Assembly: GCA_902790215.1 (NCBI GenBank)
Contig: CADAQX010000010.1
Coordinates: 31,332-95,331 of the forward strand
DNA from: an uncultured Bacteroidota bacterium
Lineage (GTDB): Bacteria > Bacteroidota > Bacteroidia > Bacteroidales > P3
Reading direction: 5' to 3'
DNA length: 64,000 nt
The notes below the pieces were generated by a model, which ran no database searches, was not told the DNA's origin, and saw nothing but the letters and a program-made list of their open reading frames with translations. Position numbers and translations under genes: made by a program. Of this stretch, positions 1 through 64,000 are shown piece by piece (position 1 is the first letter of the stretch; each line of letters starts with the position of its first letter).

Positions 1-771
1 AACAAAATTGCTACTGCTTGCGAATTAGATCTAGATGAAACGAATCAACATCATCAAGATTTTATAAGAAAACTTACTGCTCGAAAGCCAAGCGAACCGC
101 GGTTGCAGTTGTACACGACAAACTATGACACATTATTTGAACAGGCAGCACGCCGAATGAATTATGTGATAATTGATGGCTTTTCTTTATCTTATCCAAG
201 AGTATTTAATGGAACTAATTTCGATTTTGATATTGTATTCCGTGAACATACAAGAATTAAGCAAGAAGAAAGCTTTGTTCCAAATGTATTTCAACTATTT
301 AAACTGCATGGAAGCATCGATTGGGAGAAAAATGCCATGGGACAAATCTTACAAAAAGAAAAATCCGAAAATCCGTGCATTATATATCCCGCGAGTGAAA
401 AATATGAAAGTAGCTACGACCAACCCTATTTTGAAATGATGTCTCATTTCCAGCAAACACTTCGGAAGGAGAACACATTGTTAATAGTCGTTGGATTTGG
501 TTTTAAAGATAAACATATTCAGAACGTAATTAAAGAAGCTTCGCTGCAAAACCACAATTTACATATTTTGATAGTATGTTATGGCCAAACTGAAAAAGAA
601 GGCAAGTGGGTAGATAGTGGTATAGTATCAGCGTTAGTTCCTGATTATTTGGATGAGAATCTAGTCGTTAGGCCCAACGTGTCTATTTTGTTTTCTAAAT
701 TCAAAGCTTTTGTAGAGCATTTACCAATGAATAATTCTTATAATAATCCTTTTGAGAATGCATCCATTTGA
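1..771 (+). CDS. SIR2-like domain protein, 5' end outside window
   Basis: The frame is open from base 1, so the start lies upstream and at least 256 residues are visible. SIR2-family signatures are present: TTNYDTLFE (nucleotide-binding loop) near nt 118, KLHGSIDW with the likely catalytic histidine near nt 300, and VVGFGFKDKHI near nt 490. This is the SIR2_2-type arrangement found in antiviral NAD-degrading effectors rather than in protein deacetylases. Its 3' end overlaps the start of a HerA-type ATPase gene, the layout of known SIR2-HerA defence pairs, in which the two proteins form a complex that depletes NAD on phage infection. DNA is AT-rich, unlike the hsdR gene downstream. NADase activity is inferred from family and neighbour; the N-terminal part cannot be judged. 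Confidence 0.85.
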   Translation, partial: NKIATACELDLDETNQHHQDFIRKLTARKPSEPRLQLYTTNYDTLFEQAARRMNYVIIDGFSLSYPRVFNGTNFDFDIVFREHTRIKQEESFVPNVFQLFKLHGSIDWEKNAMGQILQKEKSENPCIIYPASEKYESSYDQPYFEMMSHFQQTLRKENTLLIVVGFGFKDKHIQNVIKEASLQNHNLHILIVCYGQTEKEGKWVDSGIVSALVPDYLDENLVVRPNVSILFSKFKAFVEHLPMNNSYNNPFENASI

Positions 772-2470
772 TCATACAAAATTTCTCGGATACGTTTGTG
801 AGGTTACTCCACAATATGTTCGTGTACAAGTTCCAACAGCAAAATTGTTGCATACGTTTTATAACAATGGACAGCTGTATTATGGAGGAACCGTTGGCTG
901 TTTTGTTGTAATAGAAGGTGTGGAATATGGTTTTTTGGGAAGATTGTTTGAATTAAATATACCTCAAGGAGAAAAAACGGAAATTACAGATCAAAAAATC
1001 CACATGGATGACACCGATTTCCATCCCATTGCAAAAATTGAACTTTTAGCTTTGTTTAGTGTATATCAGCCGGAAACTATTATAAAAACGATTTCGCGTT
1101 ATCCTGCTATTGGAGCAAAAGTCTATTCTTGCTCCGACGAACAAATTGGAGCTTACATTTCGAATTTTGGAATAAAACCAACTGACACTGATGTACCTTT
1201 TGCACCAATAGGGAAACTAACTTCTAATAATGCGATTTGCAATATCTCTCTGAATTCTTTATTTGGAAGACATTGTGCGGTTTTAGGTACCACTGGTGGT
1301 GGAAAGAGTTGGACTGTCGCTAAACTATTGGAACTGACCTCTACTTTTACTAACAATAAATGCATACTAATTGATGCTACAGGAGAATATAGTTCAATTA
1401 GTGATGATATGACTTCTATAGAACTTGGGACTGGGGAGTATATCTTTGACTATAAAAAACTAACAATTGATGAACTATATTATCTACTACATCCTTCATC
1501 TAAAACGCAGGTTCCTAAGTTAATGGAAGCCATTAGATCTCTAAAAATGTCAAATATAGATACTGATGGCGCATTATCTGAATATTATCCTAAAGACAAC
1601 AATGGTCAGGTGATATCTAAAAACATTTTCAAATGTCAAAAACCAAGGAGAAATTTTGACGTGTTTAGATATAGAAACACTGCTAGAATAGAAACTAACA
1701 CATGCGATTTTGATTTTGAGTTGTTAGCACAACAAATAACATACGAATGTGTTTGGGATAATCCAGGAGTATGGGGCAATCGTGTCGAGAATGATGTTTC
1801 AAATTGCGTTAGCTTAATCTCACGAGTCAATAATATAATGTCAACAAGTGAGTATAACCAGATTTTTGGTTTTAGAAGATCTACTATTCCTAATTCTAAA
1901 GATTTGGCAGAAGAGATTATTAATCACATCAACAATGCCCAAAAGAGCATTTTAAGATTAGATTTTTCTAAAGTAAGTTTTGATTATCAAGTCAGAGAGA
2001 TACTTGTAAATGCAATAGGGAAAATGCTTCTGACTGAAGCAAGAGAAGGCAAATACAAAGAAAAAGCTTTAATTGTTTTTATAGATGAAGCGCATCAATT
2101 CTTGAATAAATCAATCGCAGATGAATATTTTTCAGCAAAACCTCTTGATGCATTTGAGCAAATTTCAAAGGAATCGAGAAAATATGGATTATTTTTGTGT
2201 ATTGCCACACAAATGCCTCGAGACATTCCGTTAGGAACCCTTAGTCAAATGGGTACGTTTATCGTTCATAGGTTGATAAACGAGCAAGACAAAAAAGCAG
2301 TAGAAAGTGCTGCATCATCAGCCAATAGAAGCAGTTTGTCTTTTTTGCCAATTTTAGGAGAAGGTGAAGCGTTGCTAGTAGGTGTAGATTTCCCTATGCC
2401 ATTAACAATAAAAGTAGATGAACCTAACAAAAAACCAGACTCTAATACTCCAAAATTAAAAACGAAATAA
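758..2470 (+). CDS. herA: HerA-family ATPase of a SIR2-HerA defence pair
   Basis: A 570-residue P-loop ATPase of the HerA/FtsK translocase group. A HAS-barrel-like N-terminal part precedes Walker A GTTGGGKSWT at about residues 177-186; Walker B LIVFIDEAH is at about residues 440-448, and a KESRKYGLFLCIATQ segment with a likely sensor residue follows. ATG 758 is chosen; an in-frame TTG at 752 is possible. Either start lies inside the end of the SIR2 gene (stop 769-771), so translation is probably coupled. HerA proteins form hexameric rings; in known SIR2-HerA systems the ring assembles with SIR2 to make the active complex. The gene is as AT-rich as the SIR2 gene and ends two bases before the GC-richer hsdR start, so the pair looks imported as a unit. 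Confidence 0.87.
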   Translation: MHPFDHTKFLGYVCEVTPQYVRVQVPTAKLLHTFYNNGQLYYGGTVGCFVVIEGVEYGFLGRLFELNIPQGEKTEITDQKIHMDDTDFHPIAKIELLALFSVYQPETIIKTISRYPAIGAKVYSCSDEQIGAYISNFGIKPTDTDVPFAPIGKLTSNNAICNISLNSLFGRHCAVLGTTGGGKSWTVAKLLELTSTFTNNKCILIDATGEYSSISDDMTSIELGTGEYIFDYKKLTIDELYYLLHPSSKTQVPKLMEAIRSLKMSNIDTDGALSEYYPKDNNGQVISKNIFKCQKPRRNFDVFRYRNTARIETNTCDFDFELLAQQITYECVWDNPGVWGNRVENDVSNCVSLISRVNNIMSTSEYNQIFGFRRSTIPNSKDLAEEIINHINNAQKSILRLDFSKVSFDYQVREILVNAIGKMLLTEAREGKYKEKALIVFIDEAHQFLNKSIADEYFSAKPLDAFEQISKESRKYGLFLCIATQMPRDIPLGTLSQMGTFIVHRLINEQDKKAVESAASSANRSSLSFLPILGEGEALLVGVDFPMPLTIKVDEPNKKPDSNTPKLKTK

Positions 2471-2472
2471 TC

Positions 2473-5433
2473 ATGTCCTTCAACGAAATAAATGCAGTGG
2501 AGAACTTCGTCATTATGACGATGACGGGGGTCAATCTGAATGATATAGGGTCTGTACACGAGGGTTCTACTCCTTACGGTGCGCAGTGGATATACACGCC
2601 TTCATCGGAGCTTCGTCGAGAGATCACCGAGGTGATGGTGGAGACGGAGGTGAAGAGTGCCCTTATCCGCCTCAACCCCGAGATAGCAGCGCAACCCGAC
2701 CGCGCCGACGAGGTGATATACAAGCTGCGCTCTATCTTGTTGTCGGTCAACAGCACGGGTCTGGTGCGTGCCAACGAGGAGTTTGCCAAGTGGCTGCGTG
2801 GGGAGATGTCGATGCCTTTCGGCAAGAACTACGCCCACGTGCCAGTACGCCTAATTGACTTCGACTATATTGCTAACAACAGCTTTTGGCTGGTCAACCA
2901 ATTCAGCGTCCGCAACCGCGAGACCAAGCGCCCCGACGTGGTGATGTTCGTGAACGGCTTGCCGTTGGTGGTGGGCGAGACCAAGACACCGGTGCGTCCT
3001 GCCGTCTCGTGGCTCGATGCCGCCTCCGACATCCACGACGGCTACGAGAACAGCGTGCCGGAGCTCTTCGTACCCAACGTGCTCAGCTTCGCCACCGAAG
3101 GCAAGAACCTTTTCTATGGTGCCGTGCGTACACCGCTGGAATTCTGGGCAGCCTGGCGGCTGAACGAAGGAGCCGAGGAAGTCGAGTTGCCTGGATTGGA
3201 GGCCGTCGCCGCCGAACTGAAGCAACTGCTCGCCCCCAAGACGCTGCTCGATATACTCTATAACTTCACCACCTACACCACCAACAAGAGCCGCCAGCGT
3301 ACCAAGGTGGTATGCCGCTACCAGCAGTACGAAGGTGCCAATAAGATAGTGGAGCGTGTGGTAGAGAACAAAATCAAGAAGGGTTTGATATGGCACTTCC
3401 AAGGCTCAGGCAAGTCGCTGCTGATGCTCTTCGCCGCCCAGAAGATGCGTCGTTTGCCGGCACTGAAAAACCCCACGGTGATGATTGTAGTGGACCGCAT
3501 CGACCTCGACTCGCAGACACAGAACGTCTTCAAGGAGGCTTCCAACGTGATGTCCACCGAGGACATAGAGACGCTGAACAGCTATCTGGAGAACGACTCG
3601 CGCTATATCATCATCACAACCATCTTCAAGTTTAAAGATGCCAAACCCAATATAAACCGCCGCGACAATATCATCGTGATGGTCGACGAGGCACACCGCA
3701 CCCAGGAGGGCGACCTCGGGCAGCGTATGCGTGCCGCCCTTCCCAACGCTTTCTTCTTCGGATTGACAGGCACCCCCATCAACAAGTCGGAGCATAACAC
3801 CTTCTGGACCTTCGGAGCCACCGAGGACAAGGGTGGATACATGAGCCGCTACTCGTTTGAGGATGCCCTGCGCGACGAGGCCATCCTGCCGCTGCATTTC
3901 GAGCCACGTCTGCTCGACATACATATTGACCGAGAAAAGGTGGATGAGGAATTTGAACGCATCACCAACGAGTTGGATGAGGATGCCAAGATAACCCTCT
4001 CCAACAAAGCCGCCAAGATGCTGGAGTTCCTGAAGTCCCCCGACCGTATCACCACCATCTGCAAAGACATCGCACAACACTATCGCGACAAGGTGGAGCC
4101 GCAAGGCTTCAAAGCGATGATTGTGACGCCCGACCGCGAAGCCTGCCACCTCTACAAGATGGAGTTGAACAAATACTTCCCCGACTCGGCCTCGGCGGTG
4201 GTCATCTCCACTTCAGGCAAAGGAGATGACGAACTGAAACGGCTCTACAGCCTCACCAAAGACGATCAGGAGAAACTAATTGAGAAATTCAACAAGCCGG
4301 AGTCGGAACTGAAATTCTTGATAGTCACCGCCAAGCTGCTGACGGGTTTTGACTCACCCATCCTGCAGACGATGTACCTCGACAAGGCACTGAAAGACCA
4401 CACACTGCTGCAGGCCATCTGCCGCACCAACCGCAAGTTCCCCAACAAGACCTTTGGACGCATTGTAGACTACTTCGGTGTGTTCGACGATGCCGCCAAA
4501 GCATTGGAGTTCGACGAAGAGGTAATGAGCAAGGTCATCACCAACCTCAACGCCCTTATCGAGGAGTTGCCAAAGGTAATGGAAGAGACGCTGGCGCATT
4601 TTGCAGGTGTGGACCGTACCATCGACGGCTTTGACGGTCTGCAGGCTGCTCAAAATGCCATCGACACCAACGAGAAACGCGATGCCTTCGCTGCCGACTA
4701 TCGACGGTTGGCTAATATCTGGGAGTCGCTCTCACCCGACCCGTCATTGGAGCCTTACCGCAGCGACTACAAATGGCTGTCGAATGTCTATCAGTCGGTC
4801 AAGCCCTCCGGTCCCGAAGCCCTAGGCAAACTGATTTGGCTATCTATGGGTGCCCAAACCAAGCGTATTATGTACGAGAACATCCACGTGGAAGGTATAC
4901 ATACCGATATGGAAGAGGTGGTGCTCGACGAAGCTATGGTGTCGGCACTGATGGACAAGAAAGACATGAAGGCCGCCAAGCGCATGGAACGTGAGTTGAT
5001 TAAGCGTTTCAAGAAACATGCCGACAAACCTATCTTCATTGAGCTGAGTAAACGGTTGGAAGCATTGCGCGACAAGGCAGAACAAGGCTTGATAACAAGC
5101 ATTGAGTTCATCAAGGAGCTGTGTCAGATAGCCCGCGAGACCTTGCAGGCAGAGAAGATGGAGGATAATGCAGAGGTACGTAAGACAGGCAAGGAAGCAC
5201 TTACCGAATTGTTTATGGAGCTTCGCACAGAGGACACACCTGCAGTGGTAGGACGTATAGTGACAGATATCGACAGCATCGTGAAGATAGTGCGTTTCCC
5301 TGGCTGGCAAACTACAAATGCTGGTGAGCGCGAGGTCCAAAAGGCTTTGCGCAAAACTTTGTTGAAATATAAACTGCATAAAGACGAGAACCTTTTCTCA
5401 AAAGCATATCTGTATATTCGTGAATATTACTAA
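2473..5433 (+). CDS. hsdR: Type I restriction enzyme R subunit (HsdR)
   Basis: A 986-residue restriction/translocase subunit. The N-terminal PD-(D/E)XK nuclease is visible as RPDVVMF...GETKTP (D155, E169, K171). The SF2 motor follows: Walker A QGSGKSLL near residue 310, DEAH box VDEAHRTQEG near 405, LTGTPINKSE, LLTGFDSP and AICRTNR. The helical C-terminal region that docks on the methyltransferase is present, so the subunit looks complete. HsdR cuts unmodified DNA after ATP-driven translocation, together with HsdM and HsdS, which are not in this window. The start is two bases after the herA stop, so SIR2-herA-hsdR appear to be one transcription unit. GC content jumps at this junction, marking a different origin from the two preceding genes. 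Confidence 0.92.
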   Translation: MSFNEINAVENFVIMTMTGVNLNDIGSVHEGSTPYGAQWIYTPSSELRREITEVMVETEVKSALIRLNPEIAAQPDRADEVIYKLRSILLSVNSTGLVRANEEFAKWLRGEMSMPFGKNYAHVPVRLIDFDYIANNSFWLVNQFSVRNRETKRPDVVMFVNGLPLVVGETKTPVRPAVSWLDAASDIHDGYENSVPELFVPNVLSFATEGKNLFYGAVRTPLEFWAAWRLNEGAEEVELPGLEAVAAELKQLLAPKTLLDILYNFTTYTTNKSRQRTKVVCRYQQYEGANKIVERVVENKIKKGLIWHFQGSGKSLLMLFAAQKMRRLPALKNPTVMIVVDRIDLDSQTQNVFKEASNVMSTEDIETLNSYLENDSRYIIITTIFKFKDAKPNINRRDNIIVMVDEAHRTQEGDLGQRMRAALPNAFFFGLTGTPINKSEHNTFWTFGATEDKGGYMSRYSFEDALRDEAILPLHFEPRLLDIHIDREKVDEEFERITNELDEDAKITLSNKAAKMLEFLKSPDRITTICKDIAQHYRDKVEPQGFKAMIVTPDREACHLYKMELNKYFPDSASAVVISTSGKGDDELKRLYSLTKDDQEKLIEKFNKPESELKFLIVTAKLLTGFDSPILQTMYLDKALKDHTLLQAICRTNRKFPNKTFGRIVDYFGVFDDAAKALEFDEEVMSKVITNLNALIEELPKVMEETLAHFAGVDRTIDGFDGLQAAQNAIDTNEKRDAFAADYRRLANIWESLSPDPSLEPYRSDYKWLSNVYQSVKPSGPEALGKLIWLSMGAQTKRIMYENIHVEGIHTDMEEVVLDEAMVSALMDKKDMKAAKRMERELIKRFKKHADKPIFIELSKRLEALRDKAEQGLITSIEFIKELCQIARETLQAEKMEDNAEVRKTGKEALTELFMELRTEDTPAVVGRIVTDIDSIVKIVRFPGWQTTNAGEREVQKALRKTLLKYKLHKDENLFSKAYLYIREYY

Positions 5434-5462
5434 TATAACAATAACAAATAAACAATAATATT

Positions 5463-6632
5463 ATGACCCACTACGAAAAACAATCAAGCAAAGAGTTGCG
5501 CGCCGGCATGGGCGAAGGCCTTGTTGAGGCTGGCCGCAAGAACGAGAATGTCGTCGCCCTGAGCGCCGACGTGAAAGGCAGCCAGTGCGGCATCGCCGAA
5601 GCCAATATGGTCGGTATTGCCGCCGGTCTGAGCCTGTGCGGCAAGGTGCCTTTCATCGGGGGCTTTGCCGAGTTCGTCACTGGCCGCGTCTATGACCAGA
5701 TACGCCAAGTGCTGTGCTACAGCAACAAGAACGTGAAGATTTGCGGCTCGCACGCCGGCATCTCCCTCGGCGAGGACGGTGCTACACACCAGACCATGGA
5801 GGACATCGCCCTGATGAAGGTGCTGCCTAACATGACCGTGCTGGTGCCCGCCGACTTCAACCAGGCCAAGGCCGCCACGCTGGCCGCCGCCGAGCACGTC
5901 GGCCCCGTCTATCTGCGCCTCGGCCGCAGCAAGATGCCCTGTTTCCTGCCCGAAGGCGAGAAGTTTGAAATCGGCAAGGCCCAGCTGCTGAGTGAGGGCA
6001 CGGACGTGACCCTCTTCGCCTGCGGCCACCTTGTGTGGGAAGCCCTGCAGGCTGCCGAGATGCTGGAGAAAGTCGGCATCAGCTGCGAAGTCATCAATAT
6101 CCACACCATCAAGCCGCTTGACGTGGAGGCCATCGTGGCCAGCGCCAAGAAGACCGGTGCCGTTGTCACCTGCGAGGAGCACCTCTTCAACGGCGGCCTC
6201 GGCGACAGCGTGGCCCAGACCCTCGCTCTCCACTGCCCCACCCCAATGGAGTACGTGGCCGTGGATGACAAGTTCGGCGAGAGCGGCACCCCTGACGAGA
6301 TGCTAACCAACTATCACCTCCGCGCCGCCGACATCATGGCCAAAGTCTATGCCGTCCTGCAGCGCAAGCCCGGCGCCCCCAAGCAGCGCTACTGCCAGAG
6401 CTGCGGTATGCCGCTCAGCGACGAGGTCACGAGCGACAATCCCGACTACTGCAAGTACTGCTTCGCCGATGGCCACTTCACGCAGGACTGCACCATGGAG
6501 CAGATGATAGACTTCTGTGTCCAGTTTGTCGACCAGTTTAACCAGAATACCGGCCAGCACCTCACCGCCGATGAATACCGCGAGCAGCTCCGCCAGTACT
6601 TCCCGCAGCTCAAACGCTGGCGCAAAGAATAG
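5463..6632 (+). CDS. Transketolase C-terminal half fused to a zinc ribbon, with internal deletion
   Basis: Residues 1-305 match the C-terminal (pyrimidine-binding plus C-terminal domain) subunit of split transketolases: GIAEANMVGIAAGL carries the catalytic glutamate, and HAGISLGEDGATHQ and LVPADFNQ follow. Residues 310-389 are a putative zinc-ribbon domain, CQSCGMPLSDE...YCKYC, ending LKRWRKE. Two oddities: compared with my memory of family sequences, about 15 residues are missing between ADVKGS (about residue 37) and QCGIAE, and no N-terminal thiamine-diphosphate-binding subunit gene lies upstream, where hsdR is found instead. Activity is therefore doubtful unless the partner is encoded elsewhere. 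The zinc-ribbon end is duplicated 1147 bp downstream. Fusion and deletion are read from the sequence; loss of function is inference. Confidence 0.85.
   Translation: MTHYEKQSSKELRAGMGEGLVEAGRKNENVVALSADVKGSQCGIAEANMVGIAAGLSLCGKVPFIGGFAEFVTGRVYDQIRQVLCYSNKNVKICGSHAGISLGEDGATHQTMEDIALMKVLPNMTVLVPADFNQAKAATLAAAEHVGPVYLRLGRSKMPCFLPEGEKFEIGKAQLLSEGTDVTLFACGHLVWEALQAAEMLEKVGISCEVINIHTIKPLDVEAIVASAKKTGAVVTCEEHLFNGGLGDSVAQTLALHCPTPMEYVAVDDKFGESGTPDEMLTNYHLRAADIMAKVYAVLQRKPGAPKQRYCQSCGMPLSDEVTSDNPDYCKYCFADGHFTQDCTMEQMIDFCVQFVDQFNQNTGQHLTADEYREQLRQYFPQLKRWRKE
6423..6632 (+). repeat. 210-bp direct repeat, copy A (zinc-ribbon coding end)
   Basis: This segment encodes the last 69 residues of the transketolase/zinc-ribbon protein. 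It recurs at 7570-7779 with the same length, a constant offset of 1147 bp, no gaps and few substitutions (for example FADGHF versus FDNGKF). The two copies flank the WG-repeat gene. Confidence 0.93.
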
Positions 6633-6635
6633 CCT

Positions 6636-7559
6636 ATGAAGAACAGTTTGGCAGGATCCCCCTGGCTCTTCTCTGACGGGCTTGCGGCGGTGTTGATAAA
6701 GAACAAATGGGGATACATCGACCGGCAAGGACATGTCGCCATCGCGCCGCAGTACACCGCGGCATCCGGCTTCTCTGAGGGGCTGGCGGCCGTCGAGGTC
6801 AACAACAAGTACGGCTTCATCGACCGCTACGGCAAGATGGTGATCAAGCCGAAGTACGACTTCGCCCTTGCCTTCACCGAGGGAGTGGCGGCATGCTCTA
6901 TCGGTGGCGGCTATCACATCATAGACAGAAATGGCAAGGTTCTCGCCGAACTCGGCGAGGACTGTACCGACGTGGAGAACTTCTCCTGCGGGTTGGCGGC
7001 CGCTGAATTCATCGTCGGAGATGGCGATTGGCGATACGGGGCTATCGACAAGACCGGTAAGATGGTGATAAAGCCAAAGTTCAGCTTTGCCTACACCTTT
7101 GAGGAAGACCTTATGCCTGTCGTCGTCAACGACGGAGACAAGTGCGGGTTTGTCAACAAGGAAGGCAAATGTGTCATAGCACCCGAATTCGACGAGACCG
7201 AGTCCTTCTCCGAAGGACTGGCACCAGCGATGAAGGACGGCAAGTGGCGCTTCATCGACCACGAAGGCCACGACGTGGTGATGCTCGGCGAGAGATTCGA
7301 CCATGTCGACACCCTCATTGAAGGACGCTCCATCGTCAAGATTGGCGACAAAAGCGGTGCCATCGACAAGGCAGGCAACCTCATTATCGATGTTCGTTTC
7401 GACAATCTGCACTCCTTCTCCGAAGGTCTTGCCTACGCCCGTATCGGCGACACGCACGGCTTCATCAACCCCTCCGGAATCTTCGAGATACAGAAGCCCG
7501 TGACCAAGGCAACCCTAATTGACAAACTGATGAAACGGGGCAACTGGCTTCGTTGGTAG
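6636..7559 (+). CDS. WG-repeat protein
   Basis: A 307-residue protein built almost entirely of WG-type beta repeats, for example KWGYIDRQGHVAIAPQY, KYGFIDRYGKMVIKPKY, KCGFVNKEGKCVIAPEF, KWRFIDHEGHDVV and THGFINPSG. About eight units are visible, each with the pattern G-x-I-D-x-x-G-x-x-v-I-x-P. No signal peptide is seen. WG repeats probably form beta-propeller-like or solenoid binding surfaces, but no biochemical role is established. The start lies three bases after the zinc-ribbon stop codon. The gene sits exactly between two 210-bp copies of the zinc-ribbon coding end, so it probably arrived by insertion or by a duplication event. Function unknown. Confidence 0.88.
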   Translation: MKNSLAGSPWLFSDGLAAVLIKNKWGYIDRQGHVAIAPQYTAASGFSEGLAAVEVNNKYGFIDRYGKMVIKPKYDFALAFTEGVAACSIGGGYHIIDRNGKVLAELGEDCTDVENFSCGLAAAEFIVGDGDWRYGAIDKTGKMVIKPKFSFAYTFEEDLMPVVVNDGDKCGFVNKEGKCVIAPEFDETESFSEGLAPAMKDGKWRFIDHEGHDVVMLGERFDHVDTLIEGRSIVKIGDKSGAIDKAGNLIIDVRFDNLHSFSEGLAYARIGDTHGFINPSGIFEIQKPVTKATLIDKLMKRGNWLRW

Positions 7560-7569
7560 AGCACGAGAA

Positions 7570-7779
7570 GAGGTCACGAGCGACAATCCCGACTACTGCA
7601 AGTACTGCTTCGACAACGGCAAGTTCACACAGGACTGCACCATGGAGCAGATGATAGACTTCTGCGTCCAGTTCGTGGATGAGTTCAACAAGAACACCGG
7701 CCAACACCTCACTGCCGACGAGTACCGCGAGCAGCTCCGCCAGTACTTCCCGCAGCTCAAGCGCTGGCGCAAAGAATAG
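7570..7779 (+). pseudogene. Zinc-ribbon fragment, 210-bp direct repeat copy B
   Basis: Duplicate of 6423-6632. It is open in one frame (EEVTSDNPDYCKYCFDNGKF onward) and ends in the same LKRWRKE and stop, but it lacks the first half of the zinc ribbon (the CQSCGMP cysteines) and has no obvious start codon, so it is a gene remnant. Confidence 0.88.
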
Positions 7780-7795
7780 CCAACAGGCACTGTTG

Positions 7796-7822
7796 AGGTC
7801 CCGCGCCTACAGCGCGGGACCT
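7796..7822 (+). terminator. Strong hairpin after zinc-ribbon remnant
   Basis: aggtcccgcgc and gcgcgggacct pair perfectly (11 bp) around a ctaca loop. No T-run follows, so intrinsic termination is uncertain; it may instead stabilise the 3' end. Confidence 0.5.
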
Positions 7823-7959
7823 TAGCCCCCACGGCAACACGACATAGTTTAATCCTTCATGCAAATATACTCGCGAGACAGGGCTGCAGACAAGATGCCA
7901 GAAGAAATGCGGATATGGCATAAACAGACCTGAAAAAGCGAGAAAGAAAATAAAAGTCG

Positions 7960-7977
7960 GCCTAATGACCGATTTGG
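7960..7977 (-). repeat. 18-bp motif shared with 63,593 region
   Basis: CCTAATGACCGATTTGGG here; CCCAAATCGGTCATTAGG on the plus strand near 63,593-63,610. The two are exact reverse complements. Confidence 0.75.
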
Positions 7978-8240
7978 GTTAAACGATGTTATTCTTATTG
8001 CACACCTTTGGAGGTGACTTATAGCAGTCTCCACATGTGAAGAAAAAAAGTCACTTCCCATGTCACTTTTTGTGAAGAAAGTGGCTCTAATGGGGGTGAG
8101 ACAACAATCTTGAATGTGTCAATTCGTTATCCGTTGATATGTTGATATGTTTTGCGAAAATCGTACCAACGTATCAACGTTGGAGCCAAGGCAATTTTTA
8201 TAATAATATTTCGTTATATAATCAACAAACACTAAAATCC

Positions 8241-11200
8241 ATGAAGAAAAAACATGCATTAATTGCAGCCATCCTGCTGTTTGCAGTGTCTTCGACTTGG
8301 GCCGACACGCTGGATGTGTGTCTGCCATGGACCCATGCACATCGTTATGTTCCCATCAACACCGCATATGCTGACTGGGGCTTCGAGAATGAGTTCATCT
8401 ACCCTGCCTCACGTGTGAACGAGATGGCTGGCGGAACGATTACGCAGATTACCTTCTATGCCATGAGCGACTCACTGGATTTTCCCGAAACCTTTCAGCT
8501 ACGCATGGAGGAGGTAGCCGACACTGCGACTCAGCCACTTGCGTGGGTCCGCACCAGTGCTGTGCGGCACGTATGGACAGGTTCGGTCGCCATACGCGAT
8601 AGTTTATGGACCATCACCCTCGACACGGCTTTCCCCTACATGGGTGGCAACCTGCTGCTCTCGTTCCGCGGATTGGGGCAGGATGGAGGCTTTATGACCT
8701 ACGATAACATTTTCTGCGTATGCTCGACAGGATACCATTCCGTCACCTGCCGCAATGCCAACGCGCAGCATGTAATCAACAGTTGGTTGGCCAATTCACC
8801 ACAGGTCTTGCCGTCGGCGACATTCGTCTACACCCCCGGCGACTGCCGCCGCCCGATGGCAGTCACCGCCGACAGTGTGGGGCCACATTCTGCCCTACTG
8901 AGTTGGGACAGTGTAAGCGGTGCCATGGGGTATGAGTGGGAGCTATATGCCGATAGTCTATTGGTGGACAGCGGACTCACCACTGCCTCGACGGTAACAC
9001 TCACCTCGCTCACTACTGCCACCGACTACACATTTCGCGTGCGGACGGTTTGCGATTCGGCTGCCACCAGTTCCTATGCCAGCAGGTCGTTTACCACCCC
9101 GTGCGATGTGATTAGGCCATACGACCTTCCATTTGTTGAGGACTTCGAGAATTGCCCCACCATGGAGAATTTCCACGGCATACGTTGCTGGACTTTCCTT
9201 GCCTATAGCCGTGAGAACTGGCTGCGCGTGGAGCGTTCGTCAGGCAACAATATTTTCAGTTTTTTCCCACAAGATAATAGTACCCCGCAGTTTGCCGTCC
9301 TGCCGCAGATGCAGGGAATACCCAGCCTGACCCTTAGCTTCAGGATGCACAACAACAATAGGCCAGGCAGCTTGCAGGTGGGCGTGATGACCGACCCAAC
9401 CGACACGCTGACGTTCACGACTGTGGCAGTCTTCGATACGGTACTGACAGCGAATGCATGGCAGAATGTAGTGGTCAGTTTCGCCAACTATACCGGCACC
9501 ACCGGGCATATAGCGTTCCGCGCCGGTATGCCTTCGTCGGTTACTATGAGCTGGATAGAAATTGACGACATTGTGGTTAACGTAACCCCCACATGTAGCC
9601 AGATGCAAGGCATTGAGGTCGTCAACGTAACCTCCTCATCTGCTGATATTGTCGTCAATGATACCGATTCATTCGGAGCCACTTATATTGTCACCCTCAC
9701 AGGAGGAGGAGCCAATCGGACAGTAACACAGTCGGGTAGCGGCACAATATCCTTTGCTGGCCTTGCACCCACGACCGACTACACTGCCAGCGTCAGGAAA
9801 CTGTGTGCCGACAGTACCGCTCATCTGCCCATCTCAGTCGTATTCCGTACTTCCTGCGCCCCGATGCCGCTGCCCTGGAGCGAGTCGTTTGAGGACTGTG
9901 GCCTGGATATCCCCGAATGTTGGAAGGCAATAAACCGGCAGTCAAACAGCCTCTCCATCGCCACAGCCGTCGGTTATGGTTCGGGGAGTCGCTCACTCAC
10001 ATGCTATAGCTCGCATATACCAGAGCTGCTGGTGGTATTGCCTGAATTCAGCATGCCACTCGACAGCCTGCTGCTCGGCCTCGAAGTGTCGCGCTACACC
10101 CATGGCAGCGACTCGGCCACAGGTGTGGAGGTGGGCATCCTCGTCGATACCGCCAACGCGTCCTCTTTCGTGCCGACGGCCACCTGCATTCCCTCCAGTT
10201 TCTGGACTTGGCAGCACTACAATGTCACTTTCCCCAGCCATACTTCGGGAAGGATTGCCTTGCGGTTCCTTCTCGTCTCGGACGTTTCTGAAACAGCACA
10301 CACATTCGTCGACAACATCACCGTTGAGGCATTGTCCGACTCGTATGTCGACACCTGCGTCCAACCCGACAACATCTGGGTGACCGACATCCGTGGTGAC
10401 AGAGCCACACTGCATATCGTCTCACCGATGGCCGTGCCACACTACATGGTGTATGTCGATAACGACAGTGTGGAGGTGTTCAGCAGCGTCTGCACCCTCA
10501 CCGGCCTTGTCAACGACAGCCTGTACACCGTGGCTGTCAGCTCCATCTGTGCCGACAGCAGCCGCACAGCCCGCACCCAGGTGCAGTTCCGCACCGACCT
10601 GTGCGCCCCGATGCCGCTACCTTGGAGCGAAGACTTCGACACCGTGAACACCTCTGGCAGCAACAGCGTGCAACTGACCGATGCTCTGCCTTGCTGGAAA
10701 CATTGCGGTAGAGGTACAAGCACTGTCGAAAATGAGTATGGCACGACCAATAGCCGACTCAAATTGGAACTCGGCTCCTACAACCGCAACAACGTCGTGG
10801 TGCTTCCCGACCTGCAAGGCGATTTAAGCGACATAGAAATGAGTTTTAACAGCATCCCCAGCTACCCTTATAATTCCACCGACCATATTCTGCAGGTGGG
10901 TTACACGCTGACGCCCGACGACACCGCCAGTTTCCGTCCGCTATTTTCCTTCAATGCAGCCGACTATGTGGTCAGCTACAATGTTGTGCCGCGCACCGAG
11001 ACAGTCTCCTTCAACGGTGCGCCTGCCGACAGCCGCATAGCCCTGCGCATCCCCATGGGCGACATCGCCTTCCAATGGTACATCGACGATATTGAGGTGC
11101 ATACCGTGCAGCAATGTCCGCGTCCGCAGTCGGTAGCAGCACGACGTATCGGTGCCGACACGGCCGAATTGTACATCACCGACACAATCCCCGGCCATAC

Positions 11201-12419
11201 GTATCGTGTAGCCCTCACAGGTGGCGGGGTGACTCGTACATTGACACACTCAGGCCCAAGCTCAGTTACACTCACTGGCCTAACCCCATCCTCAGACTAT
11301 GTGGCGACAATCAGCACCATTTGCGCCGACAGCACAATAAGCAACGAAGTATTGTGCGAGTTCCGCACGATGTGTATGCCCCTCACTTATGCCGATATGC
11401 CATACATGCTGGACTTTGAGAATTATCCTGCCGGTACAGCGGAAGAGCCTTGTTGGAGATACTACAAAGTGTTGTCCGACGGCTCGACCATGGTGGAACC
11501 ATATCTTGTCCACATAGTAGAGAATGATGCCCTTTTGTCCAGTGCACAGAGCGGCATCCACGCGCTGGTTGTCGCCTCAGGCTCGAACACCCCGACATAC
11601 TGGGTACTGCCCGCAGTGGACTCCTTGGCCTACAGAGATCTGGAGTTTGGCTACCGCACAGCATGGGGGGCAAATATCAGTTTCAACTATCGTGCCGACA
11701 TCGGCGTGATGACCGATCCACTAGACCCAACTACGTTTGTCCTTGTTGACAGCATCGTTTCGGTGGCCGACACATATCAGACGGCACACATCGAGTTCTA
11801 CACCTATACAGGCAACAGCGGGTACATAGCCATCCGCAATCTCAGTGACGGCGGGCTGACCATCGACGACTTGACGGTGCGTGCCATCGCGCCTCCCCCA
11901 ACTCCATCAGGCTTGGAACTGGTGGCTGTCGATAGCCTCAACGCTACAGTCACGTGGCAACCAGGTGGCGAAGAGGAACTTTGGATGGTGGAACTGTCGT
12001 GTGCCGACACACCTGCCACTCAAACATTCACACAATCAAACATTCAGACATTCACTAACCTTGAGCCGCTGACGCACTACACTGTGCGGGTGGCAGCCGT
12101 CGACAAGCACGGTCGAATGAGTGACTGGAGCCAGCCATTGGATTTTTCCACGCTTGACACAATCCATACCATAGGTATATCAACGGCTGATCTTGAAAGT
12201 GTTTTGGTCTATCCCAATCCGGCGCACGGCAGTGTGACAATCGAGGCAACGAGTCCCGCAACAGTCACTCTCTTTAGCCTCAACGGGCGTGCAGTCAACA
12301 CTTGGACGACAGCATCGGGAACCATGACAATAGACTTGTCTGCTGTTCCGCAGGGGGGGTATTTCATCAAGGTGGTATCACGCGGCAGTGTGACAGTCAG
12401 AAAGTTGATAGTGAAATAA
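8241..12419 (+). CDS. Large type IX-secreted FN3/jelly-roll protein
   Basis: A 1392-residue protein with signal peptide MKKKHALIAAILLFAVSS cut near TWA-DT; ATG 8241 is chosen because it starts this signal, although the frame is open further upstream. After a lead domain, FN3-like modules (opening CRRPMAV, CSQMQGI, CVQPDNI, CPRPQSV, TPSGLEL) alternate with four jelly-roll-like modules that begin with a repeated signature (LPFVEDFENC, LPWSESFEDC, LPWSEDFDTV, MPYMLDFENYP). The C-terminal 75 residues are a type IX secretion sorting domain: VYPNPAHGSVTIE, LFSLNGR, a glycine-rich turn and RKLIVK. It is expected to cross the outer membrane through the Por/type IX machinery and be released or anchored to lipopolysaccharide. 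No catalytic domain is recognised; adhesion or glycan binding is a guess. Confidence 0.9.
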   Translation: MKKKHALIAAILLFAVSSTWADTLDVCLPWTHAHRYVPINTAYADWGFENEFIYPASRVNEMAGGTITQITFYAMSDSLDFPETFQLRMEEVADTATQPLAWVRTSAVRHVWTGSVAIRDSLWTITLDTAFPYMGGNLLLSFRGLGQDGGFMTYDNIFCVCSTGYHSVTCRNANAQHVINSWLANSPQVLPSATFVYTPGDCRRPMAVTADSVGPHSALLSWDSVSGAMGYEWELYADSLLVDSGLTTASTVTLTSLTTATDYTFRVRTVCDSAATSSYASRSFTTPCDVIRPYDLPFVEDFENCPTMENFHGIRCWTFLAYSRENWLRVERSSGNNIFSFFPQDNSTPQFAVLPQMQGIPSLTLSFRMHNNNRPGSLQVGVMTDPTDTLTFTTVAVFDTVLTANAWQNVVVSFANYTGTTGHIAFRAGMPSSVTMSWIEIDDIVVNVTPTCSQMQGIEVVNVTSSSADIVVNDTDSFGATYIVTLTGGGANRTVTQSGSGTISFAGLAPTTDYTASVRKLCADSTAHLPISVVFRTSCAPMPLPWSESFEDCGLDIPECWKAINRQSNSLSIATAVGYGSGSRSLTCYSSHIPELLVVLPEFSMPLDSLLLGLEVSRYTHGSDSATGVEVGILVDTANASSFVPTATCIPSSFWTWQHYNVTFPSHTSGRIALRFLLVSDVSETAHTFVDNITVEALSDSYVDTCVQPDNIWVTDIRGDRATLHIVSPMAVPHYMVYVDNDSVEVFSSVCTLTGLVNDSLYTVAVSSICADSSRTARTQVQFRTDLCAPMPLPWSEDFDTVNTSGSNSVQLTDALPCWKHCGRGTSTVENEYGTTNSRLKLELGSYNRNNVVVLPDLQGDLSDIEMSFNSIPSYPYNSTDHILQVGYTLTPDDTASFRPLFSFNAADYVVSYNVVPRTETVSFNGAPADSRIALRIPMGDIAFQWYIDDIEVHTVQQCPRPQSVAARRIGADTAELYITDTIPGHTYRVALTGGGVTRTLTHSGPSSVTLTGLTPSSDYVATISTICADSTISNEVLCEFRTMCMPLTYADMPYMLDFENYPAGTAEEPCWRYYKVLSDGSTMVEPYLVHIVENDALLSSAQSGIHALVVASGSNTPTYWVLPAVDSLAYRDLEFGYRTAWGANISFNYRADIGVMTDPLDPTTFVLVDSIVSVADTYQTAHIEFYTYTGNSGYIAIRNLSDGGLTIDDLTVRAIAPPPTPSGLELVAVDSLNATVTWQPGGEEELWMVELSCADTPATQTFTQSNIQTFTNLEPLTHYTVRVAAVDKHGRMSDWSQPLDFSTLDTIHTIGISTADLESVLVYPNPAHGSVTIEATSPATVTLFSLNGRAVNTWTTASGTMTIDLSAVPQGGYFIKVVSRGSVTVRKLIVK

Positions 12420-12521
12420 CACCACAGGCACTACCGACAACAAGGGTTGCAGCAGCTTGTGATATATTCTACATAAAGCCAGACAAAACAAGTGACAGAA
12501 GACGTACAATAAACACAAACA

Positions 12522-12905
12522 ATGAAGAAGATATTGTTAGTATGCACGGCCATCCTCGCCTTGAGCGCGATGGCCGCCTGTAAGAACGGGACATCAAGCG
12601 AGACAGATACAACTCGTAATGAAGACACCTGTCAAGTTGGGAACGATATTTTTACAGGGTACGACGACCATGGGATTACATTCTGTCACGGCGGCTACAC
12701 CTGGATAAGGAAAGGAGAAAAGTTTGGAATCATTGATAGTTGCGGCAATATCCTTACGCCTGCGATATGGGATATGGTTCTTGTTGAGGAGCCTGATCAT
12801 AACATGTTAGTGGAGTTAAAGGGCAAAACCTATATCATAGATACAAACGGCAACCTCACGGAAACAGATGAAAAAATCGACTGGTCGGGCGAATCTTACG
12901 GATAA
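12522..12905 (+). CDS. Small WG-like lipoprotein
   Basis: A 127-residue predicted lipoprotein: MKKILLVCTAILALSAMAAC has a basic start, a hydrophobic core and a lipobox ending at Cys20. The mature part carries at least one WG-type unit, KFGIIDSCGNILTPAIWDMV, and a partial second one, KTYIIDTNGNL, so it is a short relative of the WG-repeat proteins such as the one at 6636. It is probably held in the outer or inner membrane, facing the periplasm. It opens a run of small lipoprotein and membrane genes whose 5' sequences resemble each other (caatgaagaagatatt here and at 14399). Function unknown. Confidence 0.78.
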   Translation: MKKILLVCTAILALSAMAACKNGTSSETDTTRNEDTCQVGNDIFTGYDDHGITFCHGGYTWIRKGEKFGIIDSCGNILTPAIWDMVLVEEPDHNMLVELKGKTYIIDTNGNLTETDEKIDWSGESYG

Positions 12906-12926
12906 ACAAGAAAAAATAGAAAATCA

Positions 12927-13034
12927 ATGAACATCTCCATCTCCTGCGGCTCGTCGATGCCGCACAACAAGGAAATCGTTGAGGCCGCCGCGTCTCAACA
13001 AAACCACGCCGAGAAATTGATGCATAACATATAA
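12927..13034 (+). pseudogene. Relic of a LOG-gene 5' end (35 codons)
   Basis: The short frame begins MNISISCGSSMPHNKEIVEA, clearly related to MNISVFCGATLPRNPEYIHA at the start of the intact LOG gene at 16486. It stops after 35 codons, 12 bases before the next gene's first possible ATG. It is most likely a decayed copy of the LOG 5' end, though a translated leader peptide cannot be excluded. Confidence 0.65.
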
Positions 13035-13046
13035 TATAAAAGGTAT

Positions 13047-13172
13047 ATGAAAAAAGCACATCCGAGGAAGAAATCGACCAAGAAGAAAAGCAATAAATAT
13101 AAAAGGTATATGAAAAAAGCACCTCCGAGGAAGAAATCGACCAAGAAGAAAAGCAATATAAAGAAAGTTATC
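13047..13172 (+). repeat. 63-bp tandem duplication in a coding start
   Basis: Two consecutive 63-bp units (period fixed by ATG 13047 and ATG 13110) encode MKKA(H/P)PRKKSTKKKSN; they differ at very few positions, which suggests a recent event. Both units are preceded by ataaaaggtat. Confidence 0.85.
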
Positions 13173-13502
13173 TTGATACTCGCCGTGCTGTGTGGCATCG
13201 TCGTTTCGATAGCCAAATGCGAGAGGGGGCTTTTCGACCACGACAATGCTATGACTGTCAAGGCCGTCATCACCGACGTGAGGCCATACTACGGCGGAGG
13301 ATACGGGTCTAACTACAAAGCTGTCTATGAATACTCTGTGAACGGAGGCACCTACAACAGTTCGGACCAGATTTGCTATGACACCTACAAGAGACTGAAC
13401 ATTGGCGACACCGTATCGGTCTTGGTAAACAATAACGATTACAACCAAACGGAGCTGTTGCTTGAGCAAGACAAAATACTTAAATTTCATATCGATTTCT
13501 AA
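13047..13502 (+). CDS. Small membrane-anchored protein with duplicated basic N-terminus
   Basis: A 151-residue protein. A very basic N-terminus (MKKAHPRKKSTKKKSN) is present twice through a 63-bp tandem duplication, so ATG 13047 and ATG 13110 are both possible starts with near-identical upstream sequences. One membrane segment follows (KKVILILAVLCGIVVSIA), then a soluble domain of about 90 residues with TVKAVITDVRPYY, YKAVYEYSVNG and GDTVSVLVNNND, a pattern like DUF3592-type beta domains. The soluble domain is probably outside the cytoplasm. The gene lies in the run of small genes separated by LOG-like relics. No function is assigned. Confidence 0.72.
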   Translation: MKKAHPRKKSTKKKSNKYKRYMKKAPPRKKSTKKKSNIKKVILILAVLCGIVVSIAKCERGLFDHDNAMTVKAVITDVRPYYGGGYGSNYKAVYEYSVNGGTYNSSDQICYDTYKRLNIGDTVSVLVNNNDYNQTELLLEQDKILKFHIDF

Positions 13503-13728
13503 TTCGCTTAATATTTCACCAATAAATATAATGTATATTGAACTTTCCGCACAGATTCCCGACATCACTATCGGCCGCTCCGCCTGCTGTCGCCTGCGAG
13601 CTTGACGAGCGAGACCGATTTTCAGTCCGGAAGTGCTCCCCGCACATGTGCGAGCCCGATTTTCGCACAAAAACAATACCCCGCTCATGAGCGCGGTGAA
13701 ACTGAACGAATGAAACAACAGATTGAAT
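13503..13728. other. Intergenic region with relic of the repeated leader
   Basis: Nothing coding was recognised. Around 13681-13720 the string gagcgcggtgaaa followed by aatgaaacaacagat matches the tail of the LOG-like relic at 14971 and the sequence before 15046, so this is probably another eroded copy. Confidence 0.55.
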
Positions 13729-14304
13729 ATGAAAAATAATAACAAGAACTCTATTCTCGACTGGGAGAAGCTGAGGAGCCAGCCGCCGCTGGTTCAGGCA
13801 ATCTCCATCCTGTCACTGGTGATGCTGGTGGCGATGGTTTTCACGACGCGGCAGTACATCGTCACCTTGCCGTGGTTCACGTATGTGGCGCTTGCTGGCG
13901 GCATCTGCCTCTTTCTCGGGATATTCCTCTACGCCTACAAGAGCCGGTTGCAGACCGTCGGCAAGTACTTCTTCGGCTTTGTGGTGATTGTGTATGCCGC
14001 TCTCATTGTAACCGTCTATGCCGGAATCGGCAGCGAGCGCGAATGGAAAGACCTTGAGGTCGAATCGTACTATGTTCATAGCACCAGCGGAATCAAACTA
14101 AAGGGTCCGTCGTACCTTGTTGTCTCCATCGACGACCAACCTGTGCATATCTACAAATACGACCAGTCGCCGGAAACGCTGACCAAACGCTACGGATCAG
14201 ATTTCAACGACTCCGTCACCGTCGACCTGACGGCCCGTCAGATTGTGCCACACTTCTACGTGAAGCCCAAGGCCAAAGTCAAACCGAGAGTGGACGGCAA
14301 ATGA
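13729..14304 (+). CDS. Membrane protein with three TM segments and a C-terminal soluble domain
   Basis: A 191-residue protein (ATG 13729; a TTG two codons earlier is less likely). After a polar start (MKNNNKNSILDWEKL), three hydrophobic segments are visible at about residues 22-40, 46-68 and 76-97 (LSLVMLVAMVF, YVALAGGICLFLGIFL, FFGFVVIVYAALIVTVYAGI). A soluble domain of about 90 residues follows, with GPSYLVVSIDDQPVHIYKY and VTVDLTARQIVPHFYV, probably a beta-fold facing the periplasm. Its stop codon overlaps by four bases (ATGA) the start of a 15-codon LOG-like relic. Family not recognised. Confidence 0.75.
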   Translation: MKNNNKNSILDWEKLRSQPPLVQAISILSLVMLVAMVFTTRQYIVTLPWFTYVALAGGICLFLGIFLYAYKSRLQTVGKYFFGFVVIVYAALIVTVYAGIGSEREWKDLEVESYYVHSTSGIKLKGPSYLVVSIDDQPVHIYKYDQSPETLTKRYGSDFNDSVTVDLTARQIVPHFYVKPKAKVKPRVDGK

Positions 14305-14348
14305 ACATAGCAGTCTTCTGCGGGGCGTCGCACCCGTGCGCGGTGTAA
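14301..14348 (+). pseudogene. Relic of a LOG-gene 5' end (15 codons)
   Basis: MNIAVFCGASHPCAV then stop. It matches the first 12 residues of the LOG gene at 16486 (MNISVFCGATLP) and overlaps the preceding gene's stop by ATGA, the kind of junction expected if a coupled LOG-like gene once followed and was replaced. Confidence 0.65.
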
Positions 14349-14399
14349 ATGCACGAATGAAACAATAAAATGAAGTAAAACAATAAACACATTCAGACA

Positions 14400-14873
14400 A
14401 TGAAGAAGATATTTTTGTTCGGCGCTATGGTGTACGCCATCGGAATGATGACCGCCTGCAAGAGCGGGACTGAAAACGAAAACATTGATGAAACACTGCT
14501 CGTAGGGCAGTGGGATTTTGTCTATGAGATTAACGATTGGAAAGCAAGCGATGGCGCTATTTACGACACTTGCGACTCCGAATGCAGCCCTCTTCTTGGC
14601 ATAGAGTTCACAGATGACGGCAAGTGCACCTACACATTCGTCAACGGGACAATGGATTTCTCCGAAGAATCCTTCTCTGTCGAGATGGACACGATTCTCC
14701 AGTCCTTCCAGTATCATATCACCGACGGCACAATTGTTCTTTCCGACGGTGACCAGCAAGGGAAAATCCAAATATCAAAGTTGACAACGGACACGTTGGC
14801 TCTGATTGAGAAACAGGATAGTCCGGCAGTAAGCGCAACAGACATCACCGTTCTTGTCAGGCACAATCAATAG
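14400..14873 (+). CDS. Lipoprotein with lipocalin-like domain
   Basis: A 157-residue predicted lipoprotein; MKKIFLFGAMVYAIGMMTAC has a lipobox ending at Cys20. The mature part begins LLVGQWDFVYEIN and continues with LLGIEFTDDGKCTYTF, YHITDGTIVLSD and KIQISKLTTDTLALI, the typical pattern of the small lipocalin-like lipoproteins of Bacteroidota (a start motif with GxW, then an up-and-down beta barrel). Ligand unknown. The first 12 bases resemble those of the lipoprotein gene at 12522, which suggests the two share an ancestral 5' end. A LOG-like relic lies on each side. Confidence 0.75.
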   Translation: MKKIFLFGAMVYAIGMMTACKSGTENENIDETLLVGQWDFVYEINDWKASDGAIYDTCDSECSPLLGIEFTDDGKCTYTFVNGTMDFSEESFSVEMDTILQSFQYHITDGTIVLSDGDQQGKIQISKLTTDTLALIEKQDSPAVSATDITVLVRHNQ

Positions 14874-14970
14874 TAATTTGAGAACGGTTGCCGCACCCCT
14901 GCGCCAGCCCCAACCGATACAGGAAACTGCCGCCGTCCTCGCAGACAGCAATGAAAACAGAAACAACACA

Positions 14971-15030
14971 ATGAACATCTCAGCCTTCTGCGGGGCGTCG
15001 CTCCCGAGCGCGGTGAAAATGCAAAAATGA
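14971..15030 (+). pseudogene. Relic of a LOG-gene 5' end (19 codons)
   Basis: MNISAFCGASLPSAVKMQK then stop; closest of the relics to the intact LOG start (MNISVFCGATLP). It shares ttctgcggggcgtcg with the relic at 14301 and is followed by the same aatgaaacaacagat tail that precedes other genes of this run. Confidence 0.68.
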
Positions 15031-15045
15031 AACAACAGATAAAAG

Positions 15046-15489
15046 ATGCTAAAGTTTTACAAATACTGTTTCTATAGAATCACGCGGTTCTGGGACCATC
15101 CCGTGCATTACTCCTTGTCCTATGACCCGCTGACGCAGAAGGTCGATCCGACCCATCTGATATCCTCGATGGGCATCGTATCGCTGCTTCAAATCTCCAA
15201 CCTCAACACGCTGCTGATCCTGCCCGTTCTGCTGTTCGGCCACCAGCTGTCGGCCAACCTGCTGTGGATTATCGTGGTGGCAATCGCCGTTTTCAACGTC
15301 TTCATCCTTAACAAAGAGAAGCTGTACGACGACTGCGAGGCCCGGTGGAAAGACGAGCCCCCGAAAGCGCGCAAGAGGAACCGCTGGCTACTGATAGCCT
15401 ACTTCGTCGCCAGCGCCGTGCTGATGGTCGTGTCGTTCAAGATTGTGTATCTCCCTCACTCAATGACATTGCCCTTCTGGGGGAATTGA
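15046..15489 (+). CDS. Small multi-pass membrane protein
   Basis: A 147-residue protein with three hydrophobic segments: about residues 40-64 (MGIVSLLQISNLNTLLILPVLL), 70-88 (LLWIIVVAIAVFNVFIL) and 115-135 (WLLIAYFVASAVLMVVSF). An aromatic N-terminus (MLKFYKYCFYRITRF) and a charged cytoplasmic-looking loop (KEKLYDDCEARWKDEPPKARKRNR) are visible. Such small proteins recur in Bacteroidota genomes without known function. It sits in the cassette-like run, preceded by the repeated leader aatgaaacaacagataaaag. Confidence 0.72.
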   Translation: MLKFYKYCFYRITRFWDHPVHYSLSYDPLTQKVDPTHLISSMGIVSLLQISNLNTLLILPVLLFGHQLSANLLWIIVVAIAVFNVFILNKEKLYDDCEARWKDEPPKARKRNRWLLIAYFVASAVLMVVSFKIVYLPHSMTLPFWGN

Positions 15490-15594
15490 CCTATCGCATA
15501 ACCAAAAGAGCCTCAACGGCCAACGACAAATCGCCACCCCACATATGTACACGCCGAAAAAAGACAAATGAAACAACCGATTAACATAAAGACC

Positions 15595-16398
15595 ATGAAG
15601 AAAGCAATGATACTATGCGCTGCATGCGCCATGATGGCCGCTGCAGCCGTATCCTGTTCCGATTCCAACCAAAACAACAAAACCATGAGCAACAATGAAG
15701 AATGCCTTATCTGCGGAGCCCCGCTGGAGTATCTCGAAAACGACACTATGATGGAATGTGTGCTGTGCCACAAGCAAGAGCCCAGCAAAACACGCTGCAC
15801 GGCAGGACACTACGTCTGTTCCGACTGTCACATGGCAGGAATGGATTCCATTATAGTCCTTTGCCTCAACGAGACTTCCAAAGACCCCATTGCCATCCTC
15901 GAAAAGATGATGTCGAAACCATTCTGCCACATGCACGGCCCCGAGCATCACGTGCTGGTGGGTGCCGCACTGCTGACCGCATATAACAATACCGTCACTT
16001 CCGACACCATGAAATTGGACCTTCCCGCCTGCCTGACCGAGGTAATCAGTCGGGGACGGCAAGTGCCGGGCGGTGCCTGCGGTTATATGGGTGCCTGCGG
16101 TGCCGCCATCAGCACGGGGATATTCCTGTCCATCGTCACACGCAACACACCCCTCTCAACCGACACCTGGCGACTGTGCAACCTGATGACATCCCGTGCG
16201 CTTGAACAGGTTGCCCTGAACGGAGGTCCCCGCTGCTGCAAACGCGACTCATACCTGTCGATACTCACCGCCGTCGATTTCGTAAAAGAGAATCTGGGTG
16301 TCGAAATGGAAAAGCCTCAGGTTACCTGCTCCCGCAGCAGCATCAACAACCAATGCATCGGGAAGAAATGTCCCTTTTGCCCGGGGGGGCTGAATTGA
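15595..16398 (+). CDS. DUF5714-like cysteine-rich protein with lipoprotein signal
   Basis: Residues 31-267 look like DUF5714, which usually starts near MSNNEECLICGAPL (here ATG 15685). Visible features: paired cysteines CLICG, CVLCHK, CTAGHYVCSDCH; then FCHMHGPEHHVLVGAALLTA, GRQVPGGACGYMGACGA, GGPRCCKRDSYLS and a final NNQCIGKKCPFCPG. Such residues could bind metal; the family is associated with corrinoid or methyltransferase-like chemistry, but no reaction is proven. The odd point is a 30-residue extension, MKKAMILCAACAMMAAAAVSC, which reads as a lipoprotein signal like those of 12522 and 14400. It may be a real export signal or an in-frame fusion to a neighbour's 5' end. ATG 15568 is a further possible start. 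Confidence 0.75.
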   Translation: MKKAMILCAACAMMAAAAVSCSDSNQNNKTMSNNEECLICGAPLEYLENDTMMECVLCHKQEPSKTRCTAGHYVCSDCHMAGMDSIIVLCLNETSKDPIAILEKMMSKPFCHMHGPEHHVLVGAALLTAYNNTVTSDTMKLDLPACLTEVISRGRQVPGGACGYMGACGAAISTGIFLSIVTRNTPLSTDTWRLCNLMTSRALEQVALNGGPRCCKRDSYLSILTAVDFVKENLGVEMEKPQVTCSRSSINNQCIGKKCPFCPGGLN

Positions 16399-16485
16399 GA
16401 ATTGAGAATTAAGAATTGGCTGCCGCACAATTTTTGTTCGCCTTTCTCGTTATAATTTTTCACAAATCAGTAATTCTCTTGTCCT

Positions 16486-17073
16486 ATGAACATCTCAGTT
16501 TTCTGCGGCGCCACACTTCCACGCAACCCCGAGTATATCCATGCAGCCCGGCACCTCGGTCAGCTCCTCGCCCAGGGCGGCCACACGCTGCTCTACGGCG
16601 GCAGCAACCTCGGGCTGATGGGCACCGTCAGCGGTGCAGTCCTTGAAGGGGGAGGCCGTGTGGTAGGGGTCATTCCCTCTTTCTTCACCGAGGAGATCAT
16701 TCTCTCCCAGCCCGTCACCGAACTGGTGCGCGTTGCCACCATTGCCGAGCGCAAGGAGTACCTTATCGCCCACAGCGATGCCTTTATTGCCCTTCCCGGC
16801 GGCATCGGCACTATCGACGAGACCTTTGAAGTACTCGTAGCCAACCAGCTGGGGCTGTGCAGCAAGCCCATGGGGTTGCTCAACACCCTCGGTTTCTTCA
16901 ACCCGCAATACGACATGCTCCGCCGCATGGAAGCCGACGGGCTCTACAACCTCACCGATGCCCGTTATCTGATTATTGACGACCAACCCGAAGGGCTTCT
17001 CCAAATGCTGGCCGCTTTCGTACCCCTCCCCAACGACGGCCCCGTGGCACGCCGTCTTCGCAGCAAAGCCTAA
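16486..17073 (+). CDS. LOG family protein (TIGR00730)
   Basis: A 195-residue Rossmann-fold protein with the family's hallmarks: N-terminal MNISVFCGATLPRNPEY, YGGSNLGLMGTVSGAVLEGGG, and PGGIGTIDETFEV (the PGGxGTxxE phosphoribohydrolase motif) at about residues 104-116. Family members hydrolyse nucleoside 5'-monophosphates to release the free base; older annotation calls them lysine decarboxylase-like, which is not supported. Cytoplasmic. It ends three bases before a Cas4/RecB-like nuclease gene, so the two are probably co-transcribed. Its first codons are the source of, or share descent with, the short relics at 12927, 14301 and 14971. Confidence 0.92.
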   Translation: MNISVFCGATLPRNPEYIHAARHLGQLLAQGGHTLLYGGSNLGLMGTVSGAVLEGGGRVVGVIPSFFTEEIILSQPVTELVRVATIAERKEYLIAHSDAFIALPGGIGTIDETFEVLVANQLGLCSKPMGLLNTLGFFNPQYDMLRRMEADGLYNLTDARYLIIDDQPEGLLQMLAAFVPLPNDGPVARRLRSKA

Positions 17074-17076
17074 TCT

Positions 17077-17784
17077 ATGGCACAAAGCTATCTGCTCACT
17101 AAATCCAAGTACATTCACGGCCTGCAGTGCGACCGGGCACTGTGGTTAGATGTGTTTAACCCTAAACTGGCGCGATACTCTGCGGAGCAAATGCGACGAT
17201 TCGACCACGGGCGCGAGTTTGAGCATTCATTCAAAGACACGTTTCCCAACGGCATTGACATCAGTGCCGAACTCAAACGCAACACTGAAGCCTACCCTAC
17301 CCTCACCGCGCAGCTATTAGACAAGGATGAGGAAACAGACCTTTTCGAGGCAGGTTTCCTTTACAACGAGGTGCTGGTACTGGCTGACGTGGTGCACCGC
17401 CGACTTGACGGCAGCCTCGACGTCTATGAGGTCAAATCCGGCTCCACACTCAGCGACACATACCGCCGCGATGCCGCCATCCAAAACTATGTCATTTCCC
17501 ATTGCCACCCAATTCACTCTTTCAACATCGTCCACAATACCCCCACAGAAAAAACTGATAGTTCAGAAAGCTCCGACTACCCCGACAAAAGATTCACCAT
17601 AATCAACCTAACCGAAGAACTACAAGCGCAGCACTCCGAGATAGAAAACAATATAGCCTTGATGAAAGAAATCCTGTGCCACGGCGAGCCCGCCACCCCC
17701 ACTGGGCAGCATTGCCTTACGCCCTACGCCTGCCCCTATCAACACTACTGTGCCCAAGGCATCCGTCAGCTGTCGCTGTTCTGA
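17077..17784 (+). CDS. Cas4/RecB-like PD-(D/E)XK nuclease with Fe-S cysteines
   Basis: A 235-residue protein. The nuclease core reads LADVVHRRLDG (metal-binding Asp), YEVKSGS (the E-x-K part) and AAIQNYV (the Q-x-x-x-Y motif). One cysteine near the N-terminus (HGLQCDRALWL) and three near the C-terminus (QHCLTPYACPYQHYC) match the four-cysteine iron-sulfur cluster of Cas4, AddB and DUF2779 nucleases. Activity on DNA ends is expected from family. It is 12 kb from cas9 and in a LOG operon, so it is not called cas4; a stand-alone repair nuclease is more likely. A direct role in spacer acquisition is possible but unsupported. Confidence 0.78.
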   Translation: MAQSYLLTKSKYIHGLQCDRALWLDVFNPKLARYSAEQMRRFDHGREFEHSFKDTFPNGIDISAELKRNTEAYPTLTAQLLDKDEETDLFEAGFLYNEVLVLADVVHRRLDGSLDVYEVKSGSTLSDTYRRDAAIQNYVISHCHPIHSFNIVHNTPTEKTDSSESSDYPDKRFTIINLTEELQAQHSEIENNIALMKEILCHGEPATPTGQHCLTPYACPYQHYCAQGIRQLSLF

Positions 17785-17892
17785 GAGATTGAGGGATTGA
17801 GGGTTAAAGGGTTTGAGGGTTTGATACTTTAAAACATTAAAACCTTCCTCCCTTTAAACCATAAAACTTTTCTCCCCTAAAACCTTAAAACC
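17785..17892. other. Low-complexity convergent intergenic region
   Basis: Short runs of ttgagggttaaaggg and its complements (aaaccttaaaaccct) make an imperfect inverted repeat between two convergent genes. It probably serves as a bidirectional terminator. Confidence 0.45.
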
Positions 17893-18807
17893 CTACAACC
17901 TTCCTCCCCTAAAACCCAAAACTGCTTCGTCATAACGCCTCAGCGATCCGCTCTTCATGATGGCCTTGTATTGCTTTTTGTCCAAAAGCGTGTTCTGGTA
18001 TTCCCAAAAGGCATGCAGTCTTGCCAATATCTGGCTGTCACCCTGAAGGGTTTCACAGGCATATTGATATACCCGCTCGTGCATGCCGCGCAGGACTGCC
18101 ATTGGATCCTTGTCAGTAAAGAGCCACGGCCTTGCCAACAGTCCACGTCCTACCATCACCCCTTTAAGGCCGGGAAATGCCTCTACAATCGCCCCGATTT
18201 GCTCCGATGATACCACATCCCCGTTGTACACCATCGGATGCCTACAGCCCTCGAAAAAGCGTCCGAATGCCTCTTTGTCCGGAATGCCTTTATACTGTTG
18301 CTTGCCCAACCTGGGGTGCAGCACCACATGCTGCAACGGCATCTCATTGACGATGGGTAGCAGGTACATACCCTCCTCTGCCGACTCCTGCCCTATGCGC
18401 ATCTTTACCGAAAACACCACATCGTTGCGCCACTGCATTTCCTCGGCAATCTCTCTTATGTGTGCCTCTTGCTGCAACAGCCCACTGCCCCTGCCAGCCT
18501 TCACCTGCATGGGGAAAGGACACCCCATGTTCAAGTCAATCCTGTTCCACCCCTCTGCCTGCACGGCATCACACAATCGGGCAAACTCCTCCCGGTCGCG
18601 GGCTATCACCTGCGGCACCGTGGGCACACCCGCATTACACCGGAAGTCGATGTCCCGCATATCCTTCTTACGCACGCCCTCACCCTCCAACCTAACAAAC
18701 GGCGTGTAATACTCATCCACACCGCCAGCCACCTCGCAATGCGCTTTTCGATACACACAATCGGTATAGCCCTGCAAGGGGGCAAAAGCAATATAAAGAC
18801 TCTCCAT
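17893..18807 (-). CDS. dus: tRNA-dihydrouridine synthase
   Basis: A 304-residue flavoprotein of the Dus family, which reduces uridine to dihydrouridine in tRNA D-loops with FMN and NADPH. Visible signatures: IAFAPLQGYTDCVYRKA at the N-terminus, VPQVIARD, RIDLNMGCPFPMQVKAGRGSGL (the substrate loop with its catalytic cysteine), FSVKMRIG, VVLHPRLGKQQYKG, YNGDVVSSEQ and GVMVGRGLLARPWLF for phosphate binding. The start MESLYIAFAP is chosen because the family begins a few residues before this motif; a longer open frame upstream has no such match. It follows the TonB receptor on the same strand after 89 bp. Confidence 0.92.
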   Translation of the reverse strand: MESLYIAFAPLQGYTDCVYRKAHCEVAGGVDEYYTPFVRLEGEGVRKKDMRDIDFRCNAGVPTVPQVIARDREEFARLCDAVQAEGWNRIDLNMGCPFPMQVKAGRGSGLLQQEAHIREIAEEMQWRNDVVFSVKMRIGQESAEEGMYLLPIVNEMPLQHVVLHPRLGKQQYKGIPDKEAFGRFFEGCRHPMVYNGDVVSSEQIGAIVEAFPGLKGVMVGRGLLARPWLFTDKDPMAVLRGMHERVYQYACETLQGDSQILARLHAFWEYQNTLLDKKQYKAIMKSGSLRRYDEAVLGFRGGRL

Positions 18808-18896
18808 AATCAAATAAGAAACCGGCTGGCGGCCTCTACGATTCTCATCGCATTCGACCCCAGCCGGATTCATAAATATGATAAAACTATATTCTA

Positions 18897-21800
18897 TTAG
18901 AATGAGTAACGGACATGTAACAACACATTCCAAGTGGAGAGGAAGTTGTTGTACTTATGCCAATTGGGCTCAGTGAATGTATAGGAACCATTCTTGAGCT
19001 GGAGGATGGTCTCGCTGCTGAGCTGCTGAAAGCAACCCCAGTTGCTGTTGATGAGGTTACCAATGTTATTGATATCGGCACCAACCTGAAGGGTTGTCAG
19101 GCGACCTGCAACGTTGAAATAGAACTCTTGGTCAATCTTGAAACTGAAACGATTCAGCCAGGGGCAGACAGCGCCGTTGCGCTTGCTATACTCACCACGA
19201 TGGGCGCTGAGGTAGCTGTCATTGGAGATGAAAGCCTCGTATGCAGCACGGTTCTCGTCACTGGCGAAAGGCATGTTGGCCAACTCTTCCTTGGTGGGGA
19301 TATAGACAAGCTGAGCGGTGCTGATACCTGTACCCTGATCAGTGGTCATCAGATAGGAGTAGCGAGCCTGATTGTAGCTTCCCACATAACCCACATTGTA
19401 GCCTTCATAGAAGAGACCAAGCTTGGTGGCGGTGTGGAGGCCTTCGTAGATTGTGTAGCTGGCATTGGCAATGAAACGGTTGGGGGTAACATAGTAGGAG
19501 TAGCCAAGCTCATGGCTGTTGTCGCCATAGGCATTGCTGATTTGGGCGATGTTATAGACCTGGTCGCCTACGCCATCGGTAGCGGACATGCTGAAACTGT
19601 GAGTATAGGCAGCCATCAGGTCAAGACCCCAAGCGAAGTTCTTGCTCAACTGTGCAGTGACAGAGTAGTACTTGCCATGAAGATCTTTGGCATTGTGGAG
19701 TAAGTATCCACTCATCTTGCCATTGGCACTGTTACGGATGTTCTCATTTTCATAGGTAGGACGCTTGCCAGGTTCACCGGGGAGCTGGATGCTGTCACCG
19801 AGTTTATAGCCAAGAGTGGTGGCTACGACCTCGTTGTAGTTGTATGAGTAGATGCCTTCCAAAGTACCCTTGATACCAAGAGGAAGCTTGACATCAACAG
19901 CGAGTGAGGTCTTCCAGCTGGTGGGCATACGGAGGTCTTTGGCCAGAATGGTGGTGCTGGTGGGAGCGGCAAGGTCCTGCTGATGGAAAGCATTGCCAGC
20001 ATAGATGCTGTTGATAATGTCTGCACGGTCGGGAGCAAACGGGAACACCGGCTGACCAGTCTGGAGATTGGCGATATACTGATACTGCAGCACATTGGCG
20101 TTACCAGCGGCGCTAACCAGCCACACATTGGGGATACGGCCAGTGAAAAGACCCGAACCACCACGGACAACAACCTTGCGGTCCTTTGTCACATCCCAGT
20201 TGAAACCAACACGCGGCGACACATTGACAGTGAGACCGGGAAGGTCGGCAGTGCTCAAGCCTGCGAAAGAGCTCTCGGGATTCTTGGCAGCGATATCGGA
20301 GAAATCCTTGTTCAGGTTATTATTGTGGAAAGAAACGAAAGGCATCTCAAGACGCAAACCGGCAGTCAGCTTGAAGTATTTGCTGAATTCCATTTCGTCC
20401 TGTGCATAGAGAGAAGCCTGGTTGTAGTCGAAAGTGGGGTACACCATTGCAGTGGGGTCGTCAAGATTGGCATGGGTAATCATCATCGACAGGGGGTTGC
20501 CGCCATTCTTGAAGGTCTCCCATGAGTCAAAGATGTACCAACCAGCCCCACCCTGCATAAATCCGTTAACCGCACGGTTGGTTTCAAACTGAACACCGCC
20601 GATGATATTATGGATACCTGTGGTGTAGGTAACCTCGTCGGTGAAGTTAAGCGTGTTGACACGACGTGTATTCATGTAGGTGAAGGGGTCGATACCAAAA
20701 GTGGTGTAGAATGCATATTGTGTCTCACCATGCTCGTCGGTATAGGGTTCCAGAATATCTACTGTCGGGAAAAGTTTGCCGTCAAACGAACGGGGCTCGT
20801 TCTGGTACGACCAAGTGGCACGCAGAGTATTGGTCCCTTTGCCGCCAAAGATACGGCTGTTCAACTCAGCGGCGACAGAGGTGAAGTTCTGCTCCTGATA
20901 GTAACGGGCAGACTTGTAATACAGCGAATATTCCGACTGACGACCCTGGCTGTTGCGGTTGAAGGTGTAGTCAGTGCCACCAATATTGACAGTGGTATTC
21001 GTGCCGCCGATGGGGCTCATCGACGAAGAGGGCTGGTTGGAGCCATAGGTGTGCGTGTGGCTGAAACGGATATTGAAAATGTTATTCTTGTTGATGTTCC
21101 AGTCCAAGCGGGCCAACACTTTATAGTCGGGAGTGCTCAGAGAGTATCCCTGATAGGGACCCGGGTCATAGTCGTACTTGTCTTTCAGGAAAGCGGCAAT
21201 CTCGTCCAAACGGGCCTCAGTGGGACGGTTGTATGTGGTGCTTTTACCCCACTTATCGGTCTCACTGGTGCGGGCACGACGAGTAGAACCGGGAATATTA
21301 TCCATCGTGTACTCGGCATTGACAAAGAAGAACAGTTTGTCCTTGATAATGGGACCACTCAGCGTCATGCCAATGACATTGTTGAGGTACTCGCTGGACG
21401 GCAAGGTGTCCTCACCCACCAGTCTTCCCTGAAGGATATTGCTGTTGTAATAGTCATATACCGAAGCATGCCACTCGTTGCTACCATGCTTGGTGACCAC
21501 ATTGATGGCACCGCCCTGGAAACCGCTATGACGGACATCAAAGGGTGTGAGGTTGATGGAAATCTGGTCGATAGCATCCAACGAAAGAGGGCTGCCACCT
21601 GCGGGCAGGTTGGTGCCGATACCGAAGGAATTGTTGAACGAAGCACCGTCAACAGTGACAGAGGAGCCACGGTAGTTGCCACCACCGGCTGCAAAACCGC
21701 CACCCACTACCGAAGCCTGGGGGGTCAGTTTCATGATGTCGTTCATGCTGCGGCTGGTCGTAGGAACATTCTCAATGGTCTGATTGTTGATGAAAGTACC

Positions 21801-22208
21801 GGCGCCTGAATTCTGAATGTCCATATTAGAATTCATCTCGGCAGTTACGACAACCTCTTCAAGTGTTACGGCATCAGCCTTCATCACCAAGTTTAGCACC
21901 ACCGTTCCGCTCAAGGGTGCTTGCACATTCTTCAGCACCAGTGGACGATGGCCCATCAATTCCGCCTTGACGGTGTAGGGACCGCCGGCCACCACTCCGT
22001 TGATACGGAAAGAACCGTCCCTGTTAGAGAACGCATGATAAACGATGCCCGACGGGTCATATACCGCCGTAATCATCACATCGGTTAAGGCTCCATGCTC
22101 GTCGGTGACATGACCGGCGATAGCAGCCGTTGTCGACTGGGCATAAGCCGTGGTGGCAAAAAGCACACCCACCAGTACGACAAGCAAACGTTTAATAGTC
22201 TTACTCAT
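18897..22208 (-). CDS. Oar-like TonB-dependent outer membrane receptor
   Basis: A 1103-residue receptor. Signal peptide MSKTIKRLLVVLVGVLFATTAYAQ; residues about 25-110 are a carboxypeptidase-regulatory-like beta domain (TTAAIAGHVTDEHGALTDV); the plug begins near LEEVVVTAEMNSN and includes SRSMNDIMKLTPQ and INVVTKHGSNEWH; the rest is a large 22-strand-type barrel ending LHVRYSF with the C-terminal phenylalanine. The shape matches Oar-type receptors without a SusD partner. It takes up or exports a large substrate with TonB energy; the substrate is not readable. Only 17 bp separate it from the nucleoside transporter upstream, so they probably share a transcript and perhaps a nucleoside-related role. 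Confidence 0.92.
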   Translation of the reverse strand: MSKTIKRLLVVLVGVLFATTAYAQSTTAAIAGHVTDEHGALTDVMITAVYDPSGIVYHAFSNRDGSFRINGVVAGGPYTVKAELMGHRPLVLKNVQAPLSGTVVLNLVMKADAVTLEEVVVTAEMNSNMDIQNSGAGTFINNQTIENVPTTSRSMNDIMKLTPQASVVGGGFAAGGGNYRGSSVTVDGASFNNSFGIGTNLPAGGSPLSLDAIDQISINLTPFDVRHSGFQGGAINVVTKHGSNEWHASVYDYYNSNILQGRLVGEDTLPSSEYLNNVIGMTLSGPIIKDKLFFFVNAEYTMDNIPGSTRRARTSETDKWGKSTTYNRPTEARLDEIAAFLKDKYDYDPGPYQGYSLSTPDYKVLARLDWNINKNNIFNIRFSHTHTYGSNQPSSSMSPIGGTNTTVNIGGTDYTFNRNSQGRQSEYSLYYKSARYYQEQNFTSVAAELNSRIFGGKGTNTLRATWSYQNEPRSFDGKLFPTVDILEPYTDEHGETQYAFYTTFGIDPFTYMNTRRVNTLNFTDEVTYTTGIHNIIGGVQFETNRAVNGFMQGGAGWYIFDSWETFKNGGNPLSMMITHANLDDPTAMVYPTFDYNQASLYAQDEMEFSKYFKLTAGLRLEMPFVSFHNNNLNKDFSDIAAKNPESSFAGLSTADLPGLTVNVSPRVGFNWDVTKDRKVVVRGGSGLFTGRIPNVWLVSAAGNANVLQYQYIANLQTGQPVFPFAPDRADIINSIYAGNAFHQQDLAAPTSTTILAKDLRMPTSWKTSLAVDVKLPLGIKGTLEGIYSYNYNEVVATTLGYKLGDSIQLPGEPGKRPTYENENIRNSANGKMSGYLLHNAKDLHGKYYSVTAQLSKNFAWGLDLMAAYTHSFSMSATDGVGDQVYNIAQISNAYGDNSHELGYSYYVTPNRFIANASYTIYEGLHTATKLGLFYEGYNVGYVGSYNQARYSYLMTTDQGTGISTAQLVYIPTKEELANMPFASDENRAAYEAFISNDSYLSAHRGEYSKRNGAVCPWLNRFSFKIDQEFYFNVAGRLTTLQVGADINNIGNLINSNWGCFQQLSSETILQLKNGSYTFTEPNWHKYNNFLSTWNVLLHVRYSF

Positions 22209-22225
22209 GATAATGTAATTTTGGT

Positions 22226-23500
22226 TTATAATGTATTAATTGACGTTTTCTTTTCCTTAAAGCAGATAGCAAACGATATGGCAACAACCAACGAGTAGGC
22301 TGCAAACACATACCACGCTGCACTCCAATTGGGCTCTGCGGCATTATATACAAAGTGGTTCACCACCAAGCCTGCCGCCCATGTGCCGAGCGAAGCGCCA
22401 AGTCCGTTAGTCATCAGCATGAACAGACCTTGGGCCGACGACCGTATTTCGTTGTCGGTGTTCTTGTCCACATAAAGCGAACCGGAGATATTGAAGAAGT
22501 CGAATGCCATGCCATACACAATACAGCTCAACACCAGCATCCACACTCTGCTGCCTGGGTCTCCAAGACCGAACAGTCCAAAACGCAACACCCATGCTAC
22601 CATCGATATCAGCATCACCTTCTTGATGCCAAATCGCTTCATAAAGAACGGTATCAACAATATGCACAGCGTCTCCGACATCTGGCTGATAGAAATAAGT
22701 GCATTAGCATTGTTGGCACCCCAGGCTCCCGCATACTCAGGCAGCTCCTTGAAATGCGTGATAAAAGGATTGGCATAGCCGTTGGTAATCTGTAGCGAAG
22801 CTCCCAAGAGCATCGAAAAGATGAAGAACACCGCGAAATTGCGTTGCTTGAATAGTTTGAAGGCATCCAGCCCCATGGCCGACACAAACGACTTAGACTT
22901 CTTTCCCTTGCCAACGCACGGGCAATGGGTCAGCGTCAAGGCATAGAGGCTCAACACAATGCTCAATAATCCGGAAATCTGGAACTGACCCGTAGAATGC
23001 TGCAGCTGAACACCCGCCTTGGTGCGGATGAAATTAACACACAACATGCAGCATATAAAACCGACCGTACCGAAGACCCTGATGGGAGGGAAATGCTTCA
23101 CCGAATCCAGACCGGCCACTTCCAATGCATTGTAGGCAACCGAGTTGGCAATTGCAATCGTGGGCATAAAGAATGCCACACTAATAGAATACAGCAAGAA
23201 TAAAATGCCGAAGTCAACATTACTTCCCAAACCATGGGCATAGACGGCCACACCCAGCATGAATGCACCCGCCAGTGCATGGCAGTATGACAGCATCCGC
23301 TGCGCCGGAATCCACTTGTCGGCAATCATACCCACCAACGCGGGCATGAAAATCGACACCACACCCTGCATAGCGAAGAACAGCCAAATACGGTCACCCA
23401 ACCCGATACGGGCCAAGTATCCGCCCATCGAGGTCAGGTAGGCACCCCACACGGCGAACTCCAAAAAGTTCATCACAATCAGCCGTAACTTGATATTCAT
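22226..23500 (-). CDS. Nucleoside:H+ symporter, NupG-type MFS
   Basis: A 424-residue, 12-helix transporter of the nucleoside:proton symporter branch of the major facilitator superfamily. The N-terminal MNIKLRLIVMNFLEFAVWGAY is typical, as are MPALVGMIADKW between helices 2 and 3 and FFMPTIAIANSVAYNAL. The start at 23500 is chosen because it begins this conserved segment. It imports nucleosides across the inner membrane. A TATTTTTG promoter-like box lies 38-45 bp upstream. The neighbouring 5'-nucleotidase would supply nucleosides in the periplasm, and the TonB receptor downstream may serve the outer membrane, giving a plausible salvage set. Confidence 0.9.
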   Translation of the reverse strand: MNIKLRLIVMNFLEFAVWGAYLTSMGGYLARIGLGDRIWLFFAMQGVVSIFMPALVGMIADKWIPAQRMLSYCHALAGAFMLGVAVYAHGLGSNVDFGILFLLYSISVAFFMPTIAIANSVAYNALEVAGLDSVKHFPPIRVFGTVGFICCMLCVNFIRTKAGVQLQHSTGQFQISGLLSIVLSLYALTLTHCPCVGKGKKSKSFVSAMGLDAFKLFKQRNFAVFFIFSMLLGASLQITNGYANPFITHFKELPEYAGAWGANNANALISISQMSETLCILLIPFFMKRFGIKKVMLISMVAWVLRFGLFGLGDPGSRVWMLVLSCIVYGMAFDFFNISGSLYVDKNTDNEIRSSAQGLFMLMTNGLGASLGTWAAGLVVNHFVYNAAEPNWSAAWYVFAAYSLVVAISFAICFKEKKTSINTL

Positions 23501-23537
23501 AAGCCTTACACAATATGATACATTATGTTTTAAAACG

Positions 23538-23545
23538 CAAAAATA
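23538..23545 (-). promoter_or_regulatory. Promoter -7 box for transporter-receptor operon
   Basis: TATTTTTG on the minus strand fits the TAnnTTTG Bacteroidales box and lies 38 bp before the transporter start. Confidence 0.5.
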
Positions 23546-23708
23546 CGAAAAAAAAACATACGATATGTTAAACACAAAAAAAAATCGTTAATTTAACATC
23601 TGCCTGCCACATAAAAAGGCTTGTTCCATCTGAATACAGTCAATACAAACAACCCAATAAGCCGCTACAGTCACGATACGGCCTGAAAACGTCTTACATG
23701 AAAAGAGA

Positions 23709-25301
23709 CTACAACACCCGTATGCGGCCTTCAGGCCGTAAATATTGGTCTCCGATTATAGAGTCAAGATAGTCGTCAAGATAAACCAACAATGCACTCA
23801 TATAGGGACACACATCGGCATTGATAATCCGAGCGCCGGTGAACACATGACCGTTTCCCTTGTTGAGAAGGGTATAGTCGGTACCCGCCACCCGATAGGT
23901 ACGTTTGGGATTGAGGGGTTCGTAGCGACGTTTCTTGGCATTCCACACCCGCACATTGCATACACGCCGTTTGCCTTCCACTCGGAGGAAAATGCCGTGC
24001 TCGTCAATGACCACGGGGCTATTTACGTTGGGGTCAATCTCGTAGGTAAGGCCGGAAACATACAGAAAGCCACCACCAAGTGAAGGCCAATAGCGGCATC
24101 CCATCTCCAACGCATCAAGAAGTGCCTGTCCTTTCATTTCCACAAGACATAGCCTGTTCTGGAATGGTGCCGCCGCCAAGAAGTCGCCCAAAGTAAGGTC
24201 GCCCTGCAGTAAGTCGGCACGCATCCCTCCCCGGTTCATCACCGCAATGTCGGCTTTCGCCACTGTGCGAAAGGCATCGGTGAAGTAATTGCCCAGCGTG
24301 CAGTCAACAAAGCTGCCATTGGCATCGTCACGCCTCAAGGCAACGGTGCTATGCCCATCCCAGGCTTGGGCTTGCTTGTCAAACTCGGCACGGATGAAAG
24401 CCAGTGTGTCGTCAACGGCAGTGGTTCCCGCGGCAAAAGCAACAACAGAATCACGAGGGACGAGGTCACTGGTCATGTCGCCGTTGGCATTGATTACCAG
24501 CCTTCCGAATGCGTGGAAATAAGCCCCCGACGAGGTCCAGAGTACTGGTTTGCCGAGGCGGTTGTAGAGGATGGTATGGGGGATGACGCTGTGCGAATGC
24601 CCGTCGAGCACAGCATCTATGCCCGATGTGCGTGCCACAATGCTGGGCAAGTCTTTAATTCCCACATGGGCTATGAGGATGACGTAGTCGGCTTCTTCGC
24701 GAAGAGCCTCGTTGACACGGCATTGAAGCAGTGAGTCGAGTGCAGTGGAGTAGAATGTGTAGAGCCAGCGGCCAAGGCTGCCTTGGAAAAAAGTGGGAGT
24801 GGACAGGGTGGGGACATCCGGAGTGGTAATACCAATAAAAGCCACCTTGCGGTTGCCATAGCGGCGTATGTCATAGCTGGGATAGATGGAGTGGGACTGG
24901 CCGACACTGGAGAAATTGCAGCACAGAACCCGTGCTTTCAGTTGGCTGACTCGCTGTTGCAGCGTCTGCATACCGAAGTCGAACTCGTGGTTGCCCAGTG
25001 TGACATAGTCGTAACCCACAGCATTCATTAGGCGCACAAGGTAACTACCTGAGGAAACAGTACCATAGGGTGTGCCGGAAAGGTAGTCACCGCAAGACAC
25101 AAGGGTGACATTGGGTGAGAGCTGCCGCATCTGGTCGCGGAAAGAGGCCATGAGCGGATAACCCTCGACAGCGCCGTGCACGTCATTGTCGTAAAGGATA
25201 ACGATATCGGAAGTGTCTATCGTCTGCGGCTGGGCAGCAGCCGTGAAATGTCCCAGCAGCAGGGCGACAAAGAGAACTGTAGTAATTGTCTTGTGAGTCA
25301 T
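23709..25301 (-). CDS. Secreted 5'-nucleotidase (UshA/metallophosphoesterase family)
   Basis: A 530-residue exported enzyme. Signal peptide MTHKTITTVLFVALLLGHFTAAAQ (start 25301 chosen for it). The N-terminal metallophosphoesterase has ILYDNDVHGAVEGYP, CGDYLSG, TLGNHEFDFG, IGITTPDVP, LIAHVGIKDLP and DGHSHSV, all metal ligands of the two-metal site. The C-terminal substrate domain has NRGGMRADLLQGDLTLGDF and YRVAGTDYTLLNKGNG. Family members hydrolyse nucleotides to nucleosides in the periplasm, with a conserved N-R-G-G-hydrophobic loop near the base-binding site. It lies upstream of the nucleoside transporter on the same strand, after about 200 bp, which supports nucleotide salvage. Confidence 0.92.
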   Translation of the reverse strand: MTHKTITTVLFVALLLGHFTAAAQPQTIDTSDIVILYDNDVHGAVEGYPLMASFRDQMRQLSPNVTLVSCGDYLSGTPYGTVSSGSYLVRLMNAVGYDYVTLGNHEFDFGMQTLQQRVSQLKARVLCCNFSSVGQSHSIYPSYDIRRYGNRKVAFIGITTPDVPTLSTPTFFQGSLGRWLYTFYSTALDSLLQCRVNEALREEADYVILIAHVGIKDLPSIVARTSGIDAVLDGHSHSVIPHTILYNRLGKPVLWTSSGAYFHAFGRLVINANGDMTSDLVPRDSVVAFAAGTTAVDDTLAFIRAEFDKQAQAWDGHSTVALRRDDANGSFVDCTLGNYFTDAFRTVAKADIAVMNRGGMRADLLQGDLTLGDFLAAAPFQNRLCLVEMKGQALLDALEMGCRYWPSLGGGFLYVSGLTYEIDPNVNSPVVIDEHGIFLRVEGKRRVCNVRVWNAKKRRYEPLNPKRTYRVAGTDYTLLNKGNGHVFTGARIINADVCPYMSALLVYLDDYLDSIIGDQYLRPEGRIRVL

Positions 25302-25376
25302 GGCGAAAAAAAGAAAGACGTGCTGCCACATTGCGGCTTCACGTCTTATTATGTCCTTTGTTAATGCCGCACCCCA

Positions 25377-26117
25377 CTATCTGACATAATAGGTCAGACG
25401 CATGTTGATGCTGGCACGTTTCTTCTTGGATGTGGTGTTGAATGTTCCGCCCCAAGAGTAATCCTCGTCAGAAGAGTTGGGGGCAGTGATTTGGAACACG
25501 CCCATGTTGGCAGTCTGCAGGCCGCCCAGGCGGGCACCGGCACTCTTGGCGATAGTCTCGGCACGGTTGCGGGCATCGGCCGTGGCCTCGGCAAGCATCT
25601 CTATCTTCAGGTCTGCAAGCTTGGTATAATAATAGTTGAGATAGTTGCCACTGATTTGTATGCCTTTGTCAAGCAACTCGGATATTTCGCGTGAGATGGT
25701 CTCCACTTTGTCCACATCGCTGCTTTCCACCTTGATACTCTGCCTGAGACGGTAGCCAACAAAAGTATTGTAGCCGCGCTGTGCCTGCTGATCCCAGTGG
25801 TACTCGGTCTCTTTGTCGCAGTCAATGGCGTCAAATTCCATTTCATCTGCCTTGACACCCTTGCTTTTGAGGTATTCGCGGACAGTGTTGGAAATGTCTT
25901 TTATCTGTGTGTAGCCCTGTTTCATGTCAGTGTTCAGCACATTGAAATTGAGCCTCCACACAATGAGGTCGGAAGTAAAGTCGCGGTCGGCCTTGCCCAC
26001 CACCGAGACGGTCTTGGCATGGCCACGTGCCTTGTTGAAATATTTGCCGCCCAGCCACACCGCCACTATCGCGCTGATGCCAAGGATAAGGGCAATTATT
26101 ATTCCGCTGCGTTTCAT
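25377..26117 (-). CDS. SIMPL-domain (DUF541) protein
   Basis: A 246-residue protein with one N-terminal membrane segment (MKRSGIIIALILGISAIVAVWLG positions 5-23) that anchors a SIMPL domain. Typical pieces are KTVSVVGKADRDFTSDLIVWRLNF, IKDISNTVREYLKSKGV, YRLRQSIKVESSDVDKV, LADLKIEMLAEATADARNRAE and a final SINMRLTYYV. The domain forms oligomers outside the cytoplasm in known members; its exact role is unclear, with links to envelope stress. The gene is followed 75 bp later by the 5'-nucleotidase and preceded by a small gap from a YD-like repeat protein, all on the same strand. Confidence 0.88.
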   Translation of the reverse strand: MKRSGIIIALILGISAIVAVWLGGKYFNKARGHAKTVSVVGKADRDFTSDLIVWRLNFNVLNTDMKQGYTQIKDISNTVREYLKSKGVKADEMEFDAIDCDKETEYHWDQQAQRGYNTFVGYRLRQSIKVESSDVDKVETISREISELLDKGIQISGNYLNYYYTKLADLKIEMLAEATADARNRAETIAKSAGARLGGLQTANMGVFQITAPNSSDEDYSWGGTFNTTSKKKRASINMRLTYYVR

Positions 26118-26129
26118 GATTCCTTAAGA

Positions 26130-26957
26130 TTAATAGGCCGGGAAAGCGATTTCGCGTTCAATGACCTGGTAGGCCACATTGTTGCGGTAGATAGTCTGGC
26201 GCACCCAGTTGTCGTCCTCGTCATACTCAAACACATAGCTGTGTTTCCAGTTGAGGTGCTCGTCATAGTTGAACGAAGAGAGCTCAATGAGGTTGTCGTG
26301 GTCGTCGTAGTAGTAGGTGGTGAGTGCCACGAGGAAGTCGTCGGCATCGTAGAAACGCCACTCAATGCGGTTGCCATGGCTGTCGTACTTGTAGAGATAG
26401 CGCTGCATCAGCTCGCCGTCGCGGTCGTAGAACTCCATCTCAGTGTTGTTGCCGGCTGCGTCGTACTTATACACGCGTTTCTCCGTCATGGTGCCGTCGG
26501 GCGAGAAACTCTGCTCTTCCACGAGGCGGTCGTTCTCATAGCGCGAAGTCTCTTTCTTGGTCATATGGTCGCCCATGAAGACAGTGCGCTCGATGCGGTT
26601 GCCGTTCTTGTCGTTGAGATAGGCTGTGCGGCCGGTCAGCTCCTTGGCGCGGTTGTACTCGTTCCAACCCAGAGCATAGCCGTGGACATCGAAGTAGTAG
26701 GAATACCAGGTGTACTCACCGTCTTTGGTGCGGTATTTGTCCTGGAAATTGCCGCGCTTGTCAAAGGTGATGGAGTCGATGCAAACAAGGCGACGGCCAC
26801 CATTGCGGCCACCATGGATGTCGTAGGTGTATTCAATCACATAGACGGCATTGCCGTTGATGCCCATTTCCTGACGGGACGATTTGCGGGGCTTGTTGCC
26901 GGCAAAGGCGGTACCAGCCACCAGCAACACCAATGATAAAACGATGTATTTCTTCAT
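26130..26957 (-). CDS. Secreted RHS/YD-like repeat protein
   Basis: A 275-residue exported protein; signal peptide MKKYIVLSLVLLVAGTAFA, then tandem short beta units of YD type: YTYDIHGGRNG, YKYDAAGNNTEMEFYDRDG, YKYDSHGNRIEWRFYDADD, YYYDDHDNLIELSSFNYDEH and FEYDEDDNWVRQ. Each has the Y-x-Y-D-x-x-G-N core, which is also seen in RHS proteins and in many Bacteroidota secreted proteins of unknown function. No toxin or core domain is attached. A consensus TATCTTTG box lies 34 bp upstream. The stop is 12 bp from the SIMPL gene start, so the two are probably one unit. Confidence 0.85.
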   Translation of the reverse strand: MKKYIVLSLVLLVAGTAFAGNKPRKSSRQEMGINGNAVYVIEYTYDIHGGRNGGRRLVCIDSITFDKRGNFQDKYRTKDGEYTWYSYYFDVHGYALGWNEYNRAKELTGRTAYLNDKNGNRIERTVFMGDHMTKKETSRYENDRLVEEQSFSPDGTMTEKRVYKYDAAGNNTEMEFYDRDGELMQRYLYKYDSHGNRIEWRFYDADDFLVALTTYYYDDHDNLIELSSFNYDEHLNWKHSYVFEYDEDDNWVRQTIYRNNVAYQVIEREIAFPAY

Positions 26958-26990
26958 CTTATGTTATTATTTACGATACAAAATGCAATG

Positions 26991-26998
26991 CAAAGATA
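26991..26998 (-). promoter_or_regulatory. Promoter -7 box before YD-repeat gene
   Basis: Minus strand TATCTTTG, 34 bp before the start at 26957; the usual box in this genome. Confidence 0.7.
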
Positions 26999-27076
26999 CA
27001 ACTTTTTCTTGAATGATAACGGAGTATATTCAAAAAAATTGCATCAGCGCAACAGAATGTTGAATTATTGCTTTGG

Positions 27077-27096
27077 AAAGGCATGGCCTTCCATGC
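27077..27096 (-). terminator. Terminator after cstA
   Basis: On the minus strand GGCATGG and CCATGCC pair, followed by TTT. It lies 28 bp past the cstA stop. Confidence 0.5.
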
Positions 27097-27123
27097 CCCA
27101 AGGGCACACCTGTCAGCAGGCTG

Positions 27124-28602
27124 CTACTCCTCGTCCGAAGCCTCTTTTCCTCCACGTCTGCGCTTCCAAACATAAAAGAGCAGGGTGAGGGCAAAGGTGA
27201 TTGCGGCGCCGATGGTGTAGCCCAGCCAGCGCGGAATAAAGGAACCCAGGCCTTCTTTCTCGGCCACAAAGAGGAAACACCCTGTCACCATGGTCATGAA
27301 CATGGCGGGCAGCAGGGTGATAATGTAGGGTTTATGCTTGTAGCAGAGATATACCGTGAGCGTCCACAGCGTGACGGTGGCCAGCACCTGGTTGCTCCAT
27401 GCAAAGTAACGCCATATCACGTCAAAGCCTTTGGCATCAATAAGCGAATAGACCAACACACCTGCGGTCACGGCAAAGATGGGCAGTGCCACAAAGAGGC
27501 GGTTCTTGACAGGTTTCTGCTCGTAGTGCAGGAAGTCGGCCACAATCAGGCGAGCGGAACGCAAGGCCGTGTCGCCACTGGTGACGGCGGCACTGATGAC
27601 ACCCAGCACACAGATGACAGCGATGACCTTGGGGAACCACGCATTGGCAATCACACCCACCATGGCATTGCCGCCCAGCGTGGCACCCGTCTCAGGATTG
27701 ACGGTGAGCTGCTGCAGCATCGGGTCGTGGTAGAACACCGTGGCGGCAGCCGCCCAGATAAGGGCAACCACACCCTCGGTGATCATGGCACCGTAGAAGA
27801 CCGGACGCGCCTGCTTTTCGTTGGTCATGCAACGCGCCATAAGCGGCGACTGCGTGGCATGGAAACCGCTGATGGCTCCGCAGGCAATGCTGATGAACAT
27901 CATGGGGAATATCGGGTTATGGGCGGCATCGGGATGCTGGTTCTGCAATCCCTGCCACACCTCGGGCAGTGCCGGACGATAGACAATGAATGCCACCACG
28001 ATGGCCAGCGCCATGCCCAGCAGCAGGAAACCGAAAATAGGGTAAATCTTGCCGATAAGCTTGTCAATAGGCAGCAGTGTGGCGACAAGATAATAGGCAA
28101 AGATGATACCCACCCACAGGAACACATTCCAATCCGGGGTGAAGTTCTGGTTCAGCAGCACAGCGGGGGTATTGACAAACACGGCGCCGACAAGAATCAT
28201 CAGCAGCACCGTGAAGATGCGCATAAACTGCTTCACGCCGTTGCCGAGATAGGCACCGTGAATCTCCGGCAGCGAGGCTCCGTCCCTGCGGATGGAGATA
28301 AACCCCGCAATAAAGTCATGGACAGCACCCGCAAAGATGCTGCCGAAGACAATCCACAGAAACGACGCCGTGCCGAACTGCGCACCCATAATGGCTCCGC
28401 AGATGGGACCGACACCGGCAATGTTCAAAAACTGGATAAGGTAGATGCGCCACGGCTTCATCGGCACATAATCCACCCCGTCGGGGTGCGCCACAGCAGG
28501 AGTGACCCGTTTCGGATCCACCACCAAAACTCGCTCGATAATCTTGGAATACACCAAATAACCAAGCACTAAAAGCACTATTGCAATAAGAAAAGTAACC
28601 AT
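27124..28602 (-). CDS. cstA: Carbon starvation protein CstA family transporter
   Basis: A 492-residue inner membrane protein of the CstA family, the shorter form found in anaerobes. Visible segments: LVVDPKRVTPAVAHPDGVDYVP before PWRIYLIQFLNIAGVGPICG, the highly conserved GPICGAIMGAQFG and GAVHDFIAGF region, LLPIDKLIGKIYPIFG, and CGAISGFHATQSPLMARC. About 13 hydrophobic helices can be counted. CstA proteins import peptides or pyruvate in enteric bacteria; the substrate here is not known. It is monocistronic: divergent from the outer membrane gene at 28723, with its own TATCTTTG box at 28625-28632, and followed by a hairpin terminator. Confidence 0.92.
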   Translation of the reverse strand: MVTFLIAIVLLVLGYLVYSKIIERVLVVDPKRVTPAVAHPDGVDYVPMKPWRIYLIQFLNIAGVGPICGAIMGAQFGTASFLWIVFGSIFAGAVHDFIAGFISIRRDGASLPEIHGAYLGNGVKQFMRIFTVLLMILVGAVFVNTPAVLLNQNFTPDWNVFLWVGIIFAYYLVATLLPIDKLIGKIYPIFGFLLLGMALAIVVAFIVYRPALPEVWQGLQNQHPDAAHNPIFPMMFISIACGAISGFHATQSPLMARCMTNEKQARPVFYGAMITEGVVALIWAAAATVFYHDPMLQQLTVNPETGATLGGNAMVGVIANAWFPKVIAVICVLGVISAAVTSGDTALRSARLIVADFLHYEQKPVKNRLFVALPIFAVTAGVLVYSLIDAKGFDVIWRYFAWSNQVLATVTLWTLTVYLCYKHKPYIITLLPAMFMTMVTGCFLFVAEKEGLGSFIPRWLGYTIGAAITFALTLLFYVWKRRRGGKEASDEE

Positions 28603-28624
28603 AACTTAATCTTTTTTCGGGTTG

Positions 28625-28632
28625 CAAAGATA
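28625..28632 (-). promoter_or_regulatory. Promoter -7 box for cstA
   Basis: Minus strand TATCTTTG, 23 bp before the cstA start. Confidence 0.72.
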
Positions 28633-28685
28633 CGATTTTTTTTGAAAATTTCTATTTTCATGATTCAAATCCCAATTTTTCTTCG

Positions 28686-28693
28686 TATCTTTG
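28686..28693 (+). promoter_or_regulatory. Promoter -7 box for outer membrane protein gene
   Basis: TATCTTTG 30 bp before ATG 28723; it forms a divergent pair with the cstA promoter. Confidence 0.72.
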
Positions 28694-28722
28694 CCAAACG
28701 AAATCAAAATAATCATTTTACT

Positions 28723-29481
28723 ATGAAAAAAGCATTATTAATTGTCGCAATGGCAGTTATCATGGCCACTGGAGCCTCTGCCCAAGAAACAAAAACTCCA
28801 ACTAAAAGTCAGTTCACCATCAACACGCGTGCATGGTCATCCAACTATTGGACCACCCTGCTCTACAACATCGCACGCGATGCTGTGACCTATCTTGTCT
28901 TCGACAACAATCCCGCTATTGAGGCCGCTATCCCCAGCGCCGACCTCGCCTTTCCCATCGGCATGGGCAAAGAGGGATTTGCTGACCCTAACGACATCTA
29001 TGGTCCCTACCACCGTGCCTTCGGAACACCCTTCAAACGCCTCGGCGACTTCAGCATAGGTCTCGATGCCTCCTGGGTGCCCTCGGTTGTAGGTGTCTAT
29101 GCCGGTGCCTACTACAAGAGCCAGGAAATATGCTTCATGGCCAACGACCAGAACCTGCGCGGCAACTACTTCCAGCCCCGTGCCGGACTCGTTATTGGCG
29201 GTAAGAGCACCGCCCTCGAGGCTGGTGTATTCTACGACTACACCGTCGGCTGCACCGGCACCTCGCAGGTTTTCGGCACCCCCAACAAAGACATGATTGC
29301 AAGCGGCTTGGGTCTCGACTTTGCCATCTCCTACGCCAACAAGGCCAACTCCCGCAAAGTCCTGCTCATGTTCTCCATGCCCCTCCACAACTTCCTCAAC
29401 GAAGACTACACCGGCGGCATGCTGAAAGGCAAGGTACGCAAAGTAGGCTACCTCATGCTCACCCACCGCATCATCTTCTAA
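28723..29481 (+). CDS. Probable small outer membrane beta-barrel protein
   Basis: A 252-residue exported protein; signal peptide MKKALLIVAMAVIMATGASAQ with ATG 28723 chosen for it (the frame is open further upstream but without a signal). The mature part has alternating aromatic and small residues typical of barrel strands: FSIGLDASWVPSVVGVYAGAYY, RAGLVIGGKSTALEAGVFYDY, GLGLDFAISYANK, and it ends VGYLMLTHRIIF with a C-terminal phenylalanine. A segment ITYLVFDNNPAIEAAIPSADL-like stretch near the start may be periplasmic. Family not recognised. It has its own promoter and a strong terminator, so it is a single-gene unit. Confidence 0.72.
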   Translation: MKKALLIVAMAVIMATGASAQETKTPTKSQFTINTRAWSSNYWTTLLYNIARDAVTYLVFDNNPAIEAAIPSADLAFPIGMGKEGFADPNDIYGPYHRAFGTPFKRLGDFSIGLDASWVPSVVGVYAGAYYKSQEICFMANDQNLRGNYFQPRAGLVIGGKSTALEAGVFYDYTVGCTGTSQVFGTPNKDMIASGLGLDFAISYANKANSRKVLLMFSMPLHNFLNEDYTGGMLKGKVRKVGYLMLTHRIIF

Positions 29482-29502
29482 TCCCAAACCGGATACCACA
29501 AC

Positions 29503-29538
29503 ACAAGCCCGCACACCCCAGCGCGGGCTTGTTTTTTT
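29503..29538 (+). terminator. Intrinsic terminator after outer membrane gene
   Basis: acaagcccgc pairs with gcgggcttgt, followed by a run of eight T. Confidence 0.9.
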
Positions 29539-29773
29539 AACCCAAATCCAATCCTCAACAAGTCGAAGACCACTCGTCACCCGTCCCTCGCCTCCCCACC
29601 CGCAGCAGTTCACGTTTTCGGCTGCAAAGATACAAAAGTCTCCTACAACGCATCCCTCAACTTACCGATACTTACGCAAAGAGCCCGCAACCCCCTCATC
29701 CCCAACCCACATTTTTTTCGCCACCGCCGACAAATCCCCCTCACAAACCATACACAAATTCAAAAAATATTCG

Positions 29774-29781
29774 TATCTTTG
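29774..29781 (+). promoter_or_regulatory. Probable cas9 promoter -7 box
   Basis: TATCTTTG 150 bp before the cas9 ATG. A clear -33 TTG is not visible. If used, it gives a leader of about 140 nt that is complementary to the whole minus-strand tracrRNA-like element. Confidence 0.6.
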
Positions 29782-29811
29782 CAAAATCAAAAGAGGGAAT
29801 GCAAGCCATTC

Positions 29812-29892
29812 ACAAAACAATGAACCCTACGCAAAGCGCAGGGTTCCAGAAATCTTCGGCTTATAGCCTTATTGTGAAAAGCTTAAAAAGAT
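29812..29892 (-). ncRNA. Second tracrRNA-like RNA, divergent from cas9
   Basis: Read on the minus strand: TTTTTAAGCTTTTCACAA, then TAAGG-CTATAAG-CCG, then a hairpin GAACCCT...AGGGTTC (29822-29846) and a T-rich ATTGTTTTG. Its first 20 bases differ at three positions from the anti-repeat of the tracrRNA at 37130-37211, the following AAGG...CCG mini-hairpin is conserved in shape, and the -7 box TATCTTTG (29897-29904) sits at the same distance as in that gene. So it looks like a tracrRNA paralogue with a changed scaffold. It is antisense to the cas9 leader. Whether it binds Cas9, regulates it, or is a decaying copy cannot be told from sequence. Confidence 0.6.
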
Positions 29893-29896
29893 GATG

Positions 29897-29929
29897 CAAA
29901 GATAATGATTATTTTTGAAACAACAACAT
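29897..29929 (-). promoter_or_regulatory. Promoter of second tracrRNA-like element
   Basis: Minus strand: TTG, 19 bases, then TATCTTTG (29897-29904), matching the -33/-7 arrangement of Bacteroidales promoters. The predicted RNA start is about 5-6 bases further left. Confidence 0.65.
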
Positions 29930-29930
29930 T

Positions 29931-32900
29931 ATGAGTCAAAAAATATTAGGAATAGACCTTGGCACCAGTTCGTTAGGAATCGCTGTAAGAGACACAGACC
30001 TCGGCAAAAACATTGCCGAGCAGTTGGAATATTACACGTCCATAATTTTTCCCTCAGGGGTTGGAACAGACAAAAGTGGGGAATATTCATACGCCGCCAA
30101 GAGAACCAAATTCCGTTCTACAAGACGACTCTATCAATCACGAAAATACAGGATATGGGCCACACTGCGCCTACTTATTGAGCACGGATGCTGTCCTTTA
30201 AAAGTCGAAGAACTTGACCGATGGGCTCGGTACGACAAGGAAAAAGGTTTGAAACGGCAATACCCCATCGATGCCAAGGTGTTCGAACAATGGGTTAGGC
30301 TGGACTTCAACTGCGACGGTATGCCCGAATACAAAAGCCCCTACCAACTTCGGAAAGAACTCATGGAGCATGAACTGGATTGGAACAACCCCACAGACCG
30401 CTACAAATTCGGACGTGCCATGTACCACATAGCCCAACGTCGTGGTTTTAAAAGCAGCAAGGGCGAAACCCTGAAAGAATCCAAGGAGGACGCAGATGTT
30501 GACACCATAGACATCAGTGGTGAGATGAAGAAATCGGAAGAAAAAACATCCCACAAGTTGAGTGAATACATGGTCGAACACAACCTCCCGACTGCGGGAT
30601 GTGCTTTTGCAAGACTGGAACAAGAAGGTGTTCGCGTGAGAAACAGCGAGTACAAAGCCGTGCAGTCACAATACCGCGATGAGGTGGATAAGATTTGCAA
30701 ATACCAGCATATTGACGAGATTGCACCAGAATTACACCGAAGCCTCATCAGTACAAAAAAGGGAGAAGGCACAATCTTTTACCGCCGCCCACTGCGGTCG
30801 CAGAAAGGGCTGGTGGGAAAATGCACACTGGAGCCTACTCATCGTCGCTGCCCCATTAGCCATCCCGACTTCGAGGAATTCAGAGCCTTGTCGTTTATCA
30901 ATAACATCAAGTACCGCCTAAGCGCCGAAGAAGAATGGAAGACCCTAACAGCGGACGAACGTCAAGAGCTTTTCGAAAGCCTTTTCACCCGTGCCAATGC
31001 AACATTCAAATTTGAGGACATCCGCAAATGGTTGGAGAAAAAGCTCCAGTCGTCGCATCTTGATTACAACAACCGAACCATCAACTACCGAGACCACACC
31101 ACTGTGGCGGGATGTCCCGTAATCAGTCGCTTGAAGAAGATATTAGGTGACAACTGGCGTTCCAGCACAATTATCACAGAGAAATCACGCACCAACTTCC
31201 ACACAGGTGAAGTCCACAACGTTAGTTACAATTACACAGACATCTGGCACTTAGCGTACTGCAGCGACGATTTCGAGGAACTGGCTGAATTCTCCGAAAA
31301 ACAGATGAGGCTTACCAAAGAGCAATGCAGTCAAATGACAAGACTATGGAGCTCCATCCAAGAAGGGTATGCCTCGCTCAGCCAAAAAGCCATACACAAC
31401 ATTTTGCCATTCCTCCGCAAAGGCATCATCTACAGTGAAGCTGTAGCCTTTGCCAAGATACCCGACATCATAGGACACAACCGATGGGAGCAGCAGGGCA
31501 ACGACATCATGGAGGGATTACGGCACCATATGCAAGAAAACGAGTACCGCCGGATGATATACGGTATCACCAATACCCTTATCGCCAACTACAAAACAAG
31601 AGTACTTGATGAACAAGAAAGCCGACACAACACCGACTACGTACTTAACGACACAGACAAAGAAAAAATACGCAATTGCATCATCGAAACACTCAGCGCA
31701 AGTCGATGGAATAGCCTTTGCCAACAAGAAAAAGCCAACCTGCAACAAAATGTAGAACATCTCTATCAACAGTTTTTTGCGAGTTCCGAGAAAGAATACT
31801 GCAAACTACCCCGTCAGAGCAATGCGATGAAGTCATATATGATGGAGCAATTTCCCGATATTGACAAAAAACTGTGGGACACCCTTTACCACCATTCTCA
31901 AATAGATATGTTCCCCCACGGAAAAGAGATGACAGAAGAGGTGGATGGAAGAATAATGCAATACTTCCAACTGGGCAAGCCCGATATAGGGGCAATCAAG
32001 AACCCGGTGGCACTACGAGCCCTACACGTCCTCCGGCGGGCTGTCAACGAACTGCTGAAACATGGCATTATCGACGAGACAACCCGTGTGGTGGTCGAGA
32101 CCGCTCGGGAGATGAACGATGCCAATTGGCGTAAGGCTATAGAAATGTATCAGAAGGCACGTGAGAAAGAGAACGATGCCATAATCGATATAATCAAAGA
32201 ATTCCGTCCCAACTACACCGATGCCGACATCGAGAAAGGCAGACTGCTATTTGAACAGAACATTGTTCCTCAGACTACAAGAACTCAAAGAGAAAAAGCC
32301 GAGAAGTTTGCCCTTGACATGCAGAAATACAAACTCTGGCAAGAACAAAAATTCCAATGCCTGTACACTGGAAAGTTCATCAGTCTTTCTGACCTTTTTG
32401 CAGACAACACGGTTGACATCGAGCACACTATACCACGAAGCATCTCCTTCGACGACTCCTTGGCAAATAGAACAGTGTGTGACGCTCACTTCAACCGTTC
32501 TGAAAAAGGGAATCGCATTCCTTCGGAACTATCCAACTACGAAGACATCAAAGACCGCATCAAACCATGGGAAGAAAAAGTAATACACATTAAGTCACAG
32601 ATTGAGCTATGGAAAGGCAAAGCCAAGACCGCCGCCACGATGGAACGCAAGAACGAATGCCTGCAACAGAAGCACCTGTGGGAATTGGAAAAGAACTACT
32701 GGGAAACAAAACTCAACACTTTTACTGTGCAGAAAGACGACCTCGACCTCGGTTTCCGCAACAGTCAACTGGTTGACACTCGTATCATCACCAAATATGC
32801 CTTTCACTATCTAAAATCCGTTTTCTCCCGGGTGGATGTACAAAAAGGCAGCATTACCGCCAACTTCCGCAAGATTCTTGGAATACAGAGCGCAGACGAA

Positions 32901-34082
32901 AAGAAAGACCGCCAGAAACATTCGCACCACGCAATTGATGCCGCCGTTCTCACCATGATACCTCCCGCTGCTCAACGCGACAGAATGCTGGAACTTTTCT
33001 ATCAACTGCAAGAGGCCGACGACATGGAAAAGGGTGCCATCCAACTAAGGCTAGAGAAAGAGGTAAACTCATGCAGCATTGGAACCATCACTGGACTAGT
33101 GGACTCCATTGAACAGAACATTCTGGTCAACCATATCTCCAAAGACCAGACTCTTACACCCGCCAAGAAACCCAGACGCAACGGAAAGCACATAATCAAA
33201 GGACAATGGTTACAGGGCGACTCCATACGAGGCAGTCTCCACAAAGACACCTTCTATGGAGCAATAGACAACGACGGGGCAAAACGCATGGTTGTGCGGA
33301 AACAACTGAAAGATCTTGGCGAAAAGGACATCCAATCCATTGTTTCCAAAGCCGTGGCCGATGCTATCGAGACCCAAGTCAATCAATACATGGCCAACGA
33401 AGGTATATCTTTCACTAAAGCATTAGAGAAAGACTTTTTCATGCTTGACAAAGACGGGCGCCCCATTTCACACGACAAGAATGGGCGTCCATTGCTCCCC
33501 ATCAGACACGTGCGATGCTATGCCAAGGCCGGGCGTGGAGAACTGGGATATGACACTGTGCTGAAAATAAAGCAACAGACCTACCAATCCAAGCATGAGT
33601 ACAAAAACCTGTACTATGTGCAGAACGACGACAACTACCTTTGCCTTTATTATGAAGGATATGCCAAAGGAAAATTCCAACGGGCGTTCCGGCTGGTAAA
33701 CTATTTCGACATTGCCCAATTGCAACCCCAAAGTGTATCAGAATTGGTTTCAGAACCCGAGTTCGCCACGTATGAGAAAAACGCAAGGATGCCACTCACA
33801 GCCATCATTAAGAAGGGGGCACGAGTACTTCTATACAAAAACATCCCCGAAGAAGTCCGCGACCTTGACAAAGAGGAATTAAGCAAACGGCTCTATGTCG
33901 TTTACAAATTCAATGTTATTGGAACACCTTACATATATCTCAGACACCACTTAGAGGCTCGAAAAGAAACTGACTGCGACACAAAAGATAGCTTCCTCTC
34001 CCTTAAAGCATCTAACTTCAAAGCCCTGATTGAGCATTACGATTTCGAAGTGGATGCTTTGGGAAATATTTACTTCAAATAG
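29931..34082 (+). CDS. cas9: CRISPR-associated endonuclease Cas9, type II-C-like
   Basis: A 1383-residue Cas9. RuvC-I ILGIDLGTSSLGIA gives D9; RuvC-II VVVETAREMND gives a glutamate near 722; the HNH site VDIEHTIPRS gives H832 with NRTVCDAHFNRSEKGNR following; RuvC-III HHAIDAAVLTM gives H1000 and D1003. All catalytic residues are present, so it should cut both strands of target DNA guided by crRNA and tracrRNA. The length and the gene set cas9-cas1-cas2 without csn2 or cas4 fit subtype II-C as found in Bacteroidota, whose Cas9s are often long. ATG 29931 begins three residues before the RuvC lead. The PAM is not readable. A toxin-antitoxin pair follows after 72 bp on the same strand. Confidence 0.97.
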   Translation: MSQKILGIDLGTSSLGIAVRDTDLGKNIAEQLEYYTSIIFPSGVGTDKSGEYSYAAKRTKFRSTRRLYQSRKYRIWATLRLLIEHGCCPLKVEELDRWARYDKEKGLKRQYPIDAKVFEQWVRLDFNCDGMPEYKSPYQLRKELMEHELDWNNPTDRYKFGRAMYHIAQRRGFKSSKGETLKESKEDADVDTIDISGEMKKSEEKTSHKLSEYMVEHNLPTAGCAFARLEQEGVRVRNSEYKAVQSQYRDEVDKICKYQHIDEIAPELHRSLISTKKGEGTIFYRRPLRSQKGLVGKCTLEPTHRRCPISHPDFEEFRALSFINNIKYRLSAEEEWKTLTADERQELFESLFTRANATFKFEDIRKWLEKKLQSSHLDYNNRTINYRDHTTVAGCPVISRLKKILGDNWRSSTIITEKSRTNFHTGEVHNVSYNYTDIWHLAYCSDDFEELAEFSEKQMRLTKEQCSQMTRLWSSIQEGYASLSQKAIHNILPFLRKGIIYSEAVAFAKIPDIIGHNRWEQQGNDIMEGLRHHMQENEYRRMIYGITNTLIANYKTRVLDEQESRHNTDYVLNDTDKEKIRNCIIETLSASRWNSLCQQEKANLQQNVEHLYQQFFASSEKEYCKLPRQSNAMKSYMMEQFPDIDKKLWDTLYHHSQIDMFPHGKEMTEEVDGRIMQYFQLGKPDIGAIKNPVALRALHVLRRAVNELLKHGIIDETTRVVVETAREMNDANWRKAIEMYQKAREKENDAIIDIIKEFRPNYTDADIEKGRLLFEQNIVPQTTRTQREKAEKFALDMQKYKLWQEQKFQCLYTGKFISLSDLFADNTVDIEHTIPRSISFDDSLANRTVCDAHFNRSEKGNRIPSELSNYEDIKDRIKPWEEKVIHIKSQIELWKGKAKTAATMERKNECLQQKHLWELEKNYWETKLNTFTVQKDDLDLGFRNSQLVDTRIITKYAFHYLKSVFSRVDVQKGSITANFRKILGIQSADEKKDRQKHSHHAIDAAVLTMIPPAAQRDRMLELFYQLQEADDMEKGAIQLRLEKEVNSCSIGTITGLVDSIEQNILVNHISKDQTLTPAKKPRRNGKHIIKGQWLQGDSIRGSLHKDTFYGAIDNDGAKRMVVRKQLKDLGEKDIQSIVSKAVADAIETQVNQYMANEGISFTKALEKDFFMLDKDGRPISHDKNGRPLLPIRHVRCYAKAGRGELGYDTVLKIKQQTYQSKHEYKNLYYVQNDDNYLCLYYEGYAKGKFQRAFRLVNYFDIAQLQPQSVSELVSEPEFATYEKNARMPLTAIIKKGARVLLYKNIPEEVRDLDKEELSKRLYVVYKFNVIGTPYIYLRHHLEARKETDCDTKDSFLSLKASNFKALIEHYDFEVDALGNIYFK

Positions 34083-34154
34083 CGACTCCCAAGCTGCACG
34101 ACACAATAAACAGACCCATTTGCCGTTACCTCATAAACAGAAAGGAATCACACG

Positions 34155-34409
34155 ATGACAGCAACACAGCTAAACACAATGAACACGGAGCTCTGGCAGA
34201 GCATCGGAGCCATTGCCGACAACGAAACACTCATGCGCCGCCTCACACGCTATGCCAAGCGTCTGGTCAAAGAGAAAGAGGACCCCACACATATGACCAA
34301 AGAGGAGTTCTTCGCCCATGTGGACGAGGCAAAAAAGGAATATGAAGAAGGTAAATTCAAATCATTCAACAACCTCGAGGAAATGAACGCCTGGCTTAAC
34401 TCGCTCTAA
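34155..34409 (+). CDS. RelB-like antitoxin inside the cas operon
   Basis: An 84-residue acidic, helical protein: NTELWQSIGAIADNETLMRR, LTRYAKRLVKEKEDP, MTKEEFFAHVDEAKKEYEEG and a final NLEEMNAWLNSL. This matches the small antitoxins that precede YoeB/Txe toxins in Bacteroidota: an N-terminal dimer part followed by a disordered toxin-neutralising tail. Antitoxins of this kind usually bind the toxin and repress their own promoter. ATG 34155 is used; ATG 34179 (MNTELW) is an alternative. The stop is two bases before the toxin start. No promoter box is apparent in the 72 bp after cas9, so it is probably transcribed with cas9. Confidence 0.82.
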   Translation: MTATQLNTMNTELWQSIGAIADNETLMRRLTRYAKRLVKEKEDPTHMTKEEFFAHVDEAKKEYEEGKFKSFNNLEEMNAWLNSL

Positions 34410-34411
34410 TC

Positions 34412-34684
34412 ATGTACACCATCAACTATACCCAACGAGCCCAGTCTGACTTTATCAAACTGAAAAGAAACGAGCCTTCAAGTTTCAAAAAACTAATCAA
34501 ACTCCTCAACGAACTTGCCGAACATCCCCGTACTGGCACTGGACGTCCCGAACAGTTGAAAGGTGACCGAAGCGGGCAATGGAGCCGCCGAATCACTGAA
34601 AAGCACCGGCTTGTATATGAAATCCACGACACCGAAGTGGTAGTGTTGGTGCTTACCTCCTACGGACATTACGACGAGCCATGA
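34412..34684 (+). CDS. YoeB/Txe-type mRNA interferase toxin inside the cas operon
   Basis: A 90-residue RelE-fold toxin: YTINYTQRAQSDFIKLKRNEP, KKLIKLLNELAEHPRTGTGRPEQLKG, GQWSRRITEKHRLVYEI and a final VLVLTSYGHYDEP. The GxGxPExL...WSRRIxxKHRLVY pattern, with the glutamate, arginine, histidine and C-terminal tyrosine-histidine that form the RNase site, is diagnostic for YoeB/Txe, which cleave mRNA on the ribosome. The toxin looks intact. Its stop TGA (34682-34684) overlaps the cas1 ATG (34681) as ATGA, so cas1 translation is probably coupled to toxin translation. Such a pair between cas9 and the adaptation genes is not part of the standard type II-C operon. Confidence 0.9.
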   Translation: MYTINYTQRAQSDFIKLKRNEPSSFKKLIKLLNELAEHPRTGTGRPEQLKGDRSGQWSRRITEKHRLVYEIHDTEVVVLVLTSYGHYDEP

Positions 34685-35589
34685 TTAAACGCACACTCTG
34701 TTTCTCCAACCCGGCCTACCTGTCCATGCAGAACAGGCAGTTGTTGGTGCGACTGGAAAAACACGGCTCCGAACCCGAGCGACAGACCACCATACCCATC
34801 GAGGATATCGGCATTGTGGTGCTCGACAACCCGCAAATCACCCTCACCCACGGCCTCATGGCCGCCCTGCTCGACAACAACGCCTCCGTCATCACCTGCG
34901 ACAGCCACCACATGCCCGTGGGGCTTATGCTCCCGCTCGAAGGCCATACCGTGCAGAGCGAACGTTTCCAAGAACAGCTGTCGGCCTCCCTGCCCCTGCG
35001 CAAACAGCTATGGCAGCAGACCGTGCAACAGAAAATCCTCAACCAAGCCACCCTGCTACGCGAACTGCACGGTGCCGAAACAGGCAACATGACATCGTGG
35101 GTCGCTGAAGTGCGCTCCGGCGACAGCACCAACCTCGAAGGCCGCGCCGCCGCCTACTACTGGACCCAACTGCTGCCCGACATACCCGGCTTCTCGCGCA
35201 GCCGCGATGGTATGTACCCCAACAACTTCTTCAACTACGGCTATGCCATCCTGCGCGCCGTCATCGCCCGTGCCTTAGTAAGCAGCGGCCTCCTCCCCAC
35301 CCTCGGCATCCACCACCACAACCGCTACAACGCCTACTGCCTGGCCGACGACATCATGGAGCCTTACCGTCCCTACATAGACCGTCTCGTCATACAAACC
35401 ATCCGACAGTTTCCCCAAACCGCCGAAGTCACCACCGATATCAAACGCTGTCTGCTCACCATCCCCACCCTCGAGGTGCACATCGGCGGCCAACGCAGCC
35501 CCCTCATGGTGGCTGCCAGCCAAACCACCGCCTCCCTTGCCCGCTGCTTTGCTGGCGAGAGCCGTAAAATCTCCTACCCCGAAATGTGA
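34681..35589 (+). CDS. cas1: CRISPR integrase Cas1 (type II)
   Basis: A 302-residue Cas1 that, with Cas2, inserts new spacers at the array. It begins MIKRTLCFSNPAYLSMQNRQL, with IPIEDIGIVVLDNPQITLTHGLMAALLDNNASVI in the N-terminal beta domain (segment near residues 40-75). The metal-binding residues of the C-terminal domain are visible: NLEGRAAAYYW (Glu near 151), LGIHHHNRYN (His near 210) and DDIMEPYRP (Asp/Glu near 222-227). Type II Cas1 proteins commonly look like this. The start overlaps the toxin stop, and the stop TGA overlaps the cas2 ATG by one base, so translation is coupled along the operon. Confidence 0.97.
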   Translation: MIKRTLCFSNPAYLSMQNRQLLVRLEKHGSEPERQTTIPIEDIGIVVLDNPQITLTHGLMAALLDNNASVITCDSHHMPVGLMLPLEGHTVQSERFQEQLSASLPLRKQLWQQTVQQKILNQATLLRELHGAETGNMTSWVAEVRSGDSTNLEGRAAAYYWTQLLPDIPGFSRSRDGMYPNNFFNYGYAILRAVIARALVSSGLLPTLGIHHHNRYNAYCLADDIMEPYRPYIDRLVIQTIRQFPQTAEVTTDIKRCLLTIPTLEVHIGGQRSPLMVAASQTTASLARCFAGESRKISYPEM

Positions 35590-35921
35590 TGGACCGCTTT
35601 AGTGAATACCGCATCATGTGGCTGCTTGTATTCTTCGACCTGCCCACCGACACCAAAAAGGAGCGCAAAGCCGCTGCCGACTTCCGCAAACACCTTCTGG
35701 CCGACGGATTCACCATGTTTCAGTTCTCCATCTATGTGCGCCACTGTGCCAGCCGCGAAAACGCCGACGTGCACCTACGTCGCGTCCGCTCCATGCTGCC
35801 CCTCTATGGACAGGTGGGCTGCCTAACCATCACCGACAAGCAATTTGCCGACATAGAACTATATGTCTGCAAAAAGGAAGTGCCACCCAACGCCCCCGGC
35901 CAACAGTTAGAACTATTCTGA
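35589..35921 (+). CDS. cas2: CRISPR adaptation protein Cas2
   Basis: A 110-residue Cas2, which forms the central dimer of the Cas1-Cas2 integrase. Signatures: MWLLVFFDLPTDTKKERKAA with the conserved Asp after the first strand, FRKHLLADGFTMFQFSIYVRHC typical of type II Cas2, and a final TDKQFADIELYV. ATG 35589 is chosen because it gives MDRFSEYRIMWLLV; a GTG three bases earlier is also possible. It is the last gene of the cas operon: a bidirectional terminator lies 66 bp on, followed by the repeat array. Confidence 0.95.
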   Translation: MDRFSEYRIMWLLVFFDLPTDTKKERKAAADFRKHLLADGFTMFQFSIYVRHCASRENADVHLRRVRSMLPLYGQVGCLTITDKQFADIELYVCKKEVPPNAPGQQLELF

Positions 35922-35987
35922 CTCCATTCAACCACCACGGAAAGAGTTCCTTTGGAACTTAGGATAAGAAAAAGAGTCCATACAAAC

Positions 35988-36019
35988 AAAAAATCCCGCC
36001 TGTTGAAGCGGGATTTTTT
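35988..36019. terminator. Bidirectional terminator between cas2 and the array
   Basis: aaaaaatcccgc pairs with gcgggatttttt around ctgttgaa. It has a T-run on each strand, so it can stop both the cas operon (plus) and the leftward transcript of the array (minus). Confidence 0.85.
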
Positions 36020-36071
36020 AAACCATTGACAGTCTATTAAACATTGTACTTCAATCAAATACCATAATCGT

Positions 36072-37033
36072 GTTGTTTATCGATTATGTCAATGTTCTCT
36101 TTTCAAGCAATTCACAACATGGGGCAAAGATAGCAAACTTTTCGGACAGTTGTTTATCGATTATGTCAATGTTCTCTTTTCAAGCAATTCACAACAGCTC
36201 TTAGAGAAGGTTTTGAAGCTGGTATGTTGTTTATCGATTATGTCAATGTTCTCTTTTCAAGCAATTCACAACATGGCATTAATAACGGTGATTATTCACC
36301 TGTTGTTTATCGATTATGTCAATGTTCTCTTTTCAAGCAATTCACAACCTTTGAGGACTTCACCTGTCAGCTTGGCCAGTTGTTTATCGATTATGTCAAT
36401 GTTCTCTTTTCAAGCAATTCACAACATCATACCCCAGAGCCTGAATAAAAGGCATGTTGTTTATCGATTATGTCAATGTTCTCTTTTCAAGCAATTCACA
36501 ACAGACTGCAGACGCTGACCCTTGACTACTTGTTGTTTATCGATTATGTCAATGTTCTCTTTTCAAGCAATTCACAACACCGACGGCACTCGCCTCTCTA
36601 ATGATGAAGTTGTTTATCGATTATGTCAATGTTCTCTTTTCAAGCAATTCACAACTTTACGGGGGGAGAGCAGACCGACCACACCGTTGTTTATCGATTA
36701 TGTCAATGTTCTCTTTTCAAGCAATTCACAACGACAACCTTGCAAGCATTCTCAACTGCAATGTTGTTTATCGATTATGTCAATGTTCTCTTTTCAAGCA
36801 ATTCACAACTCTACTACAAATCCCGTTGAAAAGACAAATGTTGTTTATCGATTATGTCAATGTTCTCTTTTCAAGCAATTCACAACCTTTGACGGCTGTT
36901 GTCCTTGCGGAACGAGTTGTTTATCGATTATGTCAATGTTCTCTTTTCAAGCAATTCACAACTGGATAGAGGTGCTTGCTTCAGGGCAAAAGGTTGTTTA
37001 TCGATTATGTCAATGTTCTCTTTTCAAGCAATT
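36072..37033 (-). CRISPR. CRISPR array, 13 repeats of 47 bp and 12 spacers
   Basis: Repeats start at 36072, 36149, 36226, 36302, 36379, 36456, 36532, 36609, 36686, 36763, 36840, 36916 and 36993. Each is 47 bp with GTTGT/ACAAC ends and they look identical, except the last, which is cut at 41 bp (37033). Spacers are 29-30 bp. The minus strand is chosen as the crRNA strand because in that direction the repeat opens GTTGTGAATTGCTTGAAAAG, whose complement forms the anti-repeat of the tracrRNA at 37130-37211. Frames that run through the array only reflect its 77-bp period. Confidence 0.97.
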
Positions 37034-37129
37034 GGGAGGGTTCTGAATAGACTGAATAATCTGAGTCCTGTTGGGAGAGGGTTGGGTGTCACTATGGTCA
37101 ATCTTTCTTCCTTACTCTTTTCTATTTTA

Positions 37130-37211
37130 CAAAGACGACGGGGGATTTTGTCCCCCGCCCTCTTAGTAGTTTTCACAACGGAATAATCCTTATTGTGAAT
37201 TGCTTGAAAAG
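37130..37211 (-). ncRNA. tracrRNA
   Basis: On the minus strand: CTTTTCAAGCAATTCACAA is an exact 19-nt complement to the 5' part of the crRNA repeat; then TAAGG-ATTATT-CCG (nexus-like mini-hairpin), TTGTGAAAAC, and a strong hairpin GGCGGGGGA/TCCCCCGTC (37136-37159) that ends in GTCTTTG. A promoter lies directly upstream. The arrangement matches Bacteroidota type II-C tracrRNAs. It lies beyond the array rather than next to cas9 and points toward the array, so read-through into the array is possible. Ends are estimates. Confidence 0.88.
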
Positions 37212-37216
37212 TTTTA

Positions 37217-37248
37217 CAAAATTACAACTATTTTTTCATTCAGCAAAA
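37217..37248 (-). promoter_or_regulatory. Promoter of tracrRNA
   Basis: Minus strand: TTTTG (37244-37248), 19 bases, TAATTTTG (37217-37224). It fits the Bacteroidales -33/-7 consensus. The RNA would start near 37211. Confidence 0.75.
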
Positions 37249-37334
37249 TTTATTCTTTATTTGACTGATACTCTGTTGCTTTCTACAACTATTTATTGTT
37301 GCTTTTCTATTATTCCCAAGAGCTCTTTTGGGGT

Positions 37335-37433
37335 ATTGGGAGGGTTCGGATTTTTCTGAGTTTTCGAAGGGTTCTGATTATTCTGATTACTCCGATTATT
37401 CTGAGTTTACTGGTTATTCTTGCTATTCCTGTA
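37335..37433. repeat. TCTGATTATTCTGA-type microsatellite, copy 1
   Basis: Tandem degenerate units of 6-9 bp (ttctgattattctgatta and variants) following ATTGGGAGGGTTC. The same family recurs at 37967-38072 and inside ileS. It overlaps the last codons of the gene at 37407. Confidence 0.8.
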
Positions 37434-38072
37434 GTTTAGGCGGGTTTGATACATGCGTTCTTTTATGCCGCCTTCGGTCACGAAGCGGGTCTGCATGGTG
37501 GCCAGCAGCTTGTGGAGCATATACGTTGCCTGGTGTATGAGGGTGATGCAGAGGTTGGCCAGCTCTTCGTCATTCATGCGCTGGATATTGGCGGCATAGT
37601 CTTGTTGTATCTGACGGCTTCGTGCATATTGCCGCATTTTCTCGTACCGCGGGTGTCGGGCATCCCATTGCGGCAGGTTGCGCACACGCAGATAGTCTTC
37701 GTAGTCGTTGAGCAGCTCTTCAAGACTGGCTTTTGCCACGTTGGTGAGCTTGATTTCGGTCTCGGAAGAGGTGGCAGCAGCCTGGTTGCCTTCGGAGATG
37801 TTTTGCTTGCCACTGCGGGCAGCCTGTATCATCTGGTCAACGGTGCGGTCGCCTTTTTCCAGATAGTGCTGGGTGAAGTGGTAGGTGATGTCGTAGATGA
37901 TTTCGGTGACTTGATAAACGCGGAGGTTGCGGTAGTGGCCGTGTTGGGGTAGGAAGGTGGTGGGAGGATTCGGAGATTTCTGAGAATTCTGATTATTCGG
38001 AATATTCGGAGTATTCGGAGTATTCGGAGTATTCTGAAAATTCTGATTATTCTGATTATTCTGATTATTCAT
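37407..38072 (-). CDS. Four-helix-bundle suffix-domain protein with Asn-rich N-terminus
   Basis: A 221-residue protein. Residues 1-40 are low-complexity (MNNQNNQNNQNFQN, then NTPNTPNTPN), encoded by the microsatellite. Residues 45-160 are a four-helix bundle of the 23S-intervening-sequence type: GHYRNLRVYQVTEIIYDITY, YLEKGDRTVDQMIQAARSGKQNISEGN (a QM..AA.S...NI.EG signature) and KLTNVAKASLEELLNDYEDYL. The rest, including LANLCITLIHQATYMLHKLL, matches the suffix part found in Bacteroidota. Function unknown; these bundles may bind nucleic acid or act as scaffolds. Microsatellite DNA lies at both ends of the gene, which suggests mobility by recombination. Confidence 0.85.
   Translation of the reverse strand: MNNQNNQNNQNFQNTPNTPNTPNIPNNQNSQKSPNPPTTFLPQHGHYRNLRVYQVTEIIYDITYHFTQHYLEKGDRTVDQMIQAARSGKQNISEGNQAAATSSETEIKLTNVAKASLEELLNDYEDYLRVRNLPQWDARHPRYEKMRQYARSRQIQQDYAANIQRMNDEELANLCITLIHQATYMLHKLLATMQTRFVTEGGIKERMYQTRLNYRNSKNNQ
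37967..38072. repeat. TCGGAATATTCGGA-type microsatellite, copy 2
   Basis: Degenerate tandem units (ttctgattattcggaatatt, gtattcggagtattcgg) that code for the Asn/Pro-rich start of the adjacent minus-strand gene. Confidence 0.85.
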
Positions 38073-38084
38073 AAATTTAAGACA

Positions 38085-39485
38085 TTAGAGTTCTACTTCT
38101 TGGCGGAAGTAGGGTATCTCTACGCGTTTCCAACCCAGGCGGTTGAGGGTTTCTTTGAAGTGTATCTGCGTCTGCTCCTCGCCATGGACGATAAAGAGCT
38201 GTTTGAGTTTCTTCTTGTCTTGACAGCCTATGTAGTTGATCATCTCGCTGTAGTCGCCGTGACCGGAGAGGGACTCAATGCGGCGCAATTCGGCACGCAC
38301 TTCATACCTGTGGCCAAAGATAGATACCGTCTCGTCACCTCGCATTATCTTGGCCCCAAGGGTGGTGGGTTCGCAGTAGCCCACGCATAGAATGGTGGTG
38401 GAGGGGTCGTCGATGTGGTTGGCCAGATGGTGCTTGACACGGCCGGCTTCCATCATGCCCGAGGCAGAGATGATGACGCAGGGTTTGTGGCGCACATTGA
38501 GTGCCTTGGAAGCCTCTACCGACTGGATATACTGCAGACGGTCGAACCCGAAGGGGTCGGGGTCGTGCTTCATGTATTCCAGGATTGACGGGCCAAAGCA
38601 CTCGCTGTGGAGGCGCATGATGTTTGTGGCCGACACACTGAGGGGGCTATCGACAAAGACATCGATGTCAGGCAGCAGATTGACATGCTCCAGCCGGTCG
38701 AGGGCATAGATGATTTCCTGTGCGCGTCCCACGGCGAAGGAGGGGATGATAAGCTTGCCTTTTTTCTTGGTGCAGGTGTCGAGCACAGCCATAAGCAGTT
38801 CCTTTTCGGCATCCTCGATGGTGGTGTGCAGGCGGTCGCCATAGGTGGATTCCATGATGAGGTAGTCCACCTGCGGGAACGGCTCGGGGTCCTTGAGGAT
38901 ATGCTTGTCGTAGCGGCCTATGTCGCCCGTGAAGCCCAGCTTGATGGTGCGGCGGCCGTCCTTGATTTCGAGATACACACAGCTGCTGCCCAGGATGTGT
39001 CCGGCATCGAAGAACTGCACGGTCACCTCGCCTTCGATGTTGAAGGGTTTGTGATACGGCACCCCGATAAAGCAGCTCATGCAGTCCTGTGCGTCCTTCT
39101 CGGTGTAGATAGGCTCCACCGGTTCCTGCCCGAGGTTCTTGCGCTTTTTGTTAAACGTATGGGTATCGGATTCTTGGATGCGGCCGGCATCGGCCAACAT
39201 GATGGCACAGAGGTCGCGCGTGGCGGGGGTGCAGAGCACGGTGCCACGGAACCCCAAAGTATAGATATAAGGGATTAGTCCCGAGTGGTCGATATGGGCA
39301 TGGGAGAGAATGAGGTAGTCAATCTCAGCGGGGTCGAAGCCGAGGTCGCGGTTCATGGCATCGGTCTCCAGACCCTTGCCCTGGTACATGCCGCAGTCGA
39401 GCAGTATCTTCAGTCCTTTTTTTGTCGTGATAAGGTGTTTGCTTCCCGTCACCTCGCGGGTGGCGCCCATGAATTGCAGTTTCAT
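38085..39485 (-). CDS. Beta-CASP metallo-beta-lactamase-fold ribonuclease
   Basis: A 466-residue cytoplasmic nuclease. The metallo-beta-lactamase core has MGATREVTGSKHLI, LDCGMYQGKG, SHAHIDHSGLIPYIY (zinc ligands), FFDAGHILGSS and GFTGDIGRYD; the beta-CASP insert has STYGDRLH and PSFAVGRAQEIIYAL; the C-terminal part has SASGMMEAGRVKHHL and SGHGDYSEM (motif C histidine) with IVHGEEQTQIHF. Members process RNA 3' ends or act as exonucleases; the best-known relatives are archaeal and bacterial aCPSF/RNase J-like enzymes. A minus-strand TATCTTTG box at 39550-39557 drives it. It is divergent from a Y-family polymerase. Confidence 0.93.
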   Translation of the reverse strand: MKLQFMGATREVTGSKHLITTKKGLKILLDCGMYQGKGLETDAMNRDLGFDPAEIDYLILSHAHIDHSGLIPYIYTLGFRGTVLCTPATRDLCAIMLADAGRIQESDTHTFNKKRKNLGQEPVEPIYTEKDAQDCMSCFIGVPYHKPFNIEGEVTVQFFDAGHILGSSCVYLEIKDGRRTIKLGFTGDIGRYDKHILKDPEPFPQVDYLIMESTYGDRLHTTIEDAEKELLMAVLDTCTKKKGKLIIPSFAVGRAQEIIYALDRLEHVNLLPDIDVFVDSPLSVSATNIMRLHSECFGPSILEYMKHDPDPFGFDRLQYIQSVEASKALNVRHKPCVIISASGMMEAGRVKHHLANHIDDPSTTILCVGYCEPTTLGAKIMRGDETVSIFGHRYEVRAELRRIESLSGHGDYSEMINYIGCQDKKKLKQLFIVHGEEQTQIHFKETLNRLGWKRVEIPYFRQEVEL

Positions 39486-39549
39486 ATCGTTTACTTAATT
39501 ATTTATGTTTCAACAAAAGCCGTCACATAGCAAGAACGGCTACAAAAAG

Positions 39550-39557
39550 CAAAGATA
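39550..39557 (-). promoter_or_regulatory. Promoter -7 box for beta-CASP gene
   Basis: Minus strand TATCTTTG, 65 bp before the start at 39485. Confidence 0.7.
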
Positions 39558-39587
39558 CGTATTTTTTTCCAAATGGGATTTTTTTTC

Positions 39588-39595
39588 TATCTTTG
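39588..39595 (+). promoter_or_regulatory. Promoter -7 box for Y-family polymerase
   Basis: TATCTTTG 23 bp before ATG 39618; forms a divergent pair with the beta-CASP gene promoter. Confidence 0.72.
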
Positions 39596-39617
39596 CACTC
39601 CCACACAGGGCAGCCAC

Positions 39618-41126
39618 ATGGACACCGAACGCACATATATCGCCATCGACCTCAAGTCGTTCTTCGCCTCAGTAGAGTGCGTGGAGCGCGGCCTTGACCC
39701 GTTGACCACCAATCTTGTGGTGGCCGATGCCAGCCGCACGCAGAAGACCATCTGCCTGGCCGTGTCGCCTTCGCTCAAGCAATACGGCATCGGCGGACGG
39801 GCACGGCTCTTCGAGGTGGTGCAACGGCTGCGGCAGGTGAACGGCAAGCGGCGTGCCGCGCTGCCCTCCCGGCGGTTTGCCGGCAAGTCCATCTCCGACA
39901 CCGAGCTGAAAGCCCACCCCGACTGGGAGGTGGACTATATCGCCGCCATGCCCCGCATGGCCTACTACATCAAGTACAGCACCCGCATCTACGAGATTTA
40001 CCTAAAATACATCGCCCCCGAGGACATCCATGTCTATTCCATCGACGAGGTGTTTATTGACGCCACCGAGTACCTCACCCTTTACAACGTCACCGCCCAC
40101 CAGCTGGCCATGACCATGATACGCGACGTGCTGCGGCAGACAGGCATCACCGCCACCGCGGGCATCGGCACCAACCTCTACCTCTGCAAGGTGGCCATGG
40201 ACATCATGGCCAAGAAACAGCCCGCCGACGCCGACGGCGTGCGCATTGCCGAACTGGACGAGATGAGCTACCGCCGCCAGCTTTGGGACCACCAGCCCCT
40301 GACCGACTTCTGGCGTGTAGGACGTGGCATTGCCCGGCGGCTGGCCTCCTTGGGCATCGACACCATGGGCAAGCTGGCGCGCTATTCTGTGGAGAACGAT
40401 GAGGTGCTTTACCAGCTTTTCGGGGTCAATGCCGAACTGCTTATCGACCACGCCTGGGGCTGGGAGCCCTGCACCATGGACAAGATAAAGGCCTACCGGC
40501 CCGAGAGCAACTCCTTCAGCAACGGGCAGGTGCTTACCTCGCCCTACACCTTTGGCAAGGCCCGCATAGTGGTGCAGGAAATGGCCGACGCCATGGCGCT
40601 GGACTTGGTAAAAAAACGGCTGGTCACCGACCAGCTGGTATTGGGCGTGGGCTACGATGCCGAGAGCCTTTCCAATCCTACCATACGCGCCAAATACAAC
40701 GGCCCTGTGCATGTCGACCACTACGGGCGCACTGTGCCCAAGTCAGCTCACGGCAGCGCCAACCTGCCATGCCCCAGTTCCTCTTCCAAACTTATTACCG
40801 AGGCCGTCATAGAGCTGTACAACCGCATTGTCAACCCCGACCTGCTCATCCGCTACCTCAACCTCACCACCAACCATGTAATCGACGAGCGCCGTGCCGC
40901 CGAGCAGCAAGTGCCGCAGCAGCTCGACCTCTTTACCGACTACGAAGCCCTGGAGCAGCAACGCCAAGCCGACGCCGACGCCCGCGACAAAGAACGGCGC
41001 CTGCAGGAAGCCCGCCTGCATATCAAGGAACGCTTCGGCAAGAATGCCATCCTCAAGGGGCTCGACTTCGAGGAGGGCGCCACCACCCGCGACCGCAACA
41101 AACAGATAGGAGGACACAAAGCATGA
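39618..41126 (+). CDS. Y-family (UmuC/ImpB-like) DNA polymerase
   Basis: A 502-residue translesion polymerase. The start MDTERTYIAIDLKSFFASVE is chosen because it puts the first catalytic motif (D-x-K-S-F-F) at the usual position. Others: VADASRTQKTICLAVSP, HVYSIDEVFIDATEYL (the catalytic S-I-D-E at about residues 137-140), TATAGIGTNLYLCKVAMDIMAKK and the helix-hairpin-helix WRVGRGIARRLASLGI. The C-terminal part carries the little-finger domain and a clamp-binding-like QQLDLF near residue 443. Bacteroidota carry such UmuC-like enzymes of about 500 residues in damage-inducible units with a small partner; the next gene overlaps its stop by ATGA. Confidence 0.9.
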   Translation: MDTERTYIAIDLKSFFASVECVERGLDPLTTNLVVADASRTQKTICLAVSPSLKQYGIGGRARLFEVVQRLRQVNGKRRAALPSRRFAGKSISDTELKAHPDWEVDYIAAMPRMAYYIKYSTRIYEIYLKYIAPEDIHVYSIDEVFIDATEYLTLYNVTAHQLAMTMIRDVLRQTGITATAGIGTNLYLCKVAMDIMAKKQPADADGVRIAELDEMSYRRQLWDHQPLTDFWRVGRGIARRLASLGIDTMGKLARYSVENDEVLYQLFGVNAELLIDHAWGWEPCTMDKIKAYRPESNSFSNGQVLTSPYTFGKARIVVQEMADAMALDLVKKRLVTDQLVLGVGYDAESLSNPTIRAKYNGPVHVDHYGRTVPKSAHGSANLPCPSSSSKLITEAVIELYNRIVNPDLLIRYLNLTTNHVIDERRAAEQQVPQQLDLFTDYEALEQQRQADADARDKERRLQEARLHIKERFGKNAILKGLDFEEGATTRDRNKQIGGHKA

Positions 41127-41365
41127 CCCACGACTACGACGACATCATCAACCTGCCGCACCATGTGTCGCACCGCCACCCGCCCATGTCCCTCGAGGCG
41201 CGTGCCGCGCAGTTCGCCCCCTTTGCCGCCCTCACCGGCCACTATGCCGCCATCGACGCCACTGCCCGGCGGGTGGCCAGCAAAGAGCAGCTGCGTGCTG
41301 TGGCCGACGAGTATGCAAACGACTATACCGACATGCTGTCCGACATTCAGCCCGACAACGACTGA
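41123..41365 (+). CDS. YolD-like small partner of Y-family polymerase
   Basis: An 80-residue protein: MTHDYDDIINLPHHVSHRHPPMS, then LEARAAQFAPFAALTGHYAAIDATAR. The R-A-A-Q-F-x-P-F-A-A-L core is typical of the YolD-like proteins encoded next to UmuC-type polymerases, which are thought to act as UmuD substitutes. ATG 41123 overlaps the polymerase stop (ATGA) and has aggagg 9 bases upstream, a good ribosome site. Promoters for the following pfkA start after its stop. Confidence 0.82.
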   Translation: MTHDYDDIINLPHHVSHRHPPMSLEARAAQFAPFAALTGHYAAIDATARRVASKEQLRAVADEYANDYTDMLSDIQPDND

Positions 41366-41409
41366 CGTCCTCGGCAAGAAAAAAAATTCTCTATATGTTA
41401 TATTTTTCG

Positions 41410-41417
41410 TACCTTTG
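41410..41417 (+). promoter_or_regulatory. Promoter -7 box for pfkA
   Basis: TACCTTTG, 68 bp before ATG 41485. Confidence 0.65.
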
Positions 41418-41484
41418 TATATTCTACTGCAAACGGGAATTATTTGTAAATCCGATATAAATCAACATATAACACAAAGAAACC

Positions 41485-42597
41485 ATGGCACTGAAGAGAG
41501 TAATGGTCCTCACCGGCGGCGGTGACTGCCCCGGCCTCAACGCCGTCATCCGCGGCATTGTCAAACGTGCCTCCCAAGAAAAGGACTGGGAGGTCATTGG
41601 CTGCATCGAGTCCTTCAACGGGGTGCTGCGCGAGCCCACCGAAATAGTCGAGCTGAATGAAAAGAGCGTGGAAGGCCTGCAGATACAAGGCGGCACCATC
41701 CTCGGCACCACCAACAAGGGCGGCCCCTTTGCCTGGCCCGTGCGCAACAGCGACGGCACCTGGACTACCGTTGACCGCAGCGACGAGATGATACGCAAAC
41801 TACAATACCTCGGCGTCGATGCCGTCATCAACATCGGCGGCGACGGCTCCCAGCGCATCTCCCTCGGCCTGGCACAGAAAGGCCTCCATATCGTGGGCGT
41901 GCCCAAAACCATCGACAACGACCTCTCCTCCACCGACTACACCTTCGGTTTCCAGACCGCCGTGCAGATATGCACCGAGGCCATCGACAAGCTGGTGACC
42001 ACCGCTGCCAGCCACAACCGCGTCTTCATCATGGAGGTGATGGGCCGCGATGCCGGCTGGATAGCCCTGCACTGTGCCATCGCCGGTGGCGCCGACATCT
42101 GCATCATTCCCGAAATCCCCTATGACATCAACAAGATAAAGGAGAAGATAGAGCAGCGCTACAACAAACGCCACGGCTACTGCATCATCGTGGTGGCCGA
42201 AGGAGCCAAACCCATGGGCGGCACCACCGTAGGCGCTGAAAGCAGCGAAGTGGGCTATCAGCACATACGCCTGGGCGGCATCGGCCACCAGTTGGCCGCC
42301 GACCTCAAAGCCGCCGGCGTGGAGCACGACATCCGCTGCACCATCCTCGGCCACCTGCAGCGTGGAGGCACACCCGTCGCCTTCGACCGCATCCTGGCCT
42401 CCCAGTTCGGTGTCCGCGCCATGGAAGAGGTCATCCAAGGCAACTTCGGCCAGATGGTGGCCTACCGCCATCCCGACATCGTGGCCGTGCCGCTCGAAGA
42501 GGCCGTCCGCGCCCAGAACCTCGTCGACCCCAACGGCAGCCTTGTCCACACCGCCAAGGGCCTCGGCATCGAGTTCGGTCAGAGCGACCCCTGCTGA
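41485..42597 (+). CDS. pfkA: 6-phosphofructokinase
   Basis: A 370-residue glycolytic kinase that phosphorylates fructose 6-phosphate. Signatures: LTGGGDCPGLNAVIRGIV, INIGGDGSQRISLGL, GVPKTIDNDLSSTDYTFGF (catalytic T-I-D-N-D), EVMGRDAGWIAL, VVAEGAKPMGG and LGHLQRGGTPVAFDRILA. It combines G-G-D-G-S (as in ATP-using enzymes) with the Lys of P-K-T-I-D-N-D (as in pyrophosphate-using enzymes), the pairing of the mixed-substrate clade, so the phosphoryl donor cannot be called from sequence alone. Length is that of this longer clade. Confidence 0.94.
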   Translation: MALKRVMVLTGGGDCPGLNAVIRGIVKRASQEKDWEVIGCIESFNGVLREPTEIVELNEKSVEGLQIQGGTILGTTNKGGPFAWPVRNSDGTWTTVDRSDEMIRKLQYLGVDAVINIGGDGSQRISLGLAQKGLHIVGVPKTIDNDLSSTDYTFGFQTAVQICTEAIDKLVTTAASHNRVFIMEVMGRDAGWIALHCAIAGGADICIIPEIPYDINKIKEKIEQRYNKRHGYCIIVVAEGAKPMGGTTVGAESSEVGYQHIRLGGIGHQLAADLKAAGVEHDIRCTILGHLQRGGTPVAFDRILASQFGVRAMEEVIQGNFGQMVAYRHPDIVAVPLEEAVRAQNLVDPNGSLVHTAKGLGIEFGQSDPC

Positions 42598-42628
42598 CAC
42601 TATTGAATAATCTTTGAAAGACACCATC

Positions 42629-43459
42629 ATGAAAACAATGAAACTCATCCTTGCCACGACCATCGTGGCACTGACCGCAGCCAGCTGCTGCTCGAAGAGC
42701 AATGCCCCCAAGGCGCTGGTGCTCTATTATTCACTGACAGGCAATACCAAAGCCGTGGCCGAAGAGATAGCCAACCACCTCGGTGCCGACATCGAGGAGA
42801 TTGTCTGTGTCAACCCTTACGACACCAACTTCCAAGCCTGTATCCAACGCTGCATGCAAGAGCGTGAGCAAGGCGTAATTCCCGACATACAACCCGTAAA
42901 AGCCGACCTCAGCCAATACGATGTCATCTTCATAGGCTACCCCGTCTGGTTCGGCACTTACGCACCTCCCATCGACAAATACCTTCTCACCGAAGACCTC
43001 AGTGGCAAGAAGATAGTCCCCTTCTGCACCTTCGGCAGTGGTGGTCTGGAGTCAAGCACCGCCGACCTCGAAGCCGAAGAGCCCTTTGCCAAGATACTGC
43101 CAGGCTATGGTGTCCGCGCCGCCCGCATGGATGCCATGCCCAAGGAGGTGGAGCAATTCCTGATTGCCGGAGGCTTCATCAAGGGCGACTACACGCCGCT
43201 TGCGGACTTTCCCGAGCAACATGAAGTGTCCGCCGAAGAGGCCGACATCTTCGACGCCGCCGTCAACGGCTACCCCATGATTCACGCCCGAGCCACGACC
43301 GTAGCCTCCCGTGCCCTGCCCAACGGCACCGAATACCTCTTCACCGCCGAGGACCTTCCCCGCGAGGACAAGCCCGACATGCCCCCCGCCGGTAAGATGC
43401 AGGTCTATGTCACTGTCGCCAATGGCCAAGCACCCGTCTTCACCAAAGTAATCCGATAA
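42629..43459 (+). CDS. Flavodoxin-like lipoprotein
   Basis: A 276-residue predicted lipoprotein: MKTMKLILATTIVALTAASC leads to a lipobox (ATG 42629; ATG 42638 is an equal alternative). A flavodoxin-fold domain follows: LVLYYSLTGNTKAVAEEIANHL (the FMN phosphate loop S-L-T-G-N-T), DVIFIGYPVWFGTYAPPIDKYL and IVPFCTFGSGGLESSTADLE. Such proteins bind FMN and transfer electrons; here it would sit in the envelope. After the fold, about 75 residues (DAAVNGYPMIHARATTVASRALPNG onward) form a small extra domain. It lies 31 bases after pfkA and is followed by a terminator, so it may be co-transcribed with pfkA. Confidence 0.85.
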   Translation: MKTMKLILATTIVALTAASCCSKSNAPKALVLYYSLTGNTKAVAEEIANHLGADIEEIVCVNPYDTNFQACIQRCMQEREQGVIPDIQPVKADLSQYDVIFIGYPVWFGTYAPPIDKYLLTEDLSGKKIVPFCTFGSGGLESSTADLEAEEPFAKILPGYGVRAARMDAMPKEVEQFLIAGGFIKGDYTPLADFPEQHEVSAEEADIFDAAVNGYPMIHARATTVASRALPNGTEYLFTAEDLPREDKPDMPPAGKMQVYVTVANGQAPVFTKVIR

Positions 43460-43490
43460 AAGACATCCTTATCATTCATTATCACCACCT

Positions 43491-43526
43491 GTCCGCCGGC
43501 CTTATAGAAGCCGACGGACACTTTTT
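43491..43526 (+). terminator. Terminator after flavodoxin gene
   Basis: gtccgccggc pairs with gccgacggac with one mismatch, followed by ACTTTTT. Confidence 0.75.
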
Positions 43527-43606
43527 ATACCCGCTCAGCGAATAACAATTATTCTCTTTTATATGCGAATCCGAGCAAAAAATAGCACCAAGAAGAAAAA
43601 TATTAC

Positions 43607-43614
43607 TACCTTTG
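43607..43614 (+). promoter_or_regulatory. Promoter -7 box for small peptide and fimbrillin-like gene
   Basis: TACCTTTG, about 150 bp before ATG 43765. The stretch between 43527 and 43764 holds nothing else that I can recognise. Confidence 0.6.
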
Positions 43615-43764
43615 CACCCTCAAATATCGTAAAGAAATCAATACAAAAATTGCTATATATTATTAGCACTGAACAGATTGAACATTGCATTATCTTTCCC
43701 TATCACCATAGGCAAAAGAGAAAAAAAACACAATTTATCGTCTTAAAATAGTAAAAAAAACACT

Positions 43765-43932
43765 ATGCACAACAACAAGAAAAGGGAGTACACCTCTCCC
43801 GAAATGGAAATCCTGAATGCCCGCGTGGAGCGCGGCTTCTCGGGGTCAAACCCCTCGACCGATCCAATCAACAATCCCTCTGGCAACGACCAATACCGTT
43901 TGGGCGGACAACTTGGTGACAAATTTAACTAA
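43765..43932 (+). CDS. Small protein preceding fimbrillin-like lipoprotein
   Basis: A 55-residue ORF: MHNNKKREYTSPEMEILNAR, then VERGFSGSNPSTDPINN and GGQLGDKFN. The pattern (basic start, Y-T-S-P-E-M-E-I-L, then E-x-G-F-x-x-S) recurs in Bacteroidota small proteins that precede large surface lipoprotein genes, often with unknown role. It lies 22 bases before the fimbrillin-like gene and is probably on its transcript. It is too short for most gene finders, but the context is typical. Confidence 0.65.
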   Translation: MHNNKKREYTSPEMEILNARVERGFSGSNPSTDPINNPSGNDQYRLGGQLGDKFN

Positions 43933-43954
43933 ACCCAAAACAAACTACAGGAAG

Positions 43955-45442
43955 ATGAAGAAACACTTCTATCTCACAGCCACACTCATGTCCGTCGTGG
44001 CTCTGTTCTCTCTCGCCTCTTGCCAGAAAGAGGAAGGCACCAAGGTGCTGTTCTCCGGCTCAATCGAAAATGCCACCGTTGACAGCAAAACATCCATCAA
44101 TATTGCCAACAACACCGGTACAGTGAAATGGGAATCGGGCGACCAGGTGGCCATCTATGACCAAGTCGCTTCCTACACTCTCGAAGCCATCCCCACCAGC
44201 GACAACACCACCGCCGACTTCACTGGCGACGCCACCCCCTCCGGCGGCCCCTACTACGCCATCTACCCTGCCGACATCGCTACGGGTTCCGCAAGCATCA
44301 CCCTCCCCGCTGAGCAGAACTGCACGGACGGCACCCACTTCACCGCACCCATGTATGCCTACTCCACCACCAGCAAACTAATGTTTAAAAACCTCTGCGG
44401 CGTGCTGCAGCTCAATCTCCCTGCCATGAACAAGACCATCGCCAGCATTGAGCTCACCACCCCCAACAACAACATCTGCGGCGACTTCGCCATCGACTAC
44501 AACGATGGCGACCCCCGCCTGAACTGCACCGCCAACGGCGGCCACAAGCTGACCCTCAACTGCGGCGAGCAGGGCATGGACTGCAGCCAAGGCCTCACCT
44601 TCTACATCTACCTGCCGGCCGACGACTACACCGAAATGACCTTTGCCATCGAGGCCACCGACCGCAGCTGCTGCCTCAAGCATTTCGAAGATGCCGACAA
44701 CCCCATCACCATTGTCCGCAACACCTACTATCCCACCACCCTCAGCAACCTCTCCTTCCTCCCCCCCGCACAGATGGTCAACGGAGCAGCTTTTTCAAGG
44801 GTCATGATGGCTCGTCCCGATATGATAAATCTGGTGTTCGAGTACAAAAGCACACGCCCGGCCAGCACCGCCAACGGTCTCCTCTCATCCGGCGCCACCC
44901 CCATCTACTACACTACTGAAGGCACTACAATGATTGTCTATACCCCCGCCGCCTGGATGGACGCCAACCCCGATTGTTCTTATATGTTCTTTGGGACCAA
45001 TGTGGAGCATATCGATTTTGGCACAGGCTTCAACACTGCAAATGTAACCGACATGTCGTACATGTTTTCCTACTGTCAAAACCTTGAAACCTTAAACCTT
45101 TCAAACCTCAACCTTCAGTCTGTCACAACCATGAAAGGCATGTTTAATCACTGCGGCCTCCAGACGCTGAACCTTTCGGGTGCTACCACATCGTCTTCCC
45201 TGATAAATGCCACCAGCATGTTTAGTTACTGCGAAAACCTGTCCGGCACACTCGACCTTTCCGGAATCGAACTGAGTACAATCATTAATCATTGGAACAA
45301 AGTTGGCATATTCAGCAACACTGCCACAAACGGCCAATTAACCGTCCTGTGCACACTAAACACATATAATGACCTCATAGTGCACAGTTCTGACTATGGC
45401 TTAGCAGGCAACATCCATATCACACTTCAAGTGGTAGAATAA
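43955..45442 (+). CDS. Fimbrillin-like lipoprotein with BspA/DUF285 repeats
   Basis: A 495-residue predicted lipoprotein: MKKHFYLTATLMSVVALFSLASC ends in a lipobox (ATG 43955 chosen for it). Residues 25-280 resemble the N-terminal part of fimbrillin-like proteins: VKWESGDQVAIYD, ADFTGDATPSGGPYYAIYPAD, LCGVLQLNLPA. After a linker, residues 330-460 are BspA-type/DUF285 leucine-rich repeats: VTDMSYMFSYCQNLETLNLSN, VTTMKGMFNHCGLQTLNLSG and ATSMFSYCENLSGTLDLSG. The mixture implies a surface protein for attachment to host or partner cells. It is followed by a strong terminator. Ligand not readable. Confidence 0.86.
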   Translation: MKKHFYLTATLMSVVALFSLASCQKEEGTKVLFSGSIENATVDSKTSINIANNTGTVKWESGDQVAIYDQVASYTLEAIPTSDNTTADFTGDATPSGGPYYAIYPADIATGSASITLPAEQNCTDGTHFTAPMYAYSTTSKLMFKNLCGVLQLNLPAMNKTIASIELTTPNNNICGDFAIDYNDGDPRLNCTANGGHKLTLNCGEQGMDCSQGLTFYIYLPADDYTEMTFAIEATDRSCCLKHFEDADNPITIVRNTYYPTTLSNLSFLPPAQMVNGAAFSRVMMARPDMINLVFEYKSTRPASTANGLLSSGATPIYYTTEGTTMIVYTPAAWMDANPDCSYMFFGTNVEHIDFGTGFNTANVTDMSYMFSYCQNLETLNLSNLNLQSVTTMKGMFNHCGLQTLNLSGATTSSSLINATSMFSYCENLSGTLDLSGIELSTIINHWNKVGIFSNTATNGQLTVLCTLNTYNDLIVHSSDYGLAGNIHITLQVVE

Positions 45443-45480
45443 AACCCGCTACCGAGCCAGCAGCTCATGCCGCACACCGA

Positions 45481-45522
45481 CAAAGAACGCTGCAAGGGAT
45501 GCCTTGCGGCGTTCTTTGTTTA
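45481..45522 (+). terminator. Intrinsic terminator after fimbrillin-like gene
   Basis: caaagaacgctgcaagg pairs with ccttgcggcgttctttg (one mismatch) around a short loop, followed by TTT. Confidence 0.88.
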
Positions 45523-45587
45523 TGGCCGAAAACACGGGGCATTACAAAAAGATTTCACGCATTAAGAAAAATAATCGTATATTTGCA

Positions 45588-45595
45588 CTTGGCAA
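45588..45595 (+). promoter_or_regulatory. Promoter -7 box for purH
   Basis: TATATTTG, 76 bp before ATG 45671. Confidence 0.65.
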
Positions 45596-45670
45596 TCACC
45601 GTGCAGTATATCACACAAGTGACATACTGCCAGTGTGTTGTATGAATATTAGTGTATCAAAACAACAATA

Positions 45671-47197
45671 ATGGAACCGAAAAAAATAAAATCAGCCCTC
45701 ATCTCCGTCTTCTATAAAGATGGTCTTGAGGACATCGTCAAAGCCCTCGACCGCCAAGGTGTAACCATCTATTCCACGGGCGGCACACAGAAATTCATCC
45801 AGGAGCTCGGCATCGAACCCGTCGCCGTCGAATCGCTCACCGGCTACCCCTCCATCCTTGGAGGCCGTGTCAAAACGCTTCACCCCAAAGTCTTCGGCGG
45901 CATCCTCAGCCGCCGCGACATGTTCTCCGACGGCGAACAGCTGGCCCAGTACGAAATACCCGAAATCGACCTTGTCATCGTGGACCTCTACCCCTTCGAG
46001 GCCACCGTGGCCAGCGGCGCTCCCGAGCAGGACATCATCGAGAAGATTGACATCGGAGGCATCTCCCTCATCCGTGCCGCCGCCAAAAACTTCAAGGACG
46101 TGGTCATCGTCCCCGCCGTCAACCACTACGCCGAATTCCTCCAGCTCTACACCGAGCAGGACGGCGCCACAACCCTCGAACAGCGCCGCCGCTTCGCCGC
46201 CTACGCCTTCAATGTCAGCAGCCACTACGACACCGCCATCTTCAACTACTTCAACCAGCAGGAGCAGCTGCCCGTCTTCAAGGTCAGCGGCCGCCAGGCC
46301 AACCCCCTGCGCTACGGCGAGAACCCCCACCAGAAAGGCTGCTACTACGGCGACCTCGACGCCTGCTTCACCAAGCTCAACGGAAAAGAAATATCCTATA
46401 ACAACATAGGCGACATTGACGCTGCCTGCGCCCTTATCGACGACTACGCCGACACCACCTTCGCCATCCTCAAACACAACAACGCCTGCGGCCTCGCCAC
46501 GCGTCCCACCCTGCTCCAGGCATGGCAAGACGCACTGGCCGGCGACCCCGTCTCCGCCTTCGGCGGCGTGCTGGTCACCAACCGCCCCGTCACCAAAGAG
46601 GTGGCTGACGAGATGCACAAAATCTTCTTCGAGGTGTGCATAGCACCCGACTACGACGACGATGCCCTCGCCGTGCTCCGTGGCAAAAAGAACCGCATCA
46701 TCCTCAAGCGCAACGCCTTCAAGATGAGTCCGCAGGTGTTCCGCAACGCCCTCGACGGCATCCTGGTGCAGGACCGCGACACCGTCGTCCCCACTGCCGC
46801 CGACATGGCCAAGAGCGTCACCTCCACCCCCATCACCCCGCAGCAGGCCGCCGACCTCGCCTTTGCCACCATCCTGGTGAAACACACCAAGAGCAACGCC
46901 ATCGTGCTGGCCAAGAACGGACAGCTCTGCGCCAGCGGCACAGGCCAGACCTCGCGCGTGGATGCCCTGCGCCAGGCCATCGCCAAGGCCCAGTCATTCG
47001 GCTTCGACCTCAACGGAGCAGTCATGGCCAGCGATGCCTTCTTCCCCTTTGCCGACTGCGTCGAGATAGCCCACCAGGCCGGTATCACCGCCGTGGCACA
47101 CCCCGGCGGCTCCATCCACGACCAGGACTCCATCGACTACTGCGAGCAGAACCACATGGGCATGGCCATCACGGGCTACCGCCATTTCAAACACTAA
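45671..47197 (+). CDS. purH: Bifunctional AICAR formyltransferase/IMP cyclohydrolase
   Basis: A 508-residue enzyme catalysing the last two steps of IMP synthesis. The N-terminal IMP cyclohydrolase (about residues 1-195) shows KSALISVFYKDGLEDIV, YSTGGTQKFI, GGRVKTLHPKVFGGIL and IDIGGISLIRAAAKN; the C-terminal transformylase shows LRYGENPHQKGCY, ILKHNNACGLA, DPVSAFGGVL, KSNAIVLAKNGQLCASGTGQTSRVDAL and AVAHPGGSIHDQDSI. All conserved sites are present. A promoter is 76 bp upstream, and mreB follows after 72 bp on the same strand. Confidence 0.96.
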   Translation: MEPKKIKSALISVFYKDGLEDIVKALDRQGVTIYSTGGTQKFIQELGIEPVAVESLTGYPSILGGRVKTLHPKVFGGILSRRDMFSDGEQLAQYEIPEIDLVIVDLYPFEATVASGAPEQDIIEKIDIGGISLIRAAAKNFKDVVIVPAVNHYAEFLQLYTEQDGATTLEQRRRFAAYAFNVSSHYDTAIFNYFNQQEQLPVFKVSGRQANPLRYGENPHQKGCYYGDLDACFTKLNGKEISYNNIGDIDAACALIDDYADTTFAILKHNNACGLATRPTLLQAWQDALAGDPVSAFGGVLVTNRPVTKEVADEMHKIFFEVCIAPDYDDDALAVLRGKKNRIILKRNAFKMSPQVFRNALDGILVQDRDTVVPTAADMAKSVTSTPITPQQAADLAFATILVKHTKSNAIVLAKNGQLCASGTGQTSRVDALRQAIAKAQSFGFDLNGAVMASDAFFPFADCVEIAHQAGITAVAHPGGSIHDQDSIDYCEQNHMGMAITGYRHFKH

Positions 47198-47269
47198 ATG
47201 AAACTTTTTCGCTGCAATTGCGTATAATAGAGAGTTAAAAACAACAAGATAAAAAATACAATAGCATAA

Positions 47270-48295
47270 ATGGGTTTATTTTCATTCTTCAACAAGGAAG
47301 TGGCCATGGACCTTGGCACAGCCAACTCCATTGTCATCCACAACGACCAGGTAGTCGTCGACGAACCCTCCATCGTGGCCGTCGACCGCAACAACAACCG
47401 TATTATCGCCGTAGGCAAGCGCGCCCAGATGATGGCCGGCAAGACCGACAACAAGAACATCGAAACCGTCCGTCCGCTTCGCGGCGGCGTCATCGCCGAC
47501 TTCGAGATGGCTCAACACCTCATCCGCGAACTCATCGGCATGACCAACATCAACCGCTCCTTCATGCCGCCGTCGCTGCGCATGGTCATCTGCATCCCCT
47601 CGGGCATCACCAACGTCGAGGAACGCGCCGTGCGTGAAAGCGCCGAACAGGCCGGAGCCAAAGAGATACGCATGATCCACGAGCCCATGGCCGCCGCCAT
47701 AGGTATCGGCATCGACGTGCTCGAACCCGAAGGCCACATGATTGTCGACATCGGAGGCGGCACAGCCGAAATCGCCGTCATCTCCCTCGGCGGCATCGTC
47801 TGCAACAACTCCATCCGCGTGGCCGGCGACGAATTCAACGAGAACGTAGTGGAATACATGCGCAAACAGCACAACATGGTTATTGGCGAGCGCACCGCCG
47901 AGCAAGTGAAAATCAAAGTCGGCGCCGCCGTCAGCGAACTCGACGAACCCCCCGAGGACTACCCCACCCTGGGTCGCGACCTGCTCACCGGCCTGCCCAA
48001 GGAGATCTCCGTCAACTACAAGGAGATTGCCCACGCCCTCGACAAATCCATCGCCCGCATCGAGCAGGCCATCCTCGACACCCTCTCGGCCACCCCGCCC
48101 GAGCTGGCTGCCGACATCTACCGCACCGGCATCTACCTCGCCGGCGGCGGCTCACTGCTCCGCGGCCTCGACCAGCGCATCTCCTCCAAGACCAAGCTGC
48201 AGGTCCACATAGCCGAAGACCCCCTGCGCGCCGTTGCCCGCGGCACCGGCATCGCGCTGAAGAACTTCTCCAAGTTCTCCTTCCTCATCCGCTAA
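47270..48295 (+). CDS. mreB: Rod shape-determining protein MreB
   Basis: A 341-residue actin homologue that directs lateral wall synthesis. Signatures: VAMDLGTANSIVI (phosphate 1), IADFEMAQHLIREL, CIPSGITNVEERAVRES, RMIHEPMAAAIGIGIDV, VDIGGGTAEIAVISLGGI (phosphate 2), GDEFNENVVEYMR and IYLAGGGSLLRGLD. In Bacteroidota purH-mreB is usually followed by mreC, mreD, mrdA and rodA; here a terminator, a palindromic repeat and ileS follow instead, so the rod-shape cluster is broken at this point. Confidence 0.96.
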   Translation: MGLFSFFNKEVAMDLGTANSIVIHNDQVVVDEPSIVAVDRNNNRIIAVGKRAQMMAGKTDNKNIETVRPLRGGVIADFEMAQHLIRELIGMTNINRSFMPPSLRMVICIPSGITNVEERAVRESAEQAGAKEIRMIHEPMAAAIGIGIDVLEPEGHMIVDIGGGTAEIAVISLGGIVCNNSIRVAGDEFNENVVEYMRKQHNMVIGERTAEQVKIKVGAAVSELDEPPEDYPTLGRDLLTGLPKEISVNYKEIAHALDKSIARIEQAILDTLSATPPELAADIYRTGIYLAGGGSLLRGLDQRISSKTKLQVHIAEDPLRAVARGTGIALKNFSKFSFLIR

Positions 48296-48318
48296 CGGCA
48301 CCTGCCCGCACCATACCC

Positions 48319-48363
48319 CACACAGCACACCGCCCCATGGAAGCGTGCTGTGTGTCTGTTTTT
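48319..48363 (+). terminator. Terminator after mreB
   Basis: cacacagcac pairs with gtgctgtgtg, followed by tctgttttt. Confidence 0.8.
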
Positions 48364-48425
48364 GCACCCTGCGCCCTCCCGCAATTCCCGCAACGGCATC
48401 CCACCACCCTCCCCCTGGCATCGTC

Positions 48426-48540
48426 GTAGCGTCGTCATTTATCCACTCGTTATTCGATCGATATTCGCTCGTTTTCCCTTTTGGAAAGGGAAAAATGAGG
48501 GAAAAAGAGTGATTATCAAGGGGAAAAGAAACGACGCCAC
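48426..48540. repeat. Palindromic repeat element, copy 1
   Basis: About 115 bp whose halves are imperfect reverse complements: GTAGCGTCGTCATTTATCC... at the left, ...GAAACGACGCCAC at the right, centred on ccctttt-ggaaaggg. A related copy lies at 63845-63956. It resembles a small non-coding repeat or a MITE without flanking gene. Confidence 0.75.
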
Positions 48541-48744
48541 GGTGACGGCCGATACAAAGAACTAACAAAACAACACGTTCCCGCATCGCCTATCTGAAGA
48601 TATTTGAAGATATTGGTATATAAACGAGAATTAAGGAAGATTGCGTCAAGTTGAGGTTCAAGGTCAGAAAGAAAGTGTGTACTTTTGCAGCGGATTCGGG
48701 TTTATCTTTTGAAAGATTTTTGGGCAAAGTTCAAGTTTTTTTCG

Positions 48745-48752
48745 TATCTTTG
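48745..48752 (+). promoter_or_regulatory. Promoter -7 box for ileS
   Basis: TATCTTTG, 80 bp before ATG 48832. Confidence 0.7.
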
Positions 48753-48831
48753 CAGTTTGGATTCTTTGTGCCGCCTTTGGCGCAAAGTGTTATTAGTGTG
48801 CATATAACAAAGAAACAGAATCATATCATAT

Positions 48832-51800
48832 ATGAGTTACAAGGAGTATAAACAGCTTAACATGACCCAGATTGGCGAAGAGATTCGCAAGTTTTGGGAA
48901 GAGAACGAGACTTTTGAGAAAGGGCAGCAGCTTGCCGAGGGACATCCCTCATACGTGTTCTACGACGGTCCCCCGTCGGCCAACGGCAAGCCGGGCATCC
49001 ACCATGTGATGGCACGCACCATTAAGGACGTGTTCTGCCGCTACAAGGCACAGAAGGGTTACTTTGTGGACCGCAAAGCAGGCTGGGACACCCACGGACT
49101 GCCCGTAGAGCTGGGCGTGGAGAAGAAGCTGGGCATCACCAAGGAAGACATCGGCAAGAAAATCAGTGTGGACGAGTATAACCAGGCCTGCCGCACCGAG
49201 GTGCTGCAGTACAAAGACCTGTGGGACGAGCTAACCAAGCAGATGGGCTACTGGGTGGATTTGAAGCACCCCTATATCACCTTTGAGAACGAGTATATCG
49301 AGACCCTGTGGTTTCTGTTGAAGATGCTCTATGACAAGGGGCTCCTCTACAAGGGCTACACCATCCAGCCTTTCAGCCCCGCAGCCGGCACCGGGTTGTC
49401 GAGCCACGAGCTGAACCTGCCGGGATGCTACCGCGACGTGAAGGACACCACCTGTGTGGCCATGTTCAGGATTTTGTCGAAATTGTCGGAATATTCGGAG
49501 TTTTCGGAATTATCGGAATTATCGGAAATGCCCACCTATGCCATTGCGTGGACTACCACTCCGTGGACACTGCCGTCGAACACGGCACTGTGTGTGGGTC
49601 CCGCCATCGACTATGTGCTGGTGGAGACCACCCACCCCTACAGCGGCGAGGCTTGCCGCATCATCATGGCCAAGCCCTTGTTTGGCAACTTCTTTACCGA
49701 AGGGGAGCCCGACGAGAAGTCGAAACTGCTGCACGGCCGCATCATCAAAGAGTGCAAGGGCACAGCCTTGGAGGGCATAGCCTACGAGCAGCTCATCCCC
49801 TGGGTGAAGCCCACCGTGGTGAACGCCGCCGAGCAGAGCCACCGCACGGCTGTGGAGGGCGAGGCCTTCCGCATCATTCTGGGTGACTATGTAACCACCG
49901 AAGACGGTACAGGCATTGTGCATATCGCCCCCACCTTCGGCGCCGACGACGCCCGCGTGGCCAAGAAGGCCGGCATCGCCGACCTGCTGATGTACGACCG
50001 CGACGGCAAGCAGGCTCCCATGGTGGACCGCACCGGCAAGTTTTGGGCTTTGGACGACCTTGACCCCGAATGGGTGAAGACAAATGTGAACGTGGAGACC
50101 TACGGCCAGTATGCAGGCAAGTTTGTGAAGAACGCTTACGACCCCACCAAGAGCGAGAAAGACATGAGCCTGGATGTAGAGCTGGTGGTGATGCTGAAGG
50201 AGCAGGGCAAGTTGTTCAAGAGCGAGAAGCACACCCACAGCTATCCCCACTGCTGGCGCACGGACAAGCCCGTGCTGTACTACCCGCTGGACAGCTGGTT
50301 TATCCGCACCACCGCCATGCGTGACCGCATGATAGAGCTGAACAAGACCATCAACTGGAAACCCGAAGCCACCGGAACGGGCCGCTTTGGCAACTGGTTG
50401 GAGAATATCGTGGACTGGAACCTGAGCCGCAGCCGCTACTGGGGCACACCGCTGCCCATCTGGCGCACCGAGGACGGCAAGGAAGAGATTTGCATCGGCA
50501 GCATCGAGGAGCTGCGCAAGGAGATTGACAAAGCCGTGGCCGCCGGGTTCATGAAGACCAACCCCTACCGCGAGGAGAAGTTTGACCTGCACCGCCCCTA
50601 CATCGACGACGTGGTGCTGGTGTCGCCCACGGGCAGAAAGATGATGCGCGAGCCAGACCTGATTGACGTGTGGTTTGACAGCGGCGCCATGCCCTACGCC
50701 CAGATTCACTACATGGGCGAAGGGTTGAAGGAAAGCCAGTTCCCAGCCGACTTTATCGCCGAGGGCGTTGACCAGACCCGCGGTTGGTTCTACACCCTGC
50801 ACGCCATTGCCACCATGTGCTTCGACAGCGTGGCTTTCAAGAACGTCATCAGCAACGGCCTGGTGCTGGACAAGAACGGCAACAAGATGTCCAAGCGTCT
50901 GGGCAATGCCGTGGATCCCTTCGACACCCTGAGCAAGCAGGGCCCCGACGCCACCCGCTGGTATATGATTACCAACAGCCAGCCGTGGGACAACCTGAAG
51001 TTTGACATAGTCGGTGTGGACGAGGTGCGCCGCAAGCTGTTCGGCACGCTGTACAACACCTACAGTTTCTTTGCCCTCTATGCCAATATCGACGGCTTCG
51101 AGTACAAAGAGGCAGACCTGCCCATTGAAAAACGCCCGGAGATTGACCGCTGGATACTGAGCGAGCTGAACACCCTGGTGAAAACCGTGGACGACGCCTT
51201 TGCCGACTATGAGCCCACCAAGGCCGGACGCGCCATCCAGGAGTTTGTGGACGCCAACTTGAGCAACTGGTACGTGCGCCTGTGCCGCCGTCGTTTCTGG
51301 AAAGGCGATATGACGGAGGACAAGATTTCGGCCTACCAGACCCTGTACACCTGCCTGGAGACTCTGGCCCGGCTGATGTCGCCCATCGCCCCCTTCTTCA
51401 GCGAGCGCATGTTCCAAGACCTTAACAATGTCACCCACCGCATTGATGCCGAATCGGTGCACCACATAGCATTCCCCGAAGTGCATGAAGAGATGATTGA
51501 CAAGGGACTGGAGGAGCGTATGCAGCTGGCTCAGCAGATTTGCTCGATGGGACTGTCGCTGCGCAAGAAGAGTAACCTGCGTGTGCGCCAGCCATTGGCC
51601 AAGATTATGCTGCCGGTGCAGGACGAGAACTTCCGCCAGCAGGTGGAGCGTGTGCAGAACCTCATCTGCTCGGAGCTGAACATAAAGGAAATCGAGTTCC
51701 TCTCCCCGGACAACGACATCCTGGTGAAGCGCATCAAGCCCAACTTCAAGACCCTGGGTCCCCGCTACGGCAAGATTATGAAAGCCATCAGCGCCCAGAT

Positions 51801-52248
51801 ACAGGCATTCACACAGCAGCAGATCAACGCCCTCGAGGCAGCCGGCCGCTGTGAGATGACCGTGGAAGGACAGCCTGTGGAGCTGCTGCTCAGCGACGTG
51901 GAGATTGCCACGCAGGACATCCCCGGCTGGGTGGTGGCCAATGAGGGCAGCCTGACAGTAGCCCTTGACATCACCGTCAGCGAAGAACTGAAGGCCGAGG
52001 GCATTGCCCGCGAACTGGTGAACCGTATCCAGAACATCCGCAAGGAGGGCTTCGAGGTGACCGACCGCATCACCATCGACCTGCAGAGCGGCGAGTGGGA
52101 CGAGGCTGTGAAACGCCACATGGACTACATCTGCACCGAGACCCTGTGTACACGCCTGCAGCTGCTCCCCACCGTGGAGAGCGGCACGACCATCGAGATA
52201 ATCGAGGGTCAAAACACGGCTATTGACATCCGCAAAGCAAATGCGTGA
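48832..52248 (+). CDS. ileS: Isoleucine-tRNA ligase with low-complexity insert
   Basis: A 1138-residue class I synthetase that charges tRNA-Ile. The HIGH-type motif is PSANGKPGIHHVMAR (about residues 43-58), the KMSKR motif is NKMSKRLGN (about residue 685) and RYWGTPLPIW is present; the editing domain has AWTTTPWTLPSNTALC. The C-terminal anticodon-binding part is complete (long type, as in many Bacteroidota). Just before the editing motif, at about residues 214-233, is an insert of Ser/Glu/Leu/Phe/Tyr repeats (SKLSEYSEFSELSELSEM), encoded by a TCGGAATATTCGG-type microsatellite that also occurs at 37.3-38.1 kb. The insert probably forms a surface loop tolerated by the enzyme. Confidence 0.95.
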   Translation: MSYKEYKQLNMTQIGEEIRKFWEENETFEKGQQLAEGHPSYVFYDGPPSANGKPGIHHVMARTIKDVFCRYKAQKGYFVDRKAGWDTHGLPVELGVEKKLGITKEDIGKKISVDEYNQACRTEVLQYKDLWDELTKQMGYWVDLKHPYITFENEYIETLWFLLKMLYDKGLLYKGYTIQPFSPAAGTGLSSHELNLPGCYRDVKDTTCVAMFRILSKLSEYSEFSELSELSEMPTYAIAWTTTPWTLPSNTALCVGPAIDYVLVETTHPYSGEACRIIMAKPLFGNFFTEGEPDEKSKLLHGRIIKECKGTALEGIAYEQLIPWVKPTVVNAAEQSHRTAVEGEAFRIILGDYVTTEDGTGIVHIAPTFGADDARVAKKAGIADLLMYDRDGKQAPMVDRTGKFWALDDLDPEWVKTNVNVETYGQYAGKFVKNAYDPTKSEKDMSLDVELVVMLKEQGKLFKSEKHTHSYPHCWRTDKPVLYYPLDSWFIRTTAMRDRMIELNKTINWKPEATGTGRFGNWLENIVDWNLSRSRYWGTPLPIWRTEDGKEEICIGSIEELRKEIDKAVAAGFMKTNPYREEKFDLHRPYIDDVVLVSPTGRKMMREPDLIDVWFDSGAMPYAQIHYMGEGLKESQFPADFIAEGVDQTRGWFYTLHAIATMCFDSVAFKNVISNGLVLDKNGNKMSKRLGNAVDPFDTLSKQGPDATRWYMITNSQPWDNLKFDIVGVDEVRRKLFGTLYNTYSFFALYANIDGFEYKEADLPIEKRPEIDRWILSELNTLVKTVDDAFADYEPTKAGRAIQEFVDANLSNWYVRLCRRRFWKGDMTEDKISAYQTLYTCLETLARLMSPIAPFFSERMFQDLNNVTHRIDAESVHHIAFPEVHEEMIDKGLEERMQLAQQICSMGLSLRKKSNLRVRQPLAKIMLPVQDENFRQQVERVQNLICSELNIKEIEFLSPDNDILVKRIKPNFKTLGPRYGKIMKAISAQIQAFTQQQINALEAAGRCEMTVEGQPVELLLSDVEIATQDIPGWVVANEGSLTVALDITVSEELKAEGIARELVNRIQNIRKEGFEVTDRITIDLQSGEWDEAVKRHMDYICTETLCTRLQLLPTVESGTTIEIIEGQNTAIDIRKANA
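49471..49530 (+). repeat. TCGGAATATTCGGA microsatellite inside ileS
   Basis: Sixty bases of degenerate units (attgtcggaatattcggag, gaattatcggaattatcgg) that stay in frame as S-E-F/L/Y repeats. It is the same family as at 37335-37433 and 37967-38072. Confidence 0.85.
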
Positions 52249-52253
52249 CAAGA

Positions 52254-53462
52254 ATGAACAACACCATTGATACCATCAAGGCACTTGCCCACCAATACCG
52301 TGAAGAGGTGATAGGCTGGCGGCGGTGGATGCACCGCCACCCGGAGCTGAGCCAGCAGGAGTTCGGCACCATGGCATTTGTGGCCGAGCGGTTGCAAGAG
52401 ATGGGATTGGAGCCCAAGACAGGCATTGGCAAGACCGGCGTGATGGCCATGATACGCGGCGGGAAAGACCCCGACGGCTATTGTGTCGGCCTGCGCGCCG
52501 ACTACGACGCGCTGCCCCTCACCGAAGCGACCGGGCTTGACTTTGCATCGGAGAACCCCGGCGTGATGCACGCCTGCGGCCACGACATGCACACCTGCTC
52601 GCTGCTGTGCGCCGCCAAAATACTGAACACCCTGCGCGAAGAACTGAACGGGAGCATCATGCTTATCTTCGAGCCTTCGGAGGAGATGTACCCCGGCGGT
52701 GCCCGCATGATGATGGACGACGGCTTGTTTGACGAAGTAATGCCCAACGAGATATACTCTTTCCACTGCCTGCCGGAGATGGACTTTGGCCATATCGGCA
52801 TGAAAAAGGGACGCTACATGGCCTCGACCGACGAGCTGTACTGGACCGTCAAGGGCAAAGGCGGCCACGGTGCCACACCCCACATGAGCGTGGACCCCAT
52901 CCTGATAGCCTCGCATATCGTGGTGGCCCTGCAGCAGATAGTGAGCCGCAACGCAGCCCCCATGATGCCCACGGTACTCAGTTTCGGCAAATTCATCGGA
53001 GAAGGACGCACCAATATCATCCCCGACGAGGTGAAGATGGAGGGCATTATCCGCACTTTCGACCCCCAATGGCGACTGGACTGCCACGAGAAGATTCGCA
53101 AGATAAGCTGCGGCATTGCCGAGAGCATGGGTGGCGAGTGCGACCTGTTCATAGACTACGGCTACCCGCCTGTCATCAACGACGATGTCTGCACCCAGCA
53201 GGTGCATGACAACGGCGTGGCATTCCTGGGAGAAGAGAATGTGGAGTGGCTCGACCTGCGCATGACAGCCGAGGATTTCGCCTTCTTTGCCCAGAAGATA
53301 CCCGCCTGCTATTTCCGCGTGGGCATCCACATACCCGGCACACCGTACTGCAACCTGCACCGTCCCGACCTGATGGTGGACGAACGGTCGCTGGAACTGG
53401 CCGGTGGTTTTGTGGCCTACAACGCCTTCCGGGCACTGGAACAGAGAATAAAAAGCATTTAA
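52254..53462 (+). CDS. M20-family amidohydrolase (hippurate hydrolase-like)
   Basis: A 402-residue zinc peptidase-fold hydrolase. WMHRHPELSQQEFGT starts the family; GLRADYDALPLTE, MHACGHDMHTCSLLCAA (metal ligand histidines and cysteine) and FEPSEEMYPGGARMM carry the active site, and GKGGHGATPHMSVDP opens the dimerisation domain; EDFAFFAQKIPACYFRVG is near the end. Members remove acyl groups from amino acids; the amino acid is not readable. ATG 52254 lies eight bases past ileS's last codons; an in-frame GTG at 52245 is less likely. It starts a run of same-strand genes with tiny gaps (4 bp to the MATE gene). Confidence 0.92.
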   Translation: MNNTIDTIKALAHQYREEVIGWRRWMHRHPELSQQEFGTMAFVAERLQEMGLEPKTGIGKTGVMAMIRGGKDPDGYCVGLRADYDALPLTEATGLDFASENPGVMHACGHDMHTCSLLCAAKILNTLREELNGSIMLIFEPSEEMYPGGARMMMDDGLFDEVMPNEIYSFHCLPEMDFGHIGMKKGRYMASTDELYWTVKGKGGHGATPHMSVDPILIASHIVVALQQIVSRNAAPMMPTVLSFGKFIGEGRTNIIPDEVKMEGIIRTFDPQWRLDCHEKIRKISCGIAESMGGECDLFIDYGYPPVINDDVCTQQVHDNGVAFLGEENVEWLDLRMTAEDFAFFAQKIPACYFRVGIHIPGTPYCNLHRPDLMVDERSLELAGGFVAYNAFRALEQRIKSI

Positions 53463-53465
53463 CCC

Positions 53466-54911
53466 ATGAGCGGCGAGGTAGTTGATACAACAAAAGAACT
53501 AGGCACAAGGAACATTGGTTCGCTCTTGTGGAAATATGCCTTGCCTGCAGTGGTGACACAGATTATTGCCACCATCTACAACTTGGTGGACAGCATATTC
53601 TTGGGCCACGCCGAGAATGGCTCCCTCATTCTGGCCGCCCTGGCAATAGTCCTGCCCATCATGAATATCATCCATGCCTTCGGTTCGCTGGTGGGTGCCG
53701 GTGCGTCGGCACGCATGAGTATCGTCCTGGGGCGCAAAGATGTACGCTGGGCAGAGAAGATTCTCGGCAACAGCATGCACCTCACATTCTTCTTCGGTGT
53801 GCTGTTCCTGTCGGCAGGCTACCTGTTCATGAAGCCCATTCTTTCCATGTTCGGAGCCTCTGACACCACCATTATGTTGGCAGAACAATATCTGGACATC
53901 GTGCTGCCCGGCATGTTCCTCACCACGCTCACCTTCAACCTGTCGGGATTGATACGTGCCTCGGGCTATGCATCGAGGTCGATGTGGATACAGGTGAGCG
54001 GTGCGCTGCTTAACATTGCTCTTGACGCTCTGTTTATCGTGGCACTGGGATGGGGGATAAAAGGCGGAGCATGGGCCACCACCATCTCCATGGCATTCTC
54101 CGCCTGTCTGGCTGTACTGCATTTCGTCAGTCCCAAGTCGTTCATCCGGTTCAAACGCCACTGCTGGGAGCCCAAGATGTACATAGTCAAGAACATCCTT
54201 GCCATCGGCATCAGCCCGTTCTCGATGAATGTGGCCGCCTGTGCCGTGGTGGCTCTGATGAACTCACAACTAATACTCTATGGCGGGGACTTGGCCGTAA
54301 GTGCCTATGGCGTGGTGAACCGCATCTCACTGCTTGTATTCATGGTGTTGCTGGGTATCTGCCAAGGCATGCAGCCCATTGCGGGATACAACTACGGAGC
54401 CGGTCACAACCACCGGTTGAAACAAGTATACTTGCTTTCATTGAAATGGAATGTGGGCATCGGCATCGTGGGCGCGTTGCTTGCCCTGACGGTGCCACGG
54501 CTGCTGGTGATGATGATGAGCGATGACGAACATCTTATCTCCATTTCCATACCGGCCATGCGCTACCTAATGGTGATGGCTCCCCTAATCGGATTCACCA
54601 TTACCAACTCTCAGTTCTTCCAGTCTATCGACAAGCCCTGGATTGCCATAGTCACCAGTCTCTCGCGTCAGGTCATCTTCCTCATCCCCCTCATGTATCT
54701 GATTCCATTGCTATACATTGACCTGGGCGGAACCGGTTTGTCGGGCGTGTGGTGCAGCTGCACCATCAGCGATGTGCTGGGAGCGGTACTGTCGGGATGT
54801 CTGCTATACACCCAACGCAAAGTATTCTCCCCGGGATACATTCCTCCAGAGCGCAAGCCCCGCAAAGAGCGCGGTCCCAACGGAGTCATCGAGTCAAACA
54901 AACAACAATAA
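53466..54911 (+). CDS. MATE family efflux transporter
   Basis: A 481-residue, 12-helix antiporter of the multidrug and toxin extrusion family, NorM/DinF-like. Signatures: GSLLWKYALPAVVTQIIATIYN, LVGAGASARMSIVLGRKD (first-half motif), GWGIKGGAWATTISM and the pseudo-symmetric second-half ICQGMQPIAGYNYGAG. It expels organic cations or drugs with Na+ or H+; substrate not readable. The C-terminal tail is basic (QRKVFSPGYIPPERKPRKERG). It is separated from the amidohydrolase by 3 bp and from the secreted hydrolase by 3 bp, so the three are probably co-transcribed. Confidence 0.93.
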   Translation: MSGEVVDTTKELGTRNIGSLLWKYALPAVVTQIIATIYNLVDSIFLGHAENGSLILAALAIVLPIMNIIHAFGSLVGAGASARMSIVLGRKDVRWAEKILGNSMHLTFFFGVLFLSAGYLFMKPILSMFGASDTTIMLAEQYLDIVLPGMFLTTLTFNLSGLIRASGYASRSMWIQVSGALLNIALDALFIVALGWGIKGGAWATTISMAFSACLAVLHFVSPKSFIRFKRHCWEPKMYIVKNILAIGISPFSMNVAACAVVALMNSQLILYGGDLAVSAYGVVNRISLLVFMVLLGICQGMQPIAGYNYGAGHNHRLKQVYLLSLKWNVGIGIVGALLALTVPRLLVMMMSDDEHLISISIPAMRYLMVMAPLIGFTITNSQFFQSIDKPWIAIVTSLSRQVIFLIPLMYLIPLLYIDLGGTGLSGVWCSCTISDVLGAVLSGCLLYTQRKVFSPGYIPPERKPRKERGPNGVIESNKQQ

Positions 54912-54914
54912 ATC

Positions 54915-56039
54915 ATGAAAAACAGCAAACTCATTCTTGTTTTAAGCCTCTGCCTGATTGTATGCCAAATCGCCAGGGCTCAAGAAGAAACCAAGAAAGT
55001 GTTGTTTATAGGCAACAGCTACACAGCAGTGAACGACCTCCCCAATATGGTACAACAGGTTGCCGCGAGTGTCGGGGACAGAATAGACTACCAAAGCAAC
55101 ACCCCTGGTGGCTGTACGTTTCAACAACATTGCGGAAACCAATCCATGACATTGATCCGACAGGGCAACTGGGATGTGGTGGTGCTGCAGGAACAAAGCC
55201 AGCTGCCATCGTTCCCCCAGGGCCAAGTGGAACAGGAATGCTTCCCTTATGCCGAACAGTTGATTAACGCCGTATATGAGGCCAACCCCAATGGCGAAGC
55301 CATGCTATACATGACTTGGGGACGAGAGAACGGCGACCGAGACAACGCACAAGACTTCCCAGTCCTCGGCACATACGAAGGGATGGACAGCATGCTATAT
55401 GAACGCTACATGTATATGGCCCGCACCTACGACGCCTCGGTGTGCCCGGTGGGACGGGTGTGGAGGTATTTGCGCACCAACCACCAAGACATCCAGCTCT
55501 ATAACGGCGACGGCAGCCATCCATCCGTAGCGGGGACTTATGCAGCCGCCTGTGCATTCTACACCATGATTTTCCATCGGTCTCCCTTGCAAATCACATA
55601 CTTCCCGCAAATAGAGGAACGCCAGGCCCGCGTCATCCGTGAGGCAGTCCAAACCGTGGTGTTCGACACACTCTCCTTCTGGCTGCGCCAGCAACAGGAC
55701 ACCACCCATACAGACACCACACAAACCGACACAACACACACCGACACCACCCATACCGACACCACCACACTCGGCATACACTGGCCACTCAACGGAGACA
55801 CCGAAACATTGATTCGAGTCTATCCCAACCCGGCAACCTCTTACACCGCAATTCAGACATCCGGCACAGCCAAACTCTCTGATGCCACTCTCTGTGACAC
55901 AAAGGGCAGACGCATACGCCATCACAGGATAGACGGCACGAAGACATCCCTCCCCTTAGAGGGACTACCTGCAGGTATTTACACGCTCACTGTCCGCACT
56001 GACAAAGGCATCCGCTCCATTCCATTGGTCAAACAATAA
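54915..56039 (+). CDS. Type IX-secreted SGNH-type hydrolase
   Basis: A 374-residue exported protein; signal peptide MKNSKLILVLSLCLIVCQIARAQ. An SGNH/GDSL-like esterase fold follows: KVLFIGNSYTAVNDLP (block I serine at about residue 35), VVVLQEQSQLPS (block III region) and LYNGDGSHPSVAGTYAAA (block V with D and H). After residue 260 there is a linker of DTTHT/DTTQT repeats, then a type IX sorting domain: VYPNPATSYTAI, LCDTKGRRI and a final GIRSIPLVKQ. It should be exported to the surface. Deacetylation of glycans is a plausible activity but is not proven. It follows MATE by 3 bp. Confidence 0.88.
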   Translation: MKNSKLILVLSLCLIVCQIARAQEETKKVLFIGNSYTAVNDLPNMVQQVAASVGDRIDYQSNTPGGCTFQQHCGNQSMTLIRQGNWDVVVLQEQSQLPSFPQGQVEQECFPYAEQLINAVYEANPNGEAMLYMTWGRENGDRDNAQDFPVLGTYEGMDSMLYERYMYMARTYDASVCPVGRVWRYLRTNHQDIQLYNGDGSHPSVAGTYAAACAFYTMIFHRSPLQITYFPQIEERQARVIREAVQTVVFDTLSFWLRQQQDTTHTDTTQTDTTHTDTTHTDTTTLGIHWPLNGDTETLIRVYPNPATSYTAIQTSGTAKLSDATLCDTKGRRIRHHRIDGTKTSLPLEGLPAGIYTLTVRTDKGIRSIPLVKQ

Positions 56040-56051
56040 CATTCCTCCACC

Positions 56052-58358
56052 ATGAAAAAGCTTATCCCCGCCGTTCTGTTTCTTCTGCTGTGCCACCCAC
56101 TCACACAGGCCCAGAAACCCCACAGCGCGGTTGTCCCCCAGCCGCAGCGACCCAAGGTGGGTCTTGCACTCAGTGGCGGAGGAGCAAAGGGGGCCGCCCA
56201 TATCGGGGTACTGAAATACATGGAGGAGATAGGCATTCCCATCGACTGCATAGCAGGCACCAGCATGGGGTCAATCATTGGCGGGCTCTACGCCCTTGGC
56301 TACACTCCCGACGAGATGGCCGACTTGATATCCAACATCAACTGGTCAATCTACATGAGCAACAATGTAGACCGCTACTATCAGTCATCCACCATCCGCG
56401 CCAAGAAAAGCACATATCTATTCTCTGTTCCTTTTGGCTCAGGCAACTTCCAGGAGAAATCGTTCAACATTCTTTCCACACTGCCCAGCGGAGTCATCAA
56501 CGGGGCCAGCCTGACCAATCTCTTCAACCGGCTGAGTGTCGGATACAACGACTCCATGGATTTCAGCCAGCTGCCTATTCCTTTCTGCTGTGTTGCCACC
56601 GACATACTCACCGGCAAACCCGTGATTCTGAATCATGGCAATTTTGCCAAAGCCATCCGCTCAAGCATGGCCATTCCCGGAGTCTTTTCTCCCGTGGAAT
56701 GGGATGGCCACCTGTTAGCCGACGGCGGGATGGTGAACAACTTCCCCGCAGACCTGTGCCTCAATATGGGAGCCGACTTCATAATCGGCATTGAACTTGC
56801 AGAAGAAATGGCAAGAGACCCAAAAGAGATGAAGTCACTCCCTCAACAGCTGTCGCAATACTTGAGCATTGCTGTCAACAGCAAAAGAAGCGAGAACAGG
56901 GATCTCTGCGACATCTATTTGCATCCCGATATCACGGGATACAACATGCTCAGCTTCAGTTCTGCCGCAATTGACACCATGGTGCGGAGAGGTTACGAAT
57001 GTGCCCAGGCACACCGTGAAGAGCTGCTATTGCTGAAACAGAGATTGGAGAAATACGGTCCCTGCAGCAAAACCCTGCAGACTCCGCGTGTCAATATCAT
57101 AGCGTCCGACGATTCTATCCTGCTCACCAATGTACTTTACAAAGGCGTTCTTCCCATCGACGCCCACTGGCTCATCAAGAGAGGGGGACTTGAAAGCGGC
57201 AAGGTCACCACAATGAATGCAATAGAACGCGCCATTGGCATTATGATGGGCACCGAAGCCTATTCCAGCATCACCTACAATATCCTGCCCGGCGACACCA
57301 TTGTCACCAATGGCAAACCGATGAAGAGCTACCAGCTTGTCATAATGCTGGAGCCAGCAGAGCCGCACCTCCTGTCAATCGGCTTCAGATACGACTCCCA
57401 GGAGAAGTCTGCCATTCTCTTTCACTTCGGATTCAACGAGCAGCGCCTGTCCGGATTCAAGGCCGGGATTGACTTCAACCTCAACTACAACATGCGCATC
57501 GCCACAAAGCTGTCATGGTGCAACATCGGACTTGGCGACATCAACTTTGCCTACCGCTACCACAACAGCACACTCAGCATCAGGTCCCACGACTCCACCT
57601 CTTTGAACAGCTGGCGTGTCAACCACCATAACTTCAGCCTATACCTATCCGAATTCCATTTGAGGAACTTCACCTTTGCCTGCGGTATAGACGAGGATTT
57701 TTACTCCAACCAGAACAGCTTTTCACTCAACGATATCCTATACAACGGCATATTCCACTTCGACCAAGCACGAGGTTTCTTCGGAGCCTTTCTGCACGGC
57801 CTCTATGACAACCTCGACGATGCCTACTTCGCCACCAAGGGTTTATATGCCAAAGCAGGTGTCAACTGGCGGGTGGACAACAAGAACCTCTTCAAAAAAA
57901 TAGACCAGAGCTTTTTCGCCTTCAATTTCAACGCCCAGACATTCATCTCCACTTCACCCAAATTCACCGTTATCCCGCAGGTGTTCGCCAGGATACTTGT
58001 CGGCAAAAACTCGGCATGGTATGACAACATCATCGGCGGCACCATTCCAGGCCGTTACCTCGACCACCAATTGCCATTCATCGGGCTCACCAACACGGTG
58101 CATGTGGACAATCTTGCCGGTATCGGCCGCCTTGACCTGCGATACAGAATTCTCGACAAGTTGTACATCTACCTAATGTCCAACGTCCTCTTATCAGCCA
58201 ACTGGATTTATGGCGACAATAACGCCCTCCGCATCAACTACGGTGCCGCCTTGCGTGCCGCCTATGACACTCCATTGGGACCCATTTCACTCGACTTGAA
58301 CTGGAACAGTTTCACCAAGCGCCCAAGCCTCTATCTCAATATTGGACACACCTTTTAA
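56052..58358 (+). CDS. Patatin-like phospholipase with outer membrane barrel
   Basis: A 768-residue protein. Signal peptide MKKLIPAVLFLLLCHPLTQAQ; the patatin domain (about residues 38-250) has VGLALSGGGAKGAAHIGVLK (oxyanion loop), CIAGTSMGSIIGGLYA (the G-x-S-x-G catalytic serine) and LADGGMVNNFPAD (catalytic Asp). A POTRA-like part follows near NIIASDDSILLTNVLYKGVLP, and the rest is a 16-strand-type barrel like that of BamA/TamA (FGAFLHGLYDNLDDAYFATKG, ending LYLNIGHTF). Such fusions, like PlpD, put a lipase at the surface. ATG 56052 is close to the previous stop (12 bp), suggesting one operon. Confidence 0.93.
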   Translation: MKKLIPAVLFLLLCHPLTQAQKPHSAVVPQPQRPKVGLALSGGGAKGAAHIGVLKYMEEIGIPIDCIAGTSMGSIIGGLYALGYTPDEMADLISNINWSIYMSNNVDRYYQSSTIRAKKSTYLFSVPFGSGNFQEKSFNILSTLPSGVINGASLTNLFNRLSVGYNDSMDFSQLPIPFCCVATDILTGKPVILNHGNFAKAIRSSMAIPGVFSPVEWDGHLLADGGMVNNFPADLCLNMGADFIIGIELAEEMARDPKEMKSLPQQLSQYLSIAVNSKRSENRDLCDIYLHPDITGYNMLSFSSAAIDTMVRRGYECAQAHREELLLLKQRLEKYGPCSKTLQTPRVNIIASDDSILLTNVLYKGVLPIDAHWLIKRGGLESGKVTTMNAIERAIGIMMGTEAYSSITYNILPGDTIVTNGKPMKSYQLVIMLEPAEPHLLSIGFRYDSQEKSAILFHFGFNEQRLSGFKAGIDFNLNYNMRIATKLSWCNIGLGDINFAYRYHNSTLSIRSHDSTSLNSWRVNHHNFSLYLSEFHLRNFTFACGIDEDFYSNQNSFSLNDILYNGIFHFDQARGFFGAFLHGLYDNLDDAYFATKGLYAKAGVNWRVDNKNLFKKIDQSFFAFNFNAQTFISTSPKFTVIPQVFARILVGKNSAWYDNIIGGTIPGRYLDHQLPFIGLTNTVHVDNLAGIGRLDLRYRILDKLYIYLMSNVLLSANWIYGDNNALRINYGAALRAAYDTPLGPISLDLNWNSFTKRPSLYLNIGHTF

Positions 58359-58373
58359 CACAGATTCAGAAGT

Positions 58374-59369
58374 ATGATATACAATACATTTGGTATTCCA
58401 GCCACCGCCGACAGATACATAACCGTCTCCGCAAAAGACGAACTGCTCGACCTCCTGCAGCACGACACACTTCTGCACACCAAACCATTCTTTGTCCTGG
58501 GAGGCGGAAGCAATATCATCTTCGCCAGACACTACCCAGGCACAATCCTTCACCTTGAAAACAAAGGCATTCATCTTGTCCAAGAGTTGCCGCAGTCGCA
58601 AGAAGTGTTGGTCGAAGCTTCTGCCGGAGAAAATTGGGACTCTTTTGTACAGCACTGCATCGCCAACGGCTGGCACGGCACCGAGAACCTTGCCGCCATC
58701 CCCGGCACCGTGGGTGCCTCCCCTGTGCAGAACGTGGGAGCCTACGGCGTGGAGGCAAAAGATATAATACATTCTGTCCATACCTTTGAGGTAAGTACAG
58801 GCAATGAACGCACCTTCAGCCGAGACGAATGCCGCTTCGGTTACCGCGACAGCATCTTTAAAAAAGAACTGAAGGGACAATACATCGTCTGGTCTGTGAC
58901 GTTCCGACTGAGCAGGACATTCACCCCCGACCTGCGGTACAAGGCCATTGCCGACGCCATAGCGTCTTCCGGCATAGAGACACCCACCCCACAGCAACTG
59001 GCCGATACCATTGCCTCGGTACGCTGGGCAAAGCTGCCTCGTCCCGAAGAAACCGGCAGCGCGGGCAGTTTCTTTAAAAACCCCGTCGTGGATGCCACCC
59101 AATATGAAAGGCTGAAAGCAGAATATCCCGACATGGTGGCTTACCCGGCCGCCGACGGCTATAAACTTGCTGCCGGATGGCTGATAGAACACACTGGGTG
59201 GAAAGGGCGCTCCCTGGGCCGTTGCGGAGTCTACAGCAAGCAAGCCCTCGTGCTTGTCAATCTGGGAGGATGCACCGGGCAGGAGGTCATCAACCTGGCC
59301 GATGCCGTCACCGCCGACGTATACAAAAAGTTCGGCATCACCCTTGAAAAAGAAGCAATCATCCTTTAA
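58374..59369 (+). CDS. murB: UDP-N-acetylenolpyruvoylglucosamine reductase
   Basis: A 331-residue FAD enzyme that reduces UDP-GlcNAc-enolpyruvate to UDP-MurNAc in peptidoglycan synthesis. Signatures: FFVLGGGSNIIFARHYPGTI (FAD loop), AIPGTVGASPVQNVGAYGVEAKD (FAD and substrate), ECRFGYRDSIFKKEL, SAGSFFKNPVV (catalytic serine), AGWLIEHTGWKGRSLG and HQALVLVNLGG-like KQALVLVNLGGCTGQEV. It is the type I form. It is separated from the patatin gene by only 15 bp. Confidence 0.96.
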   Translation: MIYNTFGIPATADRYITVSAKDELLDLLQHDTLLHTKPFFVLGGGSNIIFARHYPGTILHLENKGIHLVQELPQSQEVLVEASAGENWDSFVQHCIANGWHGTENLAAIPGTVGASPVQNVGAYGVEAKDIIHSVHTFEVSTGNERTFSRDECRFGYRDSIFKKELKGQYIVWSVTFRLSRTFTPDLRYKAIADAIASSGIETPTPQQLADTIASVRWAKLPRPEETGSAGSFFKNPVVDATQYERLKAEYPDMVAYPAADGYKLAAGWLIEHTGWKGRSLGRCGVYSKQALVLVNLGGCTGQEVINLADAVTADVYKKFGITLEKEAIIL

Positions 59370-59384
59370 ACCCATATAAACATC

Positions 59385-60026
59385 ATGAACAATCAACCCG
59401 ATGTATTCTGGAACTGGTTTGTAGCCAACAGCGAGCAACTCACCATGCTCAACGACCTCGATGAGGCCAAACGAAACAGCCTTCTCGACGAGATGCAGAG
59501 CCAGCTCGACAAATACTGCGAAGGACTCACCTTTGAAATCAGTGAGCAAACGGCACAAGGCCGCACACTCACCATCAGCGCCGAGGGCGACTTCGACCTG
59601 TTTCGCTACGTAGTGGAGCTCACCGACAACGCCCCTGATGTCGACTGGTGGGAGTTCATCCCTTTCAAACAGCCCAAAGGGAAAGGGCTGAAAGTGACAT
59701 TCGACAAATACCGTTTCGATACGGCCAAGATGGCTTTCCTTCAACTCGAAAGCGAAGAAGAGCCCGACATCATCGGCCTCCGTGTCGCACTGCCTGACCT
59801 GCCAACCAACTACCGACCCCACCCCGACACCGACGACGATGACGACATCCTGGTCGGCACCTACGTCACCCTCGAGGCACTCATTGGCGAATTCGACTGC
59901 ACCACACTCATCGGGTATATAGAACTATGTCCCATGCCCAAAGAGCCTTTCAAAGAGGGATTCCGTCCCCTGGACGACCTGCCTGAATTCGTCAAATGGT
60001 TCAAGAACTCCCGCAACAAAGAGTAG
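59385..60026 (+). CDS. Conserved Bacteroidota protein of unknown function
   Basis: A 213-residue cytoplasmic protein without signal or membrane segment. It begins MNNQPDVFWNWFVANSEQL, continues with LDKYCEGLTFEISEQTAQGR, LTISAEGDFDLFRYVVELTD, DWWEFIPFKQPKGKGLKVTF and ends KEGFRPLDDLPEFVKWFKN. An acidic run (DTDDDDDILVG) lies near residue 150. No family is recalled with confidence. It follows murB by 15 bp, so it is probably in the same operon. Confidence 0.8.
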   Translation: MNNQPDVFWNWFVANSEQLTMLNDLDEAKRNSLLDEMQSQLDKYCEGLTFEISEQTAQGRTLTISAEGDFDLFRYVVELTDNAPDVDWWEFIPFKQPKGKGLKVTFDKYRFDTAKMAFLQLESEEEPDIIGLRVALPDLPTNYRPHPDTDDDDDILVGTYVTLEALIGEFDCTTLIGYIELCPMPKEPFKEGFRPLDDLPEFVKWFKNSRNKE

Positions 60027-60100
60027 TGCCACAAAACCCTCAAACACATACAACAACCCATCCCAAGCAAATATTTTTGCGACAATTCAAAAAATAATCG

Positions 60101-60108
60101 TATCTTTG
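60101..60108 (+). promoter_or_regulatory. Promoter for purA
   Basis: TATCTTTG at -7 with TTG at 60077-60079, 21 bases apart; 44 bp before ATG 60152. The best consensus promoter in the window. Confidence 0.78.
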
Positions 60109-60151
60109 CATACAATTAATATCTAGTAACAATCGCATAAGTTATATTACA

Positions 60152-61447
60152 ATGAGCAAAGTAGATGTTCTGCTGGGACTCCAGTGGGGTGACGAGGGCA
60201 AGGGCAAGATAGTGGATGTCCTTACGCCTGGCTACGATGTCATAGCCCGTTTCCAAGGCGGCCCCAATGCCGGCCACACCTTAGAGTTCAACGGCATTAA
60301 ACATGTCCTGCATATTATACCGTCAGGCATTTTCCACGAAGATAAACTGAACCTGATAGGCAACGGCGTACTGATTGAGCCCCGCATCTTCAAGCAAGAG
60401 GTCGAGGCACTGCAGAAAAGAGATGTCGATGCCACCAAAAACCTGTATATCTCCAAGAAAGCCCACCTTATCCTGCCCACACACCGTCTGCTCGATGCCG
60501 CCAACGAGCAGGCCAAAGGCAATGCCAAAATCGGATCCACACTGAAAGGCATAGGCCCGGCCTACACCGACAAGATTGCACGCAGCGGTCTCCGTGTGGG
60601 GGACATCATGGAATTCGACTTCCTTGAGAAATACGAGCTCCTCAAAGTGCAGCACCTCCAAACCGCGCACACCCTCAAATTCGACATCGCCGCCTTCACC
60701 ATCGACGGCTACACCATTGACGAATATGAGAAGAAGTGGCTCGAATCGCTTGAGACTCTCAAGCAGTTCCGCCTCATCAACAGCGAATACTTCATCAACC
60801 ACTGCCTTGACGAAGGCAAGAAAGTGCTGGCCGAAGGCGCACAAGGCTCCATGCTCGACATCGACTTTGGCTCCTATCCCTTTGTCACGTCATCCAGCAC
60901 CATAACTGCCGGAGTATGCACCGGATTGGGAGTGGCACCCTCGCGCATAGGCCGTGTAATGGGCATCAGCAAAGCCTACTGCACACGCGTCGGTGCCGGC
61001 CCCTTCCCCACCGAGCTCTTCGACAGCACCGGCACACGTCTCTGCGAAATAGGCCACGAATACGGAGCCACCACCGGACGCCCACGCCGCTGCGGATGGA
61101 TTGACATCCCTGCCCTGCGCTACGCATGCATGCTCAACGGGGTAACACATCTCTTCGTCACCAAACCCGATGTCATGAACGACTTCGACGAAGTAAAGAT
61201 GTGCATGCACTACAACATCAACGGTGAGGACACCGATGAAATCCCCTTCGAGTTCAACGAAGTGGAAATCAAGCCCCAGCTCCAATCCTTCCCCGGATGG
61301 AAACAAAGCCTGCAGGGCATCTCCGAATACAGCAAACTGCCCAAAAACCTCCTCAACTATCTCGAAGCAATGGAAAAAGCCACCGGTGTCCCCGTACTGG
61401 CCGTATCCATCAGCCCCGACCGGAAAGACGTACTTTTCAAACAATAG
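60152..61447 (+). CDS. purA: Adenylosuccinate synthetase
   Basis: A 431-residue GTP enzyme that joins IMP and aspartate on the way to AMP. Signatures: LLGLQWGDEGKGKIVDVLT (the phosphate loop, with the catalytic Asp at about residue 13), GGPNAGHTLEFNG (His at about 41), SGIFHEDKLNLIGNGVLI, GSTLKGIGPAYTDKIARSG, LAEGAQGSMLDIDFGSYPFVTSS and TTGRPRRCGWID. All active-site parts are present. Together with purH, the window carries both the last IMP step and the first AMP step, though 13 kb apart. Confidence 0.96.
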   Translation: MSKVDVLLGLQWGDEGKGKIVDVLTPGYDVIARFQGGPNAGHTLEFNGIKHVLHIIPSGIFHEDKLNLIGNGVLIEPRIFKQEVEALQKRDVDATKNLYISKKAHLILPTHRLLDAANEQAKGNAKIGSTLKGIGPAYTDKIARSGLRVGDIMEFDFLEKYELLKVQHLQTAHTLKFDIAAFTIDGYTIDEYEKKWLESLETLKQFRLINSEYFINHCLDEGKKVLAEGAQGSMLDIDFGSYPFVTSSSTITAGVCTGLGVAPSRIGRVMGISKAYCTRVGAGPFPTELFDSTGTRLCEIGHEYGATTGRPRRCGWIDIPALRYACMLNGVTHLFVTKPDVMNDFDEVKMCMHYNINGEDTDEIPFEFNEVEIKPQLQSFPGWKQSLQGISEYSKLPKNLLNYLEAMEKATGVPVLAVSISPDRKDVLFKQ

Positions 61448-61566
61448 AAACATAAGTATTAGTCATTGATTGCGAATATAAAAGCCCTGAAATAAATATT
61501 TTTTTTAACTTTTCAGACAATAAAAAAAAATATATTGCGTTTTTTAGGGCAAAACATTTTGAATAG

Positions 61567-62616
61567 ATGAAAAAGTTAGTTCTTTTCCTCATTCTTGCCG
61601 TGCCGCTGGTAACAATGGCACAGACCAAGATTAAAGAGACCCAGGTGCCCAAATCAGTGCTGATTTCCCTGGACAAGAAGTACGACTCCTATAAAGTAAA
61701 AACCTGGTACCGTTCACCGGGACAATACATAGCAGAGTTCGTATACGACGGCCAGAACGGCCGCGCCTACTTCACCCACAACGGTGACTGGCAATACAGT
61801 TCCTTCCCCACACGTCAGGAAGACTGCCCCACTGCCATGAACCAATACTTTGTCGACAACTATCCTGGCTACCGAATCCGTTCCATCGACTATGTAGAAC
61901 AGATGGACGGTGACGTATACTACCGCATGATGATTGTCAAGACAGGTGTAGGCTATGAAGACAACGAGCTCATCTTCGACCCCCGCGGCCGTCTGCAAAA
62001 GAGCAATGCACCCGACCCCGACGCCGTCAAGCGCGAGTTCTACACCCTCAACAACCCCGATGACGATGTGGCCGACGACCACCTGCGCAACCTCAAGAGC
62101 AACAAAGGCGGCAAACGCCCTGCCCCTGTTGAGGACGTGCCCGAGATGGTCAACATCGACACCACCTCCACCATCACCGCCCACTTCGAGAAACTCTGCC
62201 CGCCTTCAAAGGTGACCGAAGGTCCCGAATGGGTCAACCGTGTCCCCGCCCAGGTGGTAGCCTACTACATCAACCGCCAGGGAGTGGAAATGGAAGAAGT
62301 CTATGACGTACTGTCCGAAACCCACATAATGAGCGGCAAAGTGCTGGACAAAAACCACTACACCGCTGCCATCGTCAAGTACCTTGCCCAGAAGTTCAAA
62401 GGCGAGCAGTACAAAATCGAGCGCATGATTGTCTATACCTACGACAGCAAATGGCGTATCGACGGCAAGAAACCCAAGCCCTACACCTACGTTGTCGTAA
62501 GCCAGAAAGTGCGCGGACTGGGCAACAAACTCAAATACACCCGCATGGAGTTTGACGCCGGCGGCAACTTCACTGGCCTGCTGGCTCAGCCTCTCGACAA
62601 GAACGACATACAGTAA
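61567..62616 (+). CDS. Secreted PepSY-like protein
   Basis: A 349-residue exported protein; signal peptide MKKLVLFLILAVPLVTMAQ. Visible are IKETQVPKSVLISLDKKYDSYKV-KTWYRSP followed by YIAEFVYDGQNGRAYFTHNGDWQ, a pattern of the PepSY-like domains of Bacteroidota; a second such unit appears after AMNQYFVDNYPGYRIRSIDYVEQ (with DVYYRMMIV). The rest, with VPAQVVAYYINRQG and YKIERMIVYTYDSKWRIDG, is not recognised. Such proteins may bind small molecules or protease; function unknown. It ends before a strong terminator. Confidence 0.72.
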   Translation: MKKLVLFLILAVPLVTMAQTKIKETQVPKSVLISLDKKYDSYKVKTWYRSPGQYIAEFVYDGQNGRAYFTHNGDWQYSSFPTRQEDCPTAMNQYFVDNYPGYRIRSIDYVEQMDGDVYYRMMIVKTGVGYEDNELIFDPRGRLQKSNAPDPDAVKREFYTLNNPDDDVADDHLRNLKSNKGGKRPAPVEDVPEMVNIDTTSTITAHFEKLCPPSKVTEGPEWVNRVPAQVVAYYINRQGVEMEEVYDVLSETHIMSGKVLDKNHYTAAIVKYLAQKFKGEQYKIERMIVYTYDSKWRIDGKKPKPYTYVVVSQKVRGLGNKLKYTRMEFDAGGNFTGLLAQPLDKNDIQ

Positions 62617-62641
62617 TTTTGTTTTCATAATTTTTGGTAGT

Positions 62642-62671
62642 CTCCGCCACTTCGGTGGCGGAGTTTTTTTT
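62642..62671 (+). terminator. Intrinsic terminator after PepSY-like gene
   Basis: ctccgccac pairs with gtggcggag around a TTCG-type loop, followed by eight T. It lies only seven bases before the Nudix ATG, so it may also act as an attenuator. Confidence 0.9.
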
Positions 62672-62678
62672 AACCGAC

Positions 62679-63179
62679 ATGGAAAAACACAAACCCATAG
62701 CCGTCATGTACGGCCCGCCGGAGATGCTTTTCCGACGCAAAAAGGAATCCGGGCAGCCGGCACGCAGAACCGTCGAAGTGGTGGCCGCCGTCATCCGCCG
62801 TGGCAACACCGTTCTTGCCACACAGCGCGGCTACGGTCCGTGGGAAGGCTGGTGGGAGTTCCCCGGCGGCAAAATCCAGCCCGGCGAAAGCCATGAGGAA
62901 GCCCTTGTCCGCGAGATACACGAAGAGCTGAATGCCGACATCGCAATCGACAAGTTCCTCACCACCGTCGACTACGACTACCCCGACTTCCACCTCACCA
63001 TGCACTGCTTTCTCTGCCGCCTGCACGACGGCGGCTTCACCCTCAACGAGCACCACGCAGCCCGCTGGCTCGACACCGGAACCCTCCGCGACGTGCAGTG
63101 GCTCCCTGCCGACCAAGATCTCATCGGCCTGCTGGCCGACCTCCTCCCCACCCTGCCCGACCAACCCGGCCTTGCTTAG
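62679..63179 (+). CDS. Nudix (MutT-like) hydrolase
   Basis: A 166-residue Nudix enzyme. The Nudix box is GGKIQPGESHEEALVREIHEELN (G-x5-E-x7-R-E-U-x-E-E at about residues 63-85 in the chosen frame). Surrounding VEVVAAVIRRGNTVLATQRGYG and WEFPGG are typical of MutT-like 8-oxo-dGTP or (deoxy)nucleoside triphosphate pyrophosphatases; ARWLDTGTLRDVQWLPAD follows. The start MEKHKPIAVMYG at 62679 is chosen; ATG 62706 is also possible. The gene starts 7 bases after the intrinsic terminator, and a TAATTTTG box at 62615-62622 precedes that terminator, so its own promoter may be across the hairpin. Confidence 0.9.
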   Translation: MEKHKPIAVMYGPPEMLFRRKKESGQPARRTVEVVAAVIRRGNTVLATQRGYGPWEGWWEFPGGKIQPGESHEEALVREIHEELNADIAIDKFLTTVDYDYPDFHLTMHCFLCRLHDGGFTLNEHHAARWLDTGTLRDVQWLPADQDLIGLLADLLPTLPDQPGLA

Positions 63180-63236
63180 CAAGGGAAATATTTTACACGG
63201 CAACATACAAAAATCATCTATGTCCGAAAAAAGTTG

Positions 63237-63244
63237 TATCTTTG
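63237..63244 (+). promoter_or_regulatory. Promoter -7 box for tRNA-Leu
   Basis: TATCTTTG, 49 bp before the tRNA. Confidence 0.75.
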
Positions 63245-63292
63245 CACTCTCGTTTGCACAAGCAGAGAAAATGCAACAACATTGAATACCAT

Positions 63293-63374
63293 GCGGATAT
63301 GGCGTAATTGGTAGCCGCGCTAGACTTAGGATCTAGTGGCGAAAGCCGTAACGGTTCGAGTCCGTTTATCCGCA
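63293..63374 (+). tRNA. tRNA-Leu(UAG)
   Basis: Acceptor arms GCGGATA and TATCCGC (63293-63299 and 63367-63373) pair; the anticodon loop is CTTAGGA between CTAGA and TCTAG, giving anticodon UAG (reads CUA and CUN leucine codons); the long variable arm (GGCGAAAGCC) is typical of leucine tRNA; GGTTCGAGTCC forms the T arm. No CCA is encoded. Confidence 0.94.
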
Positions 63375-63387
63375 CAAAGGACAAAGA

Positions 63388-63420
63388 GAGGCACATCGAA
63401 AGTTGTGCCTCCTTTTTTTT
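63388..63420 (+). terminator. Terminator after tRNA-Leu
   Basis: gaggcaca pairs with tgtgcctc, followed by C and eight T. Confidence 0.9.
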
Positions 63421-63592
63421 GACCCTCCAGCGCCGTTGTTCTGCAGCCCTGTCGCCGTCATCTCTTCTTACGCTATTACTTCAGTACAACTTCGCTCCTC
63501 CCTATAAAAAAGAAACAACAGAAGAATGGCAGAACTCATTAGAACAACAAACGTTATTGCTCAACAGACACTTCGTCGCAACAACAATAATC

Positions 63593-63610
63593 CCAAATCG
63601 GTCATTAGGA
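63593..63610 (+). repeat. 18-bp motif shared with 7960-7977
   Basis: CCCAAATCGGTCATTAGG, exact reverse complement of the motif at 7960-7977. Followed here by ATTCATGCCAG. Confidence 0.75.
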
Positions 63611-63844
63611 TTCATGCCAGATTAGTACTTGTTATGTTCCATGACGTTACTTGGTCTCGGCATGGAAAGCGAGCTTTCTATACGCTCGTCTTTCGTACTT
63701 ATCTCTTACCTCTTACTTTGCTTTCTGCCGCTTCGCGCGTAATTTACTGTTTATCCTGTGAAGAATTACGGCAACTTTCGTCAGCATACCGATAGTGTCG
63801 TATTTTTGTCCCCAACGTACCTCTGTGCGCCTTCAGGGTTCGAT

Positions 63845-63956
63845 GTAGCGTCGTTCTTTATCTTATCGTTTTCCGATATGTTTCCCATCGTTTTCCCTTT
63901 GTGAAACGGAAAACGAGTGGAAAACGATCGAATAACGATCGAATAAATGACGGCGC
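63845..63956. repeat. Palindromic repeat element, copy 2
   Basis: About 112 bp, left half GTAGCGTCGTTCTTTATC..., right half ending in TGACGGCGC, imperfectly complementary. The reverse complement of the right half (CGTCATTTATTCGATCG, TTATTCGATCG) closely matches the left half of copy 1 at 48426. Confidence 0.75.
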
Positions 63957-64000
63957 TTGATGGTTTCTACATACTGGGTAGAGCCTATTAAGAGCGCGTG

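What the first reader, a model, noticed from the sequence alone, without database searches (positions are those of the whole stretch)
29774..29930. Second tracrRNA-like element head-to-head with cas9 and antisense to its leader
The minus strand has an anti-repeat that differs at only three of 20 positions from the main tracrRNA, an equivalent AAGG...CCG mini-hairpin, a terminator-like hairpin and a -33/-7 promoter spaced as in the main tracrRNA. It covers the cas9 5' leader. It could be a regulator of Cas9 level, comparable in spirit to the long tracrRNA of S. pyogenes that represses cas9, or a second scaffold with changed nexus. This pairing of two tracrRNA genes with one type II-C locus seems not to be standard.
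Basis: partly seen in the sequence, partly recalled or inferred. Interest (0 to 1): 0.88.

Follow-up and report, generated by a model that had tools for sequence, protein, structure and literature searches.

The report
Cas9's own tracrRNA beside an inherited one
The element looks like the normal guide-scaffold RNA gene of this bacterium's Cas9, in its usual place next to cas9; the unusual part is that a second scaffold, typical of a different Cas9 family, remains at the far end of the same CRISPR locus, apparently because cas9 and its own scaffold were swapped in together.

Summary
In detail: the minus strand at 29812-29893 carries a complete tracrRNA-like gene (promoter, anti-repeat, nexus, terminator) head-to-head with cas9 and antisense to its leader. 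The ranking "second" is reversed. This element (tracr1) lies at that place in 33 of 35 loci examined, window included, and in 10 of 10 of the genus; a published Bacteroidetes II-C tracrRNA has this position (PMC9067536). It is most likely the cognate tracrRNA of this Cas9. The array-side "main" tracrRNA (tracr2, minus 37134-37215) is the extra one. Its scaffold goes with an unrelated Cas9: 24 of 25 genus genomes with a strong match to that Cas9 carry it. Sister loci at the same chromosomal site hold that other cas9 without tracr1; alignments break at the cas9 promoter and resume at cas1, with 81-96% identity outside and none detected inside. Cas1 and Cas9 trees disagree. Best reading: a tracr1-cas9 cassette replaced another cas9 and left its tracrRNA behind. 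A tracr-L-like guide was not found. Overlap with a cas9-sense promoter is seen in 8 of 10 genus loci, so regulation stays possible. Whether tracr2 still works is open.

The parts
29812..29893 (-). tracr1: probable cognate tracrRNA gene of this Cas9 (predicted start 29891-29893, T-rich tail to 29812)
   Evidence: Sequence; present in 33 of 35 loci, window included; terminator-like hairpin
29897..29904 (-). tracr1 -7 box TATCTTTG; -33 TTG at 29924-29926
   Evidence: -7 box before tracr1 in 10 of 10 genus loci, 0.02-0.18 expected per strand; the full -33/-7 pattern in 5 of 10
29871..29890 (-). tracr1 anti-repeat; leaves a 2x2 UU/UU internal loop with the repeat
   Evidence: Loop in 9 of 9 genus loci with an array and 22 of 25 in all; duplex -24.2 kcal/mol
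29858..29868 (-). tracr1 nexus GGCTATAAGCC
   Evidence: Its three outer G-C pairs are unchanged in 33 of 33 sequences
29822..29846 (-). tracr1 intrinsic-terminator-like hairpin
   Evidence: such a hairpin in 33 of 33; four aligned stem pairs hold in 29 of 29 ungapped rows with several pair types, 4 rows gapped
29774..29781 (+). cas9-sense -7 box TATCTTTG; would make the cas9 leader antisense to all of tracr1
   Evidence: Same arrangement in 8 of 10 genus loci; strict -33 in 3 of 10, not in the window; the L040 promoter is shared with the other cas9 in L114
29931..34082 (+). cas9, 1383 aa, called lineage S here
   Evidence: NCBIfam TIGR01865, 423 bits
34681..35589 (+). cas1
   Evidence: TIGR03639, type II Cas1
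35586..35921 (+). cas2
   Evidence: TIGR01573
36072..37033 (-). CRISPR array: 12 full 47-nt repeats plus a terminal repeat truncated on the tracr2 side; crRNA sense taken as minus from the anti-repeats
37134..37215 (-). tracr2: extra tracrRNA gene, scaffold type of other Cas9 lineages (anti-repeat 37211-37192, nexus 37189-37180, hairpin 37160-37134)
   Evidence: Core in 24 of 25 genus genomes with a strong Cas9b match; continuous pairing with the repeat, -29.0 kcal/mol
37217..37224 (-). tracr2 -7 box TAATTTTG; -33 TTTG at 37247-37244, spacer 19
   Evidence: Read

Best explanation
The element is the cognate tracrRNA gene of the resident Cas9 (lineage S), in the position usual for that lineage: minus strand, starting about 40 nt upstream of cas9, with convergent promoters. 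Expected action: its anti-repeat pairs with the first 20 nt of the crRNA repeat, leaving a two-base internal loop; the duplex plus the GGCTATAAGCC nexus is what this Cas9 binds (inferred), and RNase III trims it (established type II pathway, not tested). The locus is a hybrid. tracr1 and cas9-S came in as one cassette between the old cas9 promoter and cas1, displacing a 1488-aa-type Cas9b whose tracrRNA (tracr2) lay at the far end of the array, outside the exchanged piece, and stayed. tracr2 still has promoter, anti-repeat, nexus and hairpin and pairs with the same repeats more strongly, so if transcribed it competes for crRNAs; probably it is non-cognate for the present Cas9. Shown: conservation, lineage association, breakpoints in two sister pairs, tree conflict. 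Inferred: transcription, binding, direction of the swap, fate of tracr2.
For: tracr1 upstream of cas9 in 33 of 35 loci examined, window included (not found in L044, L090), 10 of 10 in the genus, hairpins in 33 of 33. tracr2 core in 41 of 120 genus genomes, in 24 of 25 with a Cas9b match above 900 bits (presence in the genome, not always on the same contig). No tracr1 motif in the 20 tracr2 stretches fetched. Cas9-S and Cas9b align only in pieces, 24-29% identity in the three best. L040 vs L114: 95.7% over 3.6 kb on the left, the cas9 promoter shared (85% over 65 nt), no match over tracr1 and cas9, 91% from the first base of cas1; L035 vs L122: 88.9% and 81%, the same gap. On the Cas1 tree L040 is sister to Cas9b locus L114 (100/99) and all four hybrids fall in a clade of ten rows (95/91) whose other members are five loci with Cas9b and array-distal tracr2, and L050; the Cas9 tree separates the lineages. 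Holding the 11 Cas9b rows as one clade on the Cas1 tree is rejected, p 1.5e-48; the 9 S rows, p 0.046. S loci without tracr2 have Cas1 next to loci whose tracrRNA lies beside the cas9 start (L036 and L038 with L130, L131; L039 with L121). Cas9b not found in G000, G018, G021 (96-98% complete) apart from the HNH-region match of Cas9-S itself.
Against: No RNA data. Direction of exchange not polarised (11 lineage changes on 24 labelled rows). AU result for the S rows borderline. The window's own left breakpoint is not resolved: its alignment to L122 stops before the promoter. L036 and L038 align to L130 only from cas1 on, so those are not clean in-place exchanges. L037 shares only the left neighbours; the 466-aa right neighbour is not in the 7 kb fetched beyond its array. 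The fourth hybrid (L040+L124) rests on two contig ends with one repeat. L116 and L123, with array-distal tracr2, have Cas1 in the wider group of L036 and L038. In the window, repeat base 15 (G) meets C in tracr2 but only a wobble U in tracr1, which could mean tracr2 is the one in use. L050, expected to have tracr2, shows none in the 137 nt before its contig ends.
Confidence: 0.82

Rival explanations
1. Both tracrRNAs serve this Cas9: tracr1 and tracr2 are alternative scaffolds that share one array, so loading depends on which is abundant.
For: tracr2 is complete in window, L035 and L037 and in the window its anti-repeat matches a repeat base that tracr1 meets only by a wobble.
Against: Four S loci with flank beyond the array (L036, L038, L039, L049) have no tracr2. 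In G021 the tracr2 hairpin is weakened (-10.5 against -20.2 kcal/mol in L114), and G172 and G489 keep only tracr2 remnants beside tracr1. Published work found dual-RNA exchange only between close systems (PMC3936727, abstract).
Confidence: 0.15
2. tracr1 is also an antisense regulator of cas9: convergent transcription and a fully complementary leader tie the Cas9 level to the tracrRNA level.
For: Opposing -7 boxes flank tracr1 in 8 of 10 genus loci, so the cas9 leader would contain the whole complement of tracr1.
Against: L037 and L049 lack a strict cas9-sense box, and a strict -33 is seen in only 3 of 10; overlap may simply follow from compact packing; no expression data.
Confidence: 0.25
3. 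The element is a tracr-L-like natural single guide that directs Cas9 to repress cas9.
For: It overlaps the cas9 control region and has a tracrRNA scaffold.
Against: The predicted start lies at the anti-repeat, leaving no guide. Longest match of the 119 nt upstream of tracr2 to the cas9 upstream region is 8 nt (shuffled mean 8.3, largest 14); upstream of tracr1 it is 10 nt (the -7 box itself) and 12 nt inverted (an A/T-rich promoter stretch), both within the shuffled range.
Confidence: 0.03
4. tracr2 is an inert relic or a mild competitor for crRNAs (a refinement of the best explanation, not an alternative to it).
For: Different nexus; stronger pairing with the repeat; weakened hairpin in G021 and remnants in G172 and G489; S loci without it.
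Against: Complete in three of four hybrids; matches the window's repeat exactly.
Confidence: 0.55

Closest known systems
CRISPRCas_38 tracrRNA model, Bacteroidetes type II-C (PMC9067536, passages read)
   Same: Structured tracrRNA, typically within 100 bases upstream of cas9, 578 of 599 instances in Bacteroidetes, only in II-C; tracr1 has this position.
   Different: The model itself could not be run here; the passages read do not mention a second tracrRNA in the same locus.
Riemerella anatipestifer CRISPR1 tracrRNA (PMC5006608, passages read)
   Same: Anti-repeat upstream of cas9; 47-nt repeats; cas9, cas1 and cas2 beside the array.
   Different: One 16-nt anti-repeat reported in the passages read.
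cas9 replacement in Flavobacterium psychrophilum II-C (PMC10309648, passages read)
   Same: In-place exchange of one cas9 for another between tracrRNA and cas1, attributed to homologous recombination.
   Different: There the new cas9 sits between tracrRNA and cas1 with no second tracrRNA mentioned in the passages; here the incoming cas9 brings its own tracrRNA and another stays at the far end.
Clade-specific guide RNA scaffolds (PMC7606464, passages read)
   Same: tracrRNA clusters follow Cas9 clades; clade X, with 45-50-bp repeats, typically has fully complementary duplexes without a bulge, as in tracr2.
   Different: Whether Cas9b belongs to clade X was not tested.
tracr-L of S. pyogenes (PMC11417352, passages read)
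   Different: tracr-L comes from one tracrRNA locus with two promoters and acts as a single guide; here there are two genes with different scaffolds and no guide.

Membership tests
tracrRNA of a type II-C system | Anti-repeat complementary to the repeat of a linked array | tested here: met
   18 of 20 positions pair, counting wobbles, with a 2-nt internal loop
tracrRNA of a type II-C system | Nexus hairpin after the duplex and a terminator | tested here: met
   by sequence and pairing only
tracrRNA of a type II-C system | cas9-cas1-cas2 without csn2 or cas4 | tested here: met
   cas9, cas1, cas2 identified; no other ORF of 150 aa or more lies between cas9 and the array besides cas1; not every ORF around was scanned
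tracrRNA of a type II-C system | Transcribed, bound by Cas9, needed for crRNA maturation | not testable with these tools
   No RNA data
Bacteroidetes upstream-of-cas9 tracrRNA (CRISPRCas_38) | Position within about 100 bases upstream of cas9 | tested here: met
   Anti-repeat 41-60 nt upstream of the cas9 ATG
Bacteroidetes upstream-of-cas9 tracrRNA (CRISPRCas_38) | Match to the published covariance model | not tested
   Model not available here
tracr-L-like repressor | 5' extension that acts as a guide to the cas promoter | tested here: not met
   No match beyond the shuffled range; start sites predicted, not mapped
Hybrid locus by cas9-tracrRNA cassette exchange | Flanks homologous, cas9 segment not, in sister loci | tested here: met
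   for L040/L114 and L035/L122; for the window itself only roughly (window/L122, left edge not resolved)
Hybrid locus by cas9-tracrRNA cassette exchange | Cas9b absent elsewhere in the genome | tested here: met
   Only HNH-region matches of Cas9-S itself in G000, G018, G021; no match in G040, which is 74% complete

The most novel reading that the evidence does not exclude
cas9 and its head-to-head tracrRNA form a portable cassette that is exchanged in place while cas1, cas2, array and repeats stay. Loci with two tracrRNAs are footprints of such exchanges, and the retained tracrRNA is kept because it makes one array readable by two Cas9 lineages or throttles loading of the present one by competing for crRNAs.
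Probability: 0.2. Interest if true: 0.75.

Novelty: new variant of a known kind. Interest (0 to 1): 0.52.

Why it matters
It suggests how a CRISPR locus can change its nuclease without losing its memory: if the incoming Cas9 brings its own scaffold RNA and the repeats suit both, the old spacers may remain usable. It gives a rule for reading loci with two tracrRNAs (match nexus and duplex type to the Cas9 lineage; position alone misleads), which matters for anyone building single guides from such loci: the array-side tracrRNA here would probably be the wrong choice. It also supplies natural cases for testing Cas9-tracrRNA orthogonality and crRNA competition, and an antisense overlap between tracrRNA and cas9 leader, seen in 8 of 10 genus loci, to test.

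Tried and rejected
Rejected: (1) tracr1 as a chance match (and conservation). (2) A tracr-L-like guide or a spacer directed at the cas9 control region: longest shared stretches lie within the shuffled range (12 spacers compared with window 29500-29960 only). (3) The second genomic hit of the element (C16) as another tracrRNA: only the promoter stretch matches. (4) Rfam for either RNA: no tracrRNA match. (5) Pfam Cas9_PI in the own genome: rang nowhere, controls included, so uninformative. (6) Selection on tracr2 after the swap: not decidable without dates; no test run.

Biases and dropped rows: of the 36 of 99 genomes with any match, only the ten best were taken further for tracr1. The 20 tracr2 stretches were picked by their tracr2 sequence, so the link of tracr2 to Cas9b rests on the separate protein search. 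L044 and L090 show no tracr1 by my motif; in L090 only 357 nt precede the ORF as called. Of the 41 genus genomes with the tracr2 core, 32 were looked at in detail; a naming slip skipped L093-L099, most of which came back through larger stretches, but G013 and G053 did not, and seven others were never fetched with their tracr2. Ten of the 32 had no array in the stretch held. In one search my trimming cut some hairpins short; redid the hairpin check row by row. One search printed most tracr2 twice because of an optional first letter. The Cas9 of L050 and L125 enter the tree as pieces.

Literature: nine of ten searches used. In their listings I saw no paper on two tracrRNA genes of different scaffold in one II-C locus, but the library holds only open-licence papers, listings are capped, and PMC4041416 and three more papers looked up by id or DOI were not held. 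PMC13431127 (scaRNA, passages) was seen and not used.

Full report
What is there. The window holds a type II-C locus: cas9 (29931-34082, 1383 aa), a toxin-antitoxin-like pair, cas1, cas2, an array of 12 full 47-nt repeats and one truncated repeat (36072-37033), and two tracrRNA-like genes, both on the minus strand. The one in the finding, here tracr1, lies at 29812-29893. The other, tracr2, lies at 37134-37215. Each has a Bacteroidetes-type promoter (-33 TTG or TTTG, 19 nt, TAnnTTTG; the consensus is recalled, and TAnnTTTG is also named in PMC10309648), an anti-repeat starting right after it, an AAGG..CC nexus and a terminator-like hairpin. The two anti-repeats differ at 3 of 20 positions. The 12-mer TTCACAATAAGG is found only at these two places in 64 kb, 0.01 expected.

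Which one is primary. I took Cas9 relatives from 99 related genomes (36 with any match, the ten best used), 120 genus genomes (10 with a strong match, window's included), 393 order genomes (22 with a strong match, window's included) and the contig collection (2, one of them the same locus as G106), and read the region upstream of cas9. Of 35 distinct loci, window included, 33 have tracr1 upstream of cas9 on the opposite strand; L044 and L090 do not show it. All 10 genus loci have it. 33 of 33 have a terminator-like hairpin, and four aligned stem pairs hold in 29 of 29 ungapped rows although the bases differ. A tracr1 -7 box is present in 10 of 10 genus loci, a strict -33/-7 pair in 5 of 10. 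A published model describes a tracrRNA at this position in Bacteroidetes II-C systems (PMC9067536, passages), and Riemerella has its anti-repeat upstream of cas9 (PMC5006608, passages). So tracr1 is the standard tracrRNA. tracr2 is missing from four genus loci of this Cas9 with sequence beyond the array (L036, L038, L039, L049); in L050 the contig ends 137 nt beyond the array, and L051 is cut within cas9.

Where tracr2 belongs. The core of tracr2 occurs in 41 of 120 genus genomes (up to 3 mismatches) and in 116 of 393 order genomes (24-mer, up to 2 mismatches). In the genus it follows another Cas9: 25 genomes have a match above 900 bits to the 1488-aa Cas9b of L114, and 24 of them carry the core somewhere (G017 does not). 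Fetched loci show it just upstream of that cas9 (opposite strand in L125 and L131, same strand in L119, L121, L127) or, in a subgroup, at the far end of the array (L114, L115, L118, L120, L122, L123, L128). A third Cas9 group of about 1350 aa also has it (upstream of cas9 in L113, L117, L130, L132; beyond the array in L116). Cas9-S and Cas9b align only in pieces, 24-29% identity in the three best. The scaffolds differ in more than the nexus: tracr1 leaves repeat positions 9-10 unpaired in 9 of 9 genus loci with an array and 22 of 25 overall (exceptions L003, L076, L085), while tracr2 pairs through there in 22 of 22 with an array.

Hybrid loci. Window, L035 (G040), L037 (G018) and, by inference across two contigs with the same repeat, L040+L124 (G021) have Cas9-S with tracr1 and also tracr2 at the far end of the array. 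Window, L035 and L040+L124 share both a 492-aa left and a 466-aa right neighbour with Cas9b loci that lack tracr1; L037 shares the left side only. Aligning L040 with L114 gives 95.7% identity over 3.6 kb on the left, a shared cas9 promoter (85% over 65 nt), no match through tracr1 and cas9, then 91% from the first base of cas1. L035 against L122 shows the same (88.9% and 81%). Window against L122 is more diverged (74-88%) and does not resolve the promoter edge. L036 and L038 align to L130, whose cas9 is of the third group, only from cas1 on (79% and 85%), so there the left side is not shared. The Cas1 tree puts L040 with L114 (100/99) and places L036, L038, L130 and L131, three Cas9 groups, in one tight cluster (99/98), while the Cas9 tree separates the lineages (the Cas9 tree by the quick method, with a long-branch warning between the lineages). 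Holding the 11 Cas9b rows together on the Cas1 tree is rejected (p 1.5e-48); holding the 9 S rows together gives p 0.046. Eleven lineage changes are needed on 24 labelled rows. cas9 has been exchanged repeatedly against cas1; which way each time is not settled.

Why some loci have two tracrRNAs. If the displaced cas9 had its tracrRNA beside its start, an exchange reaching past it removes both; L036, L038 and L039, whose Cas1 sit next to such loci (L130, L131, L121), have one tracrRNA. If it lay beyond the array, the exchange leaves it; the four hybrids fall in the Cas1 clade of five such loci (95/91). The sorting is not perfect: L116 and L123, with a distal tracr2, are in the wider group of L036 and L038, L049 stands alone, and L050, in the hybrid clade, cannot be judged. 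Of the 22 order genomes with this Cas9, 4 contain the tracr2 core: the window's; G293, with a tracr2-like unit at the end of cas9; and G172 and G489, with remnants without a recognisable anti-repeat next to tracr1. Cas9b is not detectable in G000, G018 and G021 beyond the HNH-region match of Cas9-S itself, nor in G040, which is only 74% complete; G043 has both lineages on separate contigs.

How it most likely works. tracr1 pairs with crRNAs and loads this Cas9. tracr2, if made, forms the stronger duplex with the same repeat (-29.0 against -24.2 kcal/mol) but carries another lineage's nexus, so it should compete rather than serve. Fonfara et al. report exchange only between closely related systems (PMC3936727, abstract), and Gasiunas et al. 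report that tracrRNA clusters follow Cas9 clades and that a clade with 45-50-bp repeats typically has duplexes without a bulge (PMC7606464, passages). Against simple decay, tracr2 is complete in three hybrids and in the window matches a repeat base that tracr1 meets only by a wobble; for decay, the G021 copy has a weakened hairpin. I leave this open.

Regulation. In 8 of 10 genus loci a cas9-sense -7 box lies beyond tracr1 (strict -33 in 3), so the cas9 leader would contain its full complement. Control of cas9 by tracr1 transcription or pairing is therefore possible and would be a trait of most such loci, not special to this one. A tracr-L-type guide was not found.

Known or new. In-place replacement of cas9 in a II-C locus is on record for Flavobacterium psychrophilum (PMC10309648, passages). 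In the listings of nine searches of the open-licence library I saw no report of cas9 moving with its own tracrRNA and leaving a second one behind, which is a limited search. I rate it a new variant of a known kind.

Noticed in passing
window 34155-34681: A small ORF (no family match) followed by a Txe/YoeB-family toxin sits between cas9 and cas1; a similar pair lies between a Cas9b and cas1 in L123 (10066-10583).
   Followed up: partly
window 36119-36148: The spacer nearest cas2 contains GCAAAGATA, the complement of a Bacteroidetes -7 box; its 9-nt match to the cas9 region is within chance.
   Followed up: partly
L036 and L123 (genome G043): One genome carries two II-C loci of different Cas9 lineages whose repeats share their first 28 bases or so, so crRNAs could be shared.
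   Followed up: no
L129 5035-9508 (genome G048): A Cas9b locus with only a short cas9 remnant, yet cas1, cas2 and tracr2 remain; my array detection found no array.
   Followed up: no
L085 about 2830-2890: A tracr2 remnant beside tracr1 has a repeat-like insert (GTTGTGAATTGCTT) after its nexus.
   Followed up: no
L092 about 990-1060: tracr1 is followed directly by a tracr2 remnant that begins at the very end of what would be its anti-repeat, as if an exchange point lay there.
   Followed up: partly
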